Assembly (NCBI GenBank): GCA_016841245.1
Contig: JAENZN010000017.1
Span: forward strand, 1 to 64,000
Length of the DNA: 64,000 bases
Source of the DNA: Syntrophomonas sp.
GTDB lineage: Bacteria > Bacillota > Syntrophomonadia > Syntrophomonadales > Syntrophomonadaceae
Direction: 5' to 3'
The translations under genes and the position numbers were made by a program. Position 1 is the first letter of the stretch. Every line of letters starts with the position of its first letter. A model generated the notes under the pieces. That model ran no database searches, was not told where the DNA came from, and saw nothing but the letters and a program-made list of their open reading frames with translations. This document shows positions 1 through 64,000 of the stretch, piece after piece.

Positions 1-31
1 AAGCCCTTTTCGGGCTTCCCAAGGCTTTTTC
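1..31. terminator. probable terminator at window edge
   Basis: The first 17 bases form a 6-bp stem (AAGCCC/GGGCTT) with a short loop, followed by a T-rich stretch at 26-30. It probably ends a gene lying to the left of the window; the stem may extend beyond the edge. Confidence 0.45.
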
Positions 32-575
32 TTCTATTCAACTGTCAAAAACCCGTATTTTTAATTTGCAGGCAATTAAAATAAAAAAATATTAATTCCG
101 ATATTTTATTAAAATAATCTGCATAAGAGGGCATATATCCGAAAAGTCAAAATAGTCACAATATTCGAATAAAAAGAAGGGATTAAGATGTTTATGTATA
201 ATATTTTAATAGGAGGAATTTTGTATTATAATTAAACATACATAATAATGTAAGCCTATAAACAACAAATCTTTTTTATCTCAAAATTATCTCAAAAAAA
301 ATGCAGCCAATCACACAGCTAACCTAAAAAAATCAACTTCGTAGGATCAGGTATTATGCCTGCGGCCATTTTGCCACATACAATATCATGAAAAAACAAC
401 ACCCGTTAGTAGGAAATTTTATTACCTTACCATAACTTAATAATTCCTTTTTTACTACTCACATCTCCTTAAACATAACTTAATTCCTCCAAATTTTGAA
501 GTAAAGGGGGGACTGTAAAGTAAAAAATATTTATCTGATAAGTGGGTTATAGAAAAAGTAATGACGCCTGCTGAT
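32..575. other. AT-rich gene-free stretch
   Basis: About 540 bases without a convincing reading frame or RNA. It is AT-rich, with long A and T runs, and presumably holds the promoter of the CoA-transferase downstream. I could not place a confident -35/-10 or -24/-12 pair in it. Confidence 0.5.
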
Positions 576-592
576 GTGCACAATTAGTGCAC
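576..592. promoter_or_regulatory. GTGCAC-N5-GTGCAC repeat, possible operator
   Basis: Two copies of the self-palindromic hexamer GTGCAC are separated by AATTA, 13 bp before the Shine-Dalgarno of the CoA-transferase. The symmetry and position suggest a regulator site or an mRNA hairpin in the leader; no regulator can be assigned. Confidence 0.35.
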
Positions 593-619
593 CAATAATT
601 ATTGAAGGAGGATTTTACC

Positions 620-1966
620 GTGGGTTATATTGAAGAATACAAAAGCAAATTGGTGTCCCCGGATGAAGCTGTTAAGGTGGTTAAATCTGGAGATTGGCTT
701 GATTATGGTTCCTTTTGTGGTCAAGTTAGAGCACTGGATGAAGCTCTGGCTAAAAGAAAAGACGAATTAGATGATGTTAAGATCTGGACCTGCGTAAACC
801 CTTATCCAACCAAAGTCAACGAGGTAGATCCCGTAGGTGATTCCTTTGTTTGGATGAGCTGGCATACCTCTGGAGCTGATAGGAAAGTAGCCAAGACTGG
901 AAAACCAGTTTATTATTCATCGATTAAGTATTCCGAACTGCCGCGTTATGTAAGGGAAAGGATTGAACCCCTCGATGTAGCGATGCTGCAGGTTTGCCCT
1001 ATGGATAAGCATGGCTTTTTCAATTTCGGTCCCCAGGTTACTCACAGCAGGGCCGTATGTGATAGGGCTAAAGTAATAATAGTTGAAGTAAATGAACATC
1101 AGCCGCGCTGCCTGGGTGGATATGAGGAGAAGGTTCACATTTCAGAAGTTGATTTTATTGTAGAAAGTAACTTGCCTCTAGCTCAAATACCTGCTCCCCC
1201 AATTGCAGATATTGATAAGAAAATAGCCGAATATATCATATCAGAAATGAGTGATGGCAGCTGTGTGCAGCTGGGTATCGGAGGTATTCCCAATGCTGTA
1301 GGTATGATGATAGCCGAATCAGATTTAAAAGATTTGAGCTGTCACACTGAGATGCTGGTAGATGCCTATGTGTACATGGATAATGCAGGAAAGCTGACTG
1401 GGAAATACAAAGGGATAGATCCCGGTAAATTAGTGTATACTTTTGCGCTGGGAACTCAAATGCTCTATGACTTCATCGATGATAATCCCAAATGTGCTGT
1501 CTATCCAGTTGACTACACCAATGAACCTTATATTGCCTCCCGTAATGAAAAGTTGATGACGATTAATAATGCAATTGAGATAGATATATATGGACAGTGC
1601 TGTTCAGAATCATTCGGTACGCGGCACATAAGCGGTACCGGTGGGCAGCTGGACTTTGTATTGGCGGGATGGTTATCAAAAGGCGGGAAATCTTTTGTAG
1701 CTACACCATCTGCCAACTATGGGGCAAACGGTGAAGCAAAATCATCAAGAATAGTACCTACTCTTACCACCGGGGCCATCGTTACTGATCCCAGATCAGT
1801 TGCTGACTATATAGTTACCGAGTTTGGTATATATGCGATGAAAGGTATGTCAGTCTGGCAGCGTGCTGAGGGCTTGATTAACATTTCCCATCCTAACTTT
1901 AGAGATGATCTGGTAAAAGCGGCAGAAGCCCAGGGAATTTGGAAAAAAACCAACAAGATTAAATAA
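620..1966 (+). CDS. acetyl-CoA hydrolase/transferase family CoA-transferase (butyryl-/4-hydroxybutyryl-CoA type)
   Basis: Predicted cytoplasmic family I CoA-transferase of 448 aa that would exchange CoA between acetate and a short-chain acyl-CoA such as butyryl- or 4-hydroxybutyryl-CoA. Start chosen at GTG 620 because AAGGAGG lies 8 nt upstream; a longer frame from TTG 602 would run through that ribosome site. The HTEM motif holds the expected catalytic Glu (E244), and GTGGQLDF (about 339-346) matches the glycine-rich motif of butyryl-CoA:acetate CoA-transferases. Length is normal for the family. It is monocistronic, closed by a strong terminator. The exact acyl substrate cannot be read from sequence. 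Confidence 0.9.
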   Translation: MGYIEEYKSKLVSPDEAVKVVKSGDWLDYGSFCGQVRALDEALAKRKDELDDVKIWTCVNPYPTKVNEVDPVGDSFVWMSWHTSGADRKVAKTGKPVYYSSIKYSELPRYVRERIEPLDVAMLQVCPMDKHGFFNFGPQVTHSRAVCDRAKVIIVEVNEHQPRCLGGYEEKVHISEVDFIVESNLPLAQIPAPPIADIDKKIAEYIISEMSDGSCVQLGIGGIPNAVGMMIAESDLKDLSCHTEMLVDAYVYMDNAGKLTGKYKGIDPGKLVYTFALGTQMLYDFIDDNPKCAVYPVDYTNEPYIASRNEKLMTINNAIEIDIYGQCCSESFGTRHISGTGGQLDFVLAGWLSKGGKSFVATPSANYGANGEAKSSRIVPTLTTGAIVTDPRSVADYIVTEFGIYAMKGMSVWQRAEGLINISHPNFRDDLVKAAEAQGIWKKTNKIK

Positions 1967-2020
1967 ATCAATCACTGAATAATGATAGTATCAGTATAAT
2001 TATAAAACCTTGGACAAAAA

Positions 2021-2058
2021 CAATCAGAATCAGGTTAACCCTGATTCTGATTGTTTTT
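2021..2058 (+). terminator. intrinsic terminator of the CoA-transferase gene
   Basis: A perfect 14-bp stem (2021-2034 with 2040-2053), a 5-nt loop and a TTTTT tail directly after it. Confidence 0.9.
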
Positions 2059-2160
2059 ATGAAAAAAGAATTGTCCATTATTAAACAACAGTATATTAAG
2101 AATAATGGAAGTGATAAATGAAAAAAATAGAGTGAGAAAATATAATTAGGAGGGATTTAT

Positions 2161-2331
2161 TTGGAACCGCAGGGAAATCAGTTAATAAAATGCTCCATAA
2201 ACAGCTGCCAATATTATAGTGCTGGTGCATGTACACTGCAGTCAATTCAGGTTTCGCCTGTCAGTAATATGACTACCGGTTTACCTGAGGATGAAACTAT
2301 GTGTCACAGTTATGTTAAGAAAGAAAAGTAA
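2161..2331 (+). CDS. small DUF1540-type cysteine protein
   Basis: A 56-aa protein starting at TTG 2161, 7 nt after an AGGAGG site. Cysteines at 11, 16, 24 and 48 in the pattern C-x4-C-x7-C-x23-C, together with the aromatic/glycine spacing, match the DUF1540 family of small, probably zinc-binding proteins common in Clostridia. Function is unknown. It stands alone between the CoA-transferase and comEA and has its own terminator. Confidence 0.8.
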   Translation: MEPQGNQLIKCSINSCQYYSAGACTLQSIQVSPVSNMTTGLPEDETMCHSYVKKEK

Positions 2332-2368
2332 AAAGAAGCGGCAGTAAATGCCGCTTCTTTTTACTTTT
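2324..2368 (+). terminator. long intrinsic terminator overlapping the stop codon
   Basis: A perfect 20-bp stem (2324-2343 with 2349-2368) around a 5-nt loop. A-rich on the left and T-rich on the right, so it could work in both directions. The left arm includes the TAA of the DUF1540 gene. Confidence 0.85.
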
Positions 2369-2595
2369 ATTAAGCCCATTAATTATTCAACATAATATCA
2401 GACAGCTGCTCAAAGCCTCTTAAGCTATGCTTCCATATCCTCGGTAATAGCATATATCAATGCTTTCCACATAATGCGATGACCAGGCTGCATCAAATTA
2501 CCATTGTTTTTACATCCTGCCCCCGGAAATATAGTATAATTATTAACAATAAAGTAAAAATATGTTAGCAGTTTGCTTTTCCAAAGGAGTCTAGT

Positions 2596-3216
2596 ATGAA
2601 TTTTGACCGACGGAGCTTAGCTGTAGTGTTTCTGCTGTTGCTGCTTGCTTTTGCTGGAGGAGTAAAGTACCAAGATTTCAATGATAGCAGGGGCGGAGAA
2701 GAGGAAATGCCAGCTGAAGATATTATCAGCGACTTGACCTCTGCAGATGGAAGTACAGAAAACAAAACGGAAAACCTGATACAAGTATATGTATGCGGAA
2801 AGGTCCAAACCCCGGGTATATATATAGTGAACGAGGGGGCCCGTCTGCATGAAGTTGTTGAACTGGCCGGGGTCACGGAAGATGCAGAGTTAAGGTATCT
2901 GGGTATGGCCCGGGAACTAGTTGATGGTGAGACAATAGTTGTTCCCGCAGTAGGAGATATTGATGCTGCTGATTCAAGTGTCTCAACCATGGCAACTTTT
3001 TCAGCCGGGATAAGCAATGGCAGGGTTAACATCAACCAAGCCAGTGCAGATGAAATGGCCAGTAAACTTACCGGAATTGGACCGGTTTTATCTCAGCGGA
3101 TAGTTGATTACCGGTTGGCCAACGGACCTTTTGAAAAGGCAGAAGACCTTCAGAAAGTGGCTGGCATCGGCGATAAAAAATTTGCCGATATTAAGGACAG
3201 CATATGTATAAGGTGA
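2596..3216 (+). CDS. comEA: competence protein ComEA (DNA receptor)
   Basis: A 206-aa membrane-anchored DNA-binding protein of the natural transformation machinery. One N-terminal membrane helix (about residues 7-21), then a SLBB domain (about 62-115) and a C-terminal pair of helix-hairpin-helix motifs (about 143-204, with GIGPVLSQRI and GIGDKKFADI). ATG follows AAAGGAG. It is 47 bp upstream of comEC, the classical order in Firmicutes; comEB is absent. Confidence 0.95.
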   Translation: MNFDRRSLAVVFLLLLLAFAGGVKYQDFNDSRGGEEEMPAEDIISDLTSADGSTENKTENLIQVYVCGKVQTPGIYIVNEGARLHEVVELAGVTEDAELRYLGMARELVDGETIVVPAVGDIDAADSSVSTMATFSAGISNGRVNINQASADEMASKLTGIGPVLSQRIVDYRLANGPFEKAEDLQKVAGIGDKKFADIKDSICIR

Positions 3217-3263
3217 AAGTAGTTTGCCGTGAGTGATTTTGAGGCTTAAGACGGTTAGATAAT

Positions 3264-5543
3264 ATGATTAGTTCGTGGATAGTTATTTTTATATTATTTT
3301 CCCTAGGAATCATTTTAGCATATTATGAGTTATGGACGGTTATGCTGCTGCTGTTGGGCGTGATGCTGTTAGTTTATCTGCTTGTTCCCAGATGGGGTCG
3401 GGAAATTCTTATCAGTATTATAGTATTGTTAATGGGGGTGGGATATTTTCAATATCGGGGTATTGATAAGCCGGCTGGTCTAGCTGATATAGAAGAGCAG
3501 ATAGTAAGCGGTGTAATCATCAACTATCCCTCTTATAAGCAAGATAGAACTGGATTCTTATTAAAAACCGATAAAAACAATCCATACTTGAAGTATATTC
3601 AAGTGTACTGTGATTTTGGAGCAGAACTTAATAAAGGAGATCAGGTGACTCTGCAAGGTAAGCTGGAAGTTCCTGATAAACCAGGCAATCCGGGAGAATT
3701 TGATTACTATACCTACCTGTTTAACAAGCGGGTTTTCTATATCATGTCTCTTAGCGAGGCAGAGGATATTAAGAATATAGTATCCTCTCATGGAATGCGC
3801 AAGATGTTAAATTCCTACCGGACTAAGATGGAAGAAGTAGTTCTTGATTTGCTGCCAGAATCGGAAGCTGACCTGTTTCTGGGTATGCTGCTGGGAGAAA
3901 AGGAAAACCTGGAAGAAAATCAATATGAAATGTTTCAAAAAACTGGCATAGTACATATTTTTGCAGTCAGCGGTCTGCATATAGGATTTCTGGTCTTGTT
4001 CTTTTCTTATGCCGCATCGCTGTCGGGGGTTTCAAAAAGAACCCGATTTGTTGGCGTGATGGGATGCTTGTTATTTTATGGCAGTCTGATAGGTTGGCCT
4101 ATTTCAGTTCAGCGTGCGGTGATTATGGCTTCACTGGCCTTGCTGGCCCACTACCAGGGTCGGCAAGGGGGGCTGAGCAATTCTCTGGGACTGGCGGGTA
4201 TGATTATAGTATTGCTGGACCCGTATTCCTTATTTACTACCTCCTTTCAGCTTTCCTTTATGGCTACCTGGGGCCTGGTGTGTCTCTATCCTGCTATTAA
4301 GAATTATTTTGAGTATAAGAACCAGGTGTGGGATATAATATTAATTCCCCTGTGTGCACAACTAGCAATAGTGCCGCTGTTAGCCTATTATTTTAATCTC
4401 TTTAGCCCGGCCAGCTTGATCAGTAATATCCTAATCAGCTACCTGGCAGGAGGCATAGTAATAACTGGTTTTGCTGCTCTGCTTACTATTCATTTTCCCC
4501 TCCTGGCATCACTCTTCCTGTATCCGGCTGGATTTATGATCGAGTTACTACAGGGGCTGGCAGCCTGCATGAGTCAGATACCGGGCAGTTATCTCTGGGT
4601 GAAAACCCCCAGGCCAGGACTTATGGGTCTTTACTATTTGGGTTTGCTAATGCTTCTAGCTGCCCTGTACTACTCCTGGCCCCGCCGGTATATATGCAGC
4701 TCCATGAGCCTACTGCTAATCTCGCTGCTAATAATTTGCCTGCCAGCAGGCTTTTATAAGCATGGTATTTTGGAAGTCGTTTTTCTTGATGTAGGCCAGG
4801 GCGATAGTATACTTATCAAGACTCCCCAGGGTAAATTCATCCTCTTGGATGGAGGTGGGAGCCATTATTATCCGGTGGGCCAGAAAAAAGTCGTTCCGTA
4901 TCTACATCACCGGGGAGTTCGAGAACTATTCATGATAATCAACAGTCATCCAGACAGTGATCATCTTCAGGGCTTGATAGAAATTGCAGCCCCAATCCCC
5001 TTCGAATATGCAGCAGTGCCGGAAACACTTATCAATTCCGAAGAATATGAGGAACTAAAAACAATAGCATGGAGCAGGGGAGCACCAGTTTTGACCGCCG
5101 CAGCCGGTCAGCGTATTAATATTGAAGAAGGTCTGGGTCTACAGGTCTTGTACCCGCCAGCTGATTTATATAGCGACGACAATAATGATCATTCGCTGGT
5201 GCTAAGGTGTGAATTCGGTGACTTTTCATTGCTATTGCCGGGAGATTTGGAGCAAGAGGGACTTCAATATCTTACCGAACACAACCAATCGTTAGATACT
5301 GTAGTGGTAAAGGTACCTCATCATGGCAGTCGAGATTCACTATCAGAGGAGTTTTACGATGGGCTCAATCCCTGCGTGGCAGTAATATCAGTGGGAGAAA
5401 ATAATATATATGGTCATCCCAGCCAGGAGGTGCTGGAGTACCTGGATAATACAGGCATACGAGTTCTGCGAACCGATCAGAATGGTGCTATCAGTATAGA
5501 GAGTAATGGCAAAAGTATGGAAATTGAATGCTTTAAGAAATGA
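3264..5543 (+). CDS. comEC: ComEC/Rec2 DNA-uptake channel with MBL domain
   Basis: A 759-aa polytopic protein thought to carry single-stranded DNA across the membrane. N-terminal membrane segments and an OB-like region, a central ComEC/Rec2 competence domain with many helices (about 200-490), and a C-terminal metallo-beta-lactamase domain with H562-x-D-x-D-H567 and a later HHGS motif. Full length for the family. The Shine-Dalgarno before ATG 3264 is weak, so translation may depend on comEA. In Bacillus holA follows directly; here about 13 kb of other genes lie between. Confidence 0.95.
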   Translation: MISSWIVIFILFSLGIILAYYELWTVMLLLLGVMLLVYLLVPRWGREILISIIVLLMGVGYFQYRGIDKPAGLADIEEQIVSGVIINYPSYKQDRTGFLLKTDKNNPYLKYIQVYCDFGAELNKGDQVTLQGKLEVPDKPGNPGEFDYYTYLFNKRVFYIMSLSEAEDIKNIVSSHGMRKMLNSYRTKMEEVVLDLLPESEADLFLGMLLGEKENLEENQYEMFQKTGIVHIFAVSGLHIGFLVLFFSYAASLSGVSKRTRFVGVMGCLLFYGSLIGWPISVQRAVIMASLALLAHYQGRQGGLSNSLGLAGMIIVLLDPYSLFTTSFQLSFMATWGLVCLYPAIKNYFEYKNQVWDIILIPLCAQLAIVPLLAYYFNLFSPASLISNILISYLAGGIVITGFAALLTIHFPLLASLFLYPAGFMIELLQGLAACMSQIPGSYLWVKTPRPGLMGLYYLGLLMLLAALYYSWPRRYICSSMSLLLISLLIICLPAGFYKHGILEVVFLDVGQGDSILIKTPQGKFILLDGGGSHYYPVGQKKVVPYLHHRGVRELFMIINSHPDSDHLQGLIEIAAPIPFEYAAVPETLINSEEYEELKTIAWSRGAPVLTAAAGQRINIEEGLGLQVLYPPADLYSDDNNDHSLVLRCEFGDFSLLLPGDLEQEGLQYLTEHNQSLDTVVVKVPHHGSRDSLSEEFYDGLNPCVAVISVGENNIYGHPSQEVLEYLDNTGIRVLRTDQNGAISIESNGKSMEIECFKK

Positions 5544-5752
5544 TTTTAAATAAAGGGAATATGAAGGATAGCCTAAAAAACCATTAACCATTATCATTGA
5601 TCCTTTTGTTAATAGAATGTTATAATTGACAGTAAGTTAACAAATTTGCATAGCAAAAACATTTTTGGAATCATTAATAAAAATAAGCCAAGAACTGTAA
5701 TTGGATGCTGATGTAATGCGGGATAAAAGTTAATAAAAAAGGGGGGGGATCA

Positions 5753-6919
5753 TTGGAAACTATAAAGATCGATAAGTTATTACAAAGTGCTGTTGCGGGT
5801 GGTATTGTTCCAGGAGTAATAGCATTGGCAGCCAATAGAGATGGGATAATCTATCAAGGAGCCTTTGGCTGTAATGCTATCGATAATGATGTGCCAATGA
5901 CTATGGATTCGGTCTTGTGGATTGCTTCGATGTCGAAGGCGATAACGACCGTAGCCGCTATGCAATTAGTTGAAAAAGGCTTACTCCGGTTAGATGAACC
6001 TATGAGCAAATTATTTCCTCAATTTGCTTCAATTTCTGTTCTGGATGGATTTAGTGCAGATGGCAAACCTCAATTTAGAAAACCTGTGAGACAAATTACG
6101 CTTCGCCATCTATTAACGCATACTTCTGGGTTTGCCTACGAGATATTTAATACTGACATACTTAATTACACATCAAAGGAACAGATTCCAATATTAATTG
6201 CTTGTAAGAATAATTCACTCGATACTCCGCTGGTTCATGATCCCGGCGAAATGTGGGAGTATGGAATCAGTGTAGAGTGGGTGGGAAAAGCCATCGAGGC
6301 TGTAAGCGGCCAGTCGTTGGAAGATTATTTTAGGGAAAACATTTTTTCGTTACTTGACATGAATGATACAGCATTCATTTTATCACCGGGAATGCATGCC
6401 CGCTTGGCTGCGATGCATCAGCGGGAGGCTGATGGATCGCTTACCCGAATTGATTTTTTGTTACCACAAGAACCTGAGTCTTTCATGGGTGGAATTGGAC
6501 TTTATTCAACTGGTGTAGACCATTTGAAGTTCTTACAGATGTTATTGAATGGCGGTGTCTATAATGGAGTCCGCATTTTACAGCCCGAAACTGTTAAAGA
6601 AATGGGACGCAATCAAATCGGGGATATCAACGTTCCTCCATTAAAAAGTGCCATCCCTAGCTTGAGCAGAGATGCTGAATTCTTTCCTGGTATGGTAAAG
6701 AAATGGGGGTTAGGCTTTATGCTTAATAATGAAGATGCTTCCACAGGAAGAAGTGCGGGCAGTATGTCCTGGGTAGGGCTTTGTAATTCGTTCTTCTGGA
6801 TAGATCCAACCAAGCAAGTAGCTGCTGTCTTGATGACCCAGATCCTGCCTTTTGCTGATGATCAAGCCATGGATCTATTCAATCAATTTGAGACATTAGT
6901 ATATGAACAAATAGATTAA
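5753..6919 (+). CDS. serine hydrolase, beta-lactamase class C / esterase family
   Basis: A 388-aa protein of the penicillin-binding-protein-like serine hydrolase superfamily (Pfam Beta-lactamase). The SxxK motif is S59-M-S-K62, and a Tyr motif (YGIS, about residue 169) corresponds to the YxN/YxS element. There is no signal peptide, so a cytoplasmic esterase or peptidase is more likely than a true beta-lactamase. Start is TTG 5753 after a run of G residues that can serve as a ribosome site. Transcribed alone, with a terminator behind it. Confidence 0.85.
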   Translation: METIKIDKLLQSAVAGGIVPGVIALAANRDGIIYQGAFGCNAIDNDVPMTMDSVLWIASMSKAITTVAAMQLVEKGLLRLDEPMSKLFPQFASISVLDGFSADGKPQFRKPVRQITLRHLLTHTSGFAYEIFNTDILNYTSKEQIPILIACKNNSLDTPLVHDPGEMWEYGISVEWVGKAIEAVSGQSLEDYFRENIFSLLDMNDTAFILSPGMHARLAAMHQREADGSLTRIDFLLPQEPESFMGGIGLYSTGVDHLKFLQMLLNGGVYNGVRILQPETVKEMGRNQIGDINVPPLKSAIPSLSRDAEFFPGMVKKWGLGFMLNNEDASTGRSAGSMSWVGLCNSFFWIDPTKQVAAVLMTQILPFADDQAMDLFNQFETLVYEQID

Positions 6920-6936
6920 ACTGAAGATGATGAAGT

Positions 6937-6974
6937 AAAAATATCCTCTCATATTATACGAGAGGATATTTTTT
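6937..6974 (+). terminator. intrinsic terminator
   Basis: A 14-bp stem (AAAAATATCCTCTC-type arm 6937-6950, partner from 6960) with a 9-nt loop ending in a T-run. It closes the serine hydrolase gene. Confidence 0.85.
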
Positions 6975-7220
6975 GCAATTGGGACGGTTGTATGTCCAGC
7001 AAGGCTGGCATGTTCTGCGGGAGGTAGTCCCGCCAGGGGAAAAAGCAGAAACTCTGTAGCTTGGTTAGCAGAGGGGAAAGATACTAGAACCCATATTTGA
7101 AGCGGACTGTCGTATGGATACCGGTCTGGTAGACAAGCAACAGAAGCAATAATTACTGCCTTAACCACCCGAGGCACGCATCGCGGTGTATAATGGCTCA
7201 CACCGCTTCTGGAACACTTA
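6975..7220. other. unassigned stretch richer in GC than its flanks
   Basis: About 245 bases between two convergent genes. The base composition is clearly higher in GC than the neighbouring intergenic DNA, and open frames on either strand do not resemble a family I know. It could be a remnant of a lost gene or mobile element; I cannot identify it. Confidence 0.35.
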
Positions 7221-8546
7221 TCAAATACCACTTCTTCGACTTACGCGCTCAAAGGATTCCTGGACTCTGGCTTTTAATTCGCTTTCATCGATGGTGTTGA
7301 TCTTTCCATTTAACATTAGTACTTTACCGTTCACGATGGTGCAGTAAACGTCGCTTGATTTAGCTTGATAAACCAGGTGAGAGTATACGCTGGCAGCACT
7401 CATAGGCTGGGTGTGCCAGCCGCTAAGATCTACTAATACGATATCTGCTTTCTTCCCCACTTCCAGGCTGCCTATTTCGTTATCCAAACCCATGGCCCTG
7501 GCACCTCCCCGGGTGGCCAGTTCGAATACAATTTCGGCCGGCATGCTGGTTGGCCCGTGCTCAGGCTTCTGTATAAGGGAGGCCAGGCGCATCTCCTGAA
7601 AAATATCCAGATTATTATTACAGGGAGGTCCATCAGCACCCAGGGCAATTTGTGCTCCTTTTGCCAGCAGGGCCGGTATTTTGGCTATACCGGAGGCGAG
7701 TTTCAGATTGGCGGAAGGACAGTGAACTATATTCGTTTTGCTGGCAGATAATATATCCATTTCCTCTTCATCAAGATGAATACAGTGGGCTAATATAAGT
7801 TTGTCACTGCACAATCCTAATTTATTCAGGTAGGCTACATTCCTCATCCCGCTCCTCTGCTGCACAGCCTTTACCTCGGCCAGGTTTTCAGAAGCGTGAG
7901 TATGGATAGGGATATTATACTTTGCTGATAGCTTCTGCATCTCAACTAATAAGTTCTCTGTACAGGATAGTACAAAGCGGGGACATAAGGCATAGTATAT
8001 CCGCCCGTTTTCCCGGCCGTTCCATCTATGGCAGAGTTCCATGCTTTCATCAATGGCATTGCTGCTGGTATCCATCAGGGTATCTGGTACTTCCAGACCC
8101 CAATCCATCATACATTTACCACCTAAATAACGTATTCCTGCTTCTTGAACAGCGGTAAATATAGATTCAGTGTGGTGAACAGTCCCCATGTCGATAACGG
8201 CTGTGGTACCACCTCGAAGGCATTCAGCAGATCCGAGCAGAGCTGAATAATACAAGGATTCCTCATCGTGACTGCCTTCCAGCGGCCAGATGCGCTTTTT
8301 CAGCCAGTTCAGCAGTTCCATGTCGTCGGCTGAACCTCTGAAAAGGGACTGACACAGGTGCACATGTGCTTGAATCAGACCGGGGATGACCAGCATGCCG
8401 GTGGCGTCAATAGTGTGCTCGACATTTGCGCTGATGAGAGGGGAAATTTCGATTATACGATCGTCTTGTACCAGGATATCTGCTTTAGTAACTTCCCGTC
8501 CTTCATTCATGCTGACTACAGTCCCATTTTTTATCAATAATGACAT
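7221..8546 (-). CDS. mtaD: amidohydrolase, 5-methylthioadenosine/S-adenosylhomocysteine deaminase type
   Basis: A 441-aa amidohydrolase of the ATZ/TRZ (MtaD-like) subfamily, predicted to deaminate S-adenosylhomocysteine or methylthioadenosine to the inosyl product in the cytosol. Metal ligands visible: H61-x-H63, H215 (IHTH), H254 (AHC) and D305 (GADG), with E220 as likely catalytic acid. ATG follows GGGGAGGATAAACCACT. Convergent with the serine hydrolase and divergent from the MATE gene. Related deaminases acting on guanine or other purines cannot be excluded by sequence alone. Confidence 0.85.
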   Translation of the reverse strand: MSLLIKNGTVVSMNEGREVTKADILVQDDRIIEISPLISANVEHTIDATGMLVIPGLIQAHVHLCQSLFRGSADDMELLNWLKKRIWPLEGSHDEESLYYSALLGSAECLRGGTTAVIDMGTVHHTESIFTAVQEAGIRYLGGKCMMDWGLEVPDTLMDTSSNAIDESMELCHRWNGRENGRIYYALCPRFVLSCTENLLVEMQKLSAKYNIPIHTHASENLAEVKAVQQRSGMRNVAYLNKLGLCSDKLILAHCIHLDEEEMDILSASKTNIVHCPSANLKLASGIAKIPALLAKGAQIALGADGPPCNNNLDIFQEMRLASLIQKPEHGPTSMPAEIVFELATRGGARAMGLDNEIGSLEVGKKADIVLVDLSGWHTQPMSAASVYSHLVYQAKSSDVYCTIVNGKVLMLNGKINTIDESELKARVQESFERVSRRSGI

Positions 8547-8704
8547 AGTGGTTTATCCTCCCCATCGCTTTTTCACATGATGGCTGTTCAGGTAAATCTT
8601 ACCTAATAACATTAAAACATACTATTGTAATCTTTTCATTCATAGCTTTATTCAAAAGGGGGGAGATATTCATCAGAAAAATACCTGTTAATGAAAGCGC
8701 GATT

Positions 8705-10099
8705 TTGCAGAAGGGTGTAGGTTACCTCCTGCTTAAGCTTTCTTTCCCGGCTATGGCCGGTATGATGATCTTTTCCATGTTCAGTTTGGTTGATACTCTC
8801 TTTGTAGCCAGGCTTGGATCTGATTGCCTGGCGGCATTAACTATGGTCATTCCAGTTCAAGTGCTTATTGCTTCTATGGCATCTGCTACTGGAGTTGGTA
8901 TTACATCTCTGGTAGGGCGTACTCTGGGAAGCAATGAATCTGCTTATGCAGATAATGCGGCCTGGCATGGACTTATATTGGGTGTTATTTATGGATGTAT
9001 TTTTCCGCTTTTAGGATTTAATTATATGGATGAACTGCTGATTTTCTTTGGATGCAGTACCAAAATATTGATATTGAGTAAGGGCTATATGCAGATCCTT
9101 CTTTCAGGGTGCATATTTACCTTTGTCCCCATCATTTTATGCAGTGCCATACAGGGAGAAGGCAATACCCTGCTTCCGGTGCTGATATCCATTATCGGAA
9201 TTGCTTTTAATGTAATTTTGGACCCAATATTCATTTTTGGATTGGGGCCTATTAAAGCAATGGGTTTAGAAGGGGCTGCTCTGGCAGGGGTGTTGGCTCA
9301 GGCTCTATGTACCATTTTGGCGGGGGGAATAGTCATCTGTAGAAAACACTTTTTGAGCTGGGCGCTGTATCATTTTAAACCTTCATATAAAGTTCTTATA
9401 GATATTCACCGGGTGGCCTTGCCCAGTTTGATAATGGAGCTCACAGGTGTTTTTATCATGGGGTATATTAATAGAATACTGGCAGGATTTAGCTTTACCG
9501 CAGTCGCAGCATTAGGCGTATTTCTGCGTATACGATCAATGATGTATATGCCGGTTTTCGGCTTGATACAGGGGACCATGCCCATAGCTGCTTTTGCCTA
9601 TGGGGCAGGTAAATTCGATAGGGTAAAGGAGATCATTATAAAGGCTTCAACTTTAGCCTTCGCTTTTATGCTGGCAGCCTGGTATATTATGCAGATTCAT
9701 CCGCTTTGGATCATAAAATACTTTTCTGCTGATCCAGCTCTTACGGTTTTGGGAGTTAACTGTATGCGTTTAGCGACTGTGTTTATACCTCTTATCGGAC
9801 CGGTATTGATACTAAATACAGTGTTACAGGCCGTTGATCGGGGATTTACTGCTATGTTGCTATCCCTTTGCCGACAGCTGGTTTTTTTTCTGCCCTTGTT
9901 GATATTTCTCCCCGATCACCTGGGACTGAACGGTGTTTGGCTGGCTTTCTCTTTATCAGAGTTCTTAGCAGCCATGCTGGCTCTTTTGATTTTTGTACGC
10001 CTGTGGCGTACACTGCCGAAAAAGAAAAATTCACCGTTCTTTACCGCTTTTGGCTGGCAGTATATTTTTAAACGAATTGCTGCCTGGTTGAGATGGTGA
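8705..10099 (+). CDS. MATE-family multidrug/cation antiporter
   Basis: A 464-aa polytopic membrane protein of the MATE family, expected to export drugs or metabolites against Na+ or H+. The N-terminal segment around LVDTLFVARLG and about 12 hydrophobic helices fit. The canonical TTG start at 8705 lacks a good ribosome site; the frame is open further upstream, where GGGGGGAG (8658-8665) sits 6 nt before an ATC codon at 8672, which would add 11 residues. The stop codon directly abuts a 29-bp repeat. Confidence 0.85.
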   Translation: MQKGVGYLLLKLSFPAMAGMMIFSMFSLVDTLFVARLGSDCLAALTMVIPVQVLIASMASATGVGITSLVGRTLGSNESAYADNAAWHGLILGVIYGCIFPLLGFNYMDELLIFFGCSTKILILSKGYMQILLSGCIFTFVPIILCSAIQGEGNTLLPVLISIIGIAFNVILDPIFIFGLGPIKAMGLEGAALAGVLAQALCTILAGGIVICRKHFLSWALYHFKPSYKVLIDIHRVALPSLIMELTGVFIMGYINRILAGFSFTAVAALGVFLRIRSMMYMPVFGLIQGTMPIAAFAYGAGKFDRVKEIIIKASTLAFAFMLAAWYIMQIHPLWIIKYFSADPALTVLGVNCMRLATVFIPLIGPVLILNTVLQAVDRGFTAMLLSLCRQLVFFLPLLIFLPDHLGLNGVWLAFSLSEFLAAMLALLIFVRLWRTLPKKKNSPFFTAFGWQYIFKRIAAWLRW

Positions 10100-10128
10100 T
10101 GTAACAAGGGGACGGTTCTTTTGTTACA
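10100..10128. repeat. 29-bp REP-like palindrome, GGGGACGG family, copy A
   Basis: Imperfect palindrome with TGTAAC/GTTACA ends and a GGGGACGG core. It begins one base after the MATE stop codon and includes the stop codon of the MBL gene on the other strand (10124-10126). An inverted copy lies at 11035-11063 and further copies at 16453-16532. Confidence 0.85.
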
Positions 10129-11023
10129 CTTGGTAGAAATATACTCTGCCGTTTTCAATCTGATATTTTAAAGATCCTTGATTGTACAGATATGTTACCA
10201 GTGCGGCCATAGTTGAGCTTAAGAGGTAATATTCATTAAGGTCCACTGATAGATCTTCCAGTATAATTATTTCCTCCAGCAATTCTTCCCGGCTTTTAGG
10301 TTGATCGCTTAGTTCCAGGCAGAGGGCCAGAAATCTATGCAGGGTTTGACGATTTAGCTCAATTAATTCTGGCATTTCGTTTTTAGCATATATTCTTGAA
10401 GCATGCCCTAGAACATAATAATCGTAGTTCAAGTTTTCCAGTGTATTAAAAGTGTCCAGCTGGGCCTGTATATCCATGATAAACGGAACTGAATATTTCT
10501 GCAGTATCTCCTGGCTGAAAAGAGCGTCTCCCAGAAAGCATACATTATCTCTAGTACCCAGACCTATCTGCCCTCGGGCATGTCCGGGCAGGGAAATGAC
10601 ATCAAATTTTTCGTTGTTTATTTTCTCTGTTCCCGTATTCAGCAACTGATCAACACTCCGCGACTTATTTTTTACATAATCTCTGCTTAGCTCATGGGGG
10701 GGATTGCCTCCAAAAATATATAATGGAAAGAGATAAGCATTTTCAATGAACAGGGAAGATTCCCGGGAGCTGTAAAAAACACTTCCGGGAAAGTTTTCTC
10801 TAATATAGATATTTCCTCCACAGTGATCGAAGTGCTCATGGCTGTTTATAATATATTTTATTGATATACCCTGGGCAGACAGCAGGGCGCTTATTCTTTT
10901 CGCTTCACTGTTATCACTGCCGGTGTCAATTAATAAAGAGTATTTATCTTTAAACTGGAATACCCCGATGTTGGTTGGTGCAGATATATAATAAGTATTC
11001 CCATTGATTTTAGTCAGTTCCAT
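10124..11023 (-). CDS. MBL-fold metallo-hydrolase
   Basis: A 299-aa metallo-beta-lactamase-fold hydrolase. Metal site: H62-x-H64-x-D66-H67 (SHEHFDH), H148 (LPGH), D166 (LGDALF) and H207 (LGHAS). The C-terminal third (about 215-299) is helical, as in glyoxalase-II-like or winged-helix-tailed members. The substrate is unknown. ATG follows AGGAGGTTATTT. The gene is exactly framed by two inverted 29-bp repeats, one of which supplies its stop codon. It may be co-transcribed with the DUF4097 gene upstream of it. Confidence 0.85.
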   Translation of the reverse strand: MELTKINGNTYYISAPTNIGVFQFKDKYSLLIDTGSDNSEAKRISALLSAQGISIKYIINSHEHFDHCGGNIYIRENFPGSVFYSSRESSLFIENAYLFPLYIFGGNPPHELSRDYVKNKSRSVDQLLNTGTEKINNEKFDVISLPGHARGQIGLGTRDNVCFLGDALFSQEILQKYSVPFIMDIQAQLDTFNTLENLNYDYYVLGHASRIYAKNEMPELIELNRQTLHRFLALCLELSDQPKSREELLEEIIILEDLSVDLNEYYLLSSTMAALVTYLYNQGSLKYQIENGRVYFYQV

Positions 11024-11034
11024 AAATAACCTCC

Positions 11035-11063
11035 TGTAACAAGAGAACCGTCCCCTTGTTACA
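11035..11063. repeat. 29-bp REP-like palindrome, copy B (inverted to A)
   Basis: Same sequence family as the copy at 10100-10128 but in opposite orientation, with one base different in the core arm. It lies between the stop codon of the DUF4097 gene (11064-11066) and the ribosome site of the MBL gene. Confidence 0.85.
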
Positions 11064-11957
11064 TTATTTGTCTGATTTGTAAATCTGTACGTCCCCGGAA
11101 ATCGTTTTCACCTGGACCTGATTCTCTCCCTGTCCCACCACTTCTTCTAATTTTTGATTGGAATTATGAGTTATCTTACCCGGGAAATCGCTGCTTACAT
11201 TACCTGATACGGTCTCAAACAACAAGTGAAAAGATGCATCTTTAGGCAGATAAAATTCCAAGTTTCCTGATGTGGTATTGGCTTCAATACTACTATCAAA
11301 GGTCTTGTAGGATGTCTTTATATTACCTGACACTGATTCAAATATAAGGTCTCCCCTTATTTCATCTATATTGGCAGTCCCGGAAGTGGAATTTAATTCT
11401 ATATTATCAGCGATCAGTTTTTCCCCATTCAGATCCCCGGAAATTGAGTTACAGCTAAAGCTGTCAAGTTCAATGGCACTGAAGTTTAGGTTCCCTGAAA
11501 CGGTGCTGATTTTGATATTATGAGCATATTCCGCAGGTAAGGCTATGTCAAGTTTAAGATAGCTGTTCCCCAAAATTATGTCAGGTCGGTGCTGTACTTC
11601 CAAATATAGTGTATCATCATTTTGGATTTCGCCCACTAACGTAACATAAGGGTTTTCCTCCTGGTCATAAGCGATTTTCCCGGCTAAGGTGACATCTATA
11701 TCATTTGTTTCCGCAGTCAATAAGTGAACATCTGCACTCACAGTTATAACCGTGATGTTCTTGATATTCTGAGCATCAAAAGTACGATTCTCCTCTACAA
11801 CCTCTTCCAAGGCACTTGTTTCCTGCTTAAAGTTAAGATAATTATCAACACCTGAGGAGAGGCTGCAGTTAATAAATAGTACTGCAGAAATACTCAGGGA
11901 CAGCAGGGTTATTATAATTAAGATTAAGACAATTTTAGGTGTAACTCTATTTGGCAT
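11064..11957 (-). CDS. DUF4097 beta-repeat membrane-anchored protein
   Basis: A 297-aa protein with one N-terminal membrane helix (about 9-30) and an extracytoplasmic part of repeating short beta-strands built on the phrase SGN/SGD, typical of DUF4097 (putative adhesin) proteins. It is the last gene of a PadR-HAAS-DUF4097 set, an arrangement widespread in Firmicutes and thought to respond to envelope stress. Both upstream partners are frameshifted here, while this gene is intact. ATG is 6 nt after the stop of the HAAS remnant. Confidence 0.85.
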   Translation of the reverse strand: MPNRVTPKIVLILIIITLLSLSISAVLFINCSLSSGVDNYLNFKQETSALEEVVEENRTFDAQNIKNITVITVSADVHLLTAETNDIDVTLAGKIAYDQEENPYVTLVGEIQNDDTLYLEVQHRPDIILGNSYLKLDIALPAEYAHNIKISTVSGNLNFSAIELDSFSCNSISGDLNGEKLIADNIELNSTSGTANIDEIRGDLIFESVSGNIKTSYKTFDSSIEANTTSGNLEFYLPKDASFHLLFETVSGNVSSDFPGKITHNSNQKLEEVVGQGENQVQVKTISGDVQIYKSDK

Positions 11958-11962
11958 ATCTT

Positions 11963-12550
11963 TTAAACCTCCTTACTGCTTACTATACTAACGTTTAGTC
12001 TCAAATACTTAATGGTTAAATTATAAAATAGTCTGCTCAGGTAATAAGTTCCAATGAGTAATAGAAGACCAAATGATATTATTCCTATTGCTCCAAATAA
12101 ACCGGCGGCTATCATCTGGGTACTTCCCAATAGAAAGCCAGGAATGTTAATAGCAGACGAAAGTACCGGATGTAAAATTATCCTATAAACACTCTCATCC
12201 CGGCCACAACAATACTCAAGGAAGCTGCAAAAAGGGCTAATAAACAGGCTACCAATGCATTAAGGGTCCGAGCACAATAATAATATAAAAAAAGCCCAGT
12301 CCAATAATAGCCAGTACTGCTCTTAACATGTTAGCAGTTGATTTATGTTGTTCCGCCTGCTTTACCATATAGTCAGCCCGGTATTGTCGGGATTACCCAG
12401 TTTGACAGCTATTTCTTCCTCCGACTGACCTTTCTCCATACCTATATTAAAATGTTCTTCATAATCGTAAATAATATCGCTTACGTCTTCAGATCGCATA
12501 TCTCCCAGTGATTTTCGGATTATGGAAATAAACTCCTGTTTATTCAACAA
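11963..12550 (-). pseudogene. HAAS/DUF1700 membrane protein, broken by frameshifts
   Basis: The first about 55 codons from TTG 12550 encode a HAAS domain (LNKQEFISIIRKSL ... DYEEHFNIG ... KLGNP). The frame then stops at 12362, but the other minus-strand frames continue the family pattern: DYMVKQAEQHKSTANML with a membrane helix, then NALVACLLALFAASLSIVVAG, then a last hydrophobic segment ending at TAA 11963. At least three frameshifts would be needed to restore one protein. Its start overlaps the end of the PadR frame. Confidence 0.8.
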
Positions 12551-12865
12551 CCGCACCTCCCTTTACGATATTATTGACCTTTGCAACAAACGAGGACCAT
12601 TCATCATTCAGAGCTGCCCTCGCCTCTTCACCCTGTGCAGTCAGAGCATAATATTTTCTGGGGGGGGGCCTTCCTGTGATTCCTGCAGGTAAGTTTCTAC
12701 ATATCCTTCACTTTTCATCCGGCGCAGCAGGGGGTATATAGTGCCTTCGGAAATAGTTATGTTTTGAGATATATCATTTACCAGTTCATAGCCATAACAG
12801 TTCTTTTGCTTGAGAATGGAGAGAACACAGAGCTCCAGGACTCCCTTTTTGAACTGGATATTCAA
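12540..12865 (-). pseudogene. PadR-family transcriptional regulator, frameshifted at a nine-base homopolymer
   Basis: Winged-helix PadR regulator: [25 protein letters not shown] and [17 protein letters not shown] are the usual N-terminal blocks. TTG 12865 is the likely start, after GAAAGGAG. After residue about 70 the frame is lost at a run of nine G on the plus strand (12660-12668); the neighbouring frame continues with [17 protein letters not shown], the normal PadR ending, to TAA 12540. Either a real or phase-variable frameshift, or a sequencing error in the homopolymer. It would repress the HAAS-DUF4097 operon. Confidence 0.8.
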
Positions 12866-13017
12866 TTGGTTCAGCTCCTTTCTAAAAAAAATTCTTAGCG
12901 TGATTATGTATAACACCTACTACCTTTTAATGCAAGGTACTGCGAAAAACACAGTATTAGATAATACAAGTGCAGAAAAGGCGTAAGGTTTAACATTATC
13001 ATGAAGAGGGTGATAAT

Positions 13018-13125
13018 ATGATTAATAAAAAATACATAAATTTTATTTTAGATGTAATAAAATTTATGCCAATAACGTCTAAGATAGTGAATCCAATACA
13101 AACCGGTTTGACAGGAAGTGATTAA
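13018..13125 (+). CDS. possible 35-aa leader peptide of the sigma-factor operon
   Basis: ATG 13018 follows GAGGGTGATAAT and runs to TAA 13125, overlapping the GTG start of the sigma factor by 8 bases. The overlap suggests translational coupling. No similarity is recognisable; the peptide is hydrophobic in the middle and Lys-rich at the start. A fortuitous frame is possible. Confidence 0.35.
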   Translation: MINKKYINFILDVIKFMPITSKIVNPIQTGLTGSD

Positions 13126-13678
13126 TCTGGCTCAGGGCTATACTGAAATAGAAGCTGAAAATTTTTATAATGGAGAATATCCACATATATACCGTTATGC
13201 CCTGTACCTGGTAAGGGATGAGGAAAAGGCCCGGGAATTTTGTCAGGAGGCATTTATCCGCTGGTTTGAAGCACCCAATAATAAGCAGATAATAAATCCT
13301 CGGGCCTGGTTGAAAAAAGTCCTCAGTAATCTGGTCTATAGTGATTTCAGATATCGAAAAAGCCGGGCCGGGATGGAATTAAGATTACAGGATGGATATG
13401 TGGCAACCAGGGGCATAAACCATACGGATATGCTGCGTATTGAAGTGCAGGATGTACTGGAACGTTTGAAATGGAAAGATCAGGTACTGCTCAAGATGAG
13501 GATGGCAGGTATGAGTTATGCCGAGATAGCAGAAGCATTAGACATTTCCATTGGTTCAGTCGGAACACTCCTGGTAAGAGCTATGAGGAGATTCAGACTG
13601 GAATATGAAGGAAAGGAGGCGGGCAAGAAGGATGACATGCCTGGAAGACATTCAACTTTTAATGTTTCTAGAGGATGA
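13118..13678 (+). CDS. ECF-type RNA polymerase sigma factor
   Basis: A 186-aa sigma-70 family factor. Region 2 spans about 18-85 (YRYALYLVRDEEKAREFCQEAF) and region 4 about 112-165 (LLKMRMAGMSYAEIAEALDI with a helix-turn-helix, then GTLLVRAMRRF). It is the first gene of a four-gene operon with its presumed zinc-type anti-sigma factor and an ABC transporter, so it likely switches on its own operon under envelope or antibiotic stress. The GTG start has only a short AGGA nearby, so translation may be coupled to the small frame before it. Confidence 0.9.
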   Translation: MINLAQGYTEIEAENFYNGEYPHIYRYALYLVRDEEKAREFCQEAFIRWFEAPNNKQIINPRAWLKKVLSNLVYSDFRYRKSRAGMELRLQDGYVATRGINHTDMLRIEVQDVLERLKWKDQVLLKMRMAGMSYAEIAEALDISIGSVGTLLVRAMRRFRLEYEGKEAGKKDDMPGRHSTFNVSRG

Positions 13679-14708
13679 GCTCAGTACTCAAGAAAAGCAG
13701 GAAGTCAAGAAGCACCTGGATGTATGTTCTGAATGCTGTCGGCATCTGGATGAAATGAAGTGCGACTTAGAGTTTAGGATAAAAAATCTACCCCGATTAA
13801 ATGAATATGAAAAGGAAGTTCAGGTTAAGGGGCAGGAGATCACCTGGGAAAATATCAAGGCCCAGAGCTTTGGGGTGAAGAAAGAGGGGAATTTTATGAA
13901 GATGAAGAAATTTATGGTGGCAGCAGTAATTATGATGGCAGTTTTTGCTGCCGGTTCGATTCCTTCCGTACAGGTTTTTGCATCTAATCTATTACAGGCC
14001 TTCAGGGTACAGCAGGTAGATGTGGTCAGTATAAGTCCGGCGGATATGTCGCAGATCGAAGCGGCTATTATGCAGGGGGATGAGAGTTTTGACCTGGATA
14101 AATACGGCAAAATAGACATAATAGGTGAAAGTGAATCTAAACCTGTTACAGAGGAGGAATTGGCTGATCTTTCGTTCACACCGATACTTGCAGCAGATGC
14201 AGGTGGATATGACACTGAATATTATTTGGAGAGAATTGCAGCAATAGAAATAACTCCCCGGGTAGATAATCTCAACCAGCTGTTAAAGGCGATGGGCAGT
14301 GACTATTTTCTCCCTGGCAGCATGGAGGGGCAGACCTGCAGGATTACCATCGGAGATACTCTTAAAGTCTCTAATGAAGATTATCAATTGATGCAGTGTC
14401 CTGCACCGGTGATCGAAGTTCCGGAAGGAATCAATGTTAGTGAGGTAGCTGACGCCATGGTGGGGCTGCCGATATGGCCTGAAGATCTTAGAAGACAATT
14501 GGAAGCGGTCAGTGATTGGGAACATACCCTCTTGATACCAGCCAATGAAGGAGCCCAAAAAGTAGAAGTAAGAGGGCAGGATGGGGTGTGTCTGGATGAG
14601 GAAAACTCTCGGGTGCTGATATGGGAGGAAAACGGGATGCTCTACTTCCTGGCCAGCCATTCGGGAAATGACATAGATTTGATTTCCATAGCTGAATCTC
14701 TGAGGTGA
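13605..14708 (+). CDS. zinc-type anti-sigma factor with extracytoplasmic domain
   Basis: Overlaps the end of the sigma gene. ATG 13632 (358 aa) is also possible and fits the domain better. In that numbering C3-x24-H28-x3-C32-x2-C35 forms a ZAS-type zinc motif that would bind the sigma factor. One membrane helix follows after MKKFMVAAVIMMAVFAAG (about residues 92-115), and the rest is extracytoplasmic and may be the sensor, similar in layout to DUF4367-type anti-sigma proteins. Its stop overlaps the ATPase start (GTGA), so the genes are translationally coupled. Confidence 0.8.
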   Translation: MKERRRARRMTCLEDIQLLMFLEDELSTQEKQEVKKHLDVCSECCRHLDEMKCDLEFRIKNLPRLNEYEKEVQVKGQEITWENIKAQSFGVKKEGNFMKMKKFMVAAVIMMAVFAAGSIPSVQVFASNLLQAFRVQQVDVVSISPADMSQIEAAIMQGDESFDLDKYGKIDIIGESESKPVTEEELADLSFTPILAADAGGYDTEYYLERIAAIEITPRVDNLNQLLKAMGSDYFLPGSMEGQTCRITIGDTLKVSNEDYQLMQCPAPVIEVPEGINVSEVADAMVGLPIWPEDLRRQLEAVSDWEHTLLIPANEGAQKVEVRGQDGVCLDEENSRVLIWEENGMLYFLASHSGNDIDLISIAESLR

Positions 14709-15619
14709 AAATATTGCTGGAAACAGAAAAACTTAGCAAGAAGTATGAACATACAGCGGCCTGCACCGATATCTGCCTCTCCATAAAGGAGGGGCAGGTC
14801 TTTGGCCTTTTAGGGCCTAATGGGGCCGGAAAAAGTACCCTGGTAAAAATGATTATAGGCCTGGTCAGACCCAGCTCCGGTAAGGCTTTAATTATGGGCC
14901 GAGCCGCGGGAGATATAGAGGTGAGATATAAGACCGGATATCTGCCTGAGATGTTCCGGTTTTATGACTGGTTGAATGCCTGGGAACTTTTGAGTTTTTA
15001 TGCCCGGGTTTACCAAATTCCAGCTGATAAGGAGAAGCTTGCTATACAGGAAGCACTGGAACTGGTAGGCCTTAAAGGACGGGAGAAAGGCATGATAAAG
15101 ACCTATTCCAAGGGAATGCAGCAGCGGCTTGGATTGGCCCGGGCGATCTTACATCAGCCAGCCTTGGTATTATTGGATGAACCTACTTCAGCGCTTGATC
15201 CCCTGGGCCGCAGGGATGTGCGGGATGTTATTAAAAGGCTGCAGCAGCGGGGAACTACCATATTTCTAAACAGTCATCTGCTGGGAGAAGTTGAAATGAC
15301 CTGTTCCCACCTCGGTTTTATTAAGCGGGGACATCTAATTGATGCCGGGCCTATCGCAGATTTTATGACTAAGGAGCAGGAAATCACTGTTGAGGTGGAT
15401 AATCTGAACCATGACCTTTTCACCCGGTGGAATATTGAAGGACGTGCGGTAAATATGAATGATAAACTCTTGCAGTTAAAAGCTGTGAATCGTGAAGAAG
15501 TTCCTGTTATTATCAATGAGATAATTGGAGCCGGGGGAAGAATATATCGGGTTGAGAGCAGGAGCAGAGGGTTGGAGGAAGTTTTTATAGATTTAATTGA
15601 GAATGATGGGGCTGTGTAA
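14705..15619 (+). CDS. ABC transporter ATP-binding protein (ABC-2 type)
   Basis: A 304-aa ATPase subunit. Walker A GPNGAGKST (37-45), signature YSKGMQQR (134-141), Walker B LVLLDEP with D158-E159, and a C-terminal extension of the bacitracin/multidrug-exporter (CcmA/NatA) group. GTG 14705 overlaps the anti-sigma stop, and the permease start overlaps its own stop. Together with the next gene it likely exports a peptide antibiotic or remodels the envelope under the control of the upstream sigma factor. Confidence 0.9.
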   Translation: MKILLETEKLSKKYEHTAACTDICLSIKEGQVFGLLGPNGAGKSTLVKMIIGLVRPSSGKALIMGRAAGDIEVRYKTGYLPEMFRFYDWLNAWELLSFYARVYQIPADKEKLAIQEALELVGLKGREKGMIKTYSKGMQQRLGLARAILHQPALVLLDEPTSALDPLGRRDVRDVIKRLQQRGTTIFLNSHLLGEVEMTCSHLGFIKRGHLIDAGPIADFMTKEQEITVEVDNLNHDLFTRWNIEGRAVNMNDKLLQLKAVNREEVPVIINEIIGAGGRIYRVESRSRGLEEVFIDLIENDGAV

Positions 15620-16455
15620 TGAAACATGTTATCAAGCTTACTTTGAAAGAGGTTGTAAACAAGCGGATAATTCACCTGGGAATTATTTTAACTCTGATCT
15701 ACCTGCTGATTTATGGCACCGGTCTTTATTATACAGTGAAAGACCTGGGTTCTCAGGGGGAGCAGTTTTTTTTACTTCAACAAATAGGATACCAGTTATT
15801 GATCCTGGGCTGGTATGTTTCAACATTTATGGTTGGCTCGATGGCAGTAATAACTGGAGCTGGGAGCATTTCACAAGAAATTGAAAATGGTACTATTCTT
15901 GGCCTGGCATCAAGCCCTCTAAAACGCAGTACTATCATACTGGGTAAATTTATTGCTTACGGTGTGGTTACTTCATTGTATAGCAGCATTTTGCTTACAG
16001 CGGTCATGGGGCTGAATTTGTATTTTTGCAGGCTTGTTTTTGATCCTTGGGGTGCAGCAGCAGGTATATTGATCTTTATGCTTTTTCCCCTTACCCTGCT
16101 GGTAGTTACCATGCTGTTCTCGTCTCTGTTCAGTACTATGACGGCTGGCATCAGTGCTTTTATGGTTTTTGTAGTTACTATAATCGGAGGCTTTGTTGAG
16201 CAGATAGGTGCATTGATGGGTAATACCGCCCTGGTCAATATTGGTATCATATCCAGCCTGTTAATGCCGGCCGATGCCGTATATCGCCTGGCAGTTGCCC
16301 AGGCCAGTGGCACTATGGCACAGAGCAGTATAGTGAACTTCGGTCCTTTTGGTATAGCATCCACTCCTAGCACCTTAATGCTCGTTTATACCATAGTGTA
16401 CATAGGAGTGTTATTATCCGCAGCAGTGTATTATTTCCAGAAGAAAGACCTGTAG
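15619..16455 (+). CDS. ABC-2 type transporter permease
   Basis: A 278-aa permease with about six membrane helices, partner of the preceding ATPase (ATG shares a base with the ATPase stop). The helix pattern and the cytoplasmic SISQEIENGTILGL segment fit the ABC-2 family. Last gene of the sigma/anti-sigma operon; its TAG lies within the outer end of a 32-bp inverted repeat. Confidence 0.85.
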   Translation: MKHVIKLTLKEVVNKRIIHLGIILTLIYLLIYGTGLYYTVKDLGSQGEQFFLLQQIGYQLLILGWYVSTFMVGSMAVITGAGSISQEIENGTILGLASSPLKRSTIILGKFIAYGVVTSLYSSILLTAVMGLNLYFCRLVFDPWGAAAGILIFMLFPLTLLVVTMLFSSLFSTMTAGISAFMVFVVTIIGGFVEQIGALMGNTALVNIGIISSLLMPADAVYRLAVAQASGTMAQSSIVNFGPFGIASTPSTLMLVYTIVYIGVLLSAAVYYFQKKDL

Positions 16456-16532
16456 CGTAACAAGGGGACGGTTCTCTTGTTACATTCCTAACATATATTG
16501 TGTAACAAGAGAACCGTCCCCTTGTTACGCTA
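16453..16532. repeat. paired REP-like elements forming a 32-bp inverted repeat between convergent genes
   Basis: Two copies of the GGGGACGG-family palindrome face each other (16453-16484 and 16501-16532) around a 16-nt spacer. The perfect 32-bp inversion includes the TAG stop codons of both convergent genes. A transcript through it would fold into a very stable hairpin and may end transcription in both directions. Confidence 0.85.
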
Positions 16533-17075
16533 TCTGCTGGCAAATACGTACCAGGGACCAATGCCTATTTCCAGGCCTTGATTATTTTGTTCTTCCAGAA
16601 AAGATAACAGTTCATCTTCCTTTACCAGTATGACTTCGATATCTTCTCCCGCACCCAGATTCTGAATCGGATTATGATTGGGGGCGGCTGTTTCGTCTAT
16701 TTCTGCATTTACGATATAAACATGGTCATCGATAAAGGCGGGGTTGCTCTTAAGGGGCGGACTGATCCTGGTTATTCTGCCGGTAAAACCGGTTTCTTCC
16801 TGCAGTTCCCTTAAGGCTTCTCTTTCAATATTCCTGGAATCTGCAATGCCAGCCGGAAAACCTATAATATAATTATCAATTGCAGGACGATATTGTTTTA
16901 TAAGAACAATTCTATTGGATGGAATGAGGCGGGGGATGATCACCATTCCGCCGCTCATATTTTTTCTTTCAACATATTCCCATTGGACAATCTGCCCATC
17001 TCGTCCTGATAAGCTTGATACCTTTAGAACAATCCAATTTCCAGCATACAATACTTCTTCGGCTAATTTCTTCAT
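16530..17075 (-). CDS. Nudix hydrolase, ADP-ribose pyrophosphatase-like
   Basis: A 181-aa cytosolic Nudix enzyme, probably hydrolysing ADP-ribose or another nucleoside diphosphate sugar. The Nudix box (from G76 to REL and EETGF at 89-97) keeps the core R89-E90-x2-E93-E94-x-G96, but it is one residue shorter than the consensus between G and REL, and the first Glu is not at the usual place. Directly downstream of the FAD oxidoreductase on the same strand, 15 bp apart, so probably one operon. Confidence 0.85.
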   Translation of the reverse strand: MKKLAEEVLYAGNWIVLKVSSLSGRDGQIVQWEYVERKNMSGGMVIIPRLIPSNRIVLIKQYRPAIDNYIIGFPAGIADSRNIEREALRELQEETGFTGRITRISPPLKSNPAFIDDHVYIVNAEIDETAAPNHNPIQNLGAGEDIEVILVKEDELLSFLEEQNNQGLEIGIGPWYVFASR

Positions 17076-17090
17076 AACCTGATTGCCTTT

Positions 17091-18476
17091 CTAAATAGAG
17101 AGGGTTTTGTTTATTATATCTTCTGCCGCGATGATCCCCGAAGCGCTGGCCTGGATTAAACCCCGGGTTACGCCTGCTCCATCCCCTATAGCCCATAATC
17201 CTTCAACATCCGTCTGTAAAGAGCCGCTTAAACTGGGGCGGGCGGAGTAGAATTTTGCTTCTATGCCATAAAGCAGAGTATGGTCGGAAGCCACGCCTGG
17301 CATGGCTTTGTCCAGTGCTTCCAGACATTCTTTGATGCCCACCATGAACCGGTGAGGCAGTACCAGAGACAAATCTCCCGGGACAGCACCTTTAAGGGTT
17401 GGTTCAACCAGTCCTTTTAGCAGGCGAGATGGTGTGGAACGCCGCCCTCGCTTTAAATCTCCATAACGCTGTACTATTATAGAACCGCTTAACATATTGG
17501 CCAGGCTGGCGATACGCCGACCATATAATATGGGACGGTTAAACGGCTGAGTGAATTCCTGACTCATTAACAGTGCAAAATTGGTGTTGCTGCTTTTGCT
17601 TTCGGCAAAAGAGTGACCGTTAACGGTAATTATTCCGTTAGTATTTTCCATAACTACGTGACCATTGGGGTTCACGCAAAATGTCCTGACTATATCATCA
17701 AATTCACGGGTATTAAAAATGATCTTAGGTTCCCAAATATTATCGGTATATTCCTGCATGGTTACTGCAGGTACTTCTACCCTTACACCGATATCGACCT
17801 GGTTATTTTGCATAGCGATACCCATGGATTTAGCCTGTTCTGCAAACCACTGGGCGCCATCCCGGCCCGGAGCAGCAATAATGATAGGAGAGTAATAGGT
17901 ACTGCTGTTAGTCTTTACTCCCTGCACACGATTATTTTTTATCAGTATTTCTTCCACGATTTCTGTGGTTTGAATGCTTTGTTTTTCTTTAAGGTCATCA
18001 TATATATTACTCAGTACTTTTACCGTGTTTTCGGTACCCATGTGTCTTATGCGGGCAGGTACCAGTTTTAACCCGGCCCGTGCAGATCTAAGTTTAAGGT
18101 CTTCGATCTTTTCACCATCATGCCCGAAAACCCGATCTGGAGCACCATATTTTACATAAATACTGTCTGCATACTCGATCAGGGACTTTAGTTTTTCTTT
18201 GCCTATGTAATCGTGCAGCCAGCCTCCAAATTCTGTAGTTAAAGTTAGTTTGCCATCAGAAAACGCACCTGCTCCTCCCCAGCCGCACATAATGGAACAG
18301 GGTTGGCAATTAACACAGGCATCTGCTTTATCGCCTATAAGACATTTCCTTTTTTCAACGGTCCGGCCTTTTTCAAGTATAAGTACCTTGAGCGAGGTTT
18401 TTTTAGTTATTTCCAGAGCCGCGAAAATGCCTGCCGGACCAGCGCCAATTATGATTACGTCAAAGTGCTTGATCAA
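17091..18476 (-). CDS. FAD-dependent dehydrogenase (NAD(P)/FAD oxidoreductase family)
   Basis: A 461-aa flavoprotein with an N-terminal FAD-binding GAGPAG (residues 11-16) and a C-terminal second FAD contact (LWAIGDGAGVTRG). Cysteines in the segment CLIGDKADACVNCQPCSIMCG (about 54-75) recall the family annotated as FAD-dependent dehydrogenases near ferredoxin-like motifs. Start at TTG 18476, 8 nt after GGGAGG; an upstream extension would begin without a ribosome site. The reaction is unknown. Divergent from holA. Confidence 0.8.
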   Translation of the reverse strand: MIKHFDVIIIGAGPAGIFAALEITKKTSLKVLILEKGRTVEKRKCLIGDKADACVNCQPCSIMCGWGGAGAFSDGKLTLTTEFGGWLHDYIGKEKLKSLIEYADSIYVKYGAPDRVFGHDGEKIEDLKLRSARAGLKLVPARIRHMGTENTVKVLSNIYDDLKEKQSIQTTEIVEEILIKNNRVQGVKTNSSTYYSPIIIAAPGRDGAQWFAEQAKSMGIAMQNNQVDIGVRVEVPAVTMQEYTDNIWEPKIIFNTREFDDIVRTFCVNPNGHVVMENTNGIITVNGHSFAESKSSNTNFALLMSQEFTQPFNRPILYGRRIASLANMLSGSIIVQRYGDLKRGRRSTPSRLLKGLVEPTLKGAVPGDLSLVLPHRFMVGIKECLEALDKAMPGVASDHTLLYGIEAKFYSARPSLSGSLQTDVEGLWAIGDGAGVTRGLIQASASGIIAAEDIINKTLSI

Positions 18477-18662
18477 ATAATACACCTCCCTGCGGAACAG
18501 GAACAATTAACCAAAATAGCATACAAAATCTTTGCTTATATGCAATTATATTACTCTATCGTTCTAGATTATAGCATATGCCGTTCGATATATAATAATG
18601 ATGGTTATGCTTTTACCGTTAACTGGTATAATGATAAAGAGAATTTTATCGGGAGATTAACA

Positions 18663-19643
18663 ATGAAAGAAAGCAATCTGTATTTCCTGTGGGGGAAAGA
18701 GCACTTTTTACTGGATCAACAGATTAAAAAAATAGTAGAACAGGTCTGTGAGCGGATGGGAGAAGAGCCTGAAGTTCTCCACTTTGATAGTGATGAGATT
18801 GATCCCCGTGAATTACGGGAACAGTTGGAGTTCAGTCCACTTTTTACCCTGTATCGGGTAGCGGTCATAAAAAGGCCTTACTGGTTAGGAAAAGGGAAGA
18901 AAAGGGGAAATAAGAGCGAAGATTTCATCAAGGTGATCAATGATTACCTGGATAGTGCTCCCCAGGGTCAAACTCTGATCTTAACCGCTGATGAGCTGGA
19001 AAAGACAAATCCGCTGGTTAAGAGGTTGAGCAAGGAAGCCCAGATAATTGAATGTAAATTTCCAGATGCCAGATATTTTGGTAAGTGGGTTGCTGATGAA
19101 TTTGCAGCCCGAGACCGGGCCTGTAACGCAGAGGTGGTTAAGCGACTGCTTAACAGCGGTCAGGACATGTATTACCTGTATAACCTGATCGAAAAGCTCT
19201 GCCTGCAGGTAGAGGGACGGATCATAAATGAGAAAGATATCGAAGAAGAGTTAAGTGTTCGCGATGAAATAAAGGTATTTAAATTAACTGATGCTTTATT
19301 AAGAAGAAATTTAACCGGCTCTCTGCAGGCCTTTCACCAACTTCTGGAGCAGGGAGAACACCCGCTGCTATTTCTGAATATGACTGCCCGGCAGTTTGCC
19401 AGTATGGCTAAGGTAAAAGCGTACCAGGAACAGGGTCATAACAATAAGAAAATTGCAGAAATAACCTCGATGAGAGACTTTATGGTAAAGAGATTTGCCG
19501 AATCAGGAAGTCATTTCTCCTGGGAAGAGATCCAGGGATGCTTTGAATTGTGCCTGGATATTGATTTCAAAATAAAAAATACTTCCCAGGACTCAGTATT
19601 TCTTTTGGAAACTTTGATTATAGAGATATGTACCCGAAAATAA
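18663..19643 (+). CDS. holA: DNA polymerase III delta subunit
   Basis: A 326-aa clamp-loader subunit (YqeN/HolA). The opening NLYFLWGKEHFLLDQQIKKI and the long helical C-terminal third match the family, which opens the beta clamp during replication. ATG 18663 follows a GGGAGA site; the longer open frame upstream runs antisense through the FAD gene and is not used. In Bacillus it lies between comEC and rpsT, and the same relative order holds here. Confidence 0.9.
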   Translation: MKESNLYFLWGKEHFLLDQQIKKIVEQVCERMGEEPEVLHFDSDEIDPRELREQLEFSPLFTLYRVAVIKRPYWLGKGKKRGNKSEDFIKVINDYLDSAPQGQTLILTADELEKTNPLVKRLSKEAQIIECKFPDARYFGKWVADEFAARDRACNAEVVKRLLNSGQDMYYLYNLIEKLCLQVEGRIINEKDIEEELSVRDEIKVFKLTDALLRRNLTGSLQAFHQLLEQGEHPLLFLNMTARQFASMAKVKAYQEQGHNNKKIAEITSMRDFMVKRFAESGSHFSWEEIQGCFELCLDIDFKIKNTSQDSVFLLETLIIEICTRK

Positions 19644-19703
19644 ATTGAACAGGTTTTTCCTGTCACTGTTCCAGCCCTGCGACTCATGATAAACACAACT
19701 CTT

Positions 19704-20471
19704 TTACATATCCAGCGACTTCGCCACCTCTATTATTTCTTCCTCATCCAGATTAGCAGTCACAATATAATATCTTTCCGGAGTCTGCCATAATAATATC
19801 CGGAGGTCGGTGTTATCGAAATAAATCAATGTTGCCTCGTATTCATTAATTTCAACGTTAAGAGTTTTCGCATCATTGCTCCTGAAATTAAAGGAAAATG
19901 AAGTTACCTGGCTTATTGGGCATTCATCGACTATTAGCTCATTTCCTGTTACAGAATCTATATAGTGAAGTTCCACCGGTGACAGGTTGCTATTTTTATC
20001 CTTAATAAAGACCCCGTTCAGGGTATAAGAGGCTGGAACATAGTTAGGAACTGCTATATTATAGTTCAGTGTCTGCCGGGCCTCTCCCAGAGAACACAGG
20101 GCATTTTCGCCGTCCTGTTCATCTTTATTTTCATTTTTTTGATCCCCCACAGCAGGTGTTTCATCTCTGGTTTGAGTGACTCCGGAGATATTAACGACGT
20201 TGCAAAAGGCTGATTTAATGGTCTGGAAAAACCTGAAGTCAGCCAGTACATAATCACCAACAGTAAATACAGCAGTCAAGAGAAGGATAAGTACAGCTGC
20301 CACGGCGGCAAACTTCCTGAATACAGGAATACCTGCTTTCCTGTTACTCTCTTCGATATCTGCCGAAATTTTTGCCCATACCTCGTCTCTGTCGGGAGGA
20401 ACTATGCTGTTGGCGGCCGTTTGTAATTTCTGGGCAAGCTCTTCATCAAAACTATTAAAATAAAGGTTCAT
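19704..20471 (-). CDS. anti-sigma factor-like membrane protein with DUF4367-type domain
   Basis: A 255-aa protein with a cytoplasmic N-terminus (about 1-55), one membrane helix (about 56-78, FAAVAAVLILLLTAVFTVGDYVL) and an extracytoplasmic part ending in the DUF4367-like pattern with ILLWQTPERYYIVTANLDEEEIIEVAKSL. It overlaps the upstream sigma-factor stop by four bases (ATGA), so it is likely the anti-sigma partner. It lacks the Cys-rich ZAS motif seen in the other anti-sigma of this window. Confidence 0.75.
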   Translation of the reverse strand: MNLYFNSFDEELAQKLQTAANSIVPPDRDEVWAKISADIEESNRKAGIPVFRKFAAVAAVLILLLTAVFTVGDYVLADFRFFQTIKSAFCNVVNISGVTQTRDETPAVGDQKNENKDEQDGENALCSLGEARQTLNYNIAVPNYVPASYTLNGVFIKDKNSNLSPVELHYIDSVTGNELIVDECPISQVTSFSFNFRSNDAKTLNVEINEYEATLIYFDNTDLRILLWQTPERYYIVTANLDEEEIIEVAKSLDM

Positions 20472-20983
20472 AATACTACCCCACTTTCAGTATCAGGTTC
20501 CAGGATATCCTTTAATATTATCCTGGCCCGGCTGAGCCTGCTCTTAACCGTACCTGCCGGAAGTTCCAAGGTTTCTCCTATTTCCTGTTCAGTAAATCCT
20601 AAATAGTATTTAAAAACGATTATTTCTCTGTATTTTACATCAATCATCTTCAAAGCCTGTCTGATATCTATTTCTTTATCCTTTTGCTCCATGATATCAG
20701 TAGGAGAAGCTATTATATTATCAATTTCATCAATACTCGCTACAGGAATGCATTTGTGATGCTTTTTGATCATATCTTTGGCCTGATTTGATGCTACTAC
20801 TGTAAGCCAGGTATAAATCTTATCCAGGTCCTGTAATCTGTCCAAGTGTTTATGAGCCACAATAAAGGCCTCCTGGGTGGCATCTCGGGCGATAAGATCA
20901 TTCTGGGCAATCAAACAGGTGGAACAGTATACTCTATCAAAATAGGTATCAAAAAGTATCCTAAACAGCTCGGATTCATTCAT
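20468..20983 (-). CDS. RNA polymerase sigma factor, ECF/sigma-70 family
   Basis: A 171-aa factor with region 2 (about 10-75, CLIAQNDLIARDATQEAFIVA) and region 4 (about 105-160, YREIIVFKYYLGFTEQEIGE, then GTVKSRLSRARI). ATG 20983 is preceded by TAGGAGAAATAATT, better than the longer alternative from 21010. Transcribed toward holA together with its anti-sigma partner. Confidence 0.9.
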   Translation of the reverse strand: MNESELFRILFDTYFDRVYCSTCLIAQNDLIARDATQEAFIVAHKHLDRLQDLDKIYTWLTVVASNQAKDMIKKHHKCIPVASIDEIDNIIASPTDIMEQKDKEIDIRQALKMIDVKYREIIVFKYYLGFTEQEIGETLELPAGTVKSRLSRARIILKDILEPDTESGVVL

Positions 20984-21314
20984 AATTATTTCTCCTACAG
21001 AAACATACAAAATATAACTTAATACCCTTTATTATAACAATATGGGAAAAGGCGCCTTTGCCAGTAATTATACTATAAAACCCTGGAAGAAAATAATAAT
21101 ATAGATATTCAAGATTAACTTTGGTTTTACTTTCTTTGCTATTTTTTAATTAAACTGCTATCAGTTGATCCTGTCATCTTTCTCTGATCCGCAACTTTTA
21201 TCCTAATTTGAGCAGGACAAATTACCCTTTTTTATAATTTTATAAAAATGATGGAACCTTTTGGGTTTTCAAATCGTGTATATTATGAAGTTTTTTATGG
21301 AAGGAGGTGAAAAT

Positions 21315-21806
21315 ATGCGAAAAACATATTCAGTGATTCTGCTCATCATAGTTATTTTCATAGTAATTAATATTCCTGTAATGGCTGCAAGTGAGGTTTC
21401 AAACCAGTTATCGGATACTAATGCTGCTGCTCATCATACCAGACAAGACCTGAAATCACAGATAAATCCTGAAGAAGCCAAATCTGATGATTACCTGATT
21501 CAGCAATGGTATTGTGAAATTAGAGTCATCAATAGCGGCCAAGTTTCACTATATGGTTGGACCAGATGCGTTCGGGACTGTGATTCGGTAGATGTTGAAC
21601 TGCAGCTGCAGAGGTGGACTGGTTCAAGCTGGACCACTCTCGGAACATATGTATTCCGGGGATTTTACACTGATTATTGCTGGGGAATAAGGACTGTTTC
21701 AGTATCAGGCGGCCACTATTACCGTGTGAAGAGCTACCACCGGGCCAGAGACGGTTCGCTTTATGACCAGACGACTGCTTATACACAGGCGATTTATGTT
21801 AATTAG
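21315..21806 (+). CDS. small secreted beta-rich protein of unknown function
   Basis: A 163-aa preprotein. A very strong AAGGAGGTG site precedes ATG 21315. A signal peptide (about residues 1-29, cleavage near VMAA-SE) leads to a mature domain full of alternating Trp/Tyr and beta-prone segments, with four Cys (WYCE, RCVRDCD, DYCW) that could form disulfides. I do not recognise the family. It stands alone, with no obvious terminator or partner. Confidence 0.75.
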   Translation: MRKTYSVILLIIVIFIVINIPVMAASEVSNQLSDTNAAAHHTRQDLKSQINPEEAKSDDYLIQQWYCEIRVINSGQVSLYGWTRCVRDCDSVDVELQLQRWTGSSWTTLGTYVFRGFYTDYCWGIRTVSVSGGHYYRVKSYHRARDGSLYDQTTAYTQAIYVN

Positions 21807-22497
21807 TTTTTAGAAAACGCTTGGGTCTTAAAAGGTAATCCCAAGACCTAGCATCCATCAATAAATGCAGTATTGAAAATAGGTTTTGGGTTCTGAATAA
21901 TGGGCATAGAGTCTTGGGATTTACCTTGAAACTGATGAAATACCCAGTTACTGCTATATTAGGCGATTAATAAAAAGAAAATTACTCCTATCTCATAATG
22001 TCTTACAATAGATGGCATAGGTTTAAAATAATGGATACGATTGAGAATATAACAGGGATATCACCGCATCAGTCACTGATGACCGGCTCTGAATACATCT
22101 GCTTTTAAATCATAAGAATCTATAATAATTAGCAATCCGAATTAAGACTGTTATCATAACTCATGACAAGGGAGATAGTAAGTCCTGTCATTAACAAAAC
22201 AAAAAACCTGCCATTAATAATTAAAAATGCAGATGGGGATGGTTCTTCTTGACTTGCATTATATTTTTCGCGGGAAATTATTTTGCTGCCCGGTTTTTAT
22301 GATGATGGCGCAAAATAGTCGGCCACCTTCGGAATTGGGGGTTGATTATTCACGTATTCCAACTATTACCGAGAAAAAACAGTTATTCGAAAGAATCGTA
22401 AGCAAGTTTACGATTGATGAGAAGTGGTGCCATGTTCAATAGAATCAGGGATGTAATTTATAAATACATTCTCATCACAAAAGAAAAACTTGTCTTC
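21807..22497. other. gene-free region with inverted sequence blocks
   Basis: About 690 bases without a supported gene. A block at 21831-21847 returns inverted at 21911-21929 with one extra base, so the two could pair across about 65 nt; a nearer GGTCTT/AAGACC pair also lies at 21834-21848. A 71-codon open frame at 22227-22442 has no ribosome site and no recognisable similarity and is not called. Confidence 0.45.
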
Positions 22498-22682
22498 GTG
22501 ACAGGTTATAGGTTATCGACAAAGTTTACAAAATGCCAGACCGATGACGGGAGCGAAGATCAAGGCATAAAAAAAGCCCGCGATTGATGCGTACATGAGT
22601 ACGTTGATTGAGTGGGCTTTTTGAAATAACGCAGATATTCGTTTTTGTCATTGGTCTGGAACCTGTCATAATGACAGGTTCT
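22498..22682. repeat. large imperfect inverted repeat (about 185 bp) of unknown type
   Basis: Arms from about 22498 and 22682 pair in stretches: GTGACAGGTT with AACCTGTCAT, CCAGACCGATGAC (22538-22550) with GTCATTGGTCTGG (22647-22659), and AAAAAGCCC with GGGCTTTTT at the inner ends. Inside the right arm lies a perfect AACCTGTCA/TGACAGGTT hairpin (22660-22680) followed by a T-run. It looks like a MITE-like element or a structured RNA. Confidence 0.5.
22569..22622. terminator. bidirectional terminator hairpin
   Basis: AAAAAAGCCC pairs with GGGCTTTTT across an inner CGTAC-ATGA-GTACG hairpin. A-run on the left and T-run on the right allow use in both directions, including after rpsT on the minus strand. 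Confidence 0.65.
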
Positions 22683-22684
22683 TT

Positions 22685-22951
22685 TTACTGTGCAAGTGCA
22701 TTAAATTTTCTGCTTAGAGCTGATTTCTTCCTGGCTGCGGTATTTTTGTGCATTATGCCTTTACTTACACTTTTATCGATCAGGGAGGTTACTTGCAACA
22801 AACTACCCTGTGCGGCTTCAGTATCTGCTGTTGCGAGTGATGCTTCATATTTATTTATAGCTGTTTTCAGCCTGGTCTTATACGCTTTATTTCTAAGACG
22901 ATTTGCTTCGGCTCTTCTGGCTCTCTTGGCTGGAGTTTTGCTCTTTGCCAC
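22685..22951 (-). CDS. rpsT: 30S ribosomal protein S20
   Basis: An 88-aa, very basic helical protein that binds 16S rRNA. MAKSKTPAKRARRAEANRLR and the C-terminal ARKKSALSRKFNAL are typical. It is transcribed opposite to holA and spoIIP, as in Bacillus, with a GGAGGTG site before ATG. Confidence 0.97.
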   Translation of the reverse strand: MAKSKTPAKRARRAEANRLRNKAYKTRLKTAINKYEASLATADTEAAQGSLLQVTSLIDKSVSKGIMHKNTAARKKSALSRKFNALAQ

Positions 22952-23171
22952 AACTTCACCTCCTTATTATTTTAAGCTAACAGAAATACTATAGCATTTC
23001 AATTTATAAAATGCAAGGAAAAAGCGTGCCTTTTTGGGCAGTTGAATAAGCCATGATATTTACTGGTCAATTAAACAAAAAGACTTCTTAATAATCTGTT
23101 CTGTCCCCAAAATAGTTCTAATTATAATAATTTCACATAGATTTTAACATATTGCTGGAGAGGTGGACAGG

Positions 23172-24224
23172 ATGCATAAGCGAAATTTTCAGAATTTCAT
23201 AAAAAGTATTTTTTTTATGCAGATATTTATTGTTATCATCTTAGCGGGATTGAGTCTGGATCTGAGTTGTAGTTCTCTGAGCGCCTGGTCAGCATCTGGT
23301 ATGGCGGCCCAAGATGGTTCGTTTTTATGCGCCAGAATAAATGAAAAAATTGCCCAGAGACTAATCAGCAGTGTAAATTCAGCCATGGCAGGGGATACTG
23401 ATATTGAACACCTATCTCGTGACTATTTGGGTCGACAATTTGCAGAAAACATGTTTGCCACCAGCATAAATGCTCTGGCTTACAGCAAGGACAGCAGTGA
23501 GGAAAAGCAAGCAGCAGTTAGTATTAATTCCTCCCCAGATAACATTCAACTGCCTGCAATCAGGCTAGAGAGCGAAGAACAGGCCTCACCGGCACTTATA
23601 CAATCGGCGAGCAATTCCCGGATTACCTTTTATTGTACCCACAGTGCCGAATCATATATTCCGGATTCAGGAAAAGCCAAGTTGGATGGTAAAAGAGGGC
23701 TGGTGAACACGGTGGCCGCTCACATGGCAGATATTCTGTTCACTAAAGGATTGACTGCAGATTATATAAATACCATCCATGACTGGCCGGATTATAATGA
23801 GAGCTATGCAAAGTCCCGGGAGACTGTCAAACAAATTGTCGATTCGGGCGAGTCTAAAACGCTGGCTTTGTTTGATGTACACCGAGACAGCATCCCGGGA
23901 TCGAAAGAGGCTGCTACTATATCTGTTGATGGCAAGAAGAGTGCGGTGATTTTGATCGTTGTAGGAACTGACGAACGCAAAGAACATCCTCACTGGAAAG
24001 ATAATCTATCTTTTGCTCAAAAATTGTACCAGGAGGGCCAACGGATGTACCCTGGTTTGATTAAAGGAGTTAGAACCAAGGCCGGAACCTATAATCAGGA
24101 GTATCATAATCATGCCCTGCTGCTGGAGATGGGGACTGATTATAATAGTCTGGAAGAAGCTCAGTATGCCGGAGAGTTATTTATTAATGTGCTGATTCAG
24201 GTGCTGGAGAAAGAAGTGGAATGA
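23172..24224 (+). CDS. spoIIP: stage II sporulation protein P (cell-wall amidase)
   Basis: A 350-aa membrane-anchored peptidoglycan hydrolase that works with SpoIID in engulfment of the forespore. N-terminal membrane helix (about 12-32), then the SpoIIP domain with YCTHSAESYIPD, IHDWPDYNESYAKSR, LFDVHRD and LLLEMG, which carry the expected zinc-amidase residues. ATG 23172 fits the GGAGAGG site better than GTG 23163. The protease gene gpr, which usually precedes spoIIP in this cluster, is missing here. Confidence 0.93.
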   Translation: MHKRNFQNFIKSIFFMQIFIVIILAGLSLDLSCSSLSAWSASGMAAQDGSFLCARINEKIAQRLISSVNSAMAGDTDIEHLSRDYLGRQFAENMFATSINALAYSKDSSEEKQAAVSINSSPDNIQLPAIRLESEEQASPALIQSASNSRITFYCTHSAESYIPDSGKAKLDGKRGLVNTVAAHMADILFTKGLTADYINTIHDWPDYNESYAKSRETVKQIVDSGESKTLALFDVHRDSIPGSKEAATISVDGKKSAVILIVVGTDERKEHPHWKDNLSFAQKLYQEGQRMYPGLIKGVRTKAGTYNQEYHNHALLLEMGTDYNSLEEAQYAGELFINVLIQVLEKEVE

Positions 24225-24515
24225 GTGCGGAGTATTGGTATGAGTATGGCATTGGTATTAATAATTACACTCATGGCAGTAGCTTTAAACATCAGCAATG
24301 ATAGTATAAACCAGCTGACCGGAGAAGAACGTAAAGCAGTGATAGCTGTTGATATAGAGGATAGCAATATATATTTGCAGATGCTGGGTGAAGAATATGA
24401 ATTTTCAGAGCCAGTGGAGAGGTCATCACAATTATTTGACGATTACTGCAGTTCGATTAGGAATTATCTTCTTAATATTTGGATTATATTTGATACAGTT
24501 TTCTTGCAGCATTAA
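24225..24515 (+). CDS. YqxA-like small membrane protein, C-terminus possibly frameshifted
   Basis: GTG 24225 follows the spoIIP stop directly. An N-terminal membrane helix (about 4-22, MSMALVLIITLMAVAL) precedes a short soluble part. Position between spoIIP and lepA matches yqxA of Bacillus. The last 30 residues look unnatural, while the overlapping frame ending at 24585 encodes a hydrophobic stretch (LGIIFLIFGLYLIQF) that could be the true C-terminal helix, so a frameshift near 24430 is possible. Confidence 0.5.
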   Translation: MRSIGMSMALVLIITLMAVALNISNDSINQLTGEERKAVIAVDIEDSNIYLQMLGEEYEFSEPVERSSQLFDDYCSSIRNYLLNIWIIFDTVFLQH

Positions 24516-24857
24516 TTTGAATAAATCAGATAGTACACCAGGGTCGGTGGTTTTAGAAACCAGCGGCCTTTTTAGTGCCGACTAACGAGTATAGTTTCGC
24601 TATGGGTCCTTGGACGTGGCAGGCTGGATGGTGACCGATCCAGTGTGTGAATCAAATATTAATGAACATTTTCCATGTTGTTTAATGAACGGCACCACTA
24701 TTGCCTTAAAATCCAGCGTTTTAATATTTTAAGGGATGGAGATTTGTAAGATATCGAGTATAATTATATCCATATGTATCGTTGCTGAAGAACTTATTAA
24801 CATAAAAAATGCACTGATATATATGGCACATAAGAAAATGCAACTGGAGTTGAGGTT
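24516..24857. other. intergenic region before murJ
   Basis: About 340 bases without a gene, apart from the possible frameshifted tail of the yqxA-like frame up to 24585. A small CTGGAT/ATCCAG hairpin lies near 24630-24650. Nothing else recognised. Confidence 0.4.
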
Positions 24858-26420
24858 TTGAGCGAAACTGGAAAACGCGTAGCCAGGGCGGCTGTTTTGC
24901 TGATGATAACAGTAGTCATATCTAGATTTCTTGGATATGGCCGGGAAGTAGCTCTATATAGTATTTTTGGCATAAATTATGTGACTGATGCTTACCGGGC
25001 TGCTTTTTCAGTTCCGGATTTTCTATATATGATGCTGGTAGGAGGAGCATTGAGTTCAGCATTTATTCCGGTTTTTTCTTCTTGTATCGCTACCCGGCAG
25101 GAACAGGAAGGCTGGAAATCAGCTAGTATTGTCTTTAATTATGTACTGATTGCTTTGATTTTACTGGTAATTATTGCCTATTTTTATACCCTGCCTCTGG
25201 TGAAGCTGCTCGCACCAGGACTTCCACCAGGCTACATTGCCCTTACAGTGGATTTGACCCGGATTATGTTTTTGCAGACAGCTTTTATGGTTTTAAACGG
25301 GTTTGCTATGGGGATTTTAAATTCTTGCAATAATTTCGCTGCCCCGGCTATCGGCAGTCTGGTCTATAATCTGGTCATCATTGGGGTGGGGATAGCCCTG
25401 GAGAACCGGTTCGGTATTGCGGCATTTGCTTATGGTGTAGTCATCGGATCTGCTTTGAACTTTATAGTACAGATACCGGCTCTACGCGGGGTTGGCCTCA
25501 AATATCATTTTTCTTTCGATCACCGGGATAAAGGTTTTCGTCAGATTATGATCTTAATGGTTCCAGTCCTGGCAGGTCTTGGGGTAATTCAACTTAATCT
25601 GTTCGTTACCCGAAATCTCGCTTCTGGCATGGGGGCAGGGGCTATCAGTTCATTGGATCTGGCTCAGAAGTTGATGAATCTTCCTATAGGTATTTTTGCG
25701 GTATCGATTGCGATCGCAATATTTCCAACGCTGACTGTACTGGTGGCCAGAGGGGAACTTGATATGTTTAAGCGCAGTACTTCATTGGGGCTAAGAGCGA
25801 TTTTTCTGGTTAGTATACCGGCTTCTTTCGGGTTGGCTGCCCTGGGTCTGCCGATGATAAGGCTGCTTTTTGAACATGGGGAATATACTGCTGCTATGGC
25901 AGAGACTACTTACCGAGTATTAATTTTCTATTTGGTGGGACTTTTTGCTTATTCAGCTATACAAGTTTTAAACCGCAGTTTTTATGCTTTGAAAGATACT
26001 CTGATCCCGGTTATCGCATCTGCAATAACCATCGCTGCCAACATTTATTTATCCATACAGCTTTCAGCAATGATTGGAGCAAAGGGACTGGCACTCGCCT
26101 ATTCACTAGCAGGGATCGTAAACCTGCTTATATTGATCCTGGTTTTACGAAAAAAAGTGGGCAGGATCGGGGGGGGAGCTATCGTAAAGGGGTTTGCCAT
26201 TTCGACCGGGGCATCATGCGTTATGTTCCTGGTAGTGCGCTTGATAGTGGATTATCTGCTGGAAATTTTAAGTTTTATGGAGGAGATCAACCTTTTTATC
26301 AGTGTTAGCGTTGGTGTTACTGCTGGAGTGATGGTGTATGCGCTTCTGGTTTATCTGTTCAAATTAGAAGAAACTGAATTGGTATGGGGAATGATAAAAA
26401 GGAAAATACGGCCTGCTTGA
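24858..26420 (+). CDS. murJ: lipid II flippase MurJ (MviN family)
   Basis: A 520-aa polytopic protein with about 14 membrane helices that would move lipid II across the membrane for peptidoglycan synthesis, possibly in sporulating cells here given its neighbours. SRFLGYGREVALYSIFG, DAYRAAFSVPDFLY and NSCNNFAAPAIGSLVYN are characteristic. TTG 24858 is the likely start, with a weak GGAG/GAGG site. This gene is not part of the cluster in Bacillus. Confidence 0.9.
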   Translation: MSETGKRVARAAVLLMITVVISRFLGYGREVALYSIFGINYVTDAYRAAFSVPDFLYMMLVGGALSSAFIPVFSSCIATRQEQEGWKSASIVFNYVLIALILLVIIAYFYTLPLVKLLAPGLPPGYIALTVDLTRIMFLQTAFMVLNGFAMGILNSCNNFAAPAIGSLVYNLVIIGVGIALENRFGIAAFAYGVVIGSALNFIVQIPALRGVGLKYHFSFDHRDKGFRQIMILMVPVLAGLGVIQLNLFVTRNLASGMGAGAISSLDLAQKLMNLPIGIFAVSIAIAIFPTLTVLVARGELDMFKRSTSLGLRAIFLVSIPASFGLAALGLPMIRLLFEHGEYTAAMAETTYRVLIFYLVGLFAYSAIQVLNRSFYALKDTLIPVIASAITIAANIYLSIQLSAMIGAKGLALAYSLAGIVNLLILILVLRKKVGRIGGGAIVKGFAISTGASCVMFLVVRLIVDYLLEILSFMEEINLFISVSVGVTAGVMVYALLVYLFKLEETELVWGMIKRKIRPA

Positions 26421-26471
26421 GTAAAAGAGTCCGGTTTCATAAAAAAATACTTACCCTTAAATAAAGAATAT

Positions 26472-26500
26472 TTGACTGTGTTATAAAAATGTTGTAATTA
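26472..26500 (+). promoter_or_regulatory. candidate sigma-A promoter of lepA
   Basis: TTGACT (26472-26477), 17 bp, TAATTA (26495-26500), about 50 bp before the lepA start. Confidence 0.45.
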
Positions 26501-26552
26501 TTATATGGTTAGCAAAAAATATTCTTGATCTAAGTTCTGGAGGTTTATAAAA

Positions 26553-28352
26553 TTGCAGGATAGAATCAGAAATTTTAGCATAATAGCTCACATAGATCAT
26601 GGCAAATCCACCTTGGCAGATCGCTTACTGCAGTTCACGGGTGCAATTAGTGCAAGAGAAATGCGGGAACAGTATCTGGATAAGATGGATCTGGAAAGGG
26701 AAAAAGGTATTACTATCAAGCTGCAGCCGGTTAGATTGAAATACCAGGCCAGGGATGAAAAGGAATATATACTTAACTTGATTGATACTCCCGGTCATGT
26801 GGATTTTTCCTATGAAGTATCCCGCAGCCTGGCGGCCTGTGAAGGAGCACTGCTGATTGTGGATGCTTCCCAGGGGATTGAAGCTCAAACCCTGGCCAAT
26901 GTTTATATGGCCATGGAATTGAATCTGGAGATTATTGGCGTAGTTAACAAAATAGATTTACCTGGTGCTGAACCAGAAAAAGTTATGCAGGAAATGGAGG
27001 ATGTCCTGGGGATTGACCACAGCGATATTATTCCTATATCGGCTAAAATGGGTTTAGGTATTGAAGAGGTTCTGGAAGCTATAGTAAATAAGATTCCAGC
27101 CCCTGCTGGTGATGAGAAGGGCCCATTACAAGCACTTATTTTTGATTCTTATTTTGATTCTTATAAAGGTGCTATATCTTATGTAAGGGTAGTGGCCGGG
27201 GAGGTTCGAAAAGGTGACCTGATTATGATGATGGCCAGTGGCAAGCAGTTTGAAGTAAGTGAAATTGGGGTCATAAACCCTTATATGACCGAGGTGCAAT
27301 CCTTGAAGGCAGGTGAGGTGGGATACCTGGTAGCAGGGATTAAAAATGTCATAGACACCCGGGTGGGTGATACTATAACCGGAGCCAGGATGCCGGCTCC
27401 CAGGGCCTTGCCAGGTTATCAGGAAGTTAAACCTATGGTTTATTGTGGACTTTATCCCCTGGAGAACAATGATTTTGAAAAATTAAGAGATGCTTTAGAC
27501 AAACTTAAGCTGAATGATGCATCCTTATTCTATGAACCTGAAAGTTCAGATGCTCTGGGCTTTGGTTTCCGCTGTGGATTTCTGGGACTACTGCATCTAG
27601 AGATCGTCAGGGAACGACTGGAGCGAGAATATGATTTGAGCCTTATGGCTACAGCTCCGGTGGTGGTGTATCGAATCCAGTTAACTGATGGCAGTGAGAA
27701 GGATGTACAAAACCCTACCCACTGGCCGCCTGCTCAAAAAATACAGGCAGTGATGGAACCATATTATAAGGCTACCATTATGGTGCCCCATGAGTATGTG
27801 GGTACTATCATGGAACTGTGCCAGGAAAAACGGGGTACCTATATTAACATGGAATACCTGACTGCTCAGAGGGTAATAATTACCTATAAGCTGCCTCTGG
27901 CTGAAATTCTTTATGATTTCTTCGATTTGATGAAATCACGAACCAAAGGTTATGCTTCCCTTGATTACGAATTGAGTGGTTATGAAATCTCTGATCTGGT
28001 TAAACTGGATGTTATGCTTAATGGGGAGGTGATCGATGCTTTAAGTTTCATAACTCATAAGGACAATTCCTATCAAAGAGCTCGATCTATCGCTCAGCGG
28101 CTTAGAAAAATTATCCCCCGGCAGATGTATGAAGTAATTATTCAGGCTGCTATTGGCAGCAAGGTGATTGCCCGGGAAAACATTAAAGCTATGAGAAAAG
28201 ATGTACTGGCCAAGTGTTATGGCGGAGATATTACTCGGAAGAAGAAACTGCTGGAGAAGCAGAAGGAAGGCAAGAAGAGGATGAAGCAGATCGGTCATAT
28301 TGAAGTACCCAAAGATGCCTTTATGAGCGTAATGGATATTGAAAAAGAATAG
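26553..28352 (+). CDS. lepA: elongation factor 4 (LepA) GTPase
   Basis: A 599-aa ribosome-associated GTPase. G1 AHIDHGKST (12-20), G3 DTPGHVDF, G4 NKIDLPGA, followed by the EF-G-like domains and the LepA-specific C-terminal domain ([19 protein letters not shown] and a Lys-rich tail). TTG 26553 after CTGGAGGTT. Standard neighbour of hemW and hrcA in Firmicutes. Confidence 0.97.
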
Positions 28353-28492
28353 GAATGTAATACCCCCCAATAATGGGCAGGGTGCATAAAGATGCAATAA
28401 GGACGTCAATAAAAATTAAATACTGCTGGAACAACATATTGATGGAACTTCTGTAACCTTTTGTATAGTATGTTTGAGGGGACAAATATTAT

Positions 28493-29395
28493 ATGGACAT
28501 GAAAGCCAGCTTAACAAAATTTACTGAGATTACGAACCAACAATTTCAGGAAAATTCATTCAAGAATTTATTTTGTACAGTAGAAGATCAGTTCCATTTT
28601 AATTCAACTACCGTAAAGGCAATTCAACTGCTTGATGGGCAATTAAACAATCTTTCAAGTGAAGATAAAGAAGCCTTATTGCTGGATTATATAAATGGAT
28701 TTGTCAGAACATTTTATCAGATAGATCCCTATACAAATTTTAGCAATGAAGACAAATCAATTATGAAGCAAATTTATTTATTGTTGCTTCGCGATATTAT
28801 TAATAAATTTCCAATTGAAAAAATCGAAAAAAGGCATTATGAGAGGATTCGCTGGTTAATAAAAAAGACAAATCCAGCCATTTATCAAATTAATAACAAT
28901 TCAAATATCAAGGCTAAACATTTTGTGTGTGCCGAATATTCTTCTGCATTTCAATTAGATCTGCTAAGTATTGATAAGCGTTTTCTGATTGAGCCAATAT
29001 TAGATATTGGTTGTGGAAAACACGGATATTTAGTTGAATATTTTAGGGCACAGCATTTAGAAGCATATGGAATAGACTGCTTAAAGAAAAATAGTCATTA
29101 TTTTTATAACTGTAACTGGCTTGAATTTTCATATGGCCATAAAAAATGGGGAACGATTATTTCACATCTCTCTTTTAACAGCCATTTTCTTCATCATTAT
29201 CTGCAGAATAATGGTTTGGATATTGTATATGCGCAAACGTATATGAGAATATTAGAGTCACTTATTCCAGGAGGGAGTTGGATTTATACGCCCGCTGTCC
29301 CTTTTATAGAAAATTTATTGCCACTAGAAGAATATATTGTTAATCGAACATGGATAGGCGCGGACTTTTATAAGACTATTATTACCAAATTATAA
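28493..29395 (+). CDS. SAM-dependent methyltransferase-like protein
   Basis: A 300-aa protein. The C-terminal half carries a class I methyltransferase motif I (EPILDIGCGKHGYLVEYF, about 166-184) followed by an acidic motif II (AYGID). The N-terminal half (about 1-150) is helical and Asn/Lys/Ile-rich without a known domain. The AT-rich codon use differs from lepA and hemW, between which it is inserted, which suggests later gain. The substrate is unknown. ATG 28499 is an alternative start. Confidence 0.65.
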   Translation: MDMKASLTKFTEITNQQFQENSFKNLFCTVEDQFHFNSTTVKAIQLLDGQLNNLSSEDKEALLLDYINGFVRTFYQIDPYTNFSNEDKSIMKQIYLLLLRDIINKFPIEKIEKRHYERIRWLIKKTNPAIYQINNNSNIKAKHFVCAEYSSAFQLDLLSIDKRFLIEPILDIGCGKHGYLVEYFRAQHLEAYGIDCLKKNSHYFYNCNWLEFSYGHKKWGTIISHLSFNSHFLHHYLQNNGLDIVYAQTYMRILESLIPGGSWIYTPAVPFIENLLPLEEYIVNRTWIGADFYKTIITKL

Positions 29396-29474
29396 AATAT
29401 TTAATGTATCAGGATCAGGAGGTTATGCTTTGTTAGTTGTTTTATGATTACAGATGAAATGAGGCAGGTTTGTG

Positions 29475-30638
29475 ATGGCAGTGTCGGGTGAACTTGTAAA
29501 CAGGGGGTTATACATACACATACCCTTTTGTATTAAAAAATGCAGTTATTGTGACTTCTATTCTATGCCCGCTGGTTCTTCAGGGATGCTAAAACGATAT
29601 GTAAAGGCAGTGCAAAAGGAGTTAGAAATTAAAGCAGCATCTTTAGCCGATAAGCGGATGAAAACAGTGTATGCAGGTGGCGGAACACCAAGTATATTGG
29701 CAGGCGAGGAACTAAAAAGCATTATCGATGCGGTTAGAGAATACCTGGACCTGGATGATAATGCTGAGATTTCCCTGGAAGCTAACCCTGCTACTCTGGA
29801 CGCTGGTAAGTTGAAGGCCATTCGCAAGGCTGGTTTTAACCGGATATCCCTTGGGGTTCAAAGTTTCCAGGATGATGATTTGCATATCCTGGGTCGGTCT
29901 CATAATGCCCGTGATGCTGTTAACACTATAAAGGTCATACAGGACAGTGGGATAAGCAATTATAATCTTGATTTAATTTATGGAATACCGGGGCAAACTA
30001 TAAGCAAATGGGAGGAAACTCTCGGAATTGCTTTAGAACTAGAACCTGCTCATTTGTCCGTATATCTGCTGCAGTTGGATGAGAATACCCCGTTAGCAGT
30101 GGATATCGGAAAAGGCCGTTTCCAGTTGACCGGGGAAGATAGCGAAGCTCAGATGTATGATATGGGCATTGATATGATCGAGCAAGGAGGTTTTGAACAA
30201 TACGAAATCTCAAATTTTGCCCGCCCGGGTTATGAGTGTCAGCATAATCTGATATACTGGAAGGCTAGGGAATATATGGGGATAGGTGCTGGTGCAGTTA
30301 GCTTTACTGATAAACGACGCTATATTAATAAGAAGGATTTAAACCATTATTTATGGGCGCTGGATAAGGGCAGAGCGTCTGAAGTGGAAGAACTGGAAAA
30401 TATGATGGATCAGCAAGAGTTAGTGGCCGATGCGATTATCTTGGGACTTAGAATGTGCGACGGTATTAACCTGGAACAATTCGATTTTAGGTATGGCATA
30501 AAAATATTAGATTACTATAAAGATATAATAGAAAAATATATAGATAGGGGTCTGTTAAATATAAGCAAAGGCCAGCTCAGGTTTACCAGAAGAGCATATT
30601 TTATTTCCAATGAGGTTCTTTGCCACTTTACTGCTTGA
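29475..30638 (+). CDS. hemW: heme chaperone HemW, radical SAM protein
   Basis: A 387-aa radical-SAM protein of the HemW/HemN-like family. Cluster motif C19-x3-C23-x2-C26 (PFCIKKCSYCDF), YAGGGTPS glycine motif, and the HemW C-terminal domain. HemW inserts heme into respiratory proteins; true coproporphyrinogen dehydrogenase (HemN) is longer. ATG 29475 preferred over GTG 29472. Confidence 0.92.
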   Translation: MAVSGELVNRGLYIHIPFCIKKCSYCDFYSMPAGSSGMLKRYVKAVQKELEIKAASLADKRMKTVYAGGGTPSILAGEELKSIIDAVREYLDLDDNAEISLEANPATLDAGKLKAIRKAGFNRISLGVQSFQDDDLHILGRSHNARDAVNTIKVIQDSGISNYNLDLIYGIPGQTISKWEETLGIALELEPAHLSVYLLQLDENTPLAVDIGKGRFQLTGEDSEAQMYDMGIDMIEQGGFEQYEISNFARPGYECQHNLIYWKAREYMGIGAGAVSFTDKRRYINKKDLNHYLWALDKGRASEVEELENMMDQQELVADAIILGLRMCDGINLEQFDFRYGIKILDYYKDIIEKYIDRGLLNISKGQLRFTRRAYFISNEVLCHFTA

Positions 30639-30647
30639 TTTAGAGGC

Positions 30648-30676
30648 TTGACAATACGTACTGCAGGTGATATTTT
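30648..30676 (+). promoter_or_regulatory. sigma-A promoter of the hrcA-dnaJ heat-shock operon
   Basis: TTGACA (30648-30653), exactly 17 bp, TATTTT (30671-30676). The predicted transcription start (about 30683) lies just before the CIRCE operator. Confidence 0.85.
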
Positions 30677-30690
30677 TTAATAAACACTGA

Positions 30691-30717
30691 TTAGCACTCA
30701 ATCACTGAGAGTGCTAA
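30691..30717 (+). promoter_or_regulatory. CIRCE operator bound by HrcA
   Basis: Perfect TTAGCACTC-N9-GAGTGCTAA inverted repeat directly after the promoter. HrcA bound here would repress hrcA, the chaperonin gene, grpE, dnaK and dnaJ until heat stress. Confidence 0.97.
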
Positions 30718-30724
30718 CAGGCTG

Positions 30725-31762
30725 GTGAAAAATATGAGCTTGGATACCAGAAAAAGCAAAATATTAGAATCAATTATCCGGGATTATGTTGAAACTGCCG
30801 AACCGGTGGGATCACGTTCGGTAGTGAGGAAACATAATCTGAGGATAAGTGCGGCTACGGTTCGGAATGAAATGGCTGATCTGGAGGAGATGGGATATCT
30901 GGAGCAGCCCCATACTTCTGCGGGCAGAATACCATCAGAAATGGGTTTCAGGTATTATGTTGATTGTATGATGCAAAAGGAGACTTTGGATGATTCTGAG
31001 TTGGAAATACTGCACAAGATATTAAATGAAAATATAGGCGAATGGAGCGATATTGTTAGTAAAGTGGGTAGTTTTCTATCTCAGGTAACTAATTATGCTT
31101 CCTTCGTAATTGTTCCATCCATAAAACTGAGTGAGTTTAAGAATATTCAAATTATCCCTATTACCGATGGAAAAGCAATGTTGCTGGTAGTAACCGATGT
31201 AGGTGTGTTGATGCATCGTAGAATTGATGTTCCATCCTCCATTTCCAGTAATGAACTGCAGCTGATAGGGAAGGCATTCACCCGAGTTTTATCGGGAACC
31301 AGGCTGGATGAAATGAGACGGAATGAATTAAAAGCCCTGCGAGAAGATCTGAAAAACCGCAGAAAAGTTATTGATAAGGTACTGGAAGCGGTTGATGTTA
31401 TGATGCAGGGTTCCCGGGACGAAAGTGTTGTCATAAACGGTGCGTTGAACATATTAAATGAACCAGAATTTAAGGATATGGATAAGTTAAAACGTATATT
31501 AACCATTCTAGAAGAGGACATATTATTAAAACAGATTATTCCCGAGAAAATAAGCGAGGATGTAAATATTACTATTGGTAAAGAAAACAAAGCTGAAGAT
31601 ATACAGGAGATGAGTCTGGTTGTAGCCGGGTATAATAACTTCGGTGAAATGGGTAAAATAGGGGTTATTGGACCGGTTAGAATGGAATATTGGAAAGCAG
31701 CCGGAACGGTTGAATCGCTCCGCAACATCCTGGATCAGTTATTAAGTAAAAAATATTTTTAA
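30725..31762 (+). CDS. hrcA: heat-inducible transcription repressor HrcA
   Basis: A 345-aa repressor: N-terminal winged helix ([20 protein letters not shown], then [20 protein letters not shown]), then the GAF-like and insertion domains; normal length. GTG 30725 or ATG 30734 can start it. First gene behind CIRCE, so autoregulated. Its activity normally depends on GroEL; no groEL lies in this window, but a group III chaperonin follows at once. Confidence 0.95.
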
Positions 31763-31788
31763 CGACTGATAATGTCAAGGAGGAATTA

Positions 31789-33354
31789 ATGTCTGATCAT
31801 CTGCTTACCGGTCATCAGGAAGTGGAGGAAAATTTTCGGACTCTGCTTAATAACACCAACGCAGCCCAGGCAGTGTCACGGGTGGTTGAAGGAACTATCG
31901 GTCCCAAGGGACTTGACGTTATGCTCATTGATAACTTTGGTGGTATAGCGGTTAGCAATGACGGCCTCACCATATTGAAGTTGATGGAAGTTAATCATCC
32001 AGTTGCTCGAATGATTATCAGTGCCGTTAAATCACAGCAGTCAGAAGTGGGTGATGGTACTACAACTACTGCTATATTAGCCGGTTCCCTTATTGCCGAG
32101 GGATCGGCCCGTATTTTAAAAGGAGTACCCGTTAGTTCACTGGTTGATGGTATTCAAAAAGGTATAAAAGAGGCTATTCGGCTGATTAATGAAGCTACCG
32201 TTCATATTTCATCTTTAGACAATAAGTATTTATTCGATACTGCAGTAATTGCAGGAAGGGGATATGAGGATATAGCCAGGCTGGTAGTGGCAGGCGCCAG
32301 TTTAAACGGGATGGAGAAATTGCTGCATCCGGTTTATAAATTGGCCGATGCGGTTGTATCTAGTGAAGCAGCAGCAGATAGGGTATTTAACGGGGTCATT
32401 ATTAATAAGGAACCCATAAATATGCATATACTGCCGGAATATATTGGCAATCCAGTTATCATGGTTATTAATGATGCACTTGGACCTGGTAAAATAGATA
32501 ATGATGCTTTGAAAACCGACAGCGGCTTCAAACATTATATGCAATCCCGAGATATCTATGAAAATAATCTTCAGAAGATAGGAGATTCCGGTGTTAATCT
32601 GGTTGTGGTTGACCGGGGTATTGACGATACAGCCGAAGAATTTTTCAGCCGATCCGGTATAGCAGCAGTTCAAAGAGTATCATCCCGTGAAATGGATGAC
32701 TTATGCAGGCACACGGGAGCTCAAAAACTCAAAAGATGTACACTGGATGAAAGTATTGAAAAGGTTAACCAATATACCGGCTGCGCCAGACAGGTCTGGT
32801 TTGACAAAAAAAACCGGCAGGTATGTATTTATGATGGCAGAGGAGAGAGTTTTGCTACCATATTAATAGGGGCTTCTACCAGAGAAGCGGCAGAGGAGAG
32901 AGAACGTATTGCTCAAGATGCAGCTGCTGCTGTACAGGCGGCGGTGCAGGGGGGTATAGTTGCAGGGGGAGGAACTTTGGAGGTTTGGCTGGCCGAAAGA
33001 CTTCAAGAGTTAGCTGATCATGAGGAGGGTTTAAGTTCCTATGGTATTTACTGTGTAAGTGAAGCTCTAAAAAGACCCTTTTTGTGTATGGCTGCCAATG
33101 CAGGATTAAATCCTCTTAAGAAAATGGGGGATGTGATTACCGCCCAGAAAGAAGCAGGCAGCTCTTCCATTTCCATAGATTACAGTTCAGAACAATTGAT
33201 AGATGCTTTTGAAAAAGGAATAGTTGATCCCGCCGGGGTTAAAATTAACGCGCTAAAAACAGCTGGAGAAGTGGCTGCAGCAGTTTTGCGGATTAATATG
33301 ATTATTAAAATGCAAAGTGATAAAGGTAGTTTAGATAATAATCTAATGAATTGA
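31789..33354 (+). CDS. archaeal-like (group III) chaperonin / thermosome homologue
   Basis: A 521-aa Cpn60/TCP-1 family chaperonin of the thermosome type, not GroEL. GPKGLDVML (38-46), NDGLTIL (57-63), GDGTTTT (88-94, phosphate-binding Asp 89) and GGGTLEVWLAERL (about 392-404) are the ATPase signatures. ATG follows AAGGAGGAATTA, 26 bp after hrcA and just before grpE, all behind one CIRCE site. Known bacterial group III chaperonins (for example in Carboxydothermus) sit in the same operon position. It should form a double ring with a built-in lid and fold proteins without GroES. Confidence 0.93.
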   Translation: MSDHLLTGHQEVEENFRTLLNNTNAAQAVSRVVEGTIGPKGLDVMLIDNFGGIAVSNDGLTILKLMEVNHPVARMIISAVKSQQSEVGDGTTTTAILAGSLIAEGSARILKGVPVSSLVDGIQKGIKEAIRLINEATVHISSLDNKYLFDTAVIAGRGYEDIARLVVAGASLNGMEKLLHPVYKLADAVVSSEAAADRVFNGVIINKEPINMHILPEYIGNPVIMVINDALGPGKIDNDALKTDSGFKHYMQSRDIYENNLQKIGDSGVNLVVVDRGIDDTAEEFFSRSGIAAVQRVSSREMDDLCRHTGAQKLKRCTLDESIEKVNQYTGCARQVWFDKKNRQVCIYDGRGESFATILIGASTREAAEERERIAQDAAAAVQAAVQGGIVAGGGTLEVWLAERLQELADHEEGLSSYGIYCVSEALKRPFLCMAANAGLNPLKKMGDVITAQKEAGSSSISIDYSSEQLIDAFEKGIVDPAGVKINALKTAGEVAAAVLRINMIIKMQSDKGSLDNNLMN

Positions 33355-33364
33355 GGTGATATTC

Positions 33365-33913
33365 TTGGATGATAAAAAGTTTGATTTTACTGCCGGTGAA
33401 GTGAATGCTTCCAGCAGCAGTGAGGATAGGCAAGAAGTGATTGAGAATGGACAGGAACAGCTGCAAGAGGAGATCAGCCAACTGAAAGAAGAAATAAAGA
33501 CCACTAATGAAATGTATCTCCGAGCTCTAGCTGAAGCGGATAACATCAGAAAAAGATCCGCCCGGGAACGAGAAGAATATGTCAAATTTGCAGCTCTGCC
33601 TCTGGTGAAAAAAATGCTGGCGGTAATAGATGATTTAGAAAGAGCTCTTAGTATGTATAACCCCAAACAGGATCCTGAAGTGCTGGTAAAAGGTGTGGAA
33701 ATGATACATACCAGACTAAAAGAAATAGTTGAACAGGAAGGAGCCGAGGCTCTGTATGTAGTCGGTAAACCATTTGACCCCCAGTATCATCAACCACTGT
33801 CCATAGAACAAAACAGCAACTATCCGGAAAATACTGTTATTGAAGAACTGCAGAAGGGCTACACAATGCATGGCAGGGTTATAAGACCGAGCCTGGTTAA
33901 GGTTAGTAATTAA
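33365..33913 (+). CDS. grpE: nucleotide exchange factor GrpE
   Basis: A 182-aa DnaK co-chaperone: a long N-terminal coiled coil (about 20-80, ENGQEQLQEEISQLKEEIK) and the beta domain ending with GYTMHGRVIRPSLVKVS. TTG 33365 follows TGAGGTG; a GTG 9 nt upstream is possible but overlaps that site. Between the chaperonin and dnaK. Confidence 0.96.
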   Translation: MDDKKFDFTAGEVNASSSSEDRQEVIENGQEQLQEEISQLKEEIKTTNEMYLRALAEADNIRKRSAREREEYVKFAALPLVKKMLAVIDDLERALSMYNPKQDPEVLVKGVEMIHTRLKEIVEQEGAEALYVVGKPFDPQYHQPLSIEQNSNYPENTVIEELQKGYTMHGRVIRPSLVKVSN

Positions 33914-33968
33914 AGCAGATTGCTTTAAGTTAATAAATACATTTATATAGATTTTGGAGGTGTTGATA

Positions 33969-35783
33969 ATGAGCAGGGTTGTTGGAATAGACTTGGGAAC
34001 AACCAATTCTTGTATTGCTGTTATGGAAGGTAAAGAGGCAAATGTTATCACTAATGCAGAGGGAGAACGCACTACTCCTTCAGTAGTCGGTTTTTCTAAA
34101 ACAGGTGAAAGACTAGTAGGCAGGGTAGCCAGGCGACAGGCGATAACCAACCCGGAAAGGACCATTGTATCAATTAAAAGAAAAATGGGTACTGATTATA
34201 GTGTTCAAATAGATCAGAAAAAGTATTCGCCTCAAGAAATTTCGGCTATGATATTACAAAAGCTCAAGGCTGACGCTGAGGCCTATCTGGGAGCAAAGAT
34301 TACCCAGGCCGTAATAACGGTGCCGGCTTACTTTACCGATTCGCAGCGCCAGGCCACTAAAGATGCAGGTAAGATTGCCGGGCTGGAGGTATTGAGAATA
34401 ATCAATGAACCAACTGCGGCTGCCCTGGCTTATGGATTGGATAAAGAGAATATGCAGACCATACTGGTCTTTGATTTGGGCGGTGGTACCTTTGATGTAT
34501 CGATTTTGGAAATAGGAGACGGTGTTTTTGAGGTTAAAGCTACCAGTGGGAATAATCGTCTGGGTGGGGATGACTTTGATGATAAAATCATCAACTGGCT
34601 GGTGGAAGAATTTAAGAAAGATAATGGCGTAGATTTGAAAAATGATAAAATGGCCATGCATAGATTAAAAGAAGCTGCCGAAAAAGCAAAGCATGAGCTT
34701 TCCGGGGTAATGAGCACGGATATCAATATACCCTATATTACAGCTACTCAGGAAGGCCCTATGCATCTGGAACGGACTTTAACCAGAGCGAGATTTGACG
34801 AGATGACTGCCGACCTGGTAGAAAAAACTATGGGTCCTACCCGGCAGGCCATGAAAGATTCGGGGTTGAAACCAGAACAAATTGATAAAATAATTTTGGT
34901 AGGCGGTTCTACTCGGATACCGGCGGTACAGGATGCGGTGAAAAATTTTATCGGCAAAGAACCCTTTAAAGGTATAAACCCGGATGAAGTAGTAGCGGTA
35001 GGAGCAGCAATACAGGCCGGCGTTCTGTCCGGTGAAGTAACAGATGTGGTATTACTGGATGTAACCCCGTTATCACTGGGGATAGAGACTCTGGGGGGTG
35101 TATTTACCAGAATTATTGAAAGAAATACTACCATCCCAACCTCTAAAAGCCAGATTTTTACAACTGCTGCTGATAATCAACCTTCGGTAGATGTTCATGT
35201 ACTGCAGGGGGAAAGGAAAATGGCTGGGGGCAATGTAACCTTGGGTCGCTTTCAGTTAACCGGTATACCGCCTGCTCCCCGGGGATTACCTCAAATCGAA
35301 GTTAAATTTGATATTGATGTAAATGGTATAGTTAATGTTACCGCTAAAGATCTGGCTACCAACAAAGAACAGACCATAACCATTACTTCATCGGGCGGTT
35401 TAAAAGATGAAGATATAGAACGTATGGTAAAAGATGCGGAGAAATTTGCGGAAGAGGATGAAAAACGCCTGGAAGAGATTGAAGCCAGGAATGCTGCGGA
35501 TAGTTTAATATACCAGAGTGACAAAACCATAAAAGAAAACCCTGATAAAATAGATGATGAATTAAAGAATGAATTGGAAGCAGCTAGAGATGATCTTAAG
35601 AAAGCGCTGGAAGGAGACGATATTGAGAATATAAAGTCTTCTACAGAAGCATTAACCCAGGTAATTTACAAAGTCAGTGCTAAATTATATGAAAATGCCA
35701 ATCCGCAATCAGAGGGAGATGGCGGAGCAACTGAGGGAGATGTATTTGATGCCGATTACGATGTTACTGATGACGAAAAATAA
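33969..35783 (+). CDS. dnaK: Hsp70 chaperone DnaK
   Basis: A 604-aa ATP-dependent chaperone. Start ATG 33969 after [23 protein letters not shown] at the N-terminus, [14 protein letters not shown], the substrate-binding domain (about 360-480) and an acidic tail with DADYDV. Like other Gram-positive DnaKs it lacks the extra 24-residue loop of proteobacterial DnaK. Confidence 0.98.
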
Positions 35784-35933
35784 ATTTTGGATGTAAATAC
35801 CGCGTGTACAGAGTATAATATTAAAATAAGTATTTTAAATCTGGGTTCAGTTTTAGTATTTAACACAGTATTAATACGCTTGGTATGCCTATAATACCGA
35901 GACTGTGAAGATATAAAAACAGGAGAGTATTAT

Positions 35934-35964
35934 AAACCCGGAAGCAGCAATTGCTTCCGGGTTT
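35934..35964 (+). other. perfect hairpin before dnaJ
   Basis: A 12-bp stem (35934-35945 with 35953-35964) around a 7-nt loop, about 25 bp before the dnaJ start. There is no T-run, so it is more likely a processing or attenuation element in the long dnaK-dnaJ spacer (206 bp) than an intrinsic terminator. Confidence 0.5.
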
Positions 35965-35989
35965 ACCCGGCTTAGGAAGGTGGAGAGAA

Positions 35990-37126
35990 ATGTCTTCTAA
36001 ACGTGATTTATATGAGATCCTGCAGATATCAAAGGATGCTTCTGCGGAAGATATCAAGAGGGCATATAGAAAAATGGCCAGAAAATATCATCCTGATGTT
36101 AATCGGGAAGAAAATGCAGCGGAAAAATTCAAAGAAATCAGTGATGCCTACGAAATCTTAAGTGATCCTCAGAAACGAGACACTTACGATCGTTTTGGTT
36201 ATGATGCTTTTGATCCGACCAGGAATGCAGGGGCAGGAGGGTTTGGAGGATTCGACCCTAATGACCTGGGTGGTTTCGGTGACATTTTTGATATGTTTTT
36301 TGGCAGCAGTGGAGCTGGGCGCAGGAACAAGAACGCACCGAGACGAGGGGCTGATAAGGAATTTCGTCTGGATATAGACTTTGAAGATGCGGTCTTTGGT
36401 TTGGAGAAAGAAATCGAAATTAACCGGGTTGAAAAATGCGAAAAATGTAATGGAAGTGGAGCAGAACCTGGTTCTAAGATAAAAGACTGTCCGGAATGTA
36501 AGGGGAGTGGCCAGGTCAGAAGTGTTCAAAGTACCCCGTTTGGCCGTTTTGAGACGGTTAAAACCTGCAGCCGTTGTCGAGGTGAGGGCCGAGTGATAGA
36601 AAAACCTTGCTCAGTATGCAGGGGAAATGGGCAGGTTCGAAAACCTCGCAAAATAAATCTGCGCATACCAGCAGGTATTGATACAGGTTCCAGATTAAGG
36701 GTGCAGGGTGAAGGAGAACATGGACAACGAGGGGGTCCTGCTGGAGACTTGTATATAACCATTGTAGTAAGACCTCATGCAGATTTTAAGCGGGAAGGGT
36801 ATACCTTGATAACAAATTTAGAAATAAATTTTGTGCAAGCAGCTCTGGGTATCGATATAGAAATTCCTTTGTTGGGAGGGGCGAGTTACAATCTGCATAT
36901 ACCTGAAGGGACCCAGCCCGGTACCATACTGACGGTTAAGAGCAAAGGAGTACCTTATTTAAATGGACATCGCCAGGGGGATTTGAAAGTTATTATCGAT
37001 GTAGTTATACCTACCAAGCTGGACAAAAGACAGAAGGAACTGCTGGCCTCTTTTTATGATGAGGAAGAAGAGGCTAAAACTGGTAAAAAAGGCTTATTCG
37101 ATAAATTCAAAGATGCCATGGGATAG
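35990..37126 (+). CDS. dnaJ: co-chaperone DnaJ
   Basis: A 378-aa class A J-protein: J domain with KYHPDVN, a Gly/Phe-rich linker (about 75-110), four CxxCxGxG zinc repeats (CEKCNGSG, CPECKGSG, CSRCRGEG, CSVCRGNG) and the C-terminal substrate domains. ATG 35990 follows GGAAGGTGGAGA. It stimulates DnaK ATPase and completes the heat-shock operon. Confidence 0.97.
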   Translation: MSSKRDLYEILQISKDASAEDIKRAYRKMARKYHPDVNREENAAEKFKEISDAYEILSDPQKRDTYDRFGYDAFDPTRNAGAGGFGGFDPNDLGGFGDIFDMFFGSSGAGRRNKNAPRRGADKEFRLDIDFEDAVFGLEKEIEINRVEKCEKCNGSGAEPGSKIKDCPECKGSGQVRSVQSTPFGRFETVKTCSRCRGEGRVIEKPCSVCRGNGQVRKPRKINLRIPAGIDTGSRLRVQGEGEHGQRGGPAGDLYITIVVRPHADFKREGYTLITNLEINFVQAALGIDIEIPLLGGASYNLHIPEGTQPGTILTVKSKGVPYLNGHRQGDLKVIIDVVIPTKLDKRQKELLASFYDEEEEAKTGKKGLFDKFKDAMG

Positions 37127-37136
37127 GGGGGAGTAA

Positions 37137-38063
37137 ATGAACTGGAAAGAAGTAAGCGTGCTGACCGAGGGAATTTGTGTTGAAGCAATATCAGGCATTT
37201 TTCACCACCTGGGCTCAGGTGGTGTTATTATTGAAGACCCCCAGGCAGCCAGAAAGTATGTTAAAAAGGATAGCTGGGACTCTAATTCCGTTTCACCGGA
37301 TTTTCTTAACCACGAGTTTGTGGTAGTGAAAGGATATTTCCCGGAAGAAAGGGAAATCATGGATGAGCTGATGCAGAGATTGGATTCGGTAAAGTCCAAC
37401 TTTGGCATTGAATGCAAAGTATATATTAATGAAGTAAGAGATGAAGACTGGGAAACATCATGGAAGAAGTACTATCATACCTTCAAGGTTAAGAAACGGC
37501 TGGTAATAAAGCCATCCTGGGAGGAATACCACCCGCAAGATAATGAAATAATCATAGAAATTGATCCGGGTATGGCTTTTGGGACGGGAATACATGCTTC
37601 AACCCGCTTTTGCTTATCCTTTGTGGATGAATATATTAAAGGCGGAGAAAAAATAATAGATGCCGGCTGTGGCTCGGGTATACTGTCTATAGCTGCGGCC
37701 AAGTTAGGTGCCGGCTCCATTAAAGCCATAGATATAGATGAAATTGCAGTGAAAGTTGCTCGGGAAAATATAGTTCTTAACCAACTTCAGGATGTAATAG
37801 AAATTGATTATGGCAATATTGTCGAGGATATTGCTAATATGGAGGCAGATGTAGTACTGGCCAATATAACCGCTGAAGTGGTGGAAATGCTGGTCCCCGG
37901 AGCTGCTAAGATACTTCCGCCCGGAGGCTATTTTTTTGGTTCGGGCATAGTAGACAGCCGCTGGCCAGGAGTTAAGCAGCAGCTGGAAACTTGCGGATTT
38001 ACCATAGAAAAAGTCTTGACTGATACAGATTGGGTAGGAGTCTCTGCGGTTAAGCAGGGGTAA
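37137..38063 (+). CDS. prmA: ribosomal protein L11 methyltransferase
   Basis: A 308-aa class I methyltransferase that trimethylates L11. An N-terminal substrate-recognition domain, then MAFGTGIHASTRFCL, the SAM motif DAGCGSGILSIAAAKLGA and the VLANITAEV motif. Ten bases after dnaJ, in the order known from Bacillus. Confidence 0.95.
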   Translation: MNWKEVSVLTEGICVEAISGIFHHLGSGGVIIEDPQAARKYVKKDSWDSNSVSPDFLNHEFVVVKGYFPEEREIMDELMQRLDSVKSNFGIECKVYINEVRDEDWETSWKKYYHTFKVKKRLVIKPSWEEYHPQDNEIIIEIDPGMAFGTGIHASTRFCLSFVDEYIKGGEKIIDAGCGSGILSIAAAKLGAGSIKAIDIDEIAVKVARENIVLNQLQDVIEIDYGNIVEDIANMEADVVLANITAEVVEMLVPGAAKILPPGGYFFGSGIVDSRWPGVKQQLETCGFTIEKVLTDTDWVGVSAVKQG

Positions 38064-38235
38064 TAGCTGTTTTTGTTGAAATACCCGCAGTTTTAGAAGG
38101 CTTAATCTGGTAATAGAAAGATTTTCCTCCACCGGGTTATTATAATATAGACCGGGGAAAAAACATGGTGTGTCCTTTCAAGGCAGTAAGACTGGGCCAG
38201 AAAAAGGCGAATCCACATGGAAAGGGTGTTGGTTG

Positions 38236-38988
38236 ATGCACCGTTTTTTTGTGTTAGCTGATAATATCCAGGGAGATATAGCTTATATCGATAAACAGGA
38301 AACACGTCATATGAAGAAGGTTCTTCGCCTTAAAGCTGGTGATAAAGTAATACTGTTCGATGGTAATGGACAAGAATATCAGGCCTTGCTCATGGAAGAC
38401 ACCAACAATGGTTTACTGGCTCAAATAACTGAGATGTTGGTAAAAGAACACTCCCCGGAAATATCCTTATACCTGGTTCAGAGCATAGCCAAAGGGGATA
38501 AGATGGATAATATTATTCAAAAGGCAACAGAAATCGGAGTGGCAGTCATTTATCCTATATTATCTGAACGTACTATCGTTCGCCTGCAGGGAGATAATGC
38601 AGCCAAGAAAGTCATTAGATGGCAGCATATTGCCAGGGAGGCCTGCAAGCAGTGCCGCCGTAATGTTGTTCCGGTGGTAAAACCAATCATGGATATGAAC
38701 AGCATCTATAAAGAGATCGGTGATTCTCCCGCAATAATGTTGTATGAAAACGAGAAGAATAACGGTCTGCGTAAGGTTTTATATAATATCCAAAACCAGG
38801 TTTCTACTAGTGGCAAATTATCTTTAGTAGTTGGGCCGGAAGGCGGATTTTCTGATACTGAGGTAAATAACGCCGATAAGCAGGGAGTAAACATTGCATC
38901 CTTAGGTCCCAGGATATTGCGGACCGAAACCGCTGGCATAGTAGCATCGAGTATAATAATGTACGAATACGGCCTGCTGGGCACATAA
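38236..38988 (+). CDS. rsmE: 16S rRNA m3U1498 methyltransferase RsmE
   Basis: A 250-aa SPOUT-class methyltransferase: an N-terminal PUA-like domain (MHRFFVLADNIQGD, then RHMKKVLRLKAGD) and a C-terminal knot with VGPEGGFSDTE and LGPRILRTETA. ATG 38236 is chosen because the upstream extension resembles no family member. A partial GGTGTGTCC repeat lies just upstream (38166-38175). Confidence 0.95.
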   Translation: MHRFFVLADNIQGDIAYIDKQETRHMKKVLRLKAGDKVILFDGNGQEYQALLMEDTNNGLLAQITEMLVKEHSPEISLYLVQSIAKGDKMDNIIQKATEIGVAVIYPILSERTIVRLQGDNAAKKVIRWQHIAREACKQCRRNVVPVVKPIMDMNSIYKEIGDSPAIMLYENEKNNGLRKVLYNIQNQVSTSGKLSLVVGPEGGFSDTEVNNADKQGVNIASLGPRILRTETAGIVASSIIMYEYGLLGT

Positions 38989-38989
38989 T

Positions 38990-39184
38990 GGGGACATTCC
39001 TGCGGAGCTGGTGTGTCCCCTGACCTTAGCCGGGACATTCCTGCATATACCCAGGGACATTCCTTAAATCAAGGAACTTTTAAGAAGGTGTGTCCCTGTT
39101 CCTTAGACACACTAAGGCCTGGTGTGTCCCCGCTATAATGGGGACATTCCTTCAGACCAGGAACTCCCAGGAAGGTGTGTCCCC
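38990..39184. repeat. cluster of REP-like GGGGACATTCC / GGTGTGTCCCC elements
   Basis: Four copies of GGGACATTCC (38990, 39032, 39054, 39140) and four of GGTGTGTCCC (39010, 39087, 39121, 39174) in about 195 bp. Heads and tails are partly complementary (GGGGACA with TGTCCCC), so each head-tail unit can fold into a hairpin. The cluster fills the rsmE-mtaB spacer and starts at the rsmE stop codon. It resembles the REP elements moved by RAYT-type IS200-like transposases; no such gene is in the window. Confidence 0.85.
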
Positions 39185-39261
39185 TAACATTACTACGAGA
39201 GTCCCGCTATAGCACTGAGATCATGGTGACTCTCCAAGCACCTTAATAGAAAGGATCATCT

Positions 39262-40563
39262 ATGCGAGTAGCTTTTCGTACCCTGGGATGTAAGGTTAAC
39301 CAGGTGGAAACAGAACAACTGAAAGAAGAATTTCTGGCTCGGGGATATCAGCTGGTGGCTTTCACTCAAGAAGCGGAAATCTACATTATTAATACCTGTA
39401 CGGTAACTCATACCAGTGACCGAAAGTCGCGAGCTGTAATTAGAAGAGCAATACGCAAGAACCCCTCGGCATTAATTGCAGCGGTTGGGTGTATGGCCCA
39501 GGTAAATCCCGGGCAGTTGACCGAAATTGAAGGGCTTAATCTGATTGTGGGCAATAGTCATAAAGAAAGTATAGTGGATATTATTGAAACATACCTGGCT
39601 GAAGAAACTAATACCTGCAGGAATTATTGCGCTTCATTAACCAAGGATACAGGTTTGAAAACGGTGAACTATACACGACCTCATCAGAGAACCCGCGGCT
39701 TTATAAAAATCCAGGATGGCTGTGAGAATTATTGCTCCTATTGTATAGTCCCATTCGCCAGGGGGCCGGTTCGAAGTAAAAAACCAGCAGAAGTATTGTT
39801 TGAGATTGAACAGATGCTTTCCTTTGGTTATCGGGAATTGGTATTAACAGGAATACACACTGGCCTTTACGGCAGTGATATACCGGGCTGGGATATAAGT
39901 AGATTAATCAGGGAAATATTCACCCGTATTAAAGGCCGGTATAGAGTTCGGCTCAGCTCCATCGAGCCGCTGGAAGTGAGCGAAGCACTGATTGAAATCG
40001 CAGCCTCTGAACCGGGTTTTTGCAGACATCTGCATATACCGGTACAAAGTGGAAGCGATAATATTTTATGGGCTATGAACCGTAGATATGATAGAAAATA
40101 TTATGAAAAATTAATCGGTAGTATTTCCAAACGAATACCAGATATTGCTTTTACCACGGATATCATGGTGGGATTTCCGGGGGAAAGTGAAATTGATTTT
40201 ATGCAAAGCCTAGAATTAGTGCAGGAACTACCCGTATGTGATCTCCATGTTTTTCCATATTCTATAAGGAGTGGGACCAGTGCAGCTCTTTTATCACCCC
40301 AGGTGAATGAGGTTGAAAAGCACCGGAGAAGCCAATCGCTGATGAATGAAGCCCGGCAAAAAAAAGATGCCTTTATAAAGGGATTGGATAAGCGAGAACT
40401 AGAGGTTCTGGTAGAGAAGAAAACTGGACCAAATTTATATCAGGGTTTAAGTGATAATTACGTGCAGGTGCAGCTGAGATCCAAACAAGAAATAACCGGG
40501 AAATTTGTGAGGGTTATCCTGGGGGTTAATGGGACACCGGTTTATAAAGCGGCCAGTACTTGA
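39262..40563 (+). CDS. mtaB: tRNA t6A37 methylthiotransferase MtaB
   Basis: A 433-aa radical-SAM methylthiotransferase making ms2t6A at tRNA position 37. N-terminal cluster Cys C10, C46 and C77; radical-SAM motif C154-x3-C158-x2-C161 (CENYCSYC); C-terminal TRAM domain (about 370-430). The length and TLGCKVNQVE fit MtaB rather than MiaB or RimO. Confidence 0.94.
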   Translation: MRVAFRTLGCKVNQVETEQLKEEFLARGYQLVAFTQEAEIYIINTCTVTHTSDRKSRAVIRRAIRKNPSALIAAVGCMAQVNPGQLTEIEGLNLIVGNSHKESIVDIIETYLAEETNTCRNYCASLTKDTGLKTVNYTRPHQRTRGFIKIQDGCENYCSYCIVPFARGPVRSKKPAEVLFEIEQMLSFGYRELVLTGIHTGLYGSDIPGWDISRLIREIFTRIKGRYRVRLSSIEPLEVSEALIEIAASEPGFCRHLHIPVQSGSDNILWAMNRRYDRKYYEKLIGSISKRIPDIAFTTDIMVGFPGESEIDFMQSLELVQELPVCDLHVFPYSIRSGTSAALLSPQVNEVEKHRRSQSLMNEARQKKDAFIKGLDKRELEVLVEKKTGPNLYQGLSDNYVQVQLRSKQEITGKFVRVILGVNGTPVYKAAST

Positions 40564-40831
40564 TAAATGGTTAATAACAAGCGTATTTCTGCTGGGATAG
40601 TTGCAGCTAAATGCTGGGACGGTATAGAATTTCTTCTGCCAGACCTCTTGGTAGCAGCACATCCGACTATTGGAGAAGATTTCAGGCAAATAAAGTAATT
40701 TCTTATTAAAGTGCATTTTAGTCTTGACTCTAACTGTGTTTTAGGTAACTATTAATTCGGACCATTCATTTTTATATAGCTTTAACAGCTAAATGAAAAT
40801 AATTTTGATATACTATAGAGGAGGTGAAGTA

Positions 40832-41185
40832 ATGCCTGATAACAATGATTGTATCTTTTGCAAGATAATTGCTGGCGAGATTCCGTCTAAAATAGTATTT
40901 CAAGATGACCTGCTTATTGCTATCGAAGATATTAGTCCTACTGCTCCAGTGCATCTTTTAATTATCCCCAGGGAACATATCGATTCCTTGAATGAAGTCA
41001 ACCACAGCCATAGTGAAATTTTGAGCCAAATTCAGATAAAAGCTGCAGTGATTGCCAGGGAGATGAATATAGACCAGAATGGTTACCGCCTGGTTAATAA
41101 CTGTGGTGAGTGGGGGGGACAGACTGTAATGCACCTCCATTATCACCTTTTAGGGGGAAGAAAAATGGCCTGGCCAGCAGGCTAA
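40832..41185 (+). CDS. HIT-family nucleotide hydrolase
   Basis: A 117-aa histidine-triad protein that hydrolyses nucleoside phosphoramidates or similar. N-terminal C7-x2-C10 with later His gives a zinc site, and the triad is H101-L-H103-Y-H105. Start ATG 40832 after GAGGAGGTG. Often found between mtaB and rpsU in Clostridia. Confidence 0.93.
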   Translation: MPDNNDCIFCKIIAGEIPSKIVFQDDLLIAIEDISPTAPVHLLIIPREHIDSLNEVNHSHSEILSQIQIKAAVIAREMNIDQNGYRLVNNCGEWGGQTVMHLHYHLLGGRKMAWPAG

Positions 41186-41260
41186 TCTTGACTCCATGCC
41201 CATTGAAATAGTACAATATAATGGCATTTATATAGCCCAAACGATGAGGGGAGGGAAATG

Positions 41261-41437
41261 ATGAGCGAAGTTAAAGTAGGAAAAAATGAATCCCTGGATA
41301 GTGCTTTAAGAAGGTTCAAAAGATCCTGTCAAAAGTCTGGGGTTATGCAAGATATAAGGAAGCATGATCATTATGAAAAACCAAGTATTAAGAAGAAAAA
41401 GAAATCAGAAGCTGCACGCAAGAAGAAGAAATTTTAG
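41261..41437 (+). CDS. rpsU: 30S ribosomal protein S21
   Basis: A 58-aa basic protein: [19 protein letters not shown], then a Lys-rich tail ending [11 protein letters not shown] 41261 (or the in-frame ATG 41258) follows GAGGGGAGGG. In the conserved order rpsU-yqeY. Confidence 0.95.
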
Positions 41438-41448
41438 GGGGGAATAAG

Positions 41449-41898
41449 TTGTCCCTAGCTGATAGATTGCTCGATGATATGAAAAAGGCCATGAAAGATA
41501 GAGAAGCCGGCAAAACCAGGCTGGCTACCATTAGAATGGTTAGAGCAGCACAGAAGGAAGCTGAAATAGCAAAAAGAGATGTGTTAACTGACCAGGAAAT
41601 GCTGGACATTTTAAGTCGCGAGCAAAAAAAACGCCGAGATGTAATGGGCGATTATCAAAAAGCGAATAGATTGGAAGATGTTATTCGTTTGCAGGAAGAA
41701 ATATCAGTAATTCAGGAATACCTTCCCGAGCAGTTAGACGAAAGTGAAATAAGGGCTATAATTGAAAAAGCGGTACAAGATCTGGGGGCCAAAAGTGCAG
41801 GCGAAACCGGAAAAGTGATGAAGGAAATCATGCCTGGATTAAAAGGCCGAGCAGATGGGAAACTAATAAATCAACTGGTTAAAAAAATACTTCAGTAA
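41449..41898 (+). CDS. yqeY: GatB/YqeY domain protein
   Basis: A 149-aa helical protein related to the tail domain of GatB. LADRLLDDMKKAMKDREAGK, LPEQLDESEI and a C-terminal GRADGKLINQLVKK fit YqeY. Function is probably linked to tRNA or aminoacylation. TTG 41449 sits 12 bases after rpsU. The conserved cluster is interrupted right behind this gene. Confidence 0.93.
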   Translation: MSLADRLLDDMKKAMKDREAGKTRLATIRMVRAAQKEAEIAKRDVLTDQEMLDILSREQKKRRDVMGDYQKANRLEDVIRLQEEISVIQEYLPEQLDESEIRAIIEKAVQDLGAKSAGETGKVMKEIMPGLKGRADGKLINQLVKKILQ

Positions 41899-41906
41899 AA
41901 GCTTAT

Positions 41907-41948
41907 AAAAGCCTGTTAAGGATTAATATTATTCTTAGCAGGCTTTTT
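41907..41948 (+). terminator. intrinsic terminator after yqeY
   Basis: AAAAGCCTGTTAAG (41907-41920) pairs with CTTAGCAGGCTTTT, followed by more T-runs. Confidence 0.85.
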
Positions 41949-42004
41949 GTTTTTTTTATAAATACAGTAAAATAAAAACAATATAAATAAGTGGAGGAAC
42001 GGAT

Positions 42005-42121
42005 ATGAGTTTTATCAAAAGCACTCGGGGAAAAAAGCGGCAAAGAATATTTTTGTATGTAGTTGCTGGCCTGGTTATTGTATCTTTTTTATCCAGCATA
42101 GTTGTAGTCAATTTTATATAA
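42005..42121 (+). CDS. 38-aa single-helix membrane peptide
   Basis: ATG 42005 after GGAGGAACGGAT. A basic N-terminus (KSTRGKKRQR) is followed by a hydrophobic helix (IFLYVVAGLVIVSFLSSIVVV). The layout resembles small Prli42/DUF4044-like membrane peptides, but similarity cannot be settled by eye. It stands alone between the yqeY terminator and the sigma-54 activator. Confidence 0.6.
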   Translation: MSFIKSTRGKKRQRIFLYVVAGLVIVSFLSSIVVVNFI

Positions 42122-42213
42122 GCATTTTATGTTGAGTAAAGTATCTCACAACATAAAAATTACTTTAATAATTATCATAACAATCAAGGTCTTAAATACC
42201 CGTCATGATATTA

Positions 42214-42274
42214 CTGAATAAATTATCCTGCTATGTTATAATAGTCGCAAAGACAAAAAACGACTTATTGCGAC
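42214..42274 (+). promoter_or_regulatory. promoter with dyad for the sigma-54 activator gene
   Basis: Extended -10 TGTTATAAT (TATAAT at 42237-42242) with a poor -35 (TGAATA, 17 bp upstream). The inverted repeat GTCGCAA (42244-42250) / TTGCGAC (42268-42274) overlaps the expected transcription start, suggesting autoregulation or another repressor. Confidence 0.5.
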
Positions 42275-42310
42275 TAACTTTTGATCTTCTTGAGAAAAGG
42301 AGGTATTTCC

Positions 42311-44098
42311 TTGGCACAAATGCAGCCGATTAATACTATCAATGTTGGAGAAGCGATGACCTGCGATTTTGGACGTGTTAGCAGGGATACTGCAGTAGAG
42401 ACGGTAATCAGTATGATGCTGCAGAATCACTGGGGAGAAGTTGTCATTGAAGATGATCGAGATGGTTTCCAGCTGGTAACCAAAGAGCATCTTATGAGGT
42501 GTGTGGAAAACGGTTTTCCGCCCCATCTTCCCATATCTGAAATGGGCAGAAAAAATACTATTACTACTACTGTTGAGGAACCTTTGGTGGAGGCCCGGGA
42601 GCTTATGAGGCAACTCAAGATTGGACGGCTGCCAGTAAAGGATATTACGGGGAGCATTGTTGGCATGTTAACTGCCAGAGATGTATGTAATGGATTTTGT
42701 GATAAATTAGAAATGCTCGGCGAACATATGTATGCCATATTGGACAACATTAGCGAAGCTATTCAAGTAATTGACTGCCAGGGAAGAGTGGTCTTCTGGA
42801 ATCGAAGTGCAGAAGATTTATTTGGGATTAAAACCGAGAATATTCTCGGCTATAAAATGGAGGAATTTTATCCTGACGATATTACCCTGAAAGTAATAGC
42901 TACCGGCGAATCATATCCTAATATTTTGTGCGAATTAAGGGAAGGCTTATATGTGGCTCGTAATGCTGTGCCGGTGATTATGCAGGATGGAAATATTGTT
43001 GGAGCAGTTTCTACTACTACCAATGTAAGCCAGTCTAAAAATTTAATTGAAGAATTAAACCGCGTTAACAGCCGAGTAAAACAGCTGGAGGAAAGAATCG
43101 TAAATAAAGAAGAAATTAGTAAAGAGCCCTTCTACACTATTGATATAGAAACTAAAAGAGTATTATTGCAGGCCAAGAGGGTGGGAGGAACTGATGCCAC
43201 GGTGCTGATCCAGGGAGAGAGCGGTACCGGCAAAGAACTGATGGCCAATGTAATTTATCAAAATAGCAAACGGGCTAAACAAGCATTTATTGCAGTTAAC
43301 TGCAGTGCCATTCCCAGTACCTTATTTGAAAGTGAGATGTTCGGTTATGAAGCGGGCAGCTTTACCGGCGGCAACAAATCTGGAAAGCAGGGGAAATTTG
43401 AGCTTGCAAATGGGGGAACCATATTTTTAGATGAGATAGGCGAACTCCCTCTGGATATGCAGGCCAAGCTGTTAAGGGTAATTCAAGAACGCAAGTTTTA
43501 CCGGGTGGGTGGTACCGCAACGGTGGAAGTAAATGTAAGGTTAATTGCAGCTACTAATAAGGATCTGGCCCGACTGGTTGCAGAAGGGAAATTCCGGGAG
43601 GATCTTTTTTATCGATTAAATGTAGTAACATTGGACATACCCCCGTTAAGAAAAAGGCAGGAAGATATAATCGGTTTGACCAAGAGATTTATCAGTGAAA
43701 TGGAATGTGTGTATATGCGGTCCATATCCGGGATTGATCAGCAGGTCTTGGACTTATTTCGGGTTTATGAGTGGCCGGGGAATGTACGGCAGCTGCATAA
43801 CCTGTTGGAAAGCGTGATTATTCTTATGGAGGATGACTTTATCAGCCTTAATTCTCTGGCCGAGGCTGGAGTATTAGAGAACTTAGGCGGTAATAACGAT
43901 CTTCTTAATACAGATCAAATTTTGGAAGATGATCTGGAAGTGCCAAATTTGGATGAATTATTGGTTAAGAGAGAGCGAGAGGTAATTATACGGGCTATGG
44001 AAGAATGCAAACACAATAAAGCGCGTGCGGCCAAGAAACTAGGGATTCCTCGCAGTACGTTGTATTATAAACTGAAGGCCCTGGGGATATCAGATTAA
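42311..44098 (+). CDS. sigma-54-dependent transcriptional activator with CBS pair and PAS domain
   Basis: A 595-aa enhancer-binding protein. Two CBS domains (about 5-125), a PAS domain (about 138-240, [18 protein letters not shown]), the AAA+ sigma-54 domain (about 270-505: Walker [15 protein letters not shown] in place of GAFTGA, Walker [12 protein letters not shown]-finger region) and a Fis-type helix-turn-helix ([20 protein letters not shown]). No receiver domain, so it likely senses ligands: CBS pairs often bind adenine nucleotides, PAS small molecules or redox state. TTG 42311 follows AAAGGAGGT. The next operon starts with a -24/-12 promoter, its probable target. Confidence 0.95.
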
Positions 44099-44288
44099 GA
44101 AAAAGTTTAAGTACTAAAATTATCCCAGCCTGGATAACTAATTTCTGTTCTTGTGACAATGATAATTCTTATAGTTGCACCGAGGGTTAAGGGTAAAACT
44201 GGAATTTTAATTTCCGATTTTATGTGCATTAGGGGAACACTTTGTGAAATAGCGAAAATGTGAATAAAATGTCGAAGGACAAATTTGG

Positions 44289-44328
44289 AGTGTCAGTTTT
44301 TTAGAATTAATTCTAGAAAGCTGACACT
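44289..44328. promoter_or_regulatory. 40-bp dyad, probable enhancer of the sigma-54 activator
   Basis: AGTGTCAG and CTGACACT are separated by 24 bp that continue the symmetry (18-bp arms around TTAA). It ends 63 bp before the -24 element. The same dyad with the same spacing recurs at 57923-57962 near the second sigma-54 promoter. Confidence 0.75.
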
Positions 44329-44388
44329 TTTATATTTCGCAAACCGGGATATACTGCTCTTTACTGGGCAACTTATATTTAACAGGGG

Positions 44389-44404
44389 TTGGCATATTAA
44401 TTGC
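44389..44404 (+). promoter_or_regulatory. sigma-54 (-24/-12) promoter of the Hdr cluster
   Basis: TTGGCAT-N4-ATTGC with GG (44391-44392) and GC (44403-44404) exactly 10 bp apart, 80 bp before the first Hdr gene. It lies just behind a gene for a sigma-54 activator. Confidence 0.88.
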
Positions 44405-44483
44405 AATTATAATAACCACAACAAAGTGATTTCGAATTCGGTTTGTTCTGGGAAAAAACACTGGCAAAGGAGATGTAGATAAT

Positions 44484-45113
44484 TTGCCCAGAGAAAATAT
44501 GACTCAGTGGGATGATAAATTATATCAAAAGGTAGACCGATATAATCTGGTGCCTAACCTGGATGAATGCCTGCAGTGCGGAAAATGTACCGGCAACTGT
44601 CCGGTAGCAGCGTTGCATCCATCTTATAATCCCCGGCAGATAGTACACGATATATTACTGGGAGAACTTGATAGAGTACTGCAGAGTGAAGAAATCTGGA
44701 GATGTTTATGGTGTGCGAATTGTTACCGGGTATGTCCGGTTGATATTCATTACCCGCTGCTTATGATGCAGCTGCGCTATCTGGCACTTGAGAATGGTTA
44801 TGGACTTAAATACGTTACGCCCATAAATAAATATGCTTATCGGTCCCTGGAATGTGGATTGACTTTTGTTCCAGGGAAAAAAGGGGTAGAAAAAATAAAA
44901 GGCTTGCGTGAAGGAATAGGGGTTGAACCCTGGCCAAAGGTATCAAAAAAAGCTATTCATGAATATGGTGAAATATTTAAACAAACCGGAGCTTATGATT
45001 GGATGAAAGCCCTGGATGAAGTGCAGGCTAAAGGCGAAGAAAAACCAGTAACACTTACATTTTTGGGGGGGAGATTAGTAGATGAGCGCTATGACACAGA
45101 AGAGGGTAATTAA
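44484..45113 (+). CDS. HdrC-like ferredoxin-type protein (first pair)
   Basis: A 209-aa iron-sulfur protein with two [4Fe-4S] motifs: C29-x2-C32-x2-C35-x3-C39 and C74-x2-C77-x2-C80-x3-C84, each ending in CP. The rest is helical, with a C-terminal extension beyond a typical HdrC. It is expected to pass electrons between HdrA and HdrB-type subunits. TTG 44484 follows AAAGGAGATG. The end overlaps the next gene by 32 bases. First gene after the sigma-54 promoter. Confidence 0.9.
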   Translation: MPRENMTQWDDKLYQKVDRYNLVPNLDECLQCGKCTGNCPVAALHPSYNPRQIVHDILLGELDRVLQSEEIWRCLWCANCYRVCPVDIHYPLLMMQLRYLALENGYGLKYVTPINKYAYRSLECGLTFVPGKKGVEKIKGLREGIGVEPWPKVSKKAIHEYGEIFKQTGAYDWMKALDEVQAKGEEKPVTLTFLGGRLVDERYDTEEGN

Positions 45114-46071
45114 ACCCCAGGAACGTATTCCGCAAATCCCCGAAAAAATATTTCTCTTCCGCAGTTGTACAGGTAGTATGGAATACCCGGGGACTGAGCA
45201 TTGCGTCGAGTTTGTGCTTAAGAAATTGGGAATAGAAGTGGTGAAAGATCCTGACCAGAGCTGCTGTTCGGGCTATATTCTTACCTGTTCCGGATATCCT
45301 GCCGAGCCCTCGCTGGCAGTCACCGCCCGCAACCTGGCTATGGTGGAGCAAAAATATGGTCTGGATACCTATGTTTTCTGTAATGGGTGTTTTGGCTACA
45401 ATAAAGAATTAAAGCACATTCTGGATCATCATCCGGAGTATAAGAATATGGCTAACGATTTGATTGGACAATGGGGATATCATTACGAAGGAACCAGTAC
45501 TGTTTACCATGTGCAGGAATTATATTCTCTGCTGCTGGATCGGATTAAAGAAAATGTAGTTCGGCCTTTAACTGGGTTAAGAGTAGCGTCCCACTATGGC
45601 TGCCATTACCTGGCTCAACAGTATGGCATTCTGGACGAAGGGGATATGCCTACCTTCCATGAAGAAATTTACGAAGCCCTGGGAGCAACCCCGGTTTTTT
45701 ATAAAGAGAGAAGGATGTGCTGTGCTTATGCAGTGGGACGGGGATTTACTCACCCGGAAAATGTGGTTCAGCCTCATCTGGCCAGGAAGTTCGATAGTGC
45801 CAAAGCAGAAGGCGTAGAAATAATGACCACTACCTGCCCGGGATGCAATGTAGCCCTGGACCGGGAACAGCCTAAACTTAAAAAAAGAGGTTTTGGCCCG
45901 TATGATATTCCGGTTGTCGATTTGGGACAGCTTATAGCTCTGGCGCTAGGAGCTCCAATAGAAGAAATTGGGTTTAATGCAAATTCAACCCCGGTTGAGC
46001 CGGTTCTAAAAAAACTGGGGTTTTTTAAAGATGATTATGGGGTTTGGGAAAGGAGATTTGTAAATGAATAA
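45082..46071 (+). CDS. HdrB-like CCG-domain protein (first pair)
   Basis: A 329-aa protein with two CCG domains that hold non-cubane iron-sulfur clusters in heterodisulfide reductase. Cys sets: C29, C61-C62, C100-x2-C103, and a second with C213-C214 and C252-x2-C255. In both, the residue after CC is Ser or Ala, not the usual Gly, unlike the second HdrB of this operon. Substrate is therefore uncertain; a disulfide or a related electron carrier is possible. ATG after GGGGGGAGA. Confidence 0.88.
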   Translation: MSAMTQKRVIKPQERIPQIPEKIFLFRSCTGSMEYPGTEHCVEFVLKKLGIEVVKDPDQSCCSGYILTCSGYPAEPSLAVTARNLAMVEQKYGLDTYVFCNGCFGYNKELKHILDHHPEYKNMANDLIGQWGYHYEGTSTVYHVQELYSLLLDRIKENVVRPLTGLRVASHYGCHYLAQQYGILDEGDMPTFHEEIYEALGATPVFYKERRMCCAYAVGRGFTHPENVVQPHLARKFDSAKAEGVEIMTTTCPGCNVALDREQPKLKKRGFGPYDIPVVDLGQLIALALGAPIEEIGFNANSTPVEPVLKKLGFFKDDYGVWERRFVNE

Positions 46072-47083
46072 TAGCGAAAAGACAGCACTCATAATCGGCG
46101 GGGGACTAGCTGGTCTGGAAGCAGCCAATAAAATTGGCGGAGCGGGTTATAAGGCCATTCTGGTTGAAAAGGAAGAACAGCTGGGTGGTATTATGAAACA
46201 GCTGTACGGTAGTTTCCCGCGCTGGGATAACCCCCGGGAATTGGTTGATCAAAAAGTTAAAATGGCGCAAGAAAATCCGAATGTTACCATGAAAACAAAC
46301 ACCACAGTAAAATCAGCTCACAAGAAAGACCAAACATTTGTGGTAGAACTGAGCAACAATGAACAGATGGAATTTGATGCAGTAGTTCTGGCTACTGGAT
46401 TTGATTTTTATGATGCCTCACAATATGGGGAATATGGGTATGGTGCATTCGATAATGTCTTAACTGCACTGGAATTTGAAGCAAAATTAAAGGAAATGGA
46501 ATCCTGGGATAAAGAGGATCTTCCTCAGGTAGTAGCGTTTTTTAAATGCGTAGGTTCCCGTGATCGGTCCAAAGGCTATCCGTATTGTTCTAAAATATGC
46601 TGCATGTTTACTGCCAAAGAGGCGGGATTGATGAAAGATCTCAATCCGGATGCCAAATGTTTTGTGTTTTATATGGATTATCGGGCGGCAGGTAAGGAAT
46701 ATGAGGAATTTGCACGTTCAGTGATGGAAGATAAACATGTCCGTTATGTAAGAGGCCGTCCAGCCAAGGTGTTGCCGGAAAATGGAAAACTTATGGTGAG
46801 AGCGGAGGATACCTTGATGGGTGTACCGGTAGAAGTAGCAGCCGATATGATCGTCTTGGCCAATGCTATGATACCGGCAGAAAGCACCATAGAGCTGGCG
46901 GGAATTTTTGGGGCCAAAATCGACCAGTACGGTTTCATTGATTATATCCCTGGGCATCCAACCCAAACGGGTGATAGAGTGTTTTTTGCCGGAGGCTGTG
47001 GATTCCCGGTAGAAAGTTTGGGTGCACAGTATCAGGGGGCAGCAGCGGCAGCGGATGTTATAGCCCTGTTCACTCAGGATTAG
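46064..47083 (+). CDS. hdrA: short HdrA/QmoA-like FAD protein
   Basis: A 339-aa flavoprotein with the FAD Rossmann motif GGGLAGLEAA (12-21), DAVVLATGF, and the HdrA hallmark C162-VGSRDRSKGYPYC175-SKICC (C179-C180). It is about half the length of archaeal HdrA: N-terminal cluster and C-terminal ferredoxin domains are missing, as in QmoA of sulfate reducers. It presumably connects the two HdrCB pairs. Overlaps the preceding gene by 8 bases. No partner such as MvhD, Flox or formate dehydrogenase is nearby. Confidence 0.88.
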   Translation: MNNSEKTALIIGGGLAGLEAANKIGGAGYKAILVEKEEQLGGIMKQLYGSFPRWDNPRELVDQKVKMAQENPNVTMKTNTTVKSAHKKDQTFVVELSNNEQMEFDAVVLATGFDFYDASQYGEYGYGAFDNVLTALEFEAKLKEMESWDKEDLPQVVAFFKCVGSRDRSKGYPYCSKICCMFTAKEAGLMKDLNPDAKCFVFYMDYRAAGKEYEEFARSVMEDKHVRYVRGRPAKVLPENGKLMVRAEDTLMGVPVEVAADMIVLANAMIPAESTIELAGIFGAKIDQYGFIDYIPGHPTQTGDRVFFAGGCGFPVESLGAQYQGAAAAADVIALFTQD

Positions 47084-47094
47084 GGGGCGAGTTA

Positions 47095-47676
47095 ATGCTT
47101 AATACTGCAGACTTCTACCATGTTTTAAGAATAGATCAAACCAGTAACTCACTCCGGGAGGAAATTAAAGAACACTGCCACACGGATATTGAAATGTGTT
47201 TGGAGTGCGGCAAATGTTCTGGTGGATGTTCCAATGCTCATATATTTGATATTACTCCCAGGAAGATAATTCAATTAATAAAAGTCGGAGAAGAAGCAAA
47301 ACTATTAAAAATGGATGCATTATGGTCATGTGTAGCCTGCCAGTTATGTGTTGACCGGTGTCCGTCATCTATTAACATTCCCAGGATTATGGATTATTTA
47401 CGAGAGAAAGCCTATAGTCAAGGCGTTCCTGCCAGCAGGCCCAATGTAGAACTTTTCCATGAACTTATGTTGAATAATATCAAGAGATTCGGTAGAGTGC
47501 CAGAAGCTTTGTTAAGTGTAGAGTTCAACATCAGGTCCAAACAGTATACCAAAGATGCTGAGATGGGGATGAAGATGTTTTTTAAAGGCAAACTAAATCC
47601 AATCCCTGCCCGAATCAAAAATATCAAGCAGGTACAGCGTATGTTTCGGGATATACCAGCGCAGAGGGAGGGATAA
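47095..47676 (+). CDS. hdrC: HdrC-like protein (second pair)
   Basis: A 193-aa protein with C35-x2-C38-x2-C41-x3-C45 and C79-x2-C82-x2-C85-x3-C89, the two [4Fe-4S] sites of HdrC. The segment FDITPRKIIQLIKVGEE is typical. It follows hdrA by 11 bases and shares one base with the next gene. Confidence 0.92.
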   Translation: MLNTADFYHVLRIDQTSNSLREEIKEHCHTDIEMCLECGKCSGGCSNAHIFDITPRKIIQLIKVGEEAKLLKMDALWSCVACQLCVDRCPSSINIPRIMDYLREKAYSQGVPASRPNVELFHELMLNNIKRFGRVPEALLSVEFNIRSKQYTKDAEMGMKMFFKGKLNPIPARIKNIKQVQRMFRDIPAQREG

Positions 47677-48551
47677 TGATGAATGTAGCATATTATCCCG
47701 GGTGTTCACTGCATGGACTAGCTAAAGAATACGGCATCTCGGTTGAAGTAGCATGCAAACACCTGGGTATAAATTTAAAGGAAATTGAAGACTGGAACTG
47801 CTGTGGGGCCACTGCTGCCCATAGTCTGAATCATGAACTGACCATAAGCCTTAGTGCGCGCAACCTGGCTATTGCCAGGGATATGAAGATGAATAAAGTG
47901 CTGGCACCCTGTGCGGGATGCTTCAGCCGACTAAAAGGTGCTTCTTATGAACTTAGAAATAATAAGGCTTTGGCCGCTGAAGTAGGCGAGATTATTCAGG
48001 CTGAACCACCAGTAGAACCGGAGGTTAATAATTTACTGCAGTTTATTATGGAAGAACAGGGAATAGATGCTTTAAGGGCCAAGGTCGTAAAGCCCTTGCA
48101 GGGCTTAAAACTAGCGGCTTATTATGGCTGTTTACTGACCAGGCCCAAAGAAGTAGTGCAGTTTGATGATCCTGAACAGCCGGTATCCATGGATCTAATT
48201 CTTCAAGCTCTGGGGGCGGAGCCTGTAGTATGGGCTCATAAGGCAGAGTGTTGTGGTGGTGGATACGCGGCCAGCGATACCGATATAGTTATAGATTTGA
48301 GCGGGCAGATTCTGGAATCCGCCCAGATAGCAGGAGCGGATGCGATTGTGGTGGCCTGCCCCATGTGTGGTGTAAACCTGGATACCAGACAAGAGGCTAT
48401 TGCAGCCAAGAAAGGTAAAAAATATGATTTGCCGATAATATATCTTACCCAGTTAATGGGGATAGCCTTTGGGTATTCACCTGCGCAGTTGGGGCTTAAG
48501 CGACATCTCAATAGTCCCTTCCCCTTGCTGCAGAGTAAAGGGCTGTTATAG
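47676..48551 (+). CDS. hdrB: HdrB-like protein with canonical CCG motifs (second pair)
   Basis: A 291-aa catalytic subunit with C10, C42-C43-G and C79-x2-C82 in the first CCG domain, and C152, C192-C193-G and C228-x2-C231 in the second. The canonical motifs suggest a true heterodisulfide-reductase-type double cluster. Clostridia lack coenzyme M/B, so the natural disulfide or acceptor is unknown. Last gene of the five-gene operon. Confidence 0.92.
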   Translation: MMNVAYYPGCSLHGLAKEYGISVEVACKHLGINLKEIEDWNCCGATAAHSLNHELTISLSARNLAIARDMKMNKVLAPCAGCFSRLKGASYELRNNKALAAEVGEIIQAEPPVEPEVNNLLQFIMEEQGIDALRAKVVKPLQGLKLAAYYGCLLTRPKEVVQFDDPEQPVSMDLILQALGAEPVVWAHKAECCGGGYAASDTDIVIDLSGQILESAQIAGADAIVVACPMCGVNLDTRQEAIAAKKGKKYDLPIIYLTQLMGIAFGYSPAQLGLKRHLNSPFPLLQSKGLL

Positions 48552-48669
48552 GAAAATGGGCAAATTATTATGAAAGTGTGGAAAAAATCCAGGTAGATTT
48601 ATATAAGTGTGTTCAATGTAAACCTGATGTAATTTGTTGAATTCTAATGGTAAGAATGACCTGCATAAC

Positions 48670-48718
48670 AAAGGAGGTGAAAAAATGACTGACTAATCAT
48701 TACCTGAATTAGCCAGTC
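48670..48718 (+). promoter_or_regulatory. leader with a perfect ribosome site, three-codon frame and stem-loop
   Basis: AAAGGAGGTGAAAAA precedes ATG ACT GAC TAA (48685-48696). The codons lie within a hairpin: GACTGACTAA (48687-48696) pairs with TTAGCCAGTC (48709-48718) with one mismatch. It sits 98 bp before the CoA-transferase operon and could be an attenuator or the relic of a lost gene start. Confidence 0.45.
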
Positions 48719-48815
48719 CAATACAAACCACATTATCATTATATTCTTTTAGAGAAAAAGATAAAAACTATTACCCAAAAAAAATACCAGCCAAGTTAAA
48801 AAGGAGGGAAAGTCT

Positions 48816-49799
48816 TTGAACAAAAGCAAGCTTATCACCATGAAAGAAGCTGTTGAAAAATACACCTACGACGGCATGTACTTTGGGCATGGCGGATCAC
48901 TGCCGGTAGGGTCTGATTGTGTATCATTCTTTAGAGAAATGGTCAAAGCCGGAATAAAGGATATTGACTGTGCATCAGGCTGTAATACCCAGGGAACCAA
49001 CCTGTTGGCCGCAGTAGGCGGAATTAAACGGATAGAACTTGGATTTTCAGGATTAGAAGTATATGGTTTTGCTAATGGATTAAAAAGGGCAGTTGAAACC
49101 GGGAAAACCATTCTCGAAGACTATTCGAACGGTGCTATGCCCATCCGGATGATGGCGGGAGCATTGAACTGGCCGTTTGTACCTACATTTATGAATACCG
49201 GTTGCGATCAGCAGTGGGCATCAGCAGATGATCCCGAAAACTACCCCAACACTAAAAAAATACCCGAAATCACCGACCCATTCACCGGGAAAACATGTGG
49301 AGCATTCACTCCGATAAAACCTGATGTAGCAGCAATCCATGTAACTATGGCGGATATTTACGGTAATGCTATCATGCTGGGTACCGAATGGAACCGCTTT
49401 GAATTATCCCGCTGCTCCAAGAAGGTAATTCTTGTTGCTGACAAAATAGTGGACACCGGTGTTATGAGGCAGTATCCCAACCTGGTTAGAATTCCTTATA
49501 TAGTGACTGATGCGGTCGTATACGCTCCATATGGGGTATGGCCTGCATGCTCCACTGGTCTTTATGACAGCGATGAAGAACACATGTTCTACATGAACAA
49601 GATGCTCAAGACTGAGGAAGGCACCAATGAATATCTCGAAAAATTCGGCCAATATGGTGATGTCTGGGATTATGTAAACATGATCGGCCAGGAAAGAATC
49701 GACAAGATAACTAATACTGATACTGCGTTCTTGATGGATCCGTACAGACAATGGATTAAGACTGATGCGGAAATCAAGGAACTCTTGGAAAGGAGGTAA
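48816..49799 (+). CDS. CoA-transferase subunit A (glutaconate CoA-transferase family)
   Basis: A 327-aa alpha subunit of a two-subunit family I CoA-transferase. KLITMKEAVEKYTYDGMYFGHGG and the ALNWPFVPTFM segment fit the GctA-like group, whose members use glutaconate, 3-oxoacids or aromatic acids. TTG 48816 follows AAAAAGGAGGG. Works with the next gene, which starts 4 bases later. Confidence 0.88.
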   Translation: MNKSKLITMKEAVEKYTYDGMYFGHGGSLPVGSDCVSFFREMVKAGIKDIDCASGCNTQGTNLLAAVGGIKRIELGFSGLEVYGFANGLKRAVETGKTILEDYSNGAMPIRMMAGALNWPFVPTFMNTGCDQQWASADDPENYPNTKKIPEITDPFTGKTCGAFTPIKPDVAAIHVTMADIYGNAIMLGTEWNRFELSRCSKKVILVADKIVDTGVMRQYPNLVRIPYIVTDAVVYAPYGVWPACSTGLYDSDEEHMFYMNKMLKTEEGTNEYLEKFGQYGDVWDYVNMIGQERIDKITNTDTAFLMDPYRQWIKTDAEIKELLERR

Positions 49800-49803
49800 G
49801 ACC

Positions 49804-50601
49804 ATGGATTATACAAGACAAGAAATGATGGCAATTGCAACCGGTAGGGAATTTAAAGACGGTGAACTGGCAATATTCGGGGTTGGCCTCAGTATGCTGG
49901 CAGGATTCTTTGCCCAGAAAAATCATGCTCCGAATCTGATGGCATTTACTGAAGGCGGAGTTTATGGATCCACTCCAGTAGGCGGACTGCCCTGGGGGAT
50001 AGAGGATAACCGGATATCTGCTAATGCGGTCAGCTTTACCAATGGTATTGACGCGCTGGGATTCCTGGTGGCCTCGGGAAGAGTTGACAATGCGGTTATC
50101 GGTGCTGCTGAAGTTGATAAATACGGTAATGTTAACACCACCGGCATATGGGCGGAAGGCACCGATCCATGGAAGGTCGGTAAATATACACTTCCCAGAG
50201 TAAGGTTGAACGGTTCCGGCGGTGCTAATGAGATTGCTACCGGTGCCAAGAAATACCTGCTTATGGTTACTCATGAGAGAAAGAGATTTAATGAAAAAGT
50301 ATCTTATATTTCCTCACCAGGATACCTGGATGGTGGGAATGCTCGTGACAAATATGGATTTCCAGGAGGAGGACCTTCTGCAATGATTACCACTCTGGGA
50401 ATTCTCAGACCGGACCCGGTTACTAAAGAGTTTATTCTCACCGGTTATTATCCTTTCTCATCTATAGAGGAAGTTAAAGAAAATACTGGCTGGGATCTCA
50501 AAGTAGCCCCGGATGCGCAAGTCATTCCTGAGCCTACGGAAAAGGAACTGGAGAACCTCAGAGCAGTAGACGTAACTGGTTCACTTAGAAAAAAGAAATA
50601 G
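49804..50601 (+). CDS. CoA-transferase subunit B
   Basis: A 265-aa beta subunit. ATG 49804 follows AAAGGAGGT. GVGLSMLAGFFAQK, then FTEGGVYGSTP with the candidate catalytic Glu (about residue 48), and GSGGANEIATGAKKY. The pair would activate a carboxylic acid with CoA from another acyl-CoA. The position next to a CstA-type transporter suggests uptake and activation of the same acid. Confidence 0.88.
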   Translation: MDYTRQEMMAIATGREFKDGELAIFGVGLSMLAGFFAQKNHAPNLMAFTEGGVYGSTPVGGLPWGIEDNRISANAVSFTNGIDALGFLVASGRVDNAVIGAAEVDKYGNVNTTGIWAEGTDPWKVGKYTLPRVRLNGSGGANEIATGAKKYLLMVTHERKRFNEKVSYISSPGYLDGGNARDKYGFPGGGPSAMITTLGILRPDPVTKEFILTGYYPFSSIEEVKENTGWDLKVAPDAQVIPEPTEKELENLRAVDVTGSLRKKK

Positions 50602-50902
50602 TATTTTTGATTAAGGTATCGTCAGGGGAGTAAAGCATGTATATAGGCTGTATATGTCTATTAAACATGCTTTACATAATTACTCTTGGGGTGGCAAATG
50701 GGTGCTAAGGTTTCCCCGTTTTTATTTAGCAAGATAAGTTCTTATTGTCACAATCAAAGGAAATAGTAAAGGAGGGGAGACGGAGGGTAGGATGCAATCG
50801 TATTGAGTCGTGAAATGGTTAAGCTTGGTAAAAATAATCTTAATCTAATTTCTCATTATTAATACACAAAAGTCTAACTTTATTAGTAGAGGAGGAAATG
50901 AG
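50602..50902. other. spacer with hairpin between CoA-transferase and CstA genes
   Basis: GTAAAGCATGT (50630-50640) and ACATGCTTTAC (50665-50675) form a perfect 11-bp inverted repeat with a 24-nt loop, without a T-run. A purine-rich segment GGAGGGGAGACGGAGGG lies near 50772. No gene seen. Confidence 0.5.
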
Positions 50903-52555
50903 TTGACTACTACATCACTAACACTCATAGGGCTAGCAATATGGATACTGGGATTTTTTACCATTGCCGGTTATCTGCAAAAAGTATATTTTAAATACAA
51001 ACCAGGCCGGCCAGTTCCGGCAATTGAACTACGGGATGACGTGGATTTTTACCCAGCCAATCCGATAACCCTGTTTGGTGACCACTGGGCATCAATAGCC
51101 GGCGGATCACCTTTGGCTGGTGGTGCAACTGGTGTAATGTGGGGTTGGTTACCCGCTTTCTTGTATATTACCGTGGGTAACATATTCTTAGGTTCACCCC
51201 ATGACTATGCTACTATGCATTTATCTATGCGGAAGCAAGGGATGACCATCGGGGGTCTTATAACGGAGCTAATCAGTACCAGGTCCGGAAAGATGGGCGT
51301 AGTTCTAGGTTGGTTGACTATTTCGGCGTTTGTGGCAGTTTTCCTAAGCTCGTTAGCTAATCTTTTCGAAGCCACACCGGAATTGACTCTTCCAACAATT
51401 GCCTTCACGGTCAGCGGGGTTATCATGGGCTTTCTGATTTATAAAGCTGGCTGGCCGGTTATGAGGGCTACTATCCTTGGAATAATTATCGTGGCTGCGG
51501 CTGTATATTATGGCCTGCAATACCCGATACACTTATCGCATAACGTATGGTTTGCCATTTTTGTAATTTATCCGATAATATCGGCCTCCATACCGGCTTG
51601 GATGTTAGTCGAACCCAGAAACTTCCTGAATTTCGTCTTCATGTGCGTGGGTGCGTTGGTACTATTGGTAGGTTGTGTTGCTGGCAATCTTCCCATTCTA
51701 TTGCCCAGTGTTATCGCTAACACCCCAAAGGGGCCTCTATGGCCGATGTTGTTCCTGACTATATCATGCGGTGCTTTGACCGGGATGCATTCATTCTGGA
51801 CTACGGGATATACCTCCAGAAGAATACCTGATGAAAAATTTGTACGCCTCATAGGCTATGGCGGAGAAGTATTGGAAGGACTGACGGCATTCGTAGCTTT
51901 AGCTTCTGCTGCAGTCTTGCCTTTGGCTGTCTATACGGAAGTTATCGGCAATGGGTGGATATTTATCCTCCAGAGCGGGTATGCACAAATTGCCGGAAAT
52001 GTATTCACGTTTATTTCCCATGACGCTTGGTTAGTCTGGGGCGGATTGCTCGGTAGCATATTCATGATAACAACCCTGGAATCCGGTGGTAGAAATATGA
52101 GAGTATTCTTGATGGAACTTTACACCATGGCGACTAAAAAACCGATTGGCCCTGCAGCGCAGACCCCTGCCAAGTGGGGAGCAGCAACAATTTCCCTGGC
52201 GTGGTGCGGAGCATTGGCACTGTCCGGTGCTTGGTTCTATATATGGGTACTTTTCCCTGCCCTTTCTAGTCTTCTGGCAGTAATGTCCTTTATGACGATT
52301 ATCATTTGGCTGAAGCTAGTTAGCAGACCTACCGGGTACTTTTGGTTTGCATTAATCTTTACCACAGTTGTCATAGCAATACCGGGAGCGTGTTACCTTA
52401 GCTGGACCTATATAGTTCAAGGAATGTATCATTTGGCTTGGATACCTTTGCTTGCCATTGTTCTGACCGCATTCTTCTATCTGGACTTCTTTAAGAAGAA
52501 AAATGCCATTACGGATAAAGACATCGCTTTGGCTACCGCTGAGGAAGACGCGTAA
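50903..52555 (+). CDS. CstA-family (carbon starvation) membrane transporter
   Basis: A 550-aa protein with about 14-16 membrane helices. The segment FGDHWASIAGGSPLAGG and TISCGALTGMHSFW match CstA/BtsT, which import pyruvate or peptides. It is shorter than the 690-700 aa of E. coli CstA. TTG 50903 after GAGGAGGAA. Placed after the CoA-transferase genes, it may import the acid they activate. Confidence 0.88.
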   Translation: MTTTSLTLIGLAIWILGFFTIAGYLQKVYFKYKPGRPVPAIELRDDVDFYPANPITLFGDHWASIAGGSPLAGGATGVMWGWLPAFLYITVGNIFLGSPHDYATMHLSMRKQGMTIGGLITELISTRSGKMGVVLGWLTISAFVAVFLSSLANLFEATPELTLPTIAFTVSGVIMGFLIYKAGWPVMRATILGIIIVAAAVYYGLQYPIHLSHNVWFAIFVIYPIISASIPAWMLVEPRNFLNFVFMCVGALVLLVGCVAGNLPILLPSVIANTPKGPLWPMLFLTISCGALTGMHSFWTTGYTSRRIPDEKFVRLIGYGGEVLEGLTAFVALASAAVLPLAVYTEVIGNGWIFILQSGYAQIAGNVFTFISHDAWLVWGGLLGSIFMITTLESGGRNMRVFLMELYTMATKKPIGPAAQTPAKWGAATISLAWCGALALSGAWFYIWVLFPALSSLLAVMSFMTIIIWLKLVSRPTGYFWFALIFTTVVIAIPGACYLSWTYIVQGMYHLAWIPLLAIVLTAFFYLDFFKKKNAITDKDIALATAEEDA

Positions 52556-52867
52556 TAAGTAGGAAACTTTAAAATACTAAAGAGCAGTTATTATATCGAA
52601 ACAAGTAATACCAAGAGGGGTTGGCCGGGAGAAGAAGACTTCTTCCGGCCGGAACCACATATACACATGGAGATAGAGAACGTTCACTAATTTGGCAAGT
52701 ATGTACCATAGTTGCTATAATGTAATTAGGCTGGCACTCGGTACGGCTGTTGCTGTGCCGATAAGAAGCCAGCTGGAAAGATGGGTGACCAAACCCAGGA
52801 AGATATAGCCTTCTTCGTTGCGTTTAAGGCTTTAGTTGTAATAATAAAATGGAGGTGCTTTTATAAT
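52556..52867. other. spacer with strong GC-rich hairpin
   Basis: GGCCGGGAGAAG pairs with CTTCTTCCGGCC (about 52623-52650) around AAGA. No T-run, so not a plain terminator. The remaining 200 bases show no gene; the winged-helix gene starts at its end. Confidence 0.5.
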
Positions 52868-53128
52868 ATGGGAAATCAAGAATTAACATTGGTTAAGAGA
52901 CTTTATCTGGACTCTCTAAAGGATGGTGCTAAAGAATCGGGTGAACTGACCAGCCTAGTGCGCGACAAACTTACTGAAATGAAAGGTGGTAATAATCCGG
53001 TTGGTGCAACGGCAAGATCCCAGGCAGTGTTGGATGAACTCGTAAAGGATGGCTATATTGTTGTAGTATCGAAGAAGCTGTTCGGAGGCAAAAAATACGA
53101 CATAACAGACAAAGGCAGAAATGCATAA
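52868..53128 (+). CDS. small winged-helix-like protein
   Basis: An 86-aa protein starting at ATG 52868 after GGAGGTG. Helices around KRLYLDSLKDGAKESGEL and ARSQAVLDELVKDGYIVV, followed by a beta wing (KKYDITDKGR), look like a winged-helix DNA-binding domain without further parts. It overlaps the protease gene by 8 bases, so the two probably act together. Confidence 0.65.
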   Translation: MGNQELTLVKRLYLDSLKDGAKESGELTSLVRDKLTEMKGGNNPVGATARSQAVLDELVKDGYIVVVSKKLFGGKKYDITDKGRNA

Positions 53129-54074
53129 TCCGGAATTAACTGGCCTATACAAACAATTGTCCAAGCTGGAAAAAAATTTAGATAGGATTCAGGCGTTTCA
53201 AGACAAGGGGTGTGCAGTAGAAAGCTCGGTTGGCGAGGCATACCTGGAACTTAGGGACACGGGAGCCTATCTTAAAAGAGTCCAAGAGGTAAAGAATACA
53301 AAACTAGACGAAGAATTGGCAGAAATAGCTGAGAAGTATCAAAATCTACAAGTGAAATTTCAATCTATTGCAGATGAAGTTAATGTGCATGACCAAGGTA
53401 TGGTCATGGCAAGCAGTAACACTATTCCTGATTTCTTTTACCGTATTACTAGTCGCAATCGAGCAATGTGGAAATTTTATGAAATAATAGCCACTGTTTT
53501 TGGGGTGGGAATGATCGGGTTCACTTTATTAAGTATTACCTATTACCTTATCGTTGGGAACATTCCATTTAGTCAATTTACCGATGGAGTAATATCGGGA
53601 ATAAATGCTTTGATATTTGTGATTGGTATTGTTCTAGGATTGTGCGTGCATGAATTTGCTCACGCTATTGTTCTGGCTAATAACGGGATCAGAATCAAGC
53701 GTATCGGTACCATGGCCGGCTCCATGGTAGGTGGGTTTGTAGAAGCTGACGAGATTACTTTTATGCAAGCAGAACCAGTAGTACACTTAAGGTTTAACGC
53801 GTCTAGCATCGGAACTAATGCCATGGTGGCCGTAGTGTTGGTTTTGGTTGGACTTTTAGCATCTTCCCAGCTGTTATTATTTCTGGCATTGGGTAATTTG
53901 TTTTTTGGCTTTATTAACTCCTTTCCCATTAGTCCGCTGGATGGCGGATGGGTATACGAGGATTTAATCAAATTGTATCTTGATAGCAAAATAGTAAAGG
54001 GGATTTTTACCTCAGTACCATTTGGTTTTTTTATACTATGGATTATTCTTTTTATACGTAATGCTCTCTTATAG
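53121..54074 (+). CDS. M50-type membrane metalloprotease (site-2 protease family)
   Basis: A 317-aa intramembrane protease homologue. A coiled-coil N-terminal part (about 1-95), then about six membrane helices with the zinc motif H177-E-F-A-H181 and the third ligand D274 in SPLDGG. S2P-type proteases cut membrane-bound regulators. The coiled-coil extension and the overlapping small winged-helix gene suggest a dedicated signalling pair. Substrate unknown. Confidence 0.85.
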   Translation: MHNPELTGLYKQLSKLEKNLDRIQAFQDKGCAVESSVGEAYLELRDTGAYLKRVQEVKNTKLDEELAEIAEKYQNLQVKFQSIADEVNVHDQGMVMASSNTIPDFFYRITSRNRAMWKFYEIIATVFGVGMIGFTLLSITYYLIVGNIPFSQFTDGVISGINALIFVIGIVLGLCVHEFAHAIVLANNGIRIKRIGTMAGSMVGGFVEADEITFMQAEPVVHLRFNASSIGTNAMVAVVLVLVGLLASSQLLLFLALGNLFFGFINSFPISPLDGGWVYEDLIKLYLDSKIVKGIFTSVPFGFFILWIILFIRNALL

Positions 54075-54768
54075 TATTCAATGGTTGTTGGTCATTTATA
54101 ACTAATTTAAGGGGTATTAATCAAACAAATAAGGCTGCTGTAATTCTTCGAGTAGGATCGATGAATTCCGAATATTGGTTCGGATAAGCGGGCATACGCA
54201 ACGTGAAGGTTTCTTTTTGACAAGTCTTTATTAATTGATATCATCTGTAATTTAGCAAGGATGTTTGGAACTTTTATAGTGCGGTTTGACTTGCGGGGAG
54301 CCAAAGAAGGAAGGCCAGCAGCAATTAACCAAAATGATAGCTCATAGGGATATTGACTGTCATGGATATTTTTGTTTTCCCATAAAGGTTGAGATTATGG
54401 GATTTCAATTATAGGCCATTTTAATTTAGATTAATGATACGATTATTTTGATAAACACCCGCCGCAAACTCATAATTTTTTGAGTTAGGCGGGTGTATTA
54501 TCCAGAGACAATAAGTATAGCTTTAAATTGGTTTTGTGATCATATAATATGGTTAAATTACTGGAGCTCAATTTGAAGTAAATAATGGATGAAAGGGTTG
54601 ATAAACTGTTTGCAGGAAATACAGTTATTAATTTGCAAAACTTTAGTATATTAACGCATCAAAGAATAGAAAATAATAAAAGGATATTGAAAATATTGGG
54701 ATATGGAACAAGCTTGATAAGAGATATAAAAATAATAAATAGTTAATTTATTTGAGGAGTTGATTTAT
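54075..54768. other. gene-free region with a long hairpin
   Basis: About 690 bases without a supported gene. ACACCCGCC pairs with GGCGGGTGT at 54455-54496 with an inner AACTCA/TGAGTT stem; the loop is T-rich but there is no T-tail. Otherwise AT-rich and featureless. Confidence 0.5.
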
Positions 54769-55341
54769 TTGTATGCATTGATGGCTCTAATCGCGTGTGC
54801 ACTCATTGCCTATATGTTACTAAATAACAAAAATATGAAAACCTATAATCATTTTATGAAAAGAAAAAAAAGGCTTGAGCAATCGATTGATTTCTTTAAT
54901 GCAACAGAAAAATATGTAAATCAAAATGTGATAATTGCCATAAATCAGGAAGAAGAAAAGATTTGCGTAAGCACTATGAAAAAGGGCAGCCCAGTTCCTT
55001 TAGTGTATAATTTTAATGAGATAGTCTCCTGTGAAATTATTGAATATGCAGTTACGAACGATAGTACTTCGATAAATAATCAGAGGAACCAAGGAGTAGC
55101 TATTGTTTTAGCTGACAGTGTTGAAAAGGTAATCGGCAATATATCAGGAAAGGCTGCGGGAGACAGAATTAACCGAATTGATTTAAAAATATCATTTAAA
55201 GATTCACGAAACCCCTTTGTTTTGGCTAATTTCTTATTTTGGGAAGTTAGTAAAAATAGCGAGGAGTATCAAACTGCATCAAAAGATGTTTCCCATTGGT
55301 ATAGTAAAATTGATGACATTATTAAAAAGAGAGAGAACTAA
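54769..55341 (+). CDS. membrane-anchored protein of unknown function
   Basis: A 190-aa protein from TTG 54769, 9 nt after GAGGAG. One N-terminal membrane helix (about 1-20, YALMALIACALIAYMLL), then a soluble domain with EEKICVSTMKKGSPVPLVYNFNEIVSCEI and a region resembling bacterial PH-like domains. I do not recognise it further. Lys/Asn-rich with AT-biased codons, so perhaps recently acquired. Confidence 0.6.
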   Translation: MYALMALIACALIAYMLLNNKNMKTYNHFMKRKKRLEQSIDFFNATEKYVNQNVIIAINQEEEKICVSTMKKGSPVPLVYNFNEIVSCEIIEYAVTNDSTSINNQRNQGVAIVLADSVEKVIGNISGKAAGDRINRIDLKISFKDSRNPFVLANFLFWEVSKNSEEYQTASKDVSHWYSKIDDIIKKREN

Positions 55342-56176
55342 ATTAGATTATTATTAAATATTCAGAATGGGGGCGGTTATCCCTGGCAGTGACATATAGT
55401 ACTTACCTGTAGAGGCTGTTCCACCAAGCGTCAATATGTCCGCAAGGCATCTAGTTCAGGTTGCGTTGCTGACCGTGCCAGCGGATAACTTGGTACCCCA
55501 CGGCGCCTCGGTGATACTTCTACCCGGCGTAACGATACAGCGGCCAAATACATTTCGATTAGTGCCTACTTCACCGAACCATCACGCCGAAGGGGTCTAA
55601 TGCTATACCTTTAATTTTAGTCGTCTTAAGCTTCACATCTCCCGATGTCGTTATAGTCAGGGTAAGCTCGTAATTACCGGAACCATACCCCGGCCGAACC
55701 TCGGTTCGGCTACGCAATGACCGAACAATTTCCTTAATACATATTGAATAGCCCATTAATTTAGGTGTATAATTTTTTCGGGATGTGCTTCGCAACTCCT
55801 TACTTGGTGTTTTATATTTAGCAACTTAATTTTAGTAAGCGGCTGTGTCCGGACGCTATTCTAATGTAAAAAATTATTGTACTATGTCCTGTTCTCCATT
55901 GGTGAGTCTGCTGTTTACTGATCCAGATACTCATTGAGTCATTGCTCTACGCAATGACTCATTTATAATTCATTAGATTATATTATTACAGTAGGTTTGC
56001 AGCGATATATACTTACTGTAGATAATTAGCAGCAATTGAGTCTGGTGCTTCACCGATTGCCATATACGATACAGATTTACAATCTTTTGGGCTTGAGAAT
56101 TACGCTATATTATACCAGTCAAATTCACAAGCTAACTGATTGACTCTGCGTTCTAATTCTGCTGCCATATTTTTGT
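55342..56176. other. gene-free region with GC-rich remnant
   Basis: About 835 bases. The part 55400-55560 is clearly more GC-rich than its surroundings. A 74-codon minus-strand frame (55571-55795) ends in KLKTTKIKGIALDPFGVMV, which loosely recalls the C-terminal part of DUF4179/DUF5643 anti-sigma-like proteins and breaks off at a stop. It is probably a decayed gene piece on the minus strand; not called as a gene. Confidence 0.4.
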
Positions 56177-57250
56177 TTATATAAGGAACAATATAACAAA
56201 CATTATCCCCATTACTATCAGTCCTAGAGGAGTTCCTAATTTAGCCCACTCTTTACTTGTTATTCTTAGCCTGGAAGCACTTATAATATTGGGAATATTA
56301 CCTGGAATCAACATACCACCACTTATTAACAATCCCATCAATATAGCTGTGATAGTTGCATCGCCCATGGAGTTGCTGAGTTCTGCAGCACACAGGGTAG
56401 CATTATCCAGTACTGCAGATATCATATTGATCCAATATAATATCTGGGGGCTAAGCCCTAAGATATAGGCTTCTATCAAGGGTTCAAATCCCTCTCCCAG
56501 GAACACCAGAGCCATAACGAATAAATACACTTTTAAGGCCCGGATGATGATACTCGTCCAGGTATCTTCTTCCATCGGCTCATCCTCAATTAGAGCATCG
56601 TCTATGGCCTGTGGCTCGGAAGTCATGGCTGTCTGAAAATCAACACCATTTTGCCTGGCAACTTTTGCCGTGTAGATACCTGCCAGAGCTGTGAAGAATA
56701 CTACCAGAGGGATAATATATTTAGCCAGCAGATAGAACAAATAGAAAAAGCTTTCATCCAGCTTGGAAACAGCAATAGTTGCTAGCGGTTCTCCCACCGG
56801 TGTAAGTGTTGCTCCTAAGCCGATGGCAAAACAGGCTAGAATGCAGACCACTATTTTCTGCTGTCGTTTCAAAGGCAGCAAGGTAATAACCTCAACCAGT
56901 ATAATTGATGCCACAATGGCGGTTATCACACTTGAAAGCAAACCCAGTATTAATACAACCCCTGATACAGCTGCCGCTACCGGAATTCTCTGCAGCAATT
57001 TATTCATCAGGTTAGAGAACTGATCTTGAAGTAAGAAGAACATAACTCCGGCAACCAGTACAACAGAAGCAATCATTATCGGTTCATGCAAAGCTTCCAA
57101 CACCAGTTCGGAACAAATTTTTCCCGAAATAAAGCATGCAAGAATCCCCATCACAAACAGGAATGGTTCTAAATTTTCTTCGACTTTCTTTATCAAAAAA
57201 GGCAAAGCCAACACTAGAAGCAGTATTACGGTAAGTCCAGCAATAACCAA
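56177..57250 (-). CDS. DUF1646 family membrane transporter
   Basis: A 357-aa protein with about 10 membrane helices. GLGATLTPVGEPLATI and the C-terminal GNIPNIISASRL are the paired motifs of the DUF1646/ion-transporter superfamily, whose members resemble Na+/H+ antiporters. A hydrophilic acidic loop (about 213-235) lies in the middle. TTG 57250 is the likely start, close to an AGAAGGGAAG site. It is the only minus-strand gene in the 42-62 kb island. Confidence 0.8.
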   Translation of the reverse strand: MVIAGLTVILLLVLALPFLIKKVEENLEPFLFVMGILACFISGKICSELVLEALHEPIMIASVVLVAGVMFFLLQDQFSNLMNKLLQRIPVAAAVSGVVLILGLLSSVITAIVASIILVEVITLLPLKRQQKIVVCILACFAIGLGATLTPVGEPLATIAVSKLDESFFYLFYLLAKYIIPLVVFFTALAGIYTAKVARQNGVDFQTAMTSEPQAIDDALIEDEPMEEDTWTSIIIRALKVYLFVMALVFLGEGFEPLIEAYILGLSPQILYWINMISAVLDNATLCAAELSNSMGDATITAILMGLLISGGMLIPGNIPNIISASRLRITSKEWAKLGTPLGLIVMGIMFVILFLI

Positions 57251-57922
57251 TTCATATCTTCCCTTCTATAATTATTGTTAAAAATAAGGCGGAGATCTTT
57301 TTGGGATTTCAAAAATTCAACAGGTCGAATAAGCATTTAATTATTTTATAAGCATTCCATCCTAAAGTGCTAATATTATTCAGTTTTTTTCTAAATACCA
57401 GTACTGCTGCAATATGAAATAGTGATAATATTTTTCCGTTATCATTTGCTTTCAGATAATATCCAGGAGTTATTTACATAATGAACAATATTCAAACAGA
57501 AGATATACAATCGGAAACAATATTATTCAATGCCACCAGATAAAAGGAAGCAAAATAATGGTAAATTAACTGTCTGTCTGGTAAAGTAAAATGGCTCCGG
57601 TACATCCCTCCTTTTTTACTCTTAACTTTGATATCTTGCAAGATTTATACCATTGTCGAGAAAAGTTTTATAGCCGTTGTTATTGTCAATACTAAAGCAA
57701 GCACATACATGTCGTACTTTGCTGTTATAAGGACGTGATATGTCTAATGAATCGTAGAGATATTCCCTGCTTGGTTTTCTTGCCTGAATAAAGGGGGGAT
57801 TATCTATAAAATAAATGAATTAATGAAATGTAACGCTGATAATTAGGCCTGTAGCTGCATTACAAAATTAATCTCATGGAAAAGATATCTTGAGTCAAAA
57901 GTCAAAAGCAGCAGCCACTAAA
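57251..57922. other. gene-free region upstream of the decayed Hdr copy
   Basis: About 670 AT-rich bases with no supported frame. It contains no terminator that I can see for the island; the regulatory dyad starts at its right end. Confidence 0.4.
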
Positions 57923-57962
57923 AGTGTCAGCTTCTTAGATAGATGTTCAAGAAACTGACACT
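57923..57962. promoter_or_regulatory. second 40-bp AGTGTCAG-N24-CTGACACT dyad
   Basis: Same arms and the same 24-bp distance as the dyad at 44289-44328. It lies about 220 bp before the second sigma-54 promoter. A half site CTGACAC at 58112-58118 is also present, 64 bp before the -24 GG, exactly where the right arm lies in the first copy. Confidence 0.7.
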
Positions 57963-58179
57963 TATTGTGACTTATCGTTGATGGTTAACTTAAAGATGCG
58001 TTTCCCAGCATATTTCCCATCAACTTTGCTAATGAATGCGCTGCAAAATCAGTGATACACTTAAACTAAGTTTTGCTTATTTTACGTTTCCTAAGATTTT
58101 ATTCTAATAATCTGACACCACTTTTATATTGCTAACAGTGTTATTGCCAATATAATCGACATTCTGTTAACCAAAAAAA

Positions 58180-58195
58180 TTGGCATGTTAATTGC
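58180..58195 (+). promoter_or_regulatory. sigma-54 promoter of the decayed Hdr copy
   Basis: TTGGCAT-N4-ATTGC, identical to the promoter at 44389-44404 except for one base in the spacer, with the GG-N10-GC distance kept. It now drives only remnants. Confidence 0.82.
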
Positions 58196-58229
58196 AACAA
58201 AGTTCACTAGATGCAACAAACGATAAAGA

Positions 58230-58454
58230 ATGTTTGATTATGCAAAAAGAGGCATCCTGAATGGAAACATAGACGTAGTTACCGAGGCAGTGTTGGGAGC
58301 AGCAAGGGGTGCAGTTGAAGTGTGTTTTGATTTAGTCGGAGTCATGGCTTTGTGGTACGGATTTGCTGCTGGCGGAGAAGAATATGATACCAGCGAAGTA
58401 CCGGAGGTAAAAGTTGGTGAAGTGCAAAACGGAAAATGTGTGAATGTTGTATAA
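58230..58454 (+). pseudogene. fragment of spore maturation protein A (SpmA) fused to unrelated codons
   Basis: A 74-codon frame whose middle part (GNIDVVTEAVLGAARGAVEV, then VGVMALWYGF) matches the N-terminal region of SpmA-type nucleoside-recognition proteins. The sequence leaves the family after that and stops. No ribosome site precedes ATG 58230. It looks like a recombination scar between a sigma-54 promoter and the Hdr remnants. Confidence 0.6.
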
Positions 58455-58620
58455 CGACTAGTACTGTTATCAAATCTTACTACTAAAAATGATAACGGCT
58501 TTTAGTCCAACTTTAGAGTGATGGGCAAATTTTTACATTTTACACTTGGGCATTCATTATTTCTACATTTTTTTAGCAGTAGTTACAGCAAATTAGATAG
58601 GAAAGGGAGGTATTCAAAGG

Positions 58621-59183
58621 CGTTATTTTATCAAATGTGTGAGTGCGCGCGATCGAAGCAAAGGTATGCCGTATTGTTCAAAAGCCTCTTGTATGTATAC
58701 AGCAAAGCAAGCAAAGGAACTAAAAAAAGCTCATCAGACGCAGACGTATGTGTCACGTATGTGGATATTAGGACAAACTTCAAAGATGCTGAAGAGTTTG
58801 TCCGCGGCGTCATGGAAAATGAGCGTGTACGTTATATCCGTGGACGCGTTGGCAAGGTATTTCCTGTTAATGATCGGTTAATCGTCAGAGCAGAAGATGT
58901 TCTGATGGGTACCCTTTAAAAATCGAAGCAGACTTATTTGTTCTAGGACTGCCATGGTTCCAGTAAAAGTACTAACACTTTGGTCAACAAGGTTGGAGGG
59001 AAGGCCGATGACAATGGGTTTATAACATCGGTTCCTCTCGCCCAAAGCGCTAACACCATGGAAAAAGGTGTATATTATGCTGGCGCTTGCGGTTTCCCTT
59101 GCGATGTTGGTGAATCGCTCAATCAAGGCAGTGCAGCCGCTGCAGGAGTATTATCTTATCTTCAAGTCAACGGGAGGCCGTGA
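58621..59183 (+). pseudogene. decayed hdrA copy
   Basis: C-terminal half of a short HdrA in several frames: FIKCVSARDRSKGMPYCSK, then ADDVLMG-type segments (EEFVRGVMENERVRYIRGR, VRAEDVLMG), then GGKADDNGF and YYAGACGFP. They align in order with residues about 160-335 of the intact HdrA at 46064-47083. The N-terminal FAD part is missing and at least three frameshifts are present. Confidence 0.85.
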
Positions 59184-59386
59184 ATGAGTAATTATTCATT
59201 AGAAAGGGAGGGTCTCGAAAAAGGGCAAAACTGTTATGACTTCATTTCAAACTGAAATCGAACAAAAGGCGGATTTGAACCTCGATGCGTACATGCAATG
59301 TGGCTGTTGTGCTGGTGGATACAGTGGATCGATTACATGGATTACAGTCCTCGTCAAATGATTCAGTTGATGAAGAATGAATAAGC
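59184..59386 (+). pseudogene. decayed hdrC copy
   Basis: Fragments of the HdrC ferredoxin region: NLDAYMQCGCCAGGYSGS, then in another frame YSPRQMIQLMKNE, matching the first cluster motif and the TPRKIIQLIK segment of the intact gene at 47095. The second cluster motif is gone. Confidence 0.75.
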
Positions 59387-59389
59387 GGG

Positions 59390-59877
59390 ATATTTTACCC
59401 AAAAGCTAAACGTAGAAGTAGTCCATTTAATCGATGTATTATCTGAACTATCTGTTTTTGAGACCCGGAAGGAAAGAATTCAAACAAAATTCAGAGACCT
59501 TAAGGTTGTTTGCTACTATGGATGTTTGACGGGTAGACAAATTCGAACCTGAAGCAAACGATTCGGAAAATTCACAAAGTATGGCTAATCTTTTAAAGCT
59601 CTTAGAGATTGATTCAAGGGATTGGTCTCATAAAACAGGGTGTTGTGGCGGAAGTCACTTGCTTTACGGGCCTGAACTTGCCACGATCAGAACGGATGAG
59701 GTCATAAGCCAGGCAAAGGTTGCCAGAGCATATCGTTGTGGTGTGCCCCTTGTGTTACTCAAATTTGGGATTCCGTTTACATGCCCAAGTACAAACATTC
59801 CGGTAGTATTTTTTACCCAGTAGCTTGGTCTAGCCTTAGGATACTCTGAAAAAGAGGTTGAACTTCACAAAAGGTAA
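59390..59877 (+). pseudogene. decayed hdrB copy
   Basis: Pieces of HdrB in order: FRDLKVVCYYGCLTGRQ, then WSHKTGCCGGSHLLYGPELA, then IPVVFFTQ and, after an in-frame TAG at 59821, LGLALGYSEKEVELHKR. The N-terminal CCG domain is lost, the first pieces are out of frame, and the last CxxC motif is missing. Ends at 59877. Confidence 0.85.
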
Positions 59878-59921
59878 AAACAATAAAACCTATAGTAAAA
59901 TAAGCAAGGAGGACTCTATTT

Positions 59922-61115
59922 ATGAATCGAACAGATTTAAGAAACAAGTATTCCATTGTAGGTGTAGGTTACACACCGCAGGGAAAAGTTCTGGGACGCT
60001 CTGCAAATAGTTTTTATCTCGAAGCGACCATGAACGCCATTAATGATGCGGGACTAAAAAAGGATGATATAGATGGTCTGATTTTATACCGCGATTTTCC
60101 GATTTTGCCCGGTGACGCCATGCATCATACAGGCAATGTCATAACCTACAGTCTTGGCATACGCCCTAAATTCTTAAGCCAGGAAGCTTACTGCTACCGG
60201 ACCAATATCAATAAAGCAATAGGTGCTATCGAAAACGGAACATGTAAGTATGTTCTTATCGTATTTGCCGAGAGCGGCAGAACCGGTCACCGTACATGGA
60301 CAGATGAGATTGACCTGTTCAGCAGCAAGCCCTATGATGAGTACGCCGCTTATGGAAACATTTCAGCTTTCACCAACTATGCCATGTTCGCTAGTCGTGC
60401 CATGCATGAACACGGAACAGGACCTGATATATGGTCGGAGATAGCTGTCGCACAGCGTAAATGGGCTAATCTGAATCCCAATGCTATTCAGTACAGCAAG
60501 CCTTTGACAAAGGAAGACTACATGGCAACACCGTTTCTTTCATGGCCGTTCCGTGCCCTGGATGCAACTGCATCAACCGATGGCGGCCGCGCAATTATCA
60601 TCACCACCACAGAGCGGGCCAGAGAACTCAAGAATCCGCCTATCATGATCCGCGGATACGGCTCTGCCAATGATACTGCCAAGGGCTGGCAGCTTACTCC
60701 GGGCGATCCCGCGAGCAGCGCCCGTATTGCCGGAGCCCAAGCTTTTGAGATGGCCGGACTGTGTACAAAAGATATAGGCGCAGCCCAGATATATGACTGC
60801 TACACCTATACGGTTGAGGCAACCCTGGGTGATTACGGATTCTTCGAGAAGACAAAACAACGTGACTTCTTAACAGTTGAGAACTTAGGACCCGGCGGAG
60901 ATTTCCCGATAAACACCGGTGGCGGGCTGCTTTCTGAAGGTTATGGTATGGGATTGACTCCCATAGGCGAAGCTGTGATGCAGATGTCCGGGCGTTGTGG
61001 AGATCGTCAGTTAGGTGTGGTACCTGGCACAAAAATGCCTGAATTCATGATCGTCTCCGATAACGGCGGTTTCTATCAAAGCAACGAAACTCTTATTTTA
61101 GAAAGGGGTAAATAA
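59922..61115 (+). CDS. thiolase-superfamily protein (SCP2/BbsB-like)
   Basis: A 397-aa thiolase-fold protein. ATG 59922 follows AGCAAGGAGG. The N-terminal half has the nucleophile candidate C91 (EAYCYRTN). In the C-terminal half the usual GHP motif is replaced: GGLLSEGYGMGLTP has Tyr-Gly where the catalytic His normally stands. It overlaps functionally with the DUF35 gene 3 bp downstream, as in benzylsuccinate-pathway thiolase BbsB/BbsA and archaeal acetoacetyl-CoA thiolase complexes. Likely cleaves or forms a C-C bond of an acyl-CoA, but the altered His makes this uncertain. Confidence 0.85.
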   Translation: MNRTDLRNKYSIVGVGYTPQGKVLGRSANSFYLEATMNAINDAGLKKDDIDGLILYRDFPILPGDAMHHTGNVITYSLGIRPKFLSQEAYCYRTNINKAIGAIENGTCKYVLIVFAESGRTGHRTWTDEIDLFSSKPYDEYAAYGNISAFTNYAMFASRAMHEHGTGPDIWSEIAVAQRKWANLNPNAIQYSKPLTKEDYMATPFLSWPFRALDATASTDGGRAIIITTTERARELKNPPIMIRGYGSANDTAKGWQLTPGDPASSARIAGAQAFEMAGLCTKDIGAAQIYDCYTYTVEATLGDYGFFEKTKQRDFLTVENLGPGGDFPINTGGGLLSEGYGMGLTPIGEAVMQMSGRCGDRQLGVVPGTKMPEFMIVSDNGGFYQSNETLILERGK

Positions 61116-61117
61116 GA

Positions 61118-61546
61118 ATGACTCAAGTATTAAAAGTAAATCTGCCTTACGACCTCAGAGTCAGCTCTGATAATGCTATGTTTTATCAAACTGCTCATGA
61201 TGAACATAAATTTATTCTGCCACACTGCAAAAGCTGCGGACAGTATTTCTGGCCTGGTGCTTTTATCTGCCAGCACTGCGGCAGCACGGATGTTGAGTGG
61301 AAAGAGGCTTCGGGCCATGGCAAAATTTATTCCCACGTGGAAGGGCGATTCCCGTTCCATCCGGACATCAAGGAATATCTTCCAATTGCCATATGCTCTG
61401 TGGTCCTGGACGAGGGACCGCGCGTTTTCGGGCGCCTTGTTAACTATGAAGAAATCGAAAAGGTTCCTTATGATGCACCTGTGCATATCGTATGGCTTCA
61501 AGACGATGAAAAAGGATGCACAATCATGGGATGGGAAATGGATTAA
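61118..61546 (+). CDS. DUF35 / OB-fold zinc-ribbon acyl-CoA partner protein (BbsA-like)
   Basis: A 142-aa protein with a rubredoxin-like zinc ribbon (C37-x2-C40 and C51-x2-C54) and a C-terminal OB fold (GKIYSHVEGRFPF, CSVVLDEGPRVFGRLV). In known complexes such proteins bind the CoA part for the partner thiolase. Starts 2 bases after the thiolase stop; the two are surely one operon. Confidence 0.9.
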   Translation: MTQVLKVNLPYDLRVSSDNAMFYQTAHDEHKFILPHCKSCGQYFWPGAFICQHCGSTDVEWKEASGHGKIYSHVEGRFPFHPDIKEYLPIAICSVVLDEGPRVFGRLVNYEEIEKVPYDAPVHIVWLQDDEKGCTIMGWEMD

Positions 61547-61555
61547 ATGTAGAGC

Positions 61556-61650
61556 ATAGATAAAGGCAAAGCTGTCGAAAGATGGAGACGCAAAGCTACA
61601 AAGAGAATCCCTGCAGGTTCCCTGTGGGGATTCTTTATAAAGGTGGCCGC
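61556..61650 (+). promoter_or_regulatory. c-di-GMP-I (GEMM) riboswitch-like element, 3' part degenerate
   Basis: GGCAAAGC (61565-61572), GAAA tetraloop (61577-61580) closed by a five-pair stem, and ACGCAAAGC (61588-61596) match the core of GEMM-I aptamers. A stem 61600-61611 / 61627-61636 follows. The expected closing GGGTTGCC-like strand is not clear (AAAGGTGGCC instead), so the aptamer may be truncated or altered. Confidence 0.55.
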
Positions 61651-61653
61651 ACA

Positions 61654-61804
61654 ATGAGTAAAGCATTGTATCCGGGTAGGTTTTGATCCGGTAACAAACA
61701 GGCAGGTAGAGACTGAAGTGCCAGTAATGGAACTTCCCACTGCAGAAGAATTGGCAGTACTTAAGAAAGTTGACCCCAATTACATCCTGGGATATGAGTT
61801 TTAA
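61654..61804 (+). pseudogene. short frameshifted gene behind the riboswitch-like element
   Basis: ATG 61654 with AAAGGTGG before it opens a frame of ten codons (MSKALYPGRF). Shifting by one base gives VGFDPVTNRQVETEVPVMEL and LPTAEELAVLKKVDPNYIL, ending at TAA 61804, which reads like a real protein tail. Together about 49 residues; family not recognised. Confidence 0.5.
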
Positions 61805-61830
61805 TCATTAAAATTTAATTACAGACAATA

Positions 61831-61883
61831 ATAGGCGGGGCATACATAAGACAGTTTGCATGTCTTATGTATGTCCCGCCTAT
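61831..61883. other. very long perfect hairpin
   Basis: A stem of about 22 bp (61831-61853 with 61861-61883; one mismatched position) around a 7-nt loop. Without T-run on either side. Might be a terminator variant or a regulatory RNA structure. Confidence 0.6.
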
Positions 61884-61956
61884 TACTATACTTGCGGATT
61901 AGCCGGTTAAGATGAAAAACTAATTGATCGCAGAAATTTCTTATAAGCCAAATAAT

Positions 61957-61996
61957 AAAAGCCTGTCCGGGATATAATTTCTGCGGACAGGCTTTT
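61957..61996. terminator. bidirectional intrinsic terminator
   Basis: AAAAGCCTGTCCG (61957-61969) pairs with CGGACAGGCTTTT (61984-61996). A-run on the left and T-run on the right allow use for both the thiolase operon and the DUF169 gene on the minus strand. Confidence 0.85.
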
Positions 61997-62144
61997 AATT
62001 ATGGTTTATTACTTTACATATTGATAGAAGTGAAAACTGAACAGGGCAGTGTTATGAGTTTTATGAAATCACTTCAAAGAAAAAAGATAAACGATTTTGT
62101 ACATAGTTTTTTCAATATTGGGTACTCAGAAGATAGTAAAATAA

Positions 62145-62879
62145 TTACTGCCAATTCATCTTATCTGCTAATCGATTATAAGCTGGTTTCTTATTGGTAC
62201 GTTCCATAACTTTTTCGTTGATTTTAGGTAGTGCTTCCATTATTTCGGGTAATAAAGCAAAGGGAATACCCATAACCATTTCCTCAGCTTGTTCATCAGT
62301 GGCATTTCGTGAGCCGTAGCATCCCAAACTGATATTAATTTCCTGCATTAGCATGGGAATTACAGTTACATCAACACAGAGTCCCTGGGATACCGCAGTA
62401 GAAAATGAGCCCCGATTACCTTTCTTATAATTACTTGCTAGTATAAGCCACATAATATCATAAGGTTTGCCTTGTAAAATAACTACATCTGGTTCGAAAT
62501 CAGCATCACTCAATGGTGCAAGCAATATGGCTGAATATTGTCCCTCAGGAATTCTAGGGGTCTGAGTTGATAAATTAGCCCCGTAACTAGGATCAGCGAA
62601 TACACCCAGGCGATGGGTCATTTCTCCCCGGGCAATTTTATCTGGCAGAGGTCTTAACCCTAATGCCGCAGCCCCATTGGCACAGCTAATATTATCAACT
62701 GTTACTGCTACCTTTTCACCTTTTTGAGCCATCATAACCGACTGACAATAGGTGAGGGACAAGTCATCCTGGTATCCAGAAGGAACGTCGGTACCTGCTG
62801 CCAGGAAACGTACTGCCACCGGGGAACGGGATAGAGTTAGAATATCGTCCAATATTTTAGCATAGCTGTTATTGATCAT
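62145..62879 (-). CDS. DUF169 family protein
   Basis: A 244-aa cytosolic protein. SPVAVRFL near the N-terminus, YCQSVMMAQKGEKVAVTVDNISCANGAAALGL and GCYGSRNATD fit DUF169, a family of unknown biochemistry often found in anaerobes and near corrinoid or redox genes. Conserved Cys residues (YCQ, SCANG, GCYG) might hold a metal or cluster. ATG follows AAAGGAGCATTC. Convergent with the thiolase operon. Confidence 0.8.
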   Translation of the reverse strand: MINNSYAKILDDILTLSRSPVAVRFLAAGTDVPSGYQDDLSLTYCQSVMMAQKGEKVAVTVDNISCANGAAALGLRPLPDKIARGEMTHRLGVFADPSYGANLSTQTPRIPEGQYSAILLAPLSDADFEPDVVILQGKPYDIMWLILASNYKKGNRGSFSTAVSQGLCVDVTVIPMLMQEINISLGCYGSRNATDEQAEEMVMGIPFALLPEIMEALPKINEKVMERTNKKPAYNRLADKMNWQ

Positions 62880-63589
62880 ATGAATGCTCCTTTGAAATTT
62901 TTTATTTTTTGTAAACTCTAATGAAAATTTAGGATCCGTTCGTTGTTCACAAATACCCTGACTGCCCTGTTGGTGTTAAATCAAGCTTTCTCCATCATTA
63001 TCATAAGCATTACTCTAATACTTGCTGTACTGATAACACACTCTTTATCTCTAAACCTGGTGCCATAGCTGATATATCTGACTAACTCTTATTGGTAAAG
63101 CTGACTTTAAATATATGCGCTATCCTTCCTGTTAAAACTCTAATTACTGCTTCAAGCAGGTTCTTTTCTATGGGGAATAAACCGTTAGAAACATAGCCTT
63201 GATTAACATGAATTTCATCAGAATTAAGTCTAGCCCAGAGATCAGTTCGAGTCGTATTTTATCCAACAAGGGGCAAGAAAATAGCACCAGTTACTAATGG
63301 TAATATTATAAACCTTAACATTAAAAGCAATATATAATGACCAAACGATTACATTAAATAGTCTAAACCAGCCCGAGTGGCTGGCTTAACTTAAATAAAA
63401 ATTACTCGTAGCTGGATGTTTTTCTATGAATGCTATTGCTTATTTTTCATATTTACTTTACAGAGCCATTTTATTTATTATAGCACAGCCGGAATGCATT
63501 TTACTATGAGCATGACCTTAATGATACTGGCATATATTAGTATGAACGTATATCACAAAATAGCTTCTAAGAGGGGGGCATAGAAAGAA
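62880..63589. other. gene-free region at the right border of the island
   Basis: About 710 AT-rich bases without a supported gene. A minus-strand frame around 63090-63170 reads LFPIEKNLLEAVIRVLTGRI, which may be a gene remnant, but I cannot name it. A small CCAGCC/GGCTGG hairpin lies at 63368-63384. Confidence 0.4.
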
Positions 63590-63868
63590 ATGGAAAAACG
63601 CAGGGAAGCATTTAATCGAGTAATGGCAGACTTTCTGGAAATACCCAAAGATCTGGTTATGGATATTCCCAAACTCACCATGGTGGGCAGAAATGAATTA
63701 TATATTGAAAATCACAAGGGAATTATCGAGTATCGGGTAGATATGGTGAGAATTAACCTCAGCCGGGGATTTATAGAGATACAGGGGAATAACCTGGAAA
63801 TTAAGACATTAATGCCGGAGGAGTTGTTTTTGATAGGAGAAGTTCATGCCATAATATTCCGGGATTAA
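63590..63868 (+). CDS. yqfC: sporulation protein YqfC
   Basis: A 92-aa protein. FLEIPKDLVMDIPKLTMVGRNELYIENHKGIIEY and the C-terminal EIKTLMPEELFLIGEV are typical of YqfC, made in the mother cell under sigma-E. ATG after GAGGGGGG. Followed by yqfD, as in Bacillus. Confidence 0.93.
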   Translation: MEKRREAFNRVMADFLEIPKDLVMDIPKLTMVGRNELYIENHKGIIEYRVDMVRINLSRGFIEIQGNNLEIKTLMPEELFLIGEVHAIIFRD

Positions 63869-63883
63869 GGAGGGAGGATAGAA

Positions 63884-64000
63884 ATGGGTAACAAGTTCTT
63901 TGATCATTTTGGAGGTATTGTAACCATCAAGCTGCTGGGTCAGAGACCAGAAAAAATTATTAATATGGCCTTAGCGCGCGGCATATTTCTGTGGGATTTG
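63884..64000 (+). CDS. yqfD: sporulation protein YqfD, N-terminus (cut by window end)
   Basis: 39 codons up to the window edge. ATG 63884 after AAGGAGGGAGGATAG, 15 bases behind yqfC. The start GGIVTIKLLGQRPEKIINMA is typical of YqfD, a membrane protein of sporulation. Confidence 0.9.
   Translation, partial: MGNKFFDHFGGIVTIKLLGQRPEKIINMALARGIFLWDL

Follow-up and report, generated by a model that had tools for sequence, protein, structure and literature searches.

The window considered here, a stretch of 64,000 nucleotides from a Syntrophomonas genome, contains an operon in which two different HdrCB pairs flank a single HdrA, and it raises the question of what such a two-armed complex might do in a strict-anaerobe lineage. 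We consider it reasonably likely that this operon encodes an Hdr complex of the sHdr architecture that serves as the redox module of a carboxylic-acid pathway controlled by the activator REG and sigma-54. The complex probably handles electrons for a job other than sulfur oxidation, because its genes appear to be co-regulated with genes for organic-acid breakdown and the accessory genes of sulfur oxidation are missing. If this is right, the two-armed Hdr design would extend past sulfur oxidation to the carbon catabolism of anaerobes living at the thermodynamic limit.

The operon (positions 44484-48551, plus strand; protein families assigned with Pfam and NCBIfam) has the gene order HdrC1-HdrB1-HdrA-HdrC2-HdrB2. 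HdrC1 (44484..45113; 209 amino acids) contains two 4Fe-4S motifs, and its gene overlaps by 32 nt with that of HdrB1 (45082..46071; 329 amino acids), a protein with two CCG-type domains; the latter gene overlaps by 8 nt with that for the short form of HdrA (46064..47083; 339 amino acids). HdrC2 (47095..47676; 193 amino acids) follows after a gap of 11 nt, and its gene shares 1 nt with that of HdrB2 (47676..48551; 291 amino acids). An earlier, sequence-only reading had described two different HdrCB pairs around one 339-residue HdrA, an arrangement that the family assignments support; its "five overlapping genes" holds for the C1/B1, B1/A and C2/B2 junctions but not for HdrA and HdrC2, and its description of the second HdrB as canonical agrees with the CCG/CCG motifs found in HdrB2.

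The short HdrA has neither the ferredoxin insert nor the tail of its counterpart in 5odc, as the same reading had recognized (339 versus 654 amino acids), and long HdrA proteins align to it in two pieces that flank the missing insert. Among solved structures, sHdrA (6tjr) is the only full-length match, aligning end to end, and QmoA, to which the protein had been likened, is not supported as its nearest kin. In a phylogenetic tree, the protein forms its own clade, separate from both sHdrA and the long HdrA proteins. It is the sole intact HdrA of the source genome. A fused HdrCB like that of Flox-Hdr, carried by other members of the family, was not found there.

The cluster motifs of HdrB1 had been read as CCS and CCA. 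These residues were correctly identified, but they do not mark a special type of HdrB: the residue after the CC pair is not a ligand, all ten ligand cysteines for the two non-cubane clusters are intact in HdrB1 and in all 24 sequences of its clade, and the first motif of methanogen HdrB is itself CCP. Ser63 does not vary among 17 sequences from the class, while Ala215 is restricted to the source genus (four of the 17, with Gly in the other 13). The AlphaFold model of HdrB1 (pLDDT 85) superimposes over its whole length on methanogen HdrB (7bkb_B; Foldseek E-value 3.8e-23, TM-score 0.81), and each of the two B subunits is predicted to carry two non-cubane 4Fe-4S clusters.

Directly adjoining the operon on its upstream side, as it adjoins the hdr genes in most relatives, is the gene for REG (42281..44098, plus strand), a PrdR-like sigma-54 activator with a CBS-PAS-AAA-Fis HTH domain organization (Pfam/NCBIfam). 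An inverted repeat, GTGTCAG-N24-CTGACAC (44290..44327), and a -24/-12 promoter, TGGCATATTAATTGCA (44390..44405, plus strand), precede the hdr genes. The promoter recurs with at most one mismatch in all 13 REG-linked loci (0-2.5% of shuffles per locus), and the locus combines the features of sigma-54 control, namely a -24/-12 element, an enhancer-binding protein and a conserved upstream site; the earlier description of a sigma-54-driven cluster is thereby upheld. Of the 63 genomes of the class, 12 carry the repeat, each in one to three copies; all 12 encode HdrB1, and none of the genomes lacking HdrB1 has it (Fisher 5e-8). A reversed-pattern control gave zero matches. We regard the repeat as the putative binding site (UAS) of REG. 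Its interpretation as a mere terminator of the REG gene is disfavored, since a second copy in the source genome, which contains exactly two, lies at 57924 without an upstream plus-strand gene and without a following run of T.

This second copy (57924..57961) and a second -24/-12 promoter, TGGCATGTTAATTGCA (58181..58196, plus strand), stand before decayed hdr genes, a circumstance that the sequence-only reading overlooked. All following genes are on the plus strand: an hdrA copy with frameshifts and stops (58624..59156), remnants of hdrC2 (recognized by eye) and hdrB2 (by tblastn) at 59242..59871, an SCP2-type thiolase (59922..61115), and a DUF35-like thiolase partner with a Zn-ribbon/OB-fold, identified by eye (61118..61546). 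The remnant of an AibB-like gene is found at 61709..61801 (31 codons, 77% identical to L183). In two relatives (G001 and G003), the repeat and the promoter lie upstream of an AibAB-like pair, the alpha subunit of which is apparently split into two genes, and of a CoA-disulfide reductase-rhodanese; in a third (G026), the repeat is followed by the thiolase, the DUF35 gene and the CoA-disulfide reductase. The closest solved relatives of the AibAB-like pair are 5mzw and 5n03. The repeat-linked operons showed no acyl-CoA dehydrogenase, which points to the Hdr complex as their main redox enzyme. Taken together, repeat, promoter and operons delineate a proposed regulon that would provide a handle for finding the substrate and the partners of the complex.

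Downstream of the hdr operon, likewise on the plus strand, follow the alpha (48816..49799) and beta (49765..50601) subunits of a CoA-transferase, whose closest solved relatives are glutaconate CoA-transferase A (1poi) and 1poi_B, respectively. A glutamate of the beta subunit (EGG within TEGG) aligns with that of the ESG motif in 1poi_B; we take it to be the catalytic glutamate of the glutaconate CoA-transferase family. The next gene encodes a CstA-type transporter (50903..52555), the place of which is occupied by an MFS transporter in most other genera. Among the genomes of the class, the CoA-transferase beta gene is present in 16 of the 20 that encode HdrB1 and in one of the 43 others, in which it sits at a contig edge; the corresponding Fisher p-value of 2e-10 overstates independence, as the genomes are related and a cluster can be lost or transferred as a block. 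Both the CoA-transferase and the thiolase had been noted nearby, and the proposed tie to CoA-thioester catabolism has turned out to be strong, given this co-occurrence and the shared repeat. Four genomes of the class (some of them cut by contig ends) and the loci L094-L096 have HdrB1 without the CoA-transferase; the complex is hence not tied to the acid pathway alone.

In the pathway that we envision, a carboxylic acid would be imported through the CstA or MFS transporter and converted to its CoA ester by the CoA-transferase; the AibAB-like enzyme of relatives would decarboxylate this ester, and cleavage would be performed by the thiolase/DUF35 pair. The two arms would sit on one HdrA in a single complex, and the FAD of HdrA may relay the electrons of the pathway between them, with C1B1 on the substrate side and C2B2 as the generic arm. 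For an HdrA without ferredoxin domains, we anticipate that electrons pass linearly to or from a thiol/disulfide carrier and are not bifurcated as in HdrABC-Mvh. Both the binding of REG to the repeat and the physical assembly of the complex are inferred.

A different task for the same proteins would be that of a disulfide or persulfide reductase, acting for instance on CoA disulfide or a disulfide substrate in concert with the regulon's CoA-disulfide reductase/rhodanese. We hold this to be possible but doubtful. The HdrB clusters of methanogens act on disulfides, and the CoA-disulfide reductase-rhodanese gene, its product showing SFANCG and rhodanese cysteine motifs, indeed lies downstream of the repeat in the three relatives named above. 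Furthermore, Syntrophomonas would need a thiol-disulfide carrier, which is so far unknown (PMC6687939). On the other hand, no CoA-disulfide reductase was found in the examined stretches of the source genome, and such enzymes also serve generally in redox defense.

The conservation of the two arms bears on whether they belong to one complex at all. Among the 20 HdrB1-encoding genomes of the class, 16 have the five genes complete and in order, and the other four are cut by contig ends. In a sample of 398 genomes of the phylum, three genomes from two other families possess the same five genes, and three retain this order apart from an additional HdrC-like gene that separates HdrA and HdrC2. The order is therefore not specific to this strain, and the asymmetry described in the sequence-only reading is conserved across families. 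It is conceivable, but in our opinion unlikely, that two HdrCB pairs were merely brought together, with one of them decaying and no single complex being formed. The decayed hdrA-C2-B2 copy within the same regulon fits such a scenario, as does a genome of the phylum sample (G200) that holds just a C1-B1 fusion plus HdrA; against it stand the maintenance of order and both arms in 16 complete loci from two families and in three further genomes representing two additional families, and the finding that the C1/B1 and the C2/B2 trees each recover the same genome groups.

The arrangement is not without precedent, since it shares the gene order of the sHdr system, a match that went unnoticed in the earlier reading. 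The syntenic core of sHdr is C1-B1-A-Hyp-C2-B2 (PMC11582611; also PMC6067878), an associated LbpA gene is required (PMC6067878, PMC10332631), and the named sHdr clusters read DsrE-C1-B1-A-Hyp-C2-B2-LbpA, with DsrE, Hyp and LbpA assigned by position and size. Type I sHdr systems, such as that of Hyphomicrobium denitrificans, and the operon studied here have in common the C1-B1-A-C2-B2 order, two unlike CB arms, a short HdrA of about 350 amino acids, and similar sizes of A, C2 and B2. B1 and sHdrB1 group together in the HdrB tree (support 100/97), and C1 forms a group with sHdrC1, apart from C2, sHdrC2 and others, in the HdrC tree (support 99/94). Since the branches of sHdrB1 and sHdrC1 are very long and a union of sHdrB1 with sHdrB2 is not rejected (p-AU 0.125), a shared origin of the two-armed design is probable but not proven.

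That the operon represents a genuine sHdr system, oxidizing sulfur in an anaerobe, is, in our view, very improbable, notwithstanding the identical gene order, the full-length match of HdrA to sHdrA and the fact that the regulon of relatives includes a CoA-disulfide reductase with rhodanese. There is no Hyp gene in the operon, where only 11 nt separate HdrA from HdrC2. No LbpA gene is linked to it; the two GCV_H genes of the genome are on contigs C18 and C37, not C7, and one of them sits in a 2-oxoacid dehydrogenase/GlcDF region. DsrE/TusA genes are likewise absent beside the operon, with matches in the genome on contigs C3 and C18, and the locus falls outside the published criteria for sHdr (PMC11582611). 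All 14 sHdrB1 proteins, about 455 amino acids in length, have lost three of the ten ligand cysteines and retain seven, whereas HdrB1 with its 329 amino acids keeps all ten. Missing Hyp, LbpA and DsrE as well as these cysteine losses, the operon is not sHdr; it differs further by its sigma-54 control, its CoA-transferase and thiolase partners, and its strict-anaerobe lineage. A plasmid collection searched for sHdr reference sequences yielded two weak matches, which were of no use.

Very improbable, too, is a role of the complex as electron donor to glycine/betaine reductase, for although REG is PrdR-like and the hdr genes of one genome (G044, locus L060) come after a grd cluster with TrxB, this is a single case with a non-operonic gap of 329 nt, the sigma-54 box and the repeat are absent there, and grd genes are absent from the other annotated neighborhoods. 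A linkage to an acyl-CoA dehydrogenase (L059) was likewise discarded as a single, non-operonic case with a gap of 540 nt.

More speculatively, strict anaerobes may harbor a branch of two-armed, sHdr-like complexes that works independently of lipoate, with a cluster-complete first arm exchanging electrons either with the CoA thiol/disulfide couple or with a CoA-thioester couple; we put this forward tentatively, as possible but doubtful. If true, syntrophs that have neither coenzyme M/B nor DsrC would thereby gain the thiol-disulfide carrier presumed necessary for them, and the sulfur-oxidizing sHdr could be seen as a descendant of such a complex. The cysteine-complete B1 arm bears on the origin of the unusual cluster sites of sHdrB1.

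Methanogen HdrABC (5odc, 8rvu, 9sfi) and the bacterial Flox-Hdr, which has been described in the Syntrophomonadaceae (PMC5017805, PMC6687939), share with the operon the HdrB fold, the cluster cysteines and the FAD/4Fe-4S core of HdrA. A description of the five-gene operon itself was not found in the literature, subscription papers (including a 2021 review on HdrA(BC)) aside. Unlike HdrABC, the operon combines two CB arms with a short HdrA devoid of ferredoxin domains and, in contrast to coupled HdrABC systems, no MvhD, hydrogenase, Flox or Fdh genes were seen alongside it. The first HdrB does not belong to the methanogen HdrB group, a union with which is rejected (p-AU 0.018); neither of the two outcomes named as counting against the earlier reading was encountered. 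The Qmo complex (QmoABC) also has a short HdrA-like flavoprotein, but the operon encodes neither a second HdrA-like QmoB nor a membrane-bound QmoC, and its HdrB subunits are separate; the NF038018 model used in this comparison scored 37 bits, under its cut-off of 300. As to the partner enzymes, glutaconate CoA-transferase (1poi) is the family closest to the pair downstream of the hdr operon, and AibAB (5mzw), here with an apparently split alpha subunit, is the family closest to the repeat-linked pair of the relatives.

The only intact HdrA encoded in the whole genome of this Syntrophomonas sp. is that of the five-gene cluster, and a genome-wide search revealed no fused HdrCB/Flox-type Hdr, although many family members do carry one. 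A second REG-type regulatory repeat, accompanied by a -24/-12 box, is present at 57924-61801 of the window; behind it stand decayed hdrA-C2-B2 remnants and a thiolase and DUF35 gene, the thiolase being intact, and the same segment also contains a 31-codon AibB remnant. In the related genome G003, hdrA is likewise broken at the corresponding place (L184).

Genes for an AibAB-like enzyme are found at this G003 locus and in G001 (L183 5192-8770), followed in both by a gene for a CoA-disulfide reductase-rhodanese. The alpha subunit apparently comes in two parts with a gene for each (about 102 and 152 aa); the beta subunit possesses SDG at the position of the CoA-transferase catalytic Glu.

In G044 (L060 984-11558), a glycine/betaine reductase cluster that includes a thioredoxin reductase is followed, after a gap of 329 nt, by hdrC1-B1-A-C2. 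In G200 (L090 9123-11685), a single 506-aa frame represents an HdrC1-HdrB1 fusion adjoining HdrA; C2/B2 are absent from this segment, and genes for an acyl-CoA dehydrogenase, a 3-hydroxybutyryl-CoA dehydrogenase and a thiolase are located nearby.

At L043 (C18:158000-177900) of the Syntrophomonas sp. genome, a GcvH-like gene adjoins genes for a radical SAM protein, for GlcD- and GlcF-like proteins and for the E2 component of a 2-oxoacid dehydrogenase, a setting that is unusual for GcvH.

Three further clusters (L094, L095, L096) exhibit the order C1-B1-A-(HdrC-like, 127-140 aa)-C2-B2, lack a CoA-transferase, and encode an HdrB1 in which both motifs read CCG; a Rex-like gene adjoins that of L095. 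Within the family to which the window's five-gene cluster belongs, these clusters form an earlier branch.
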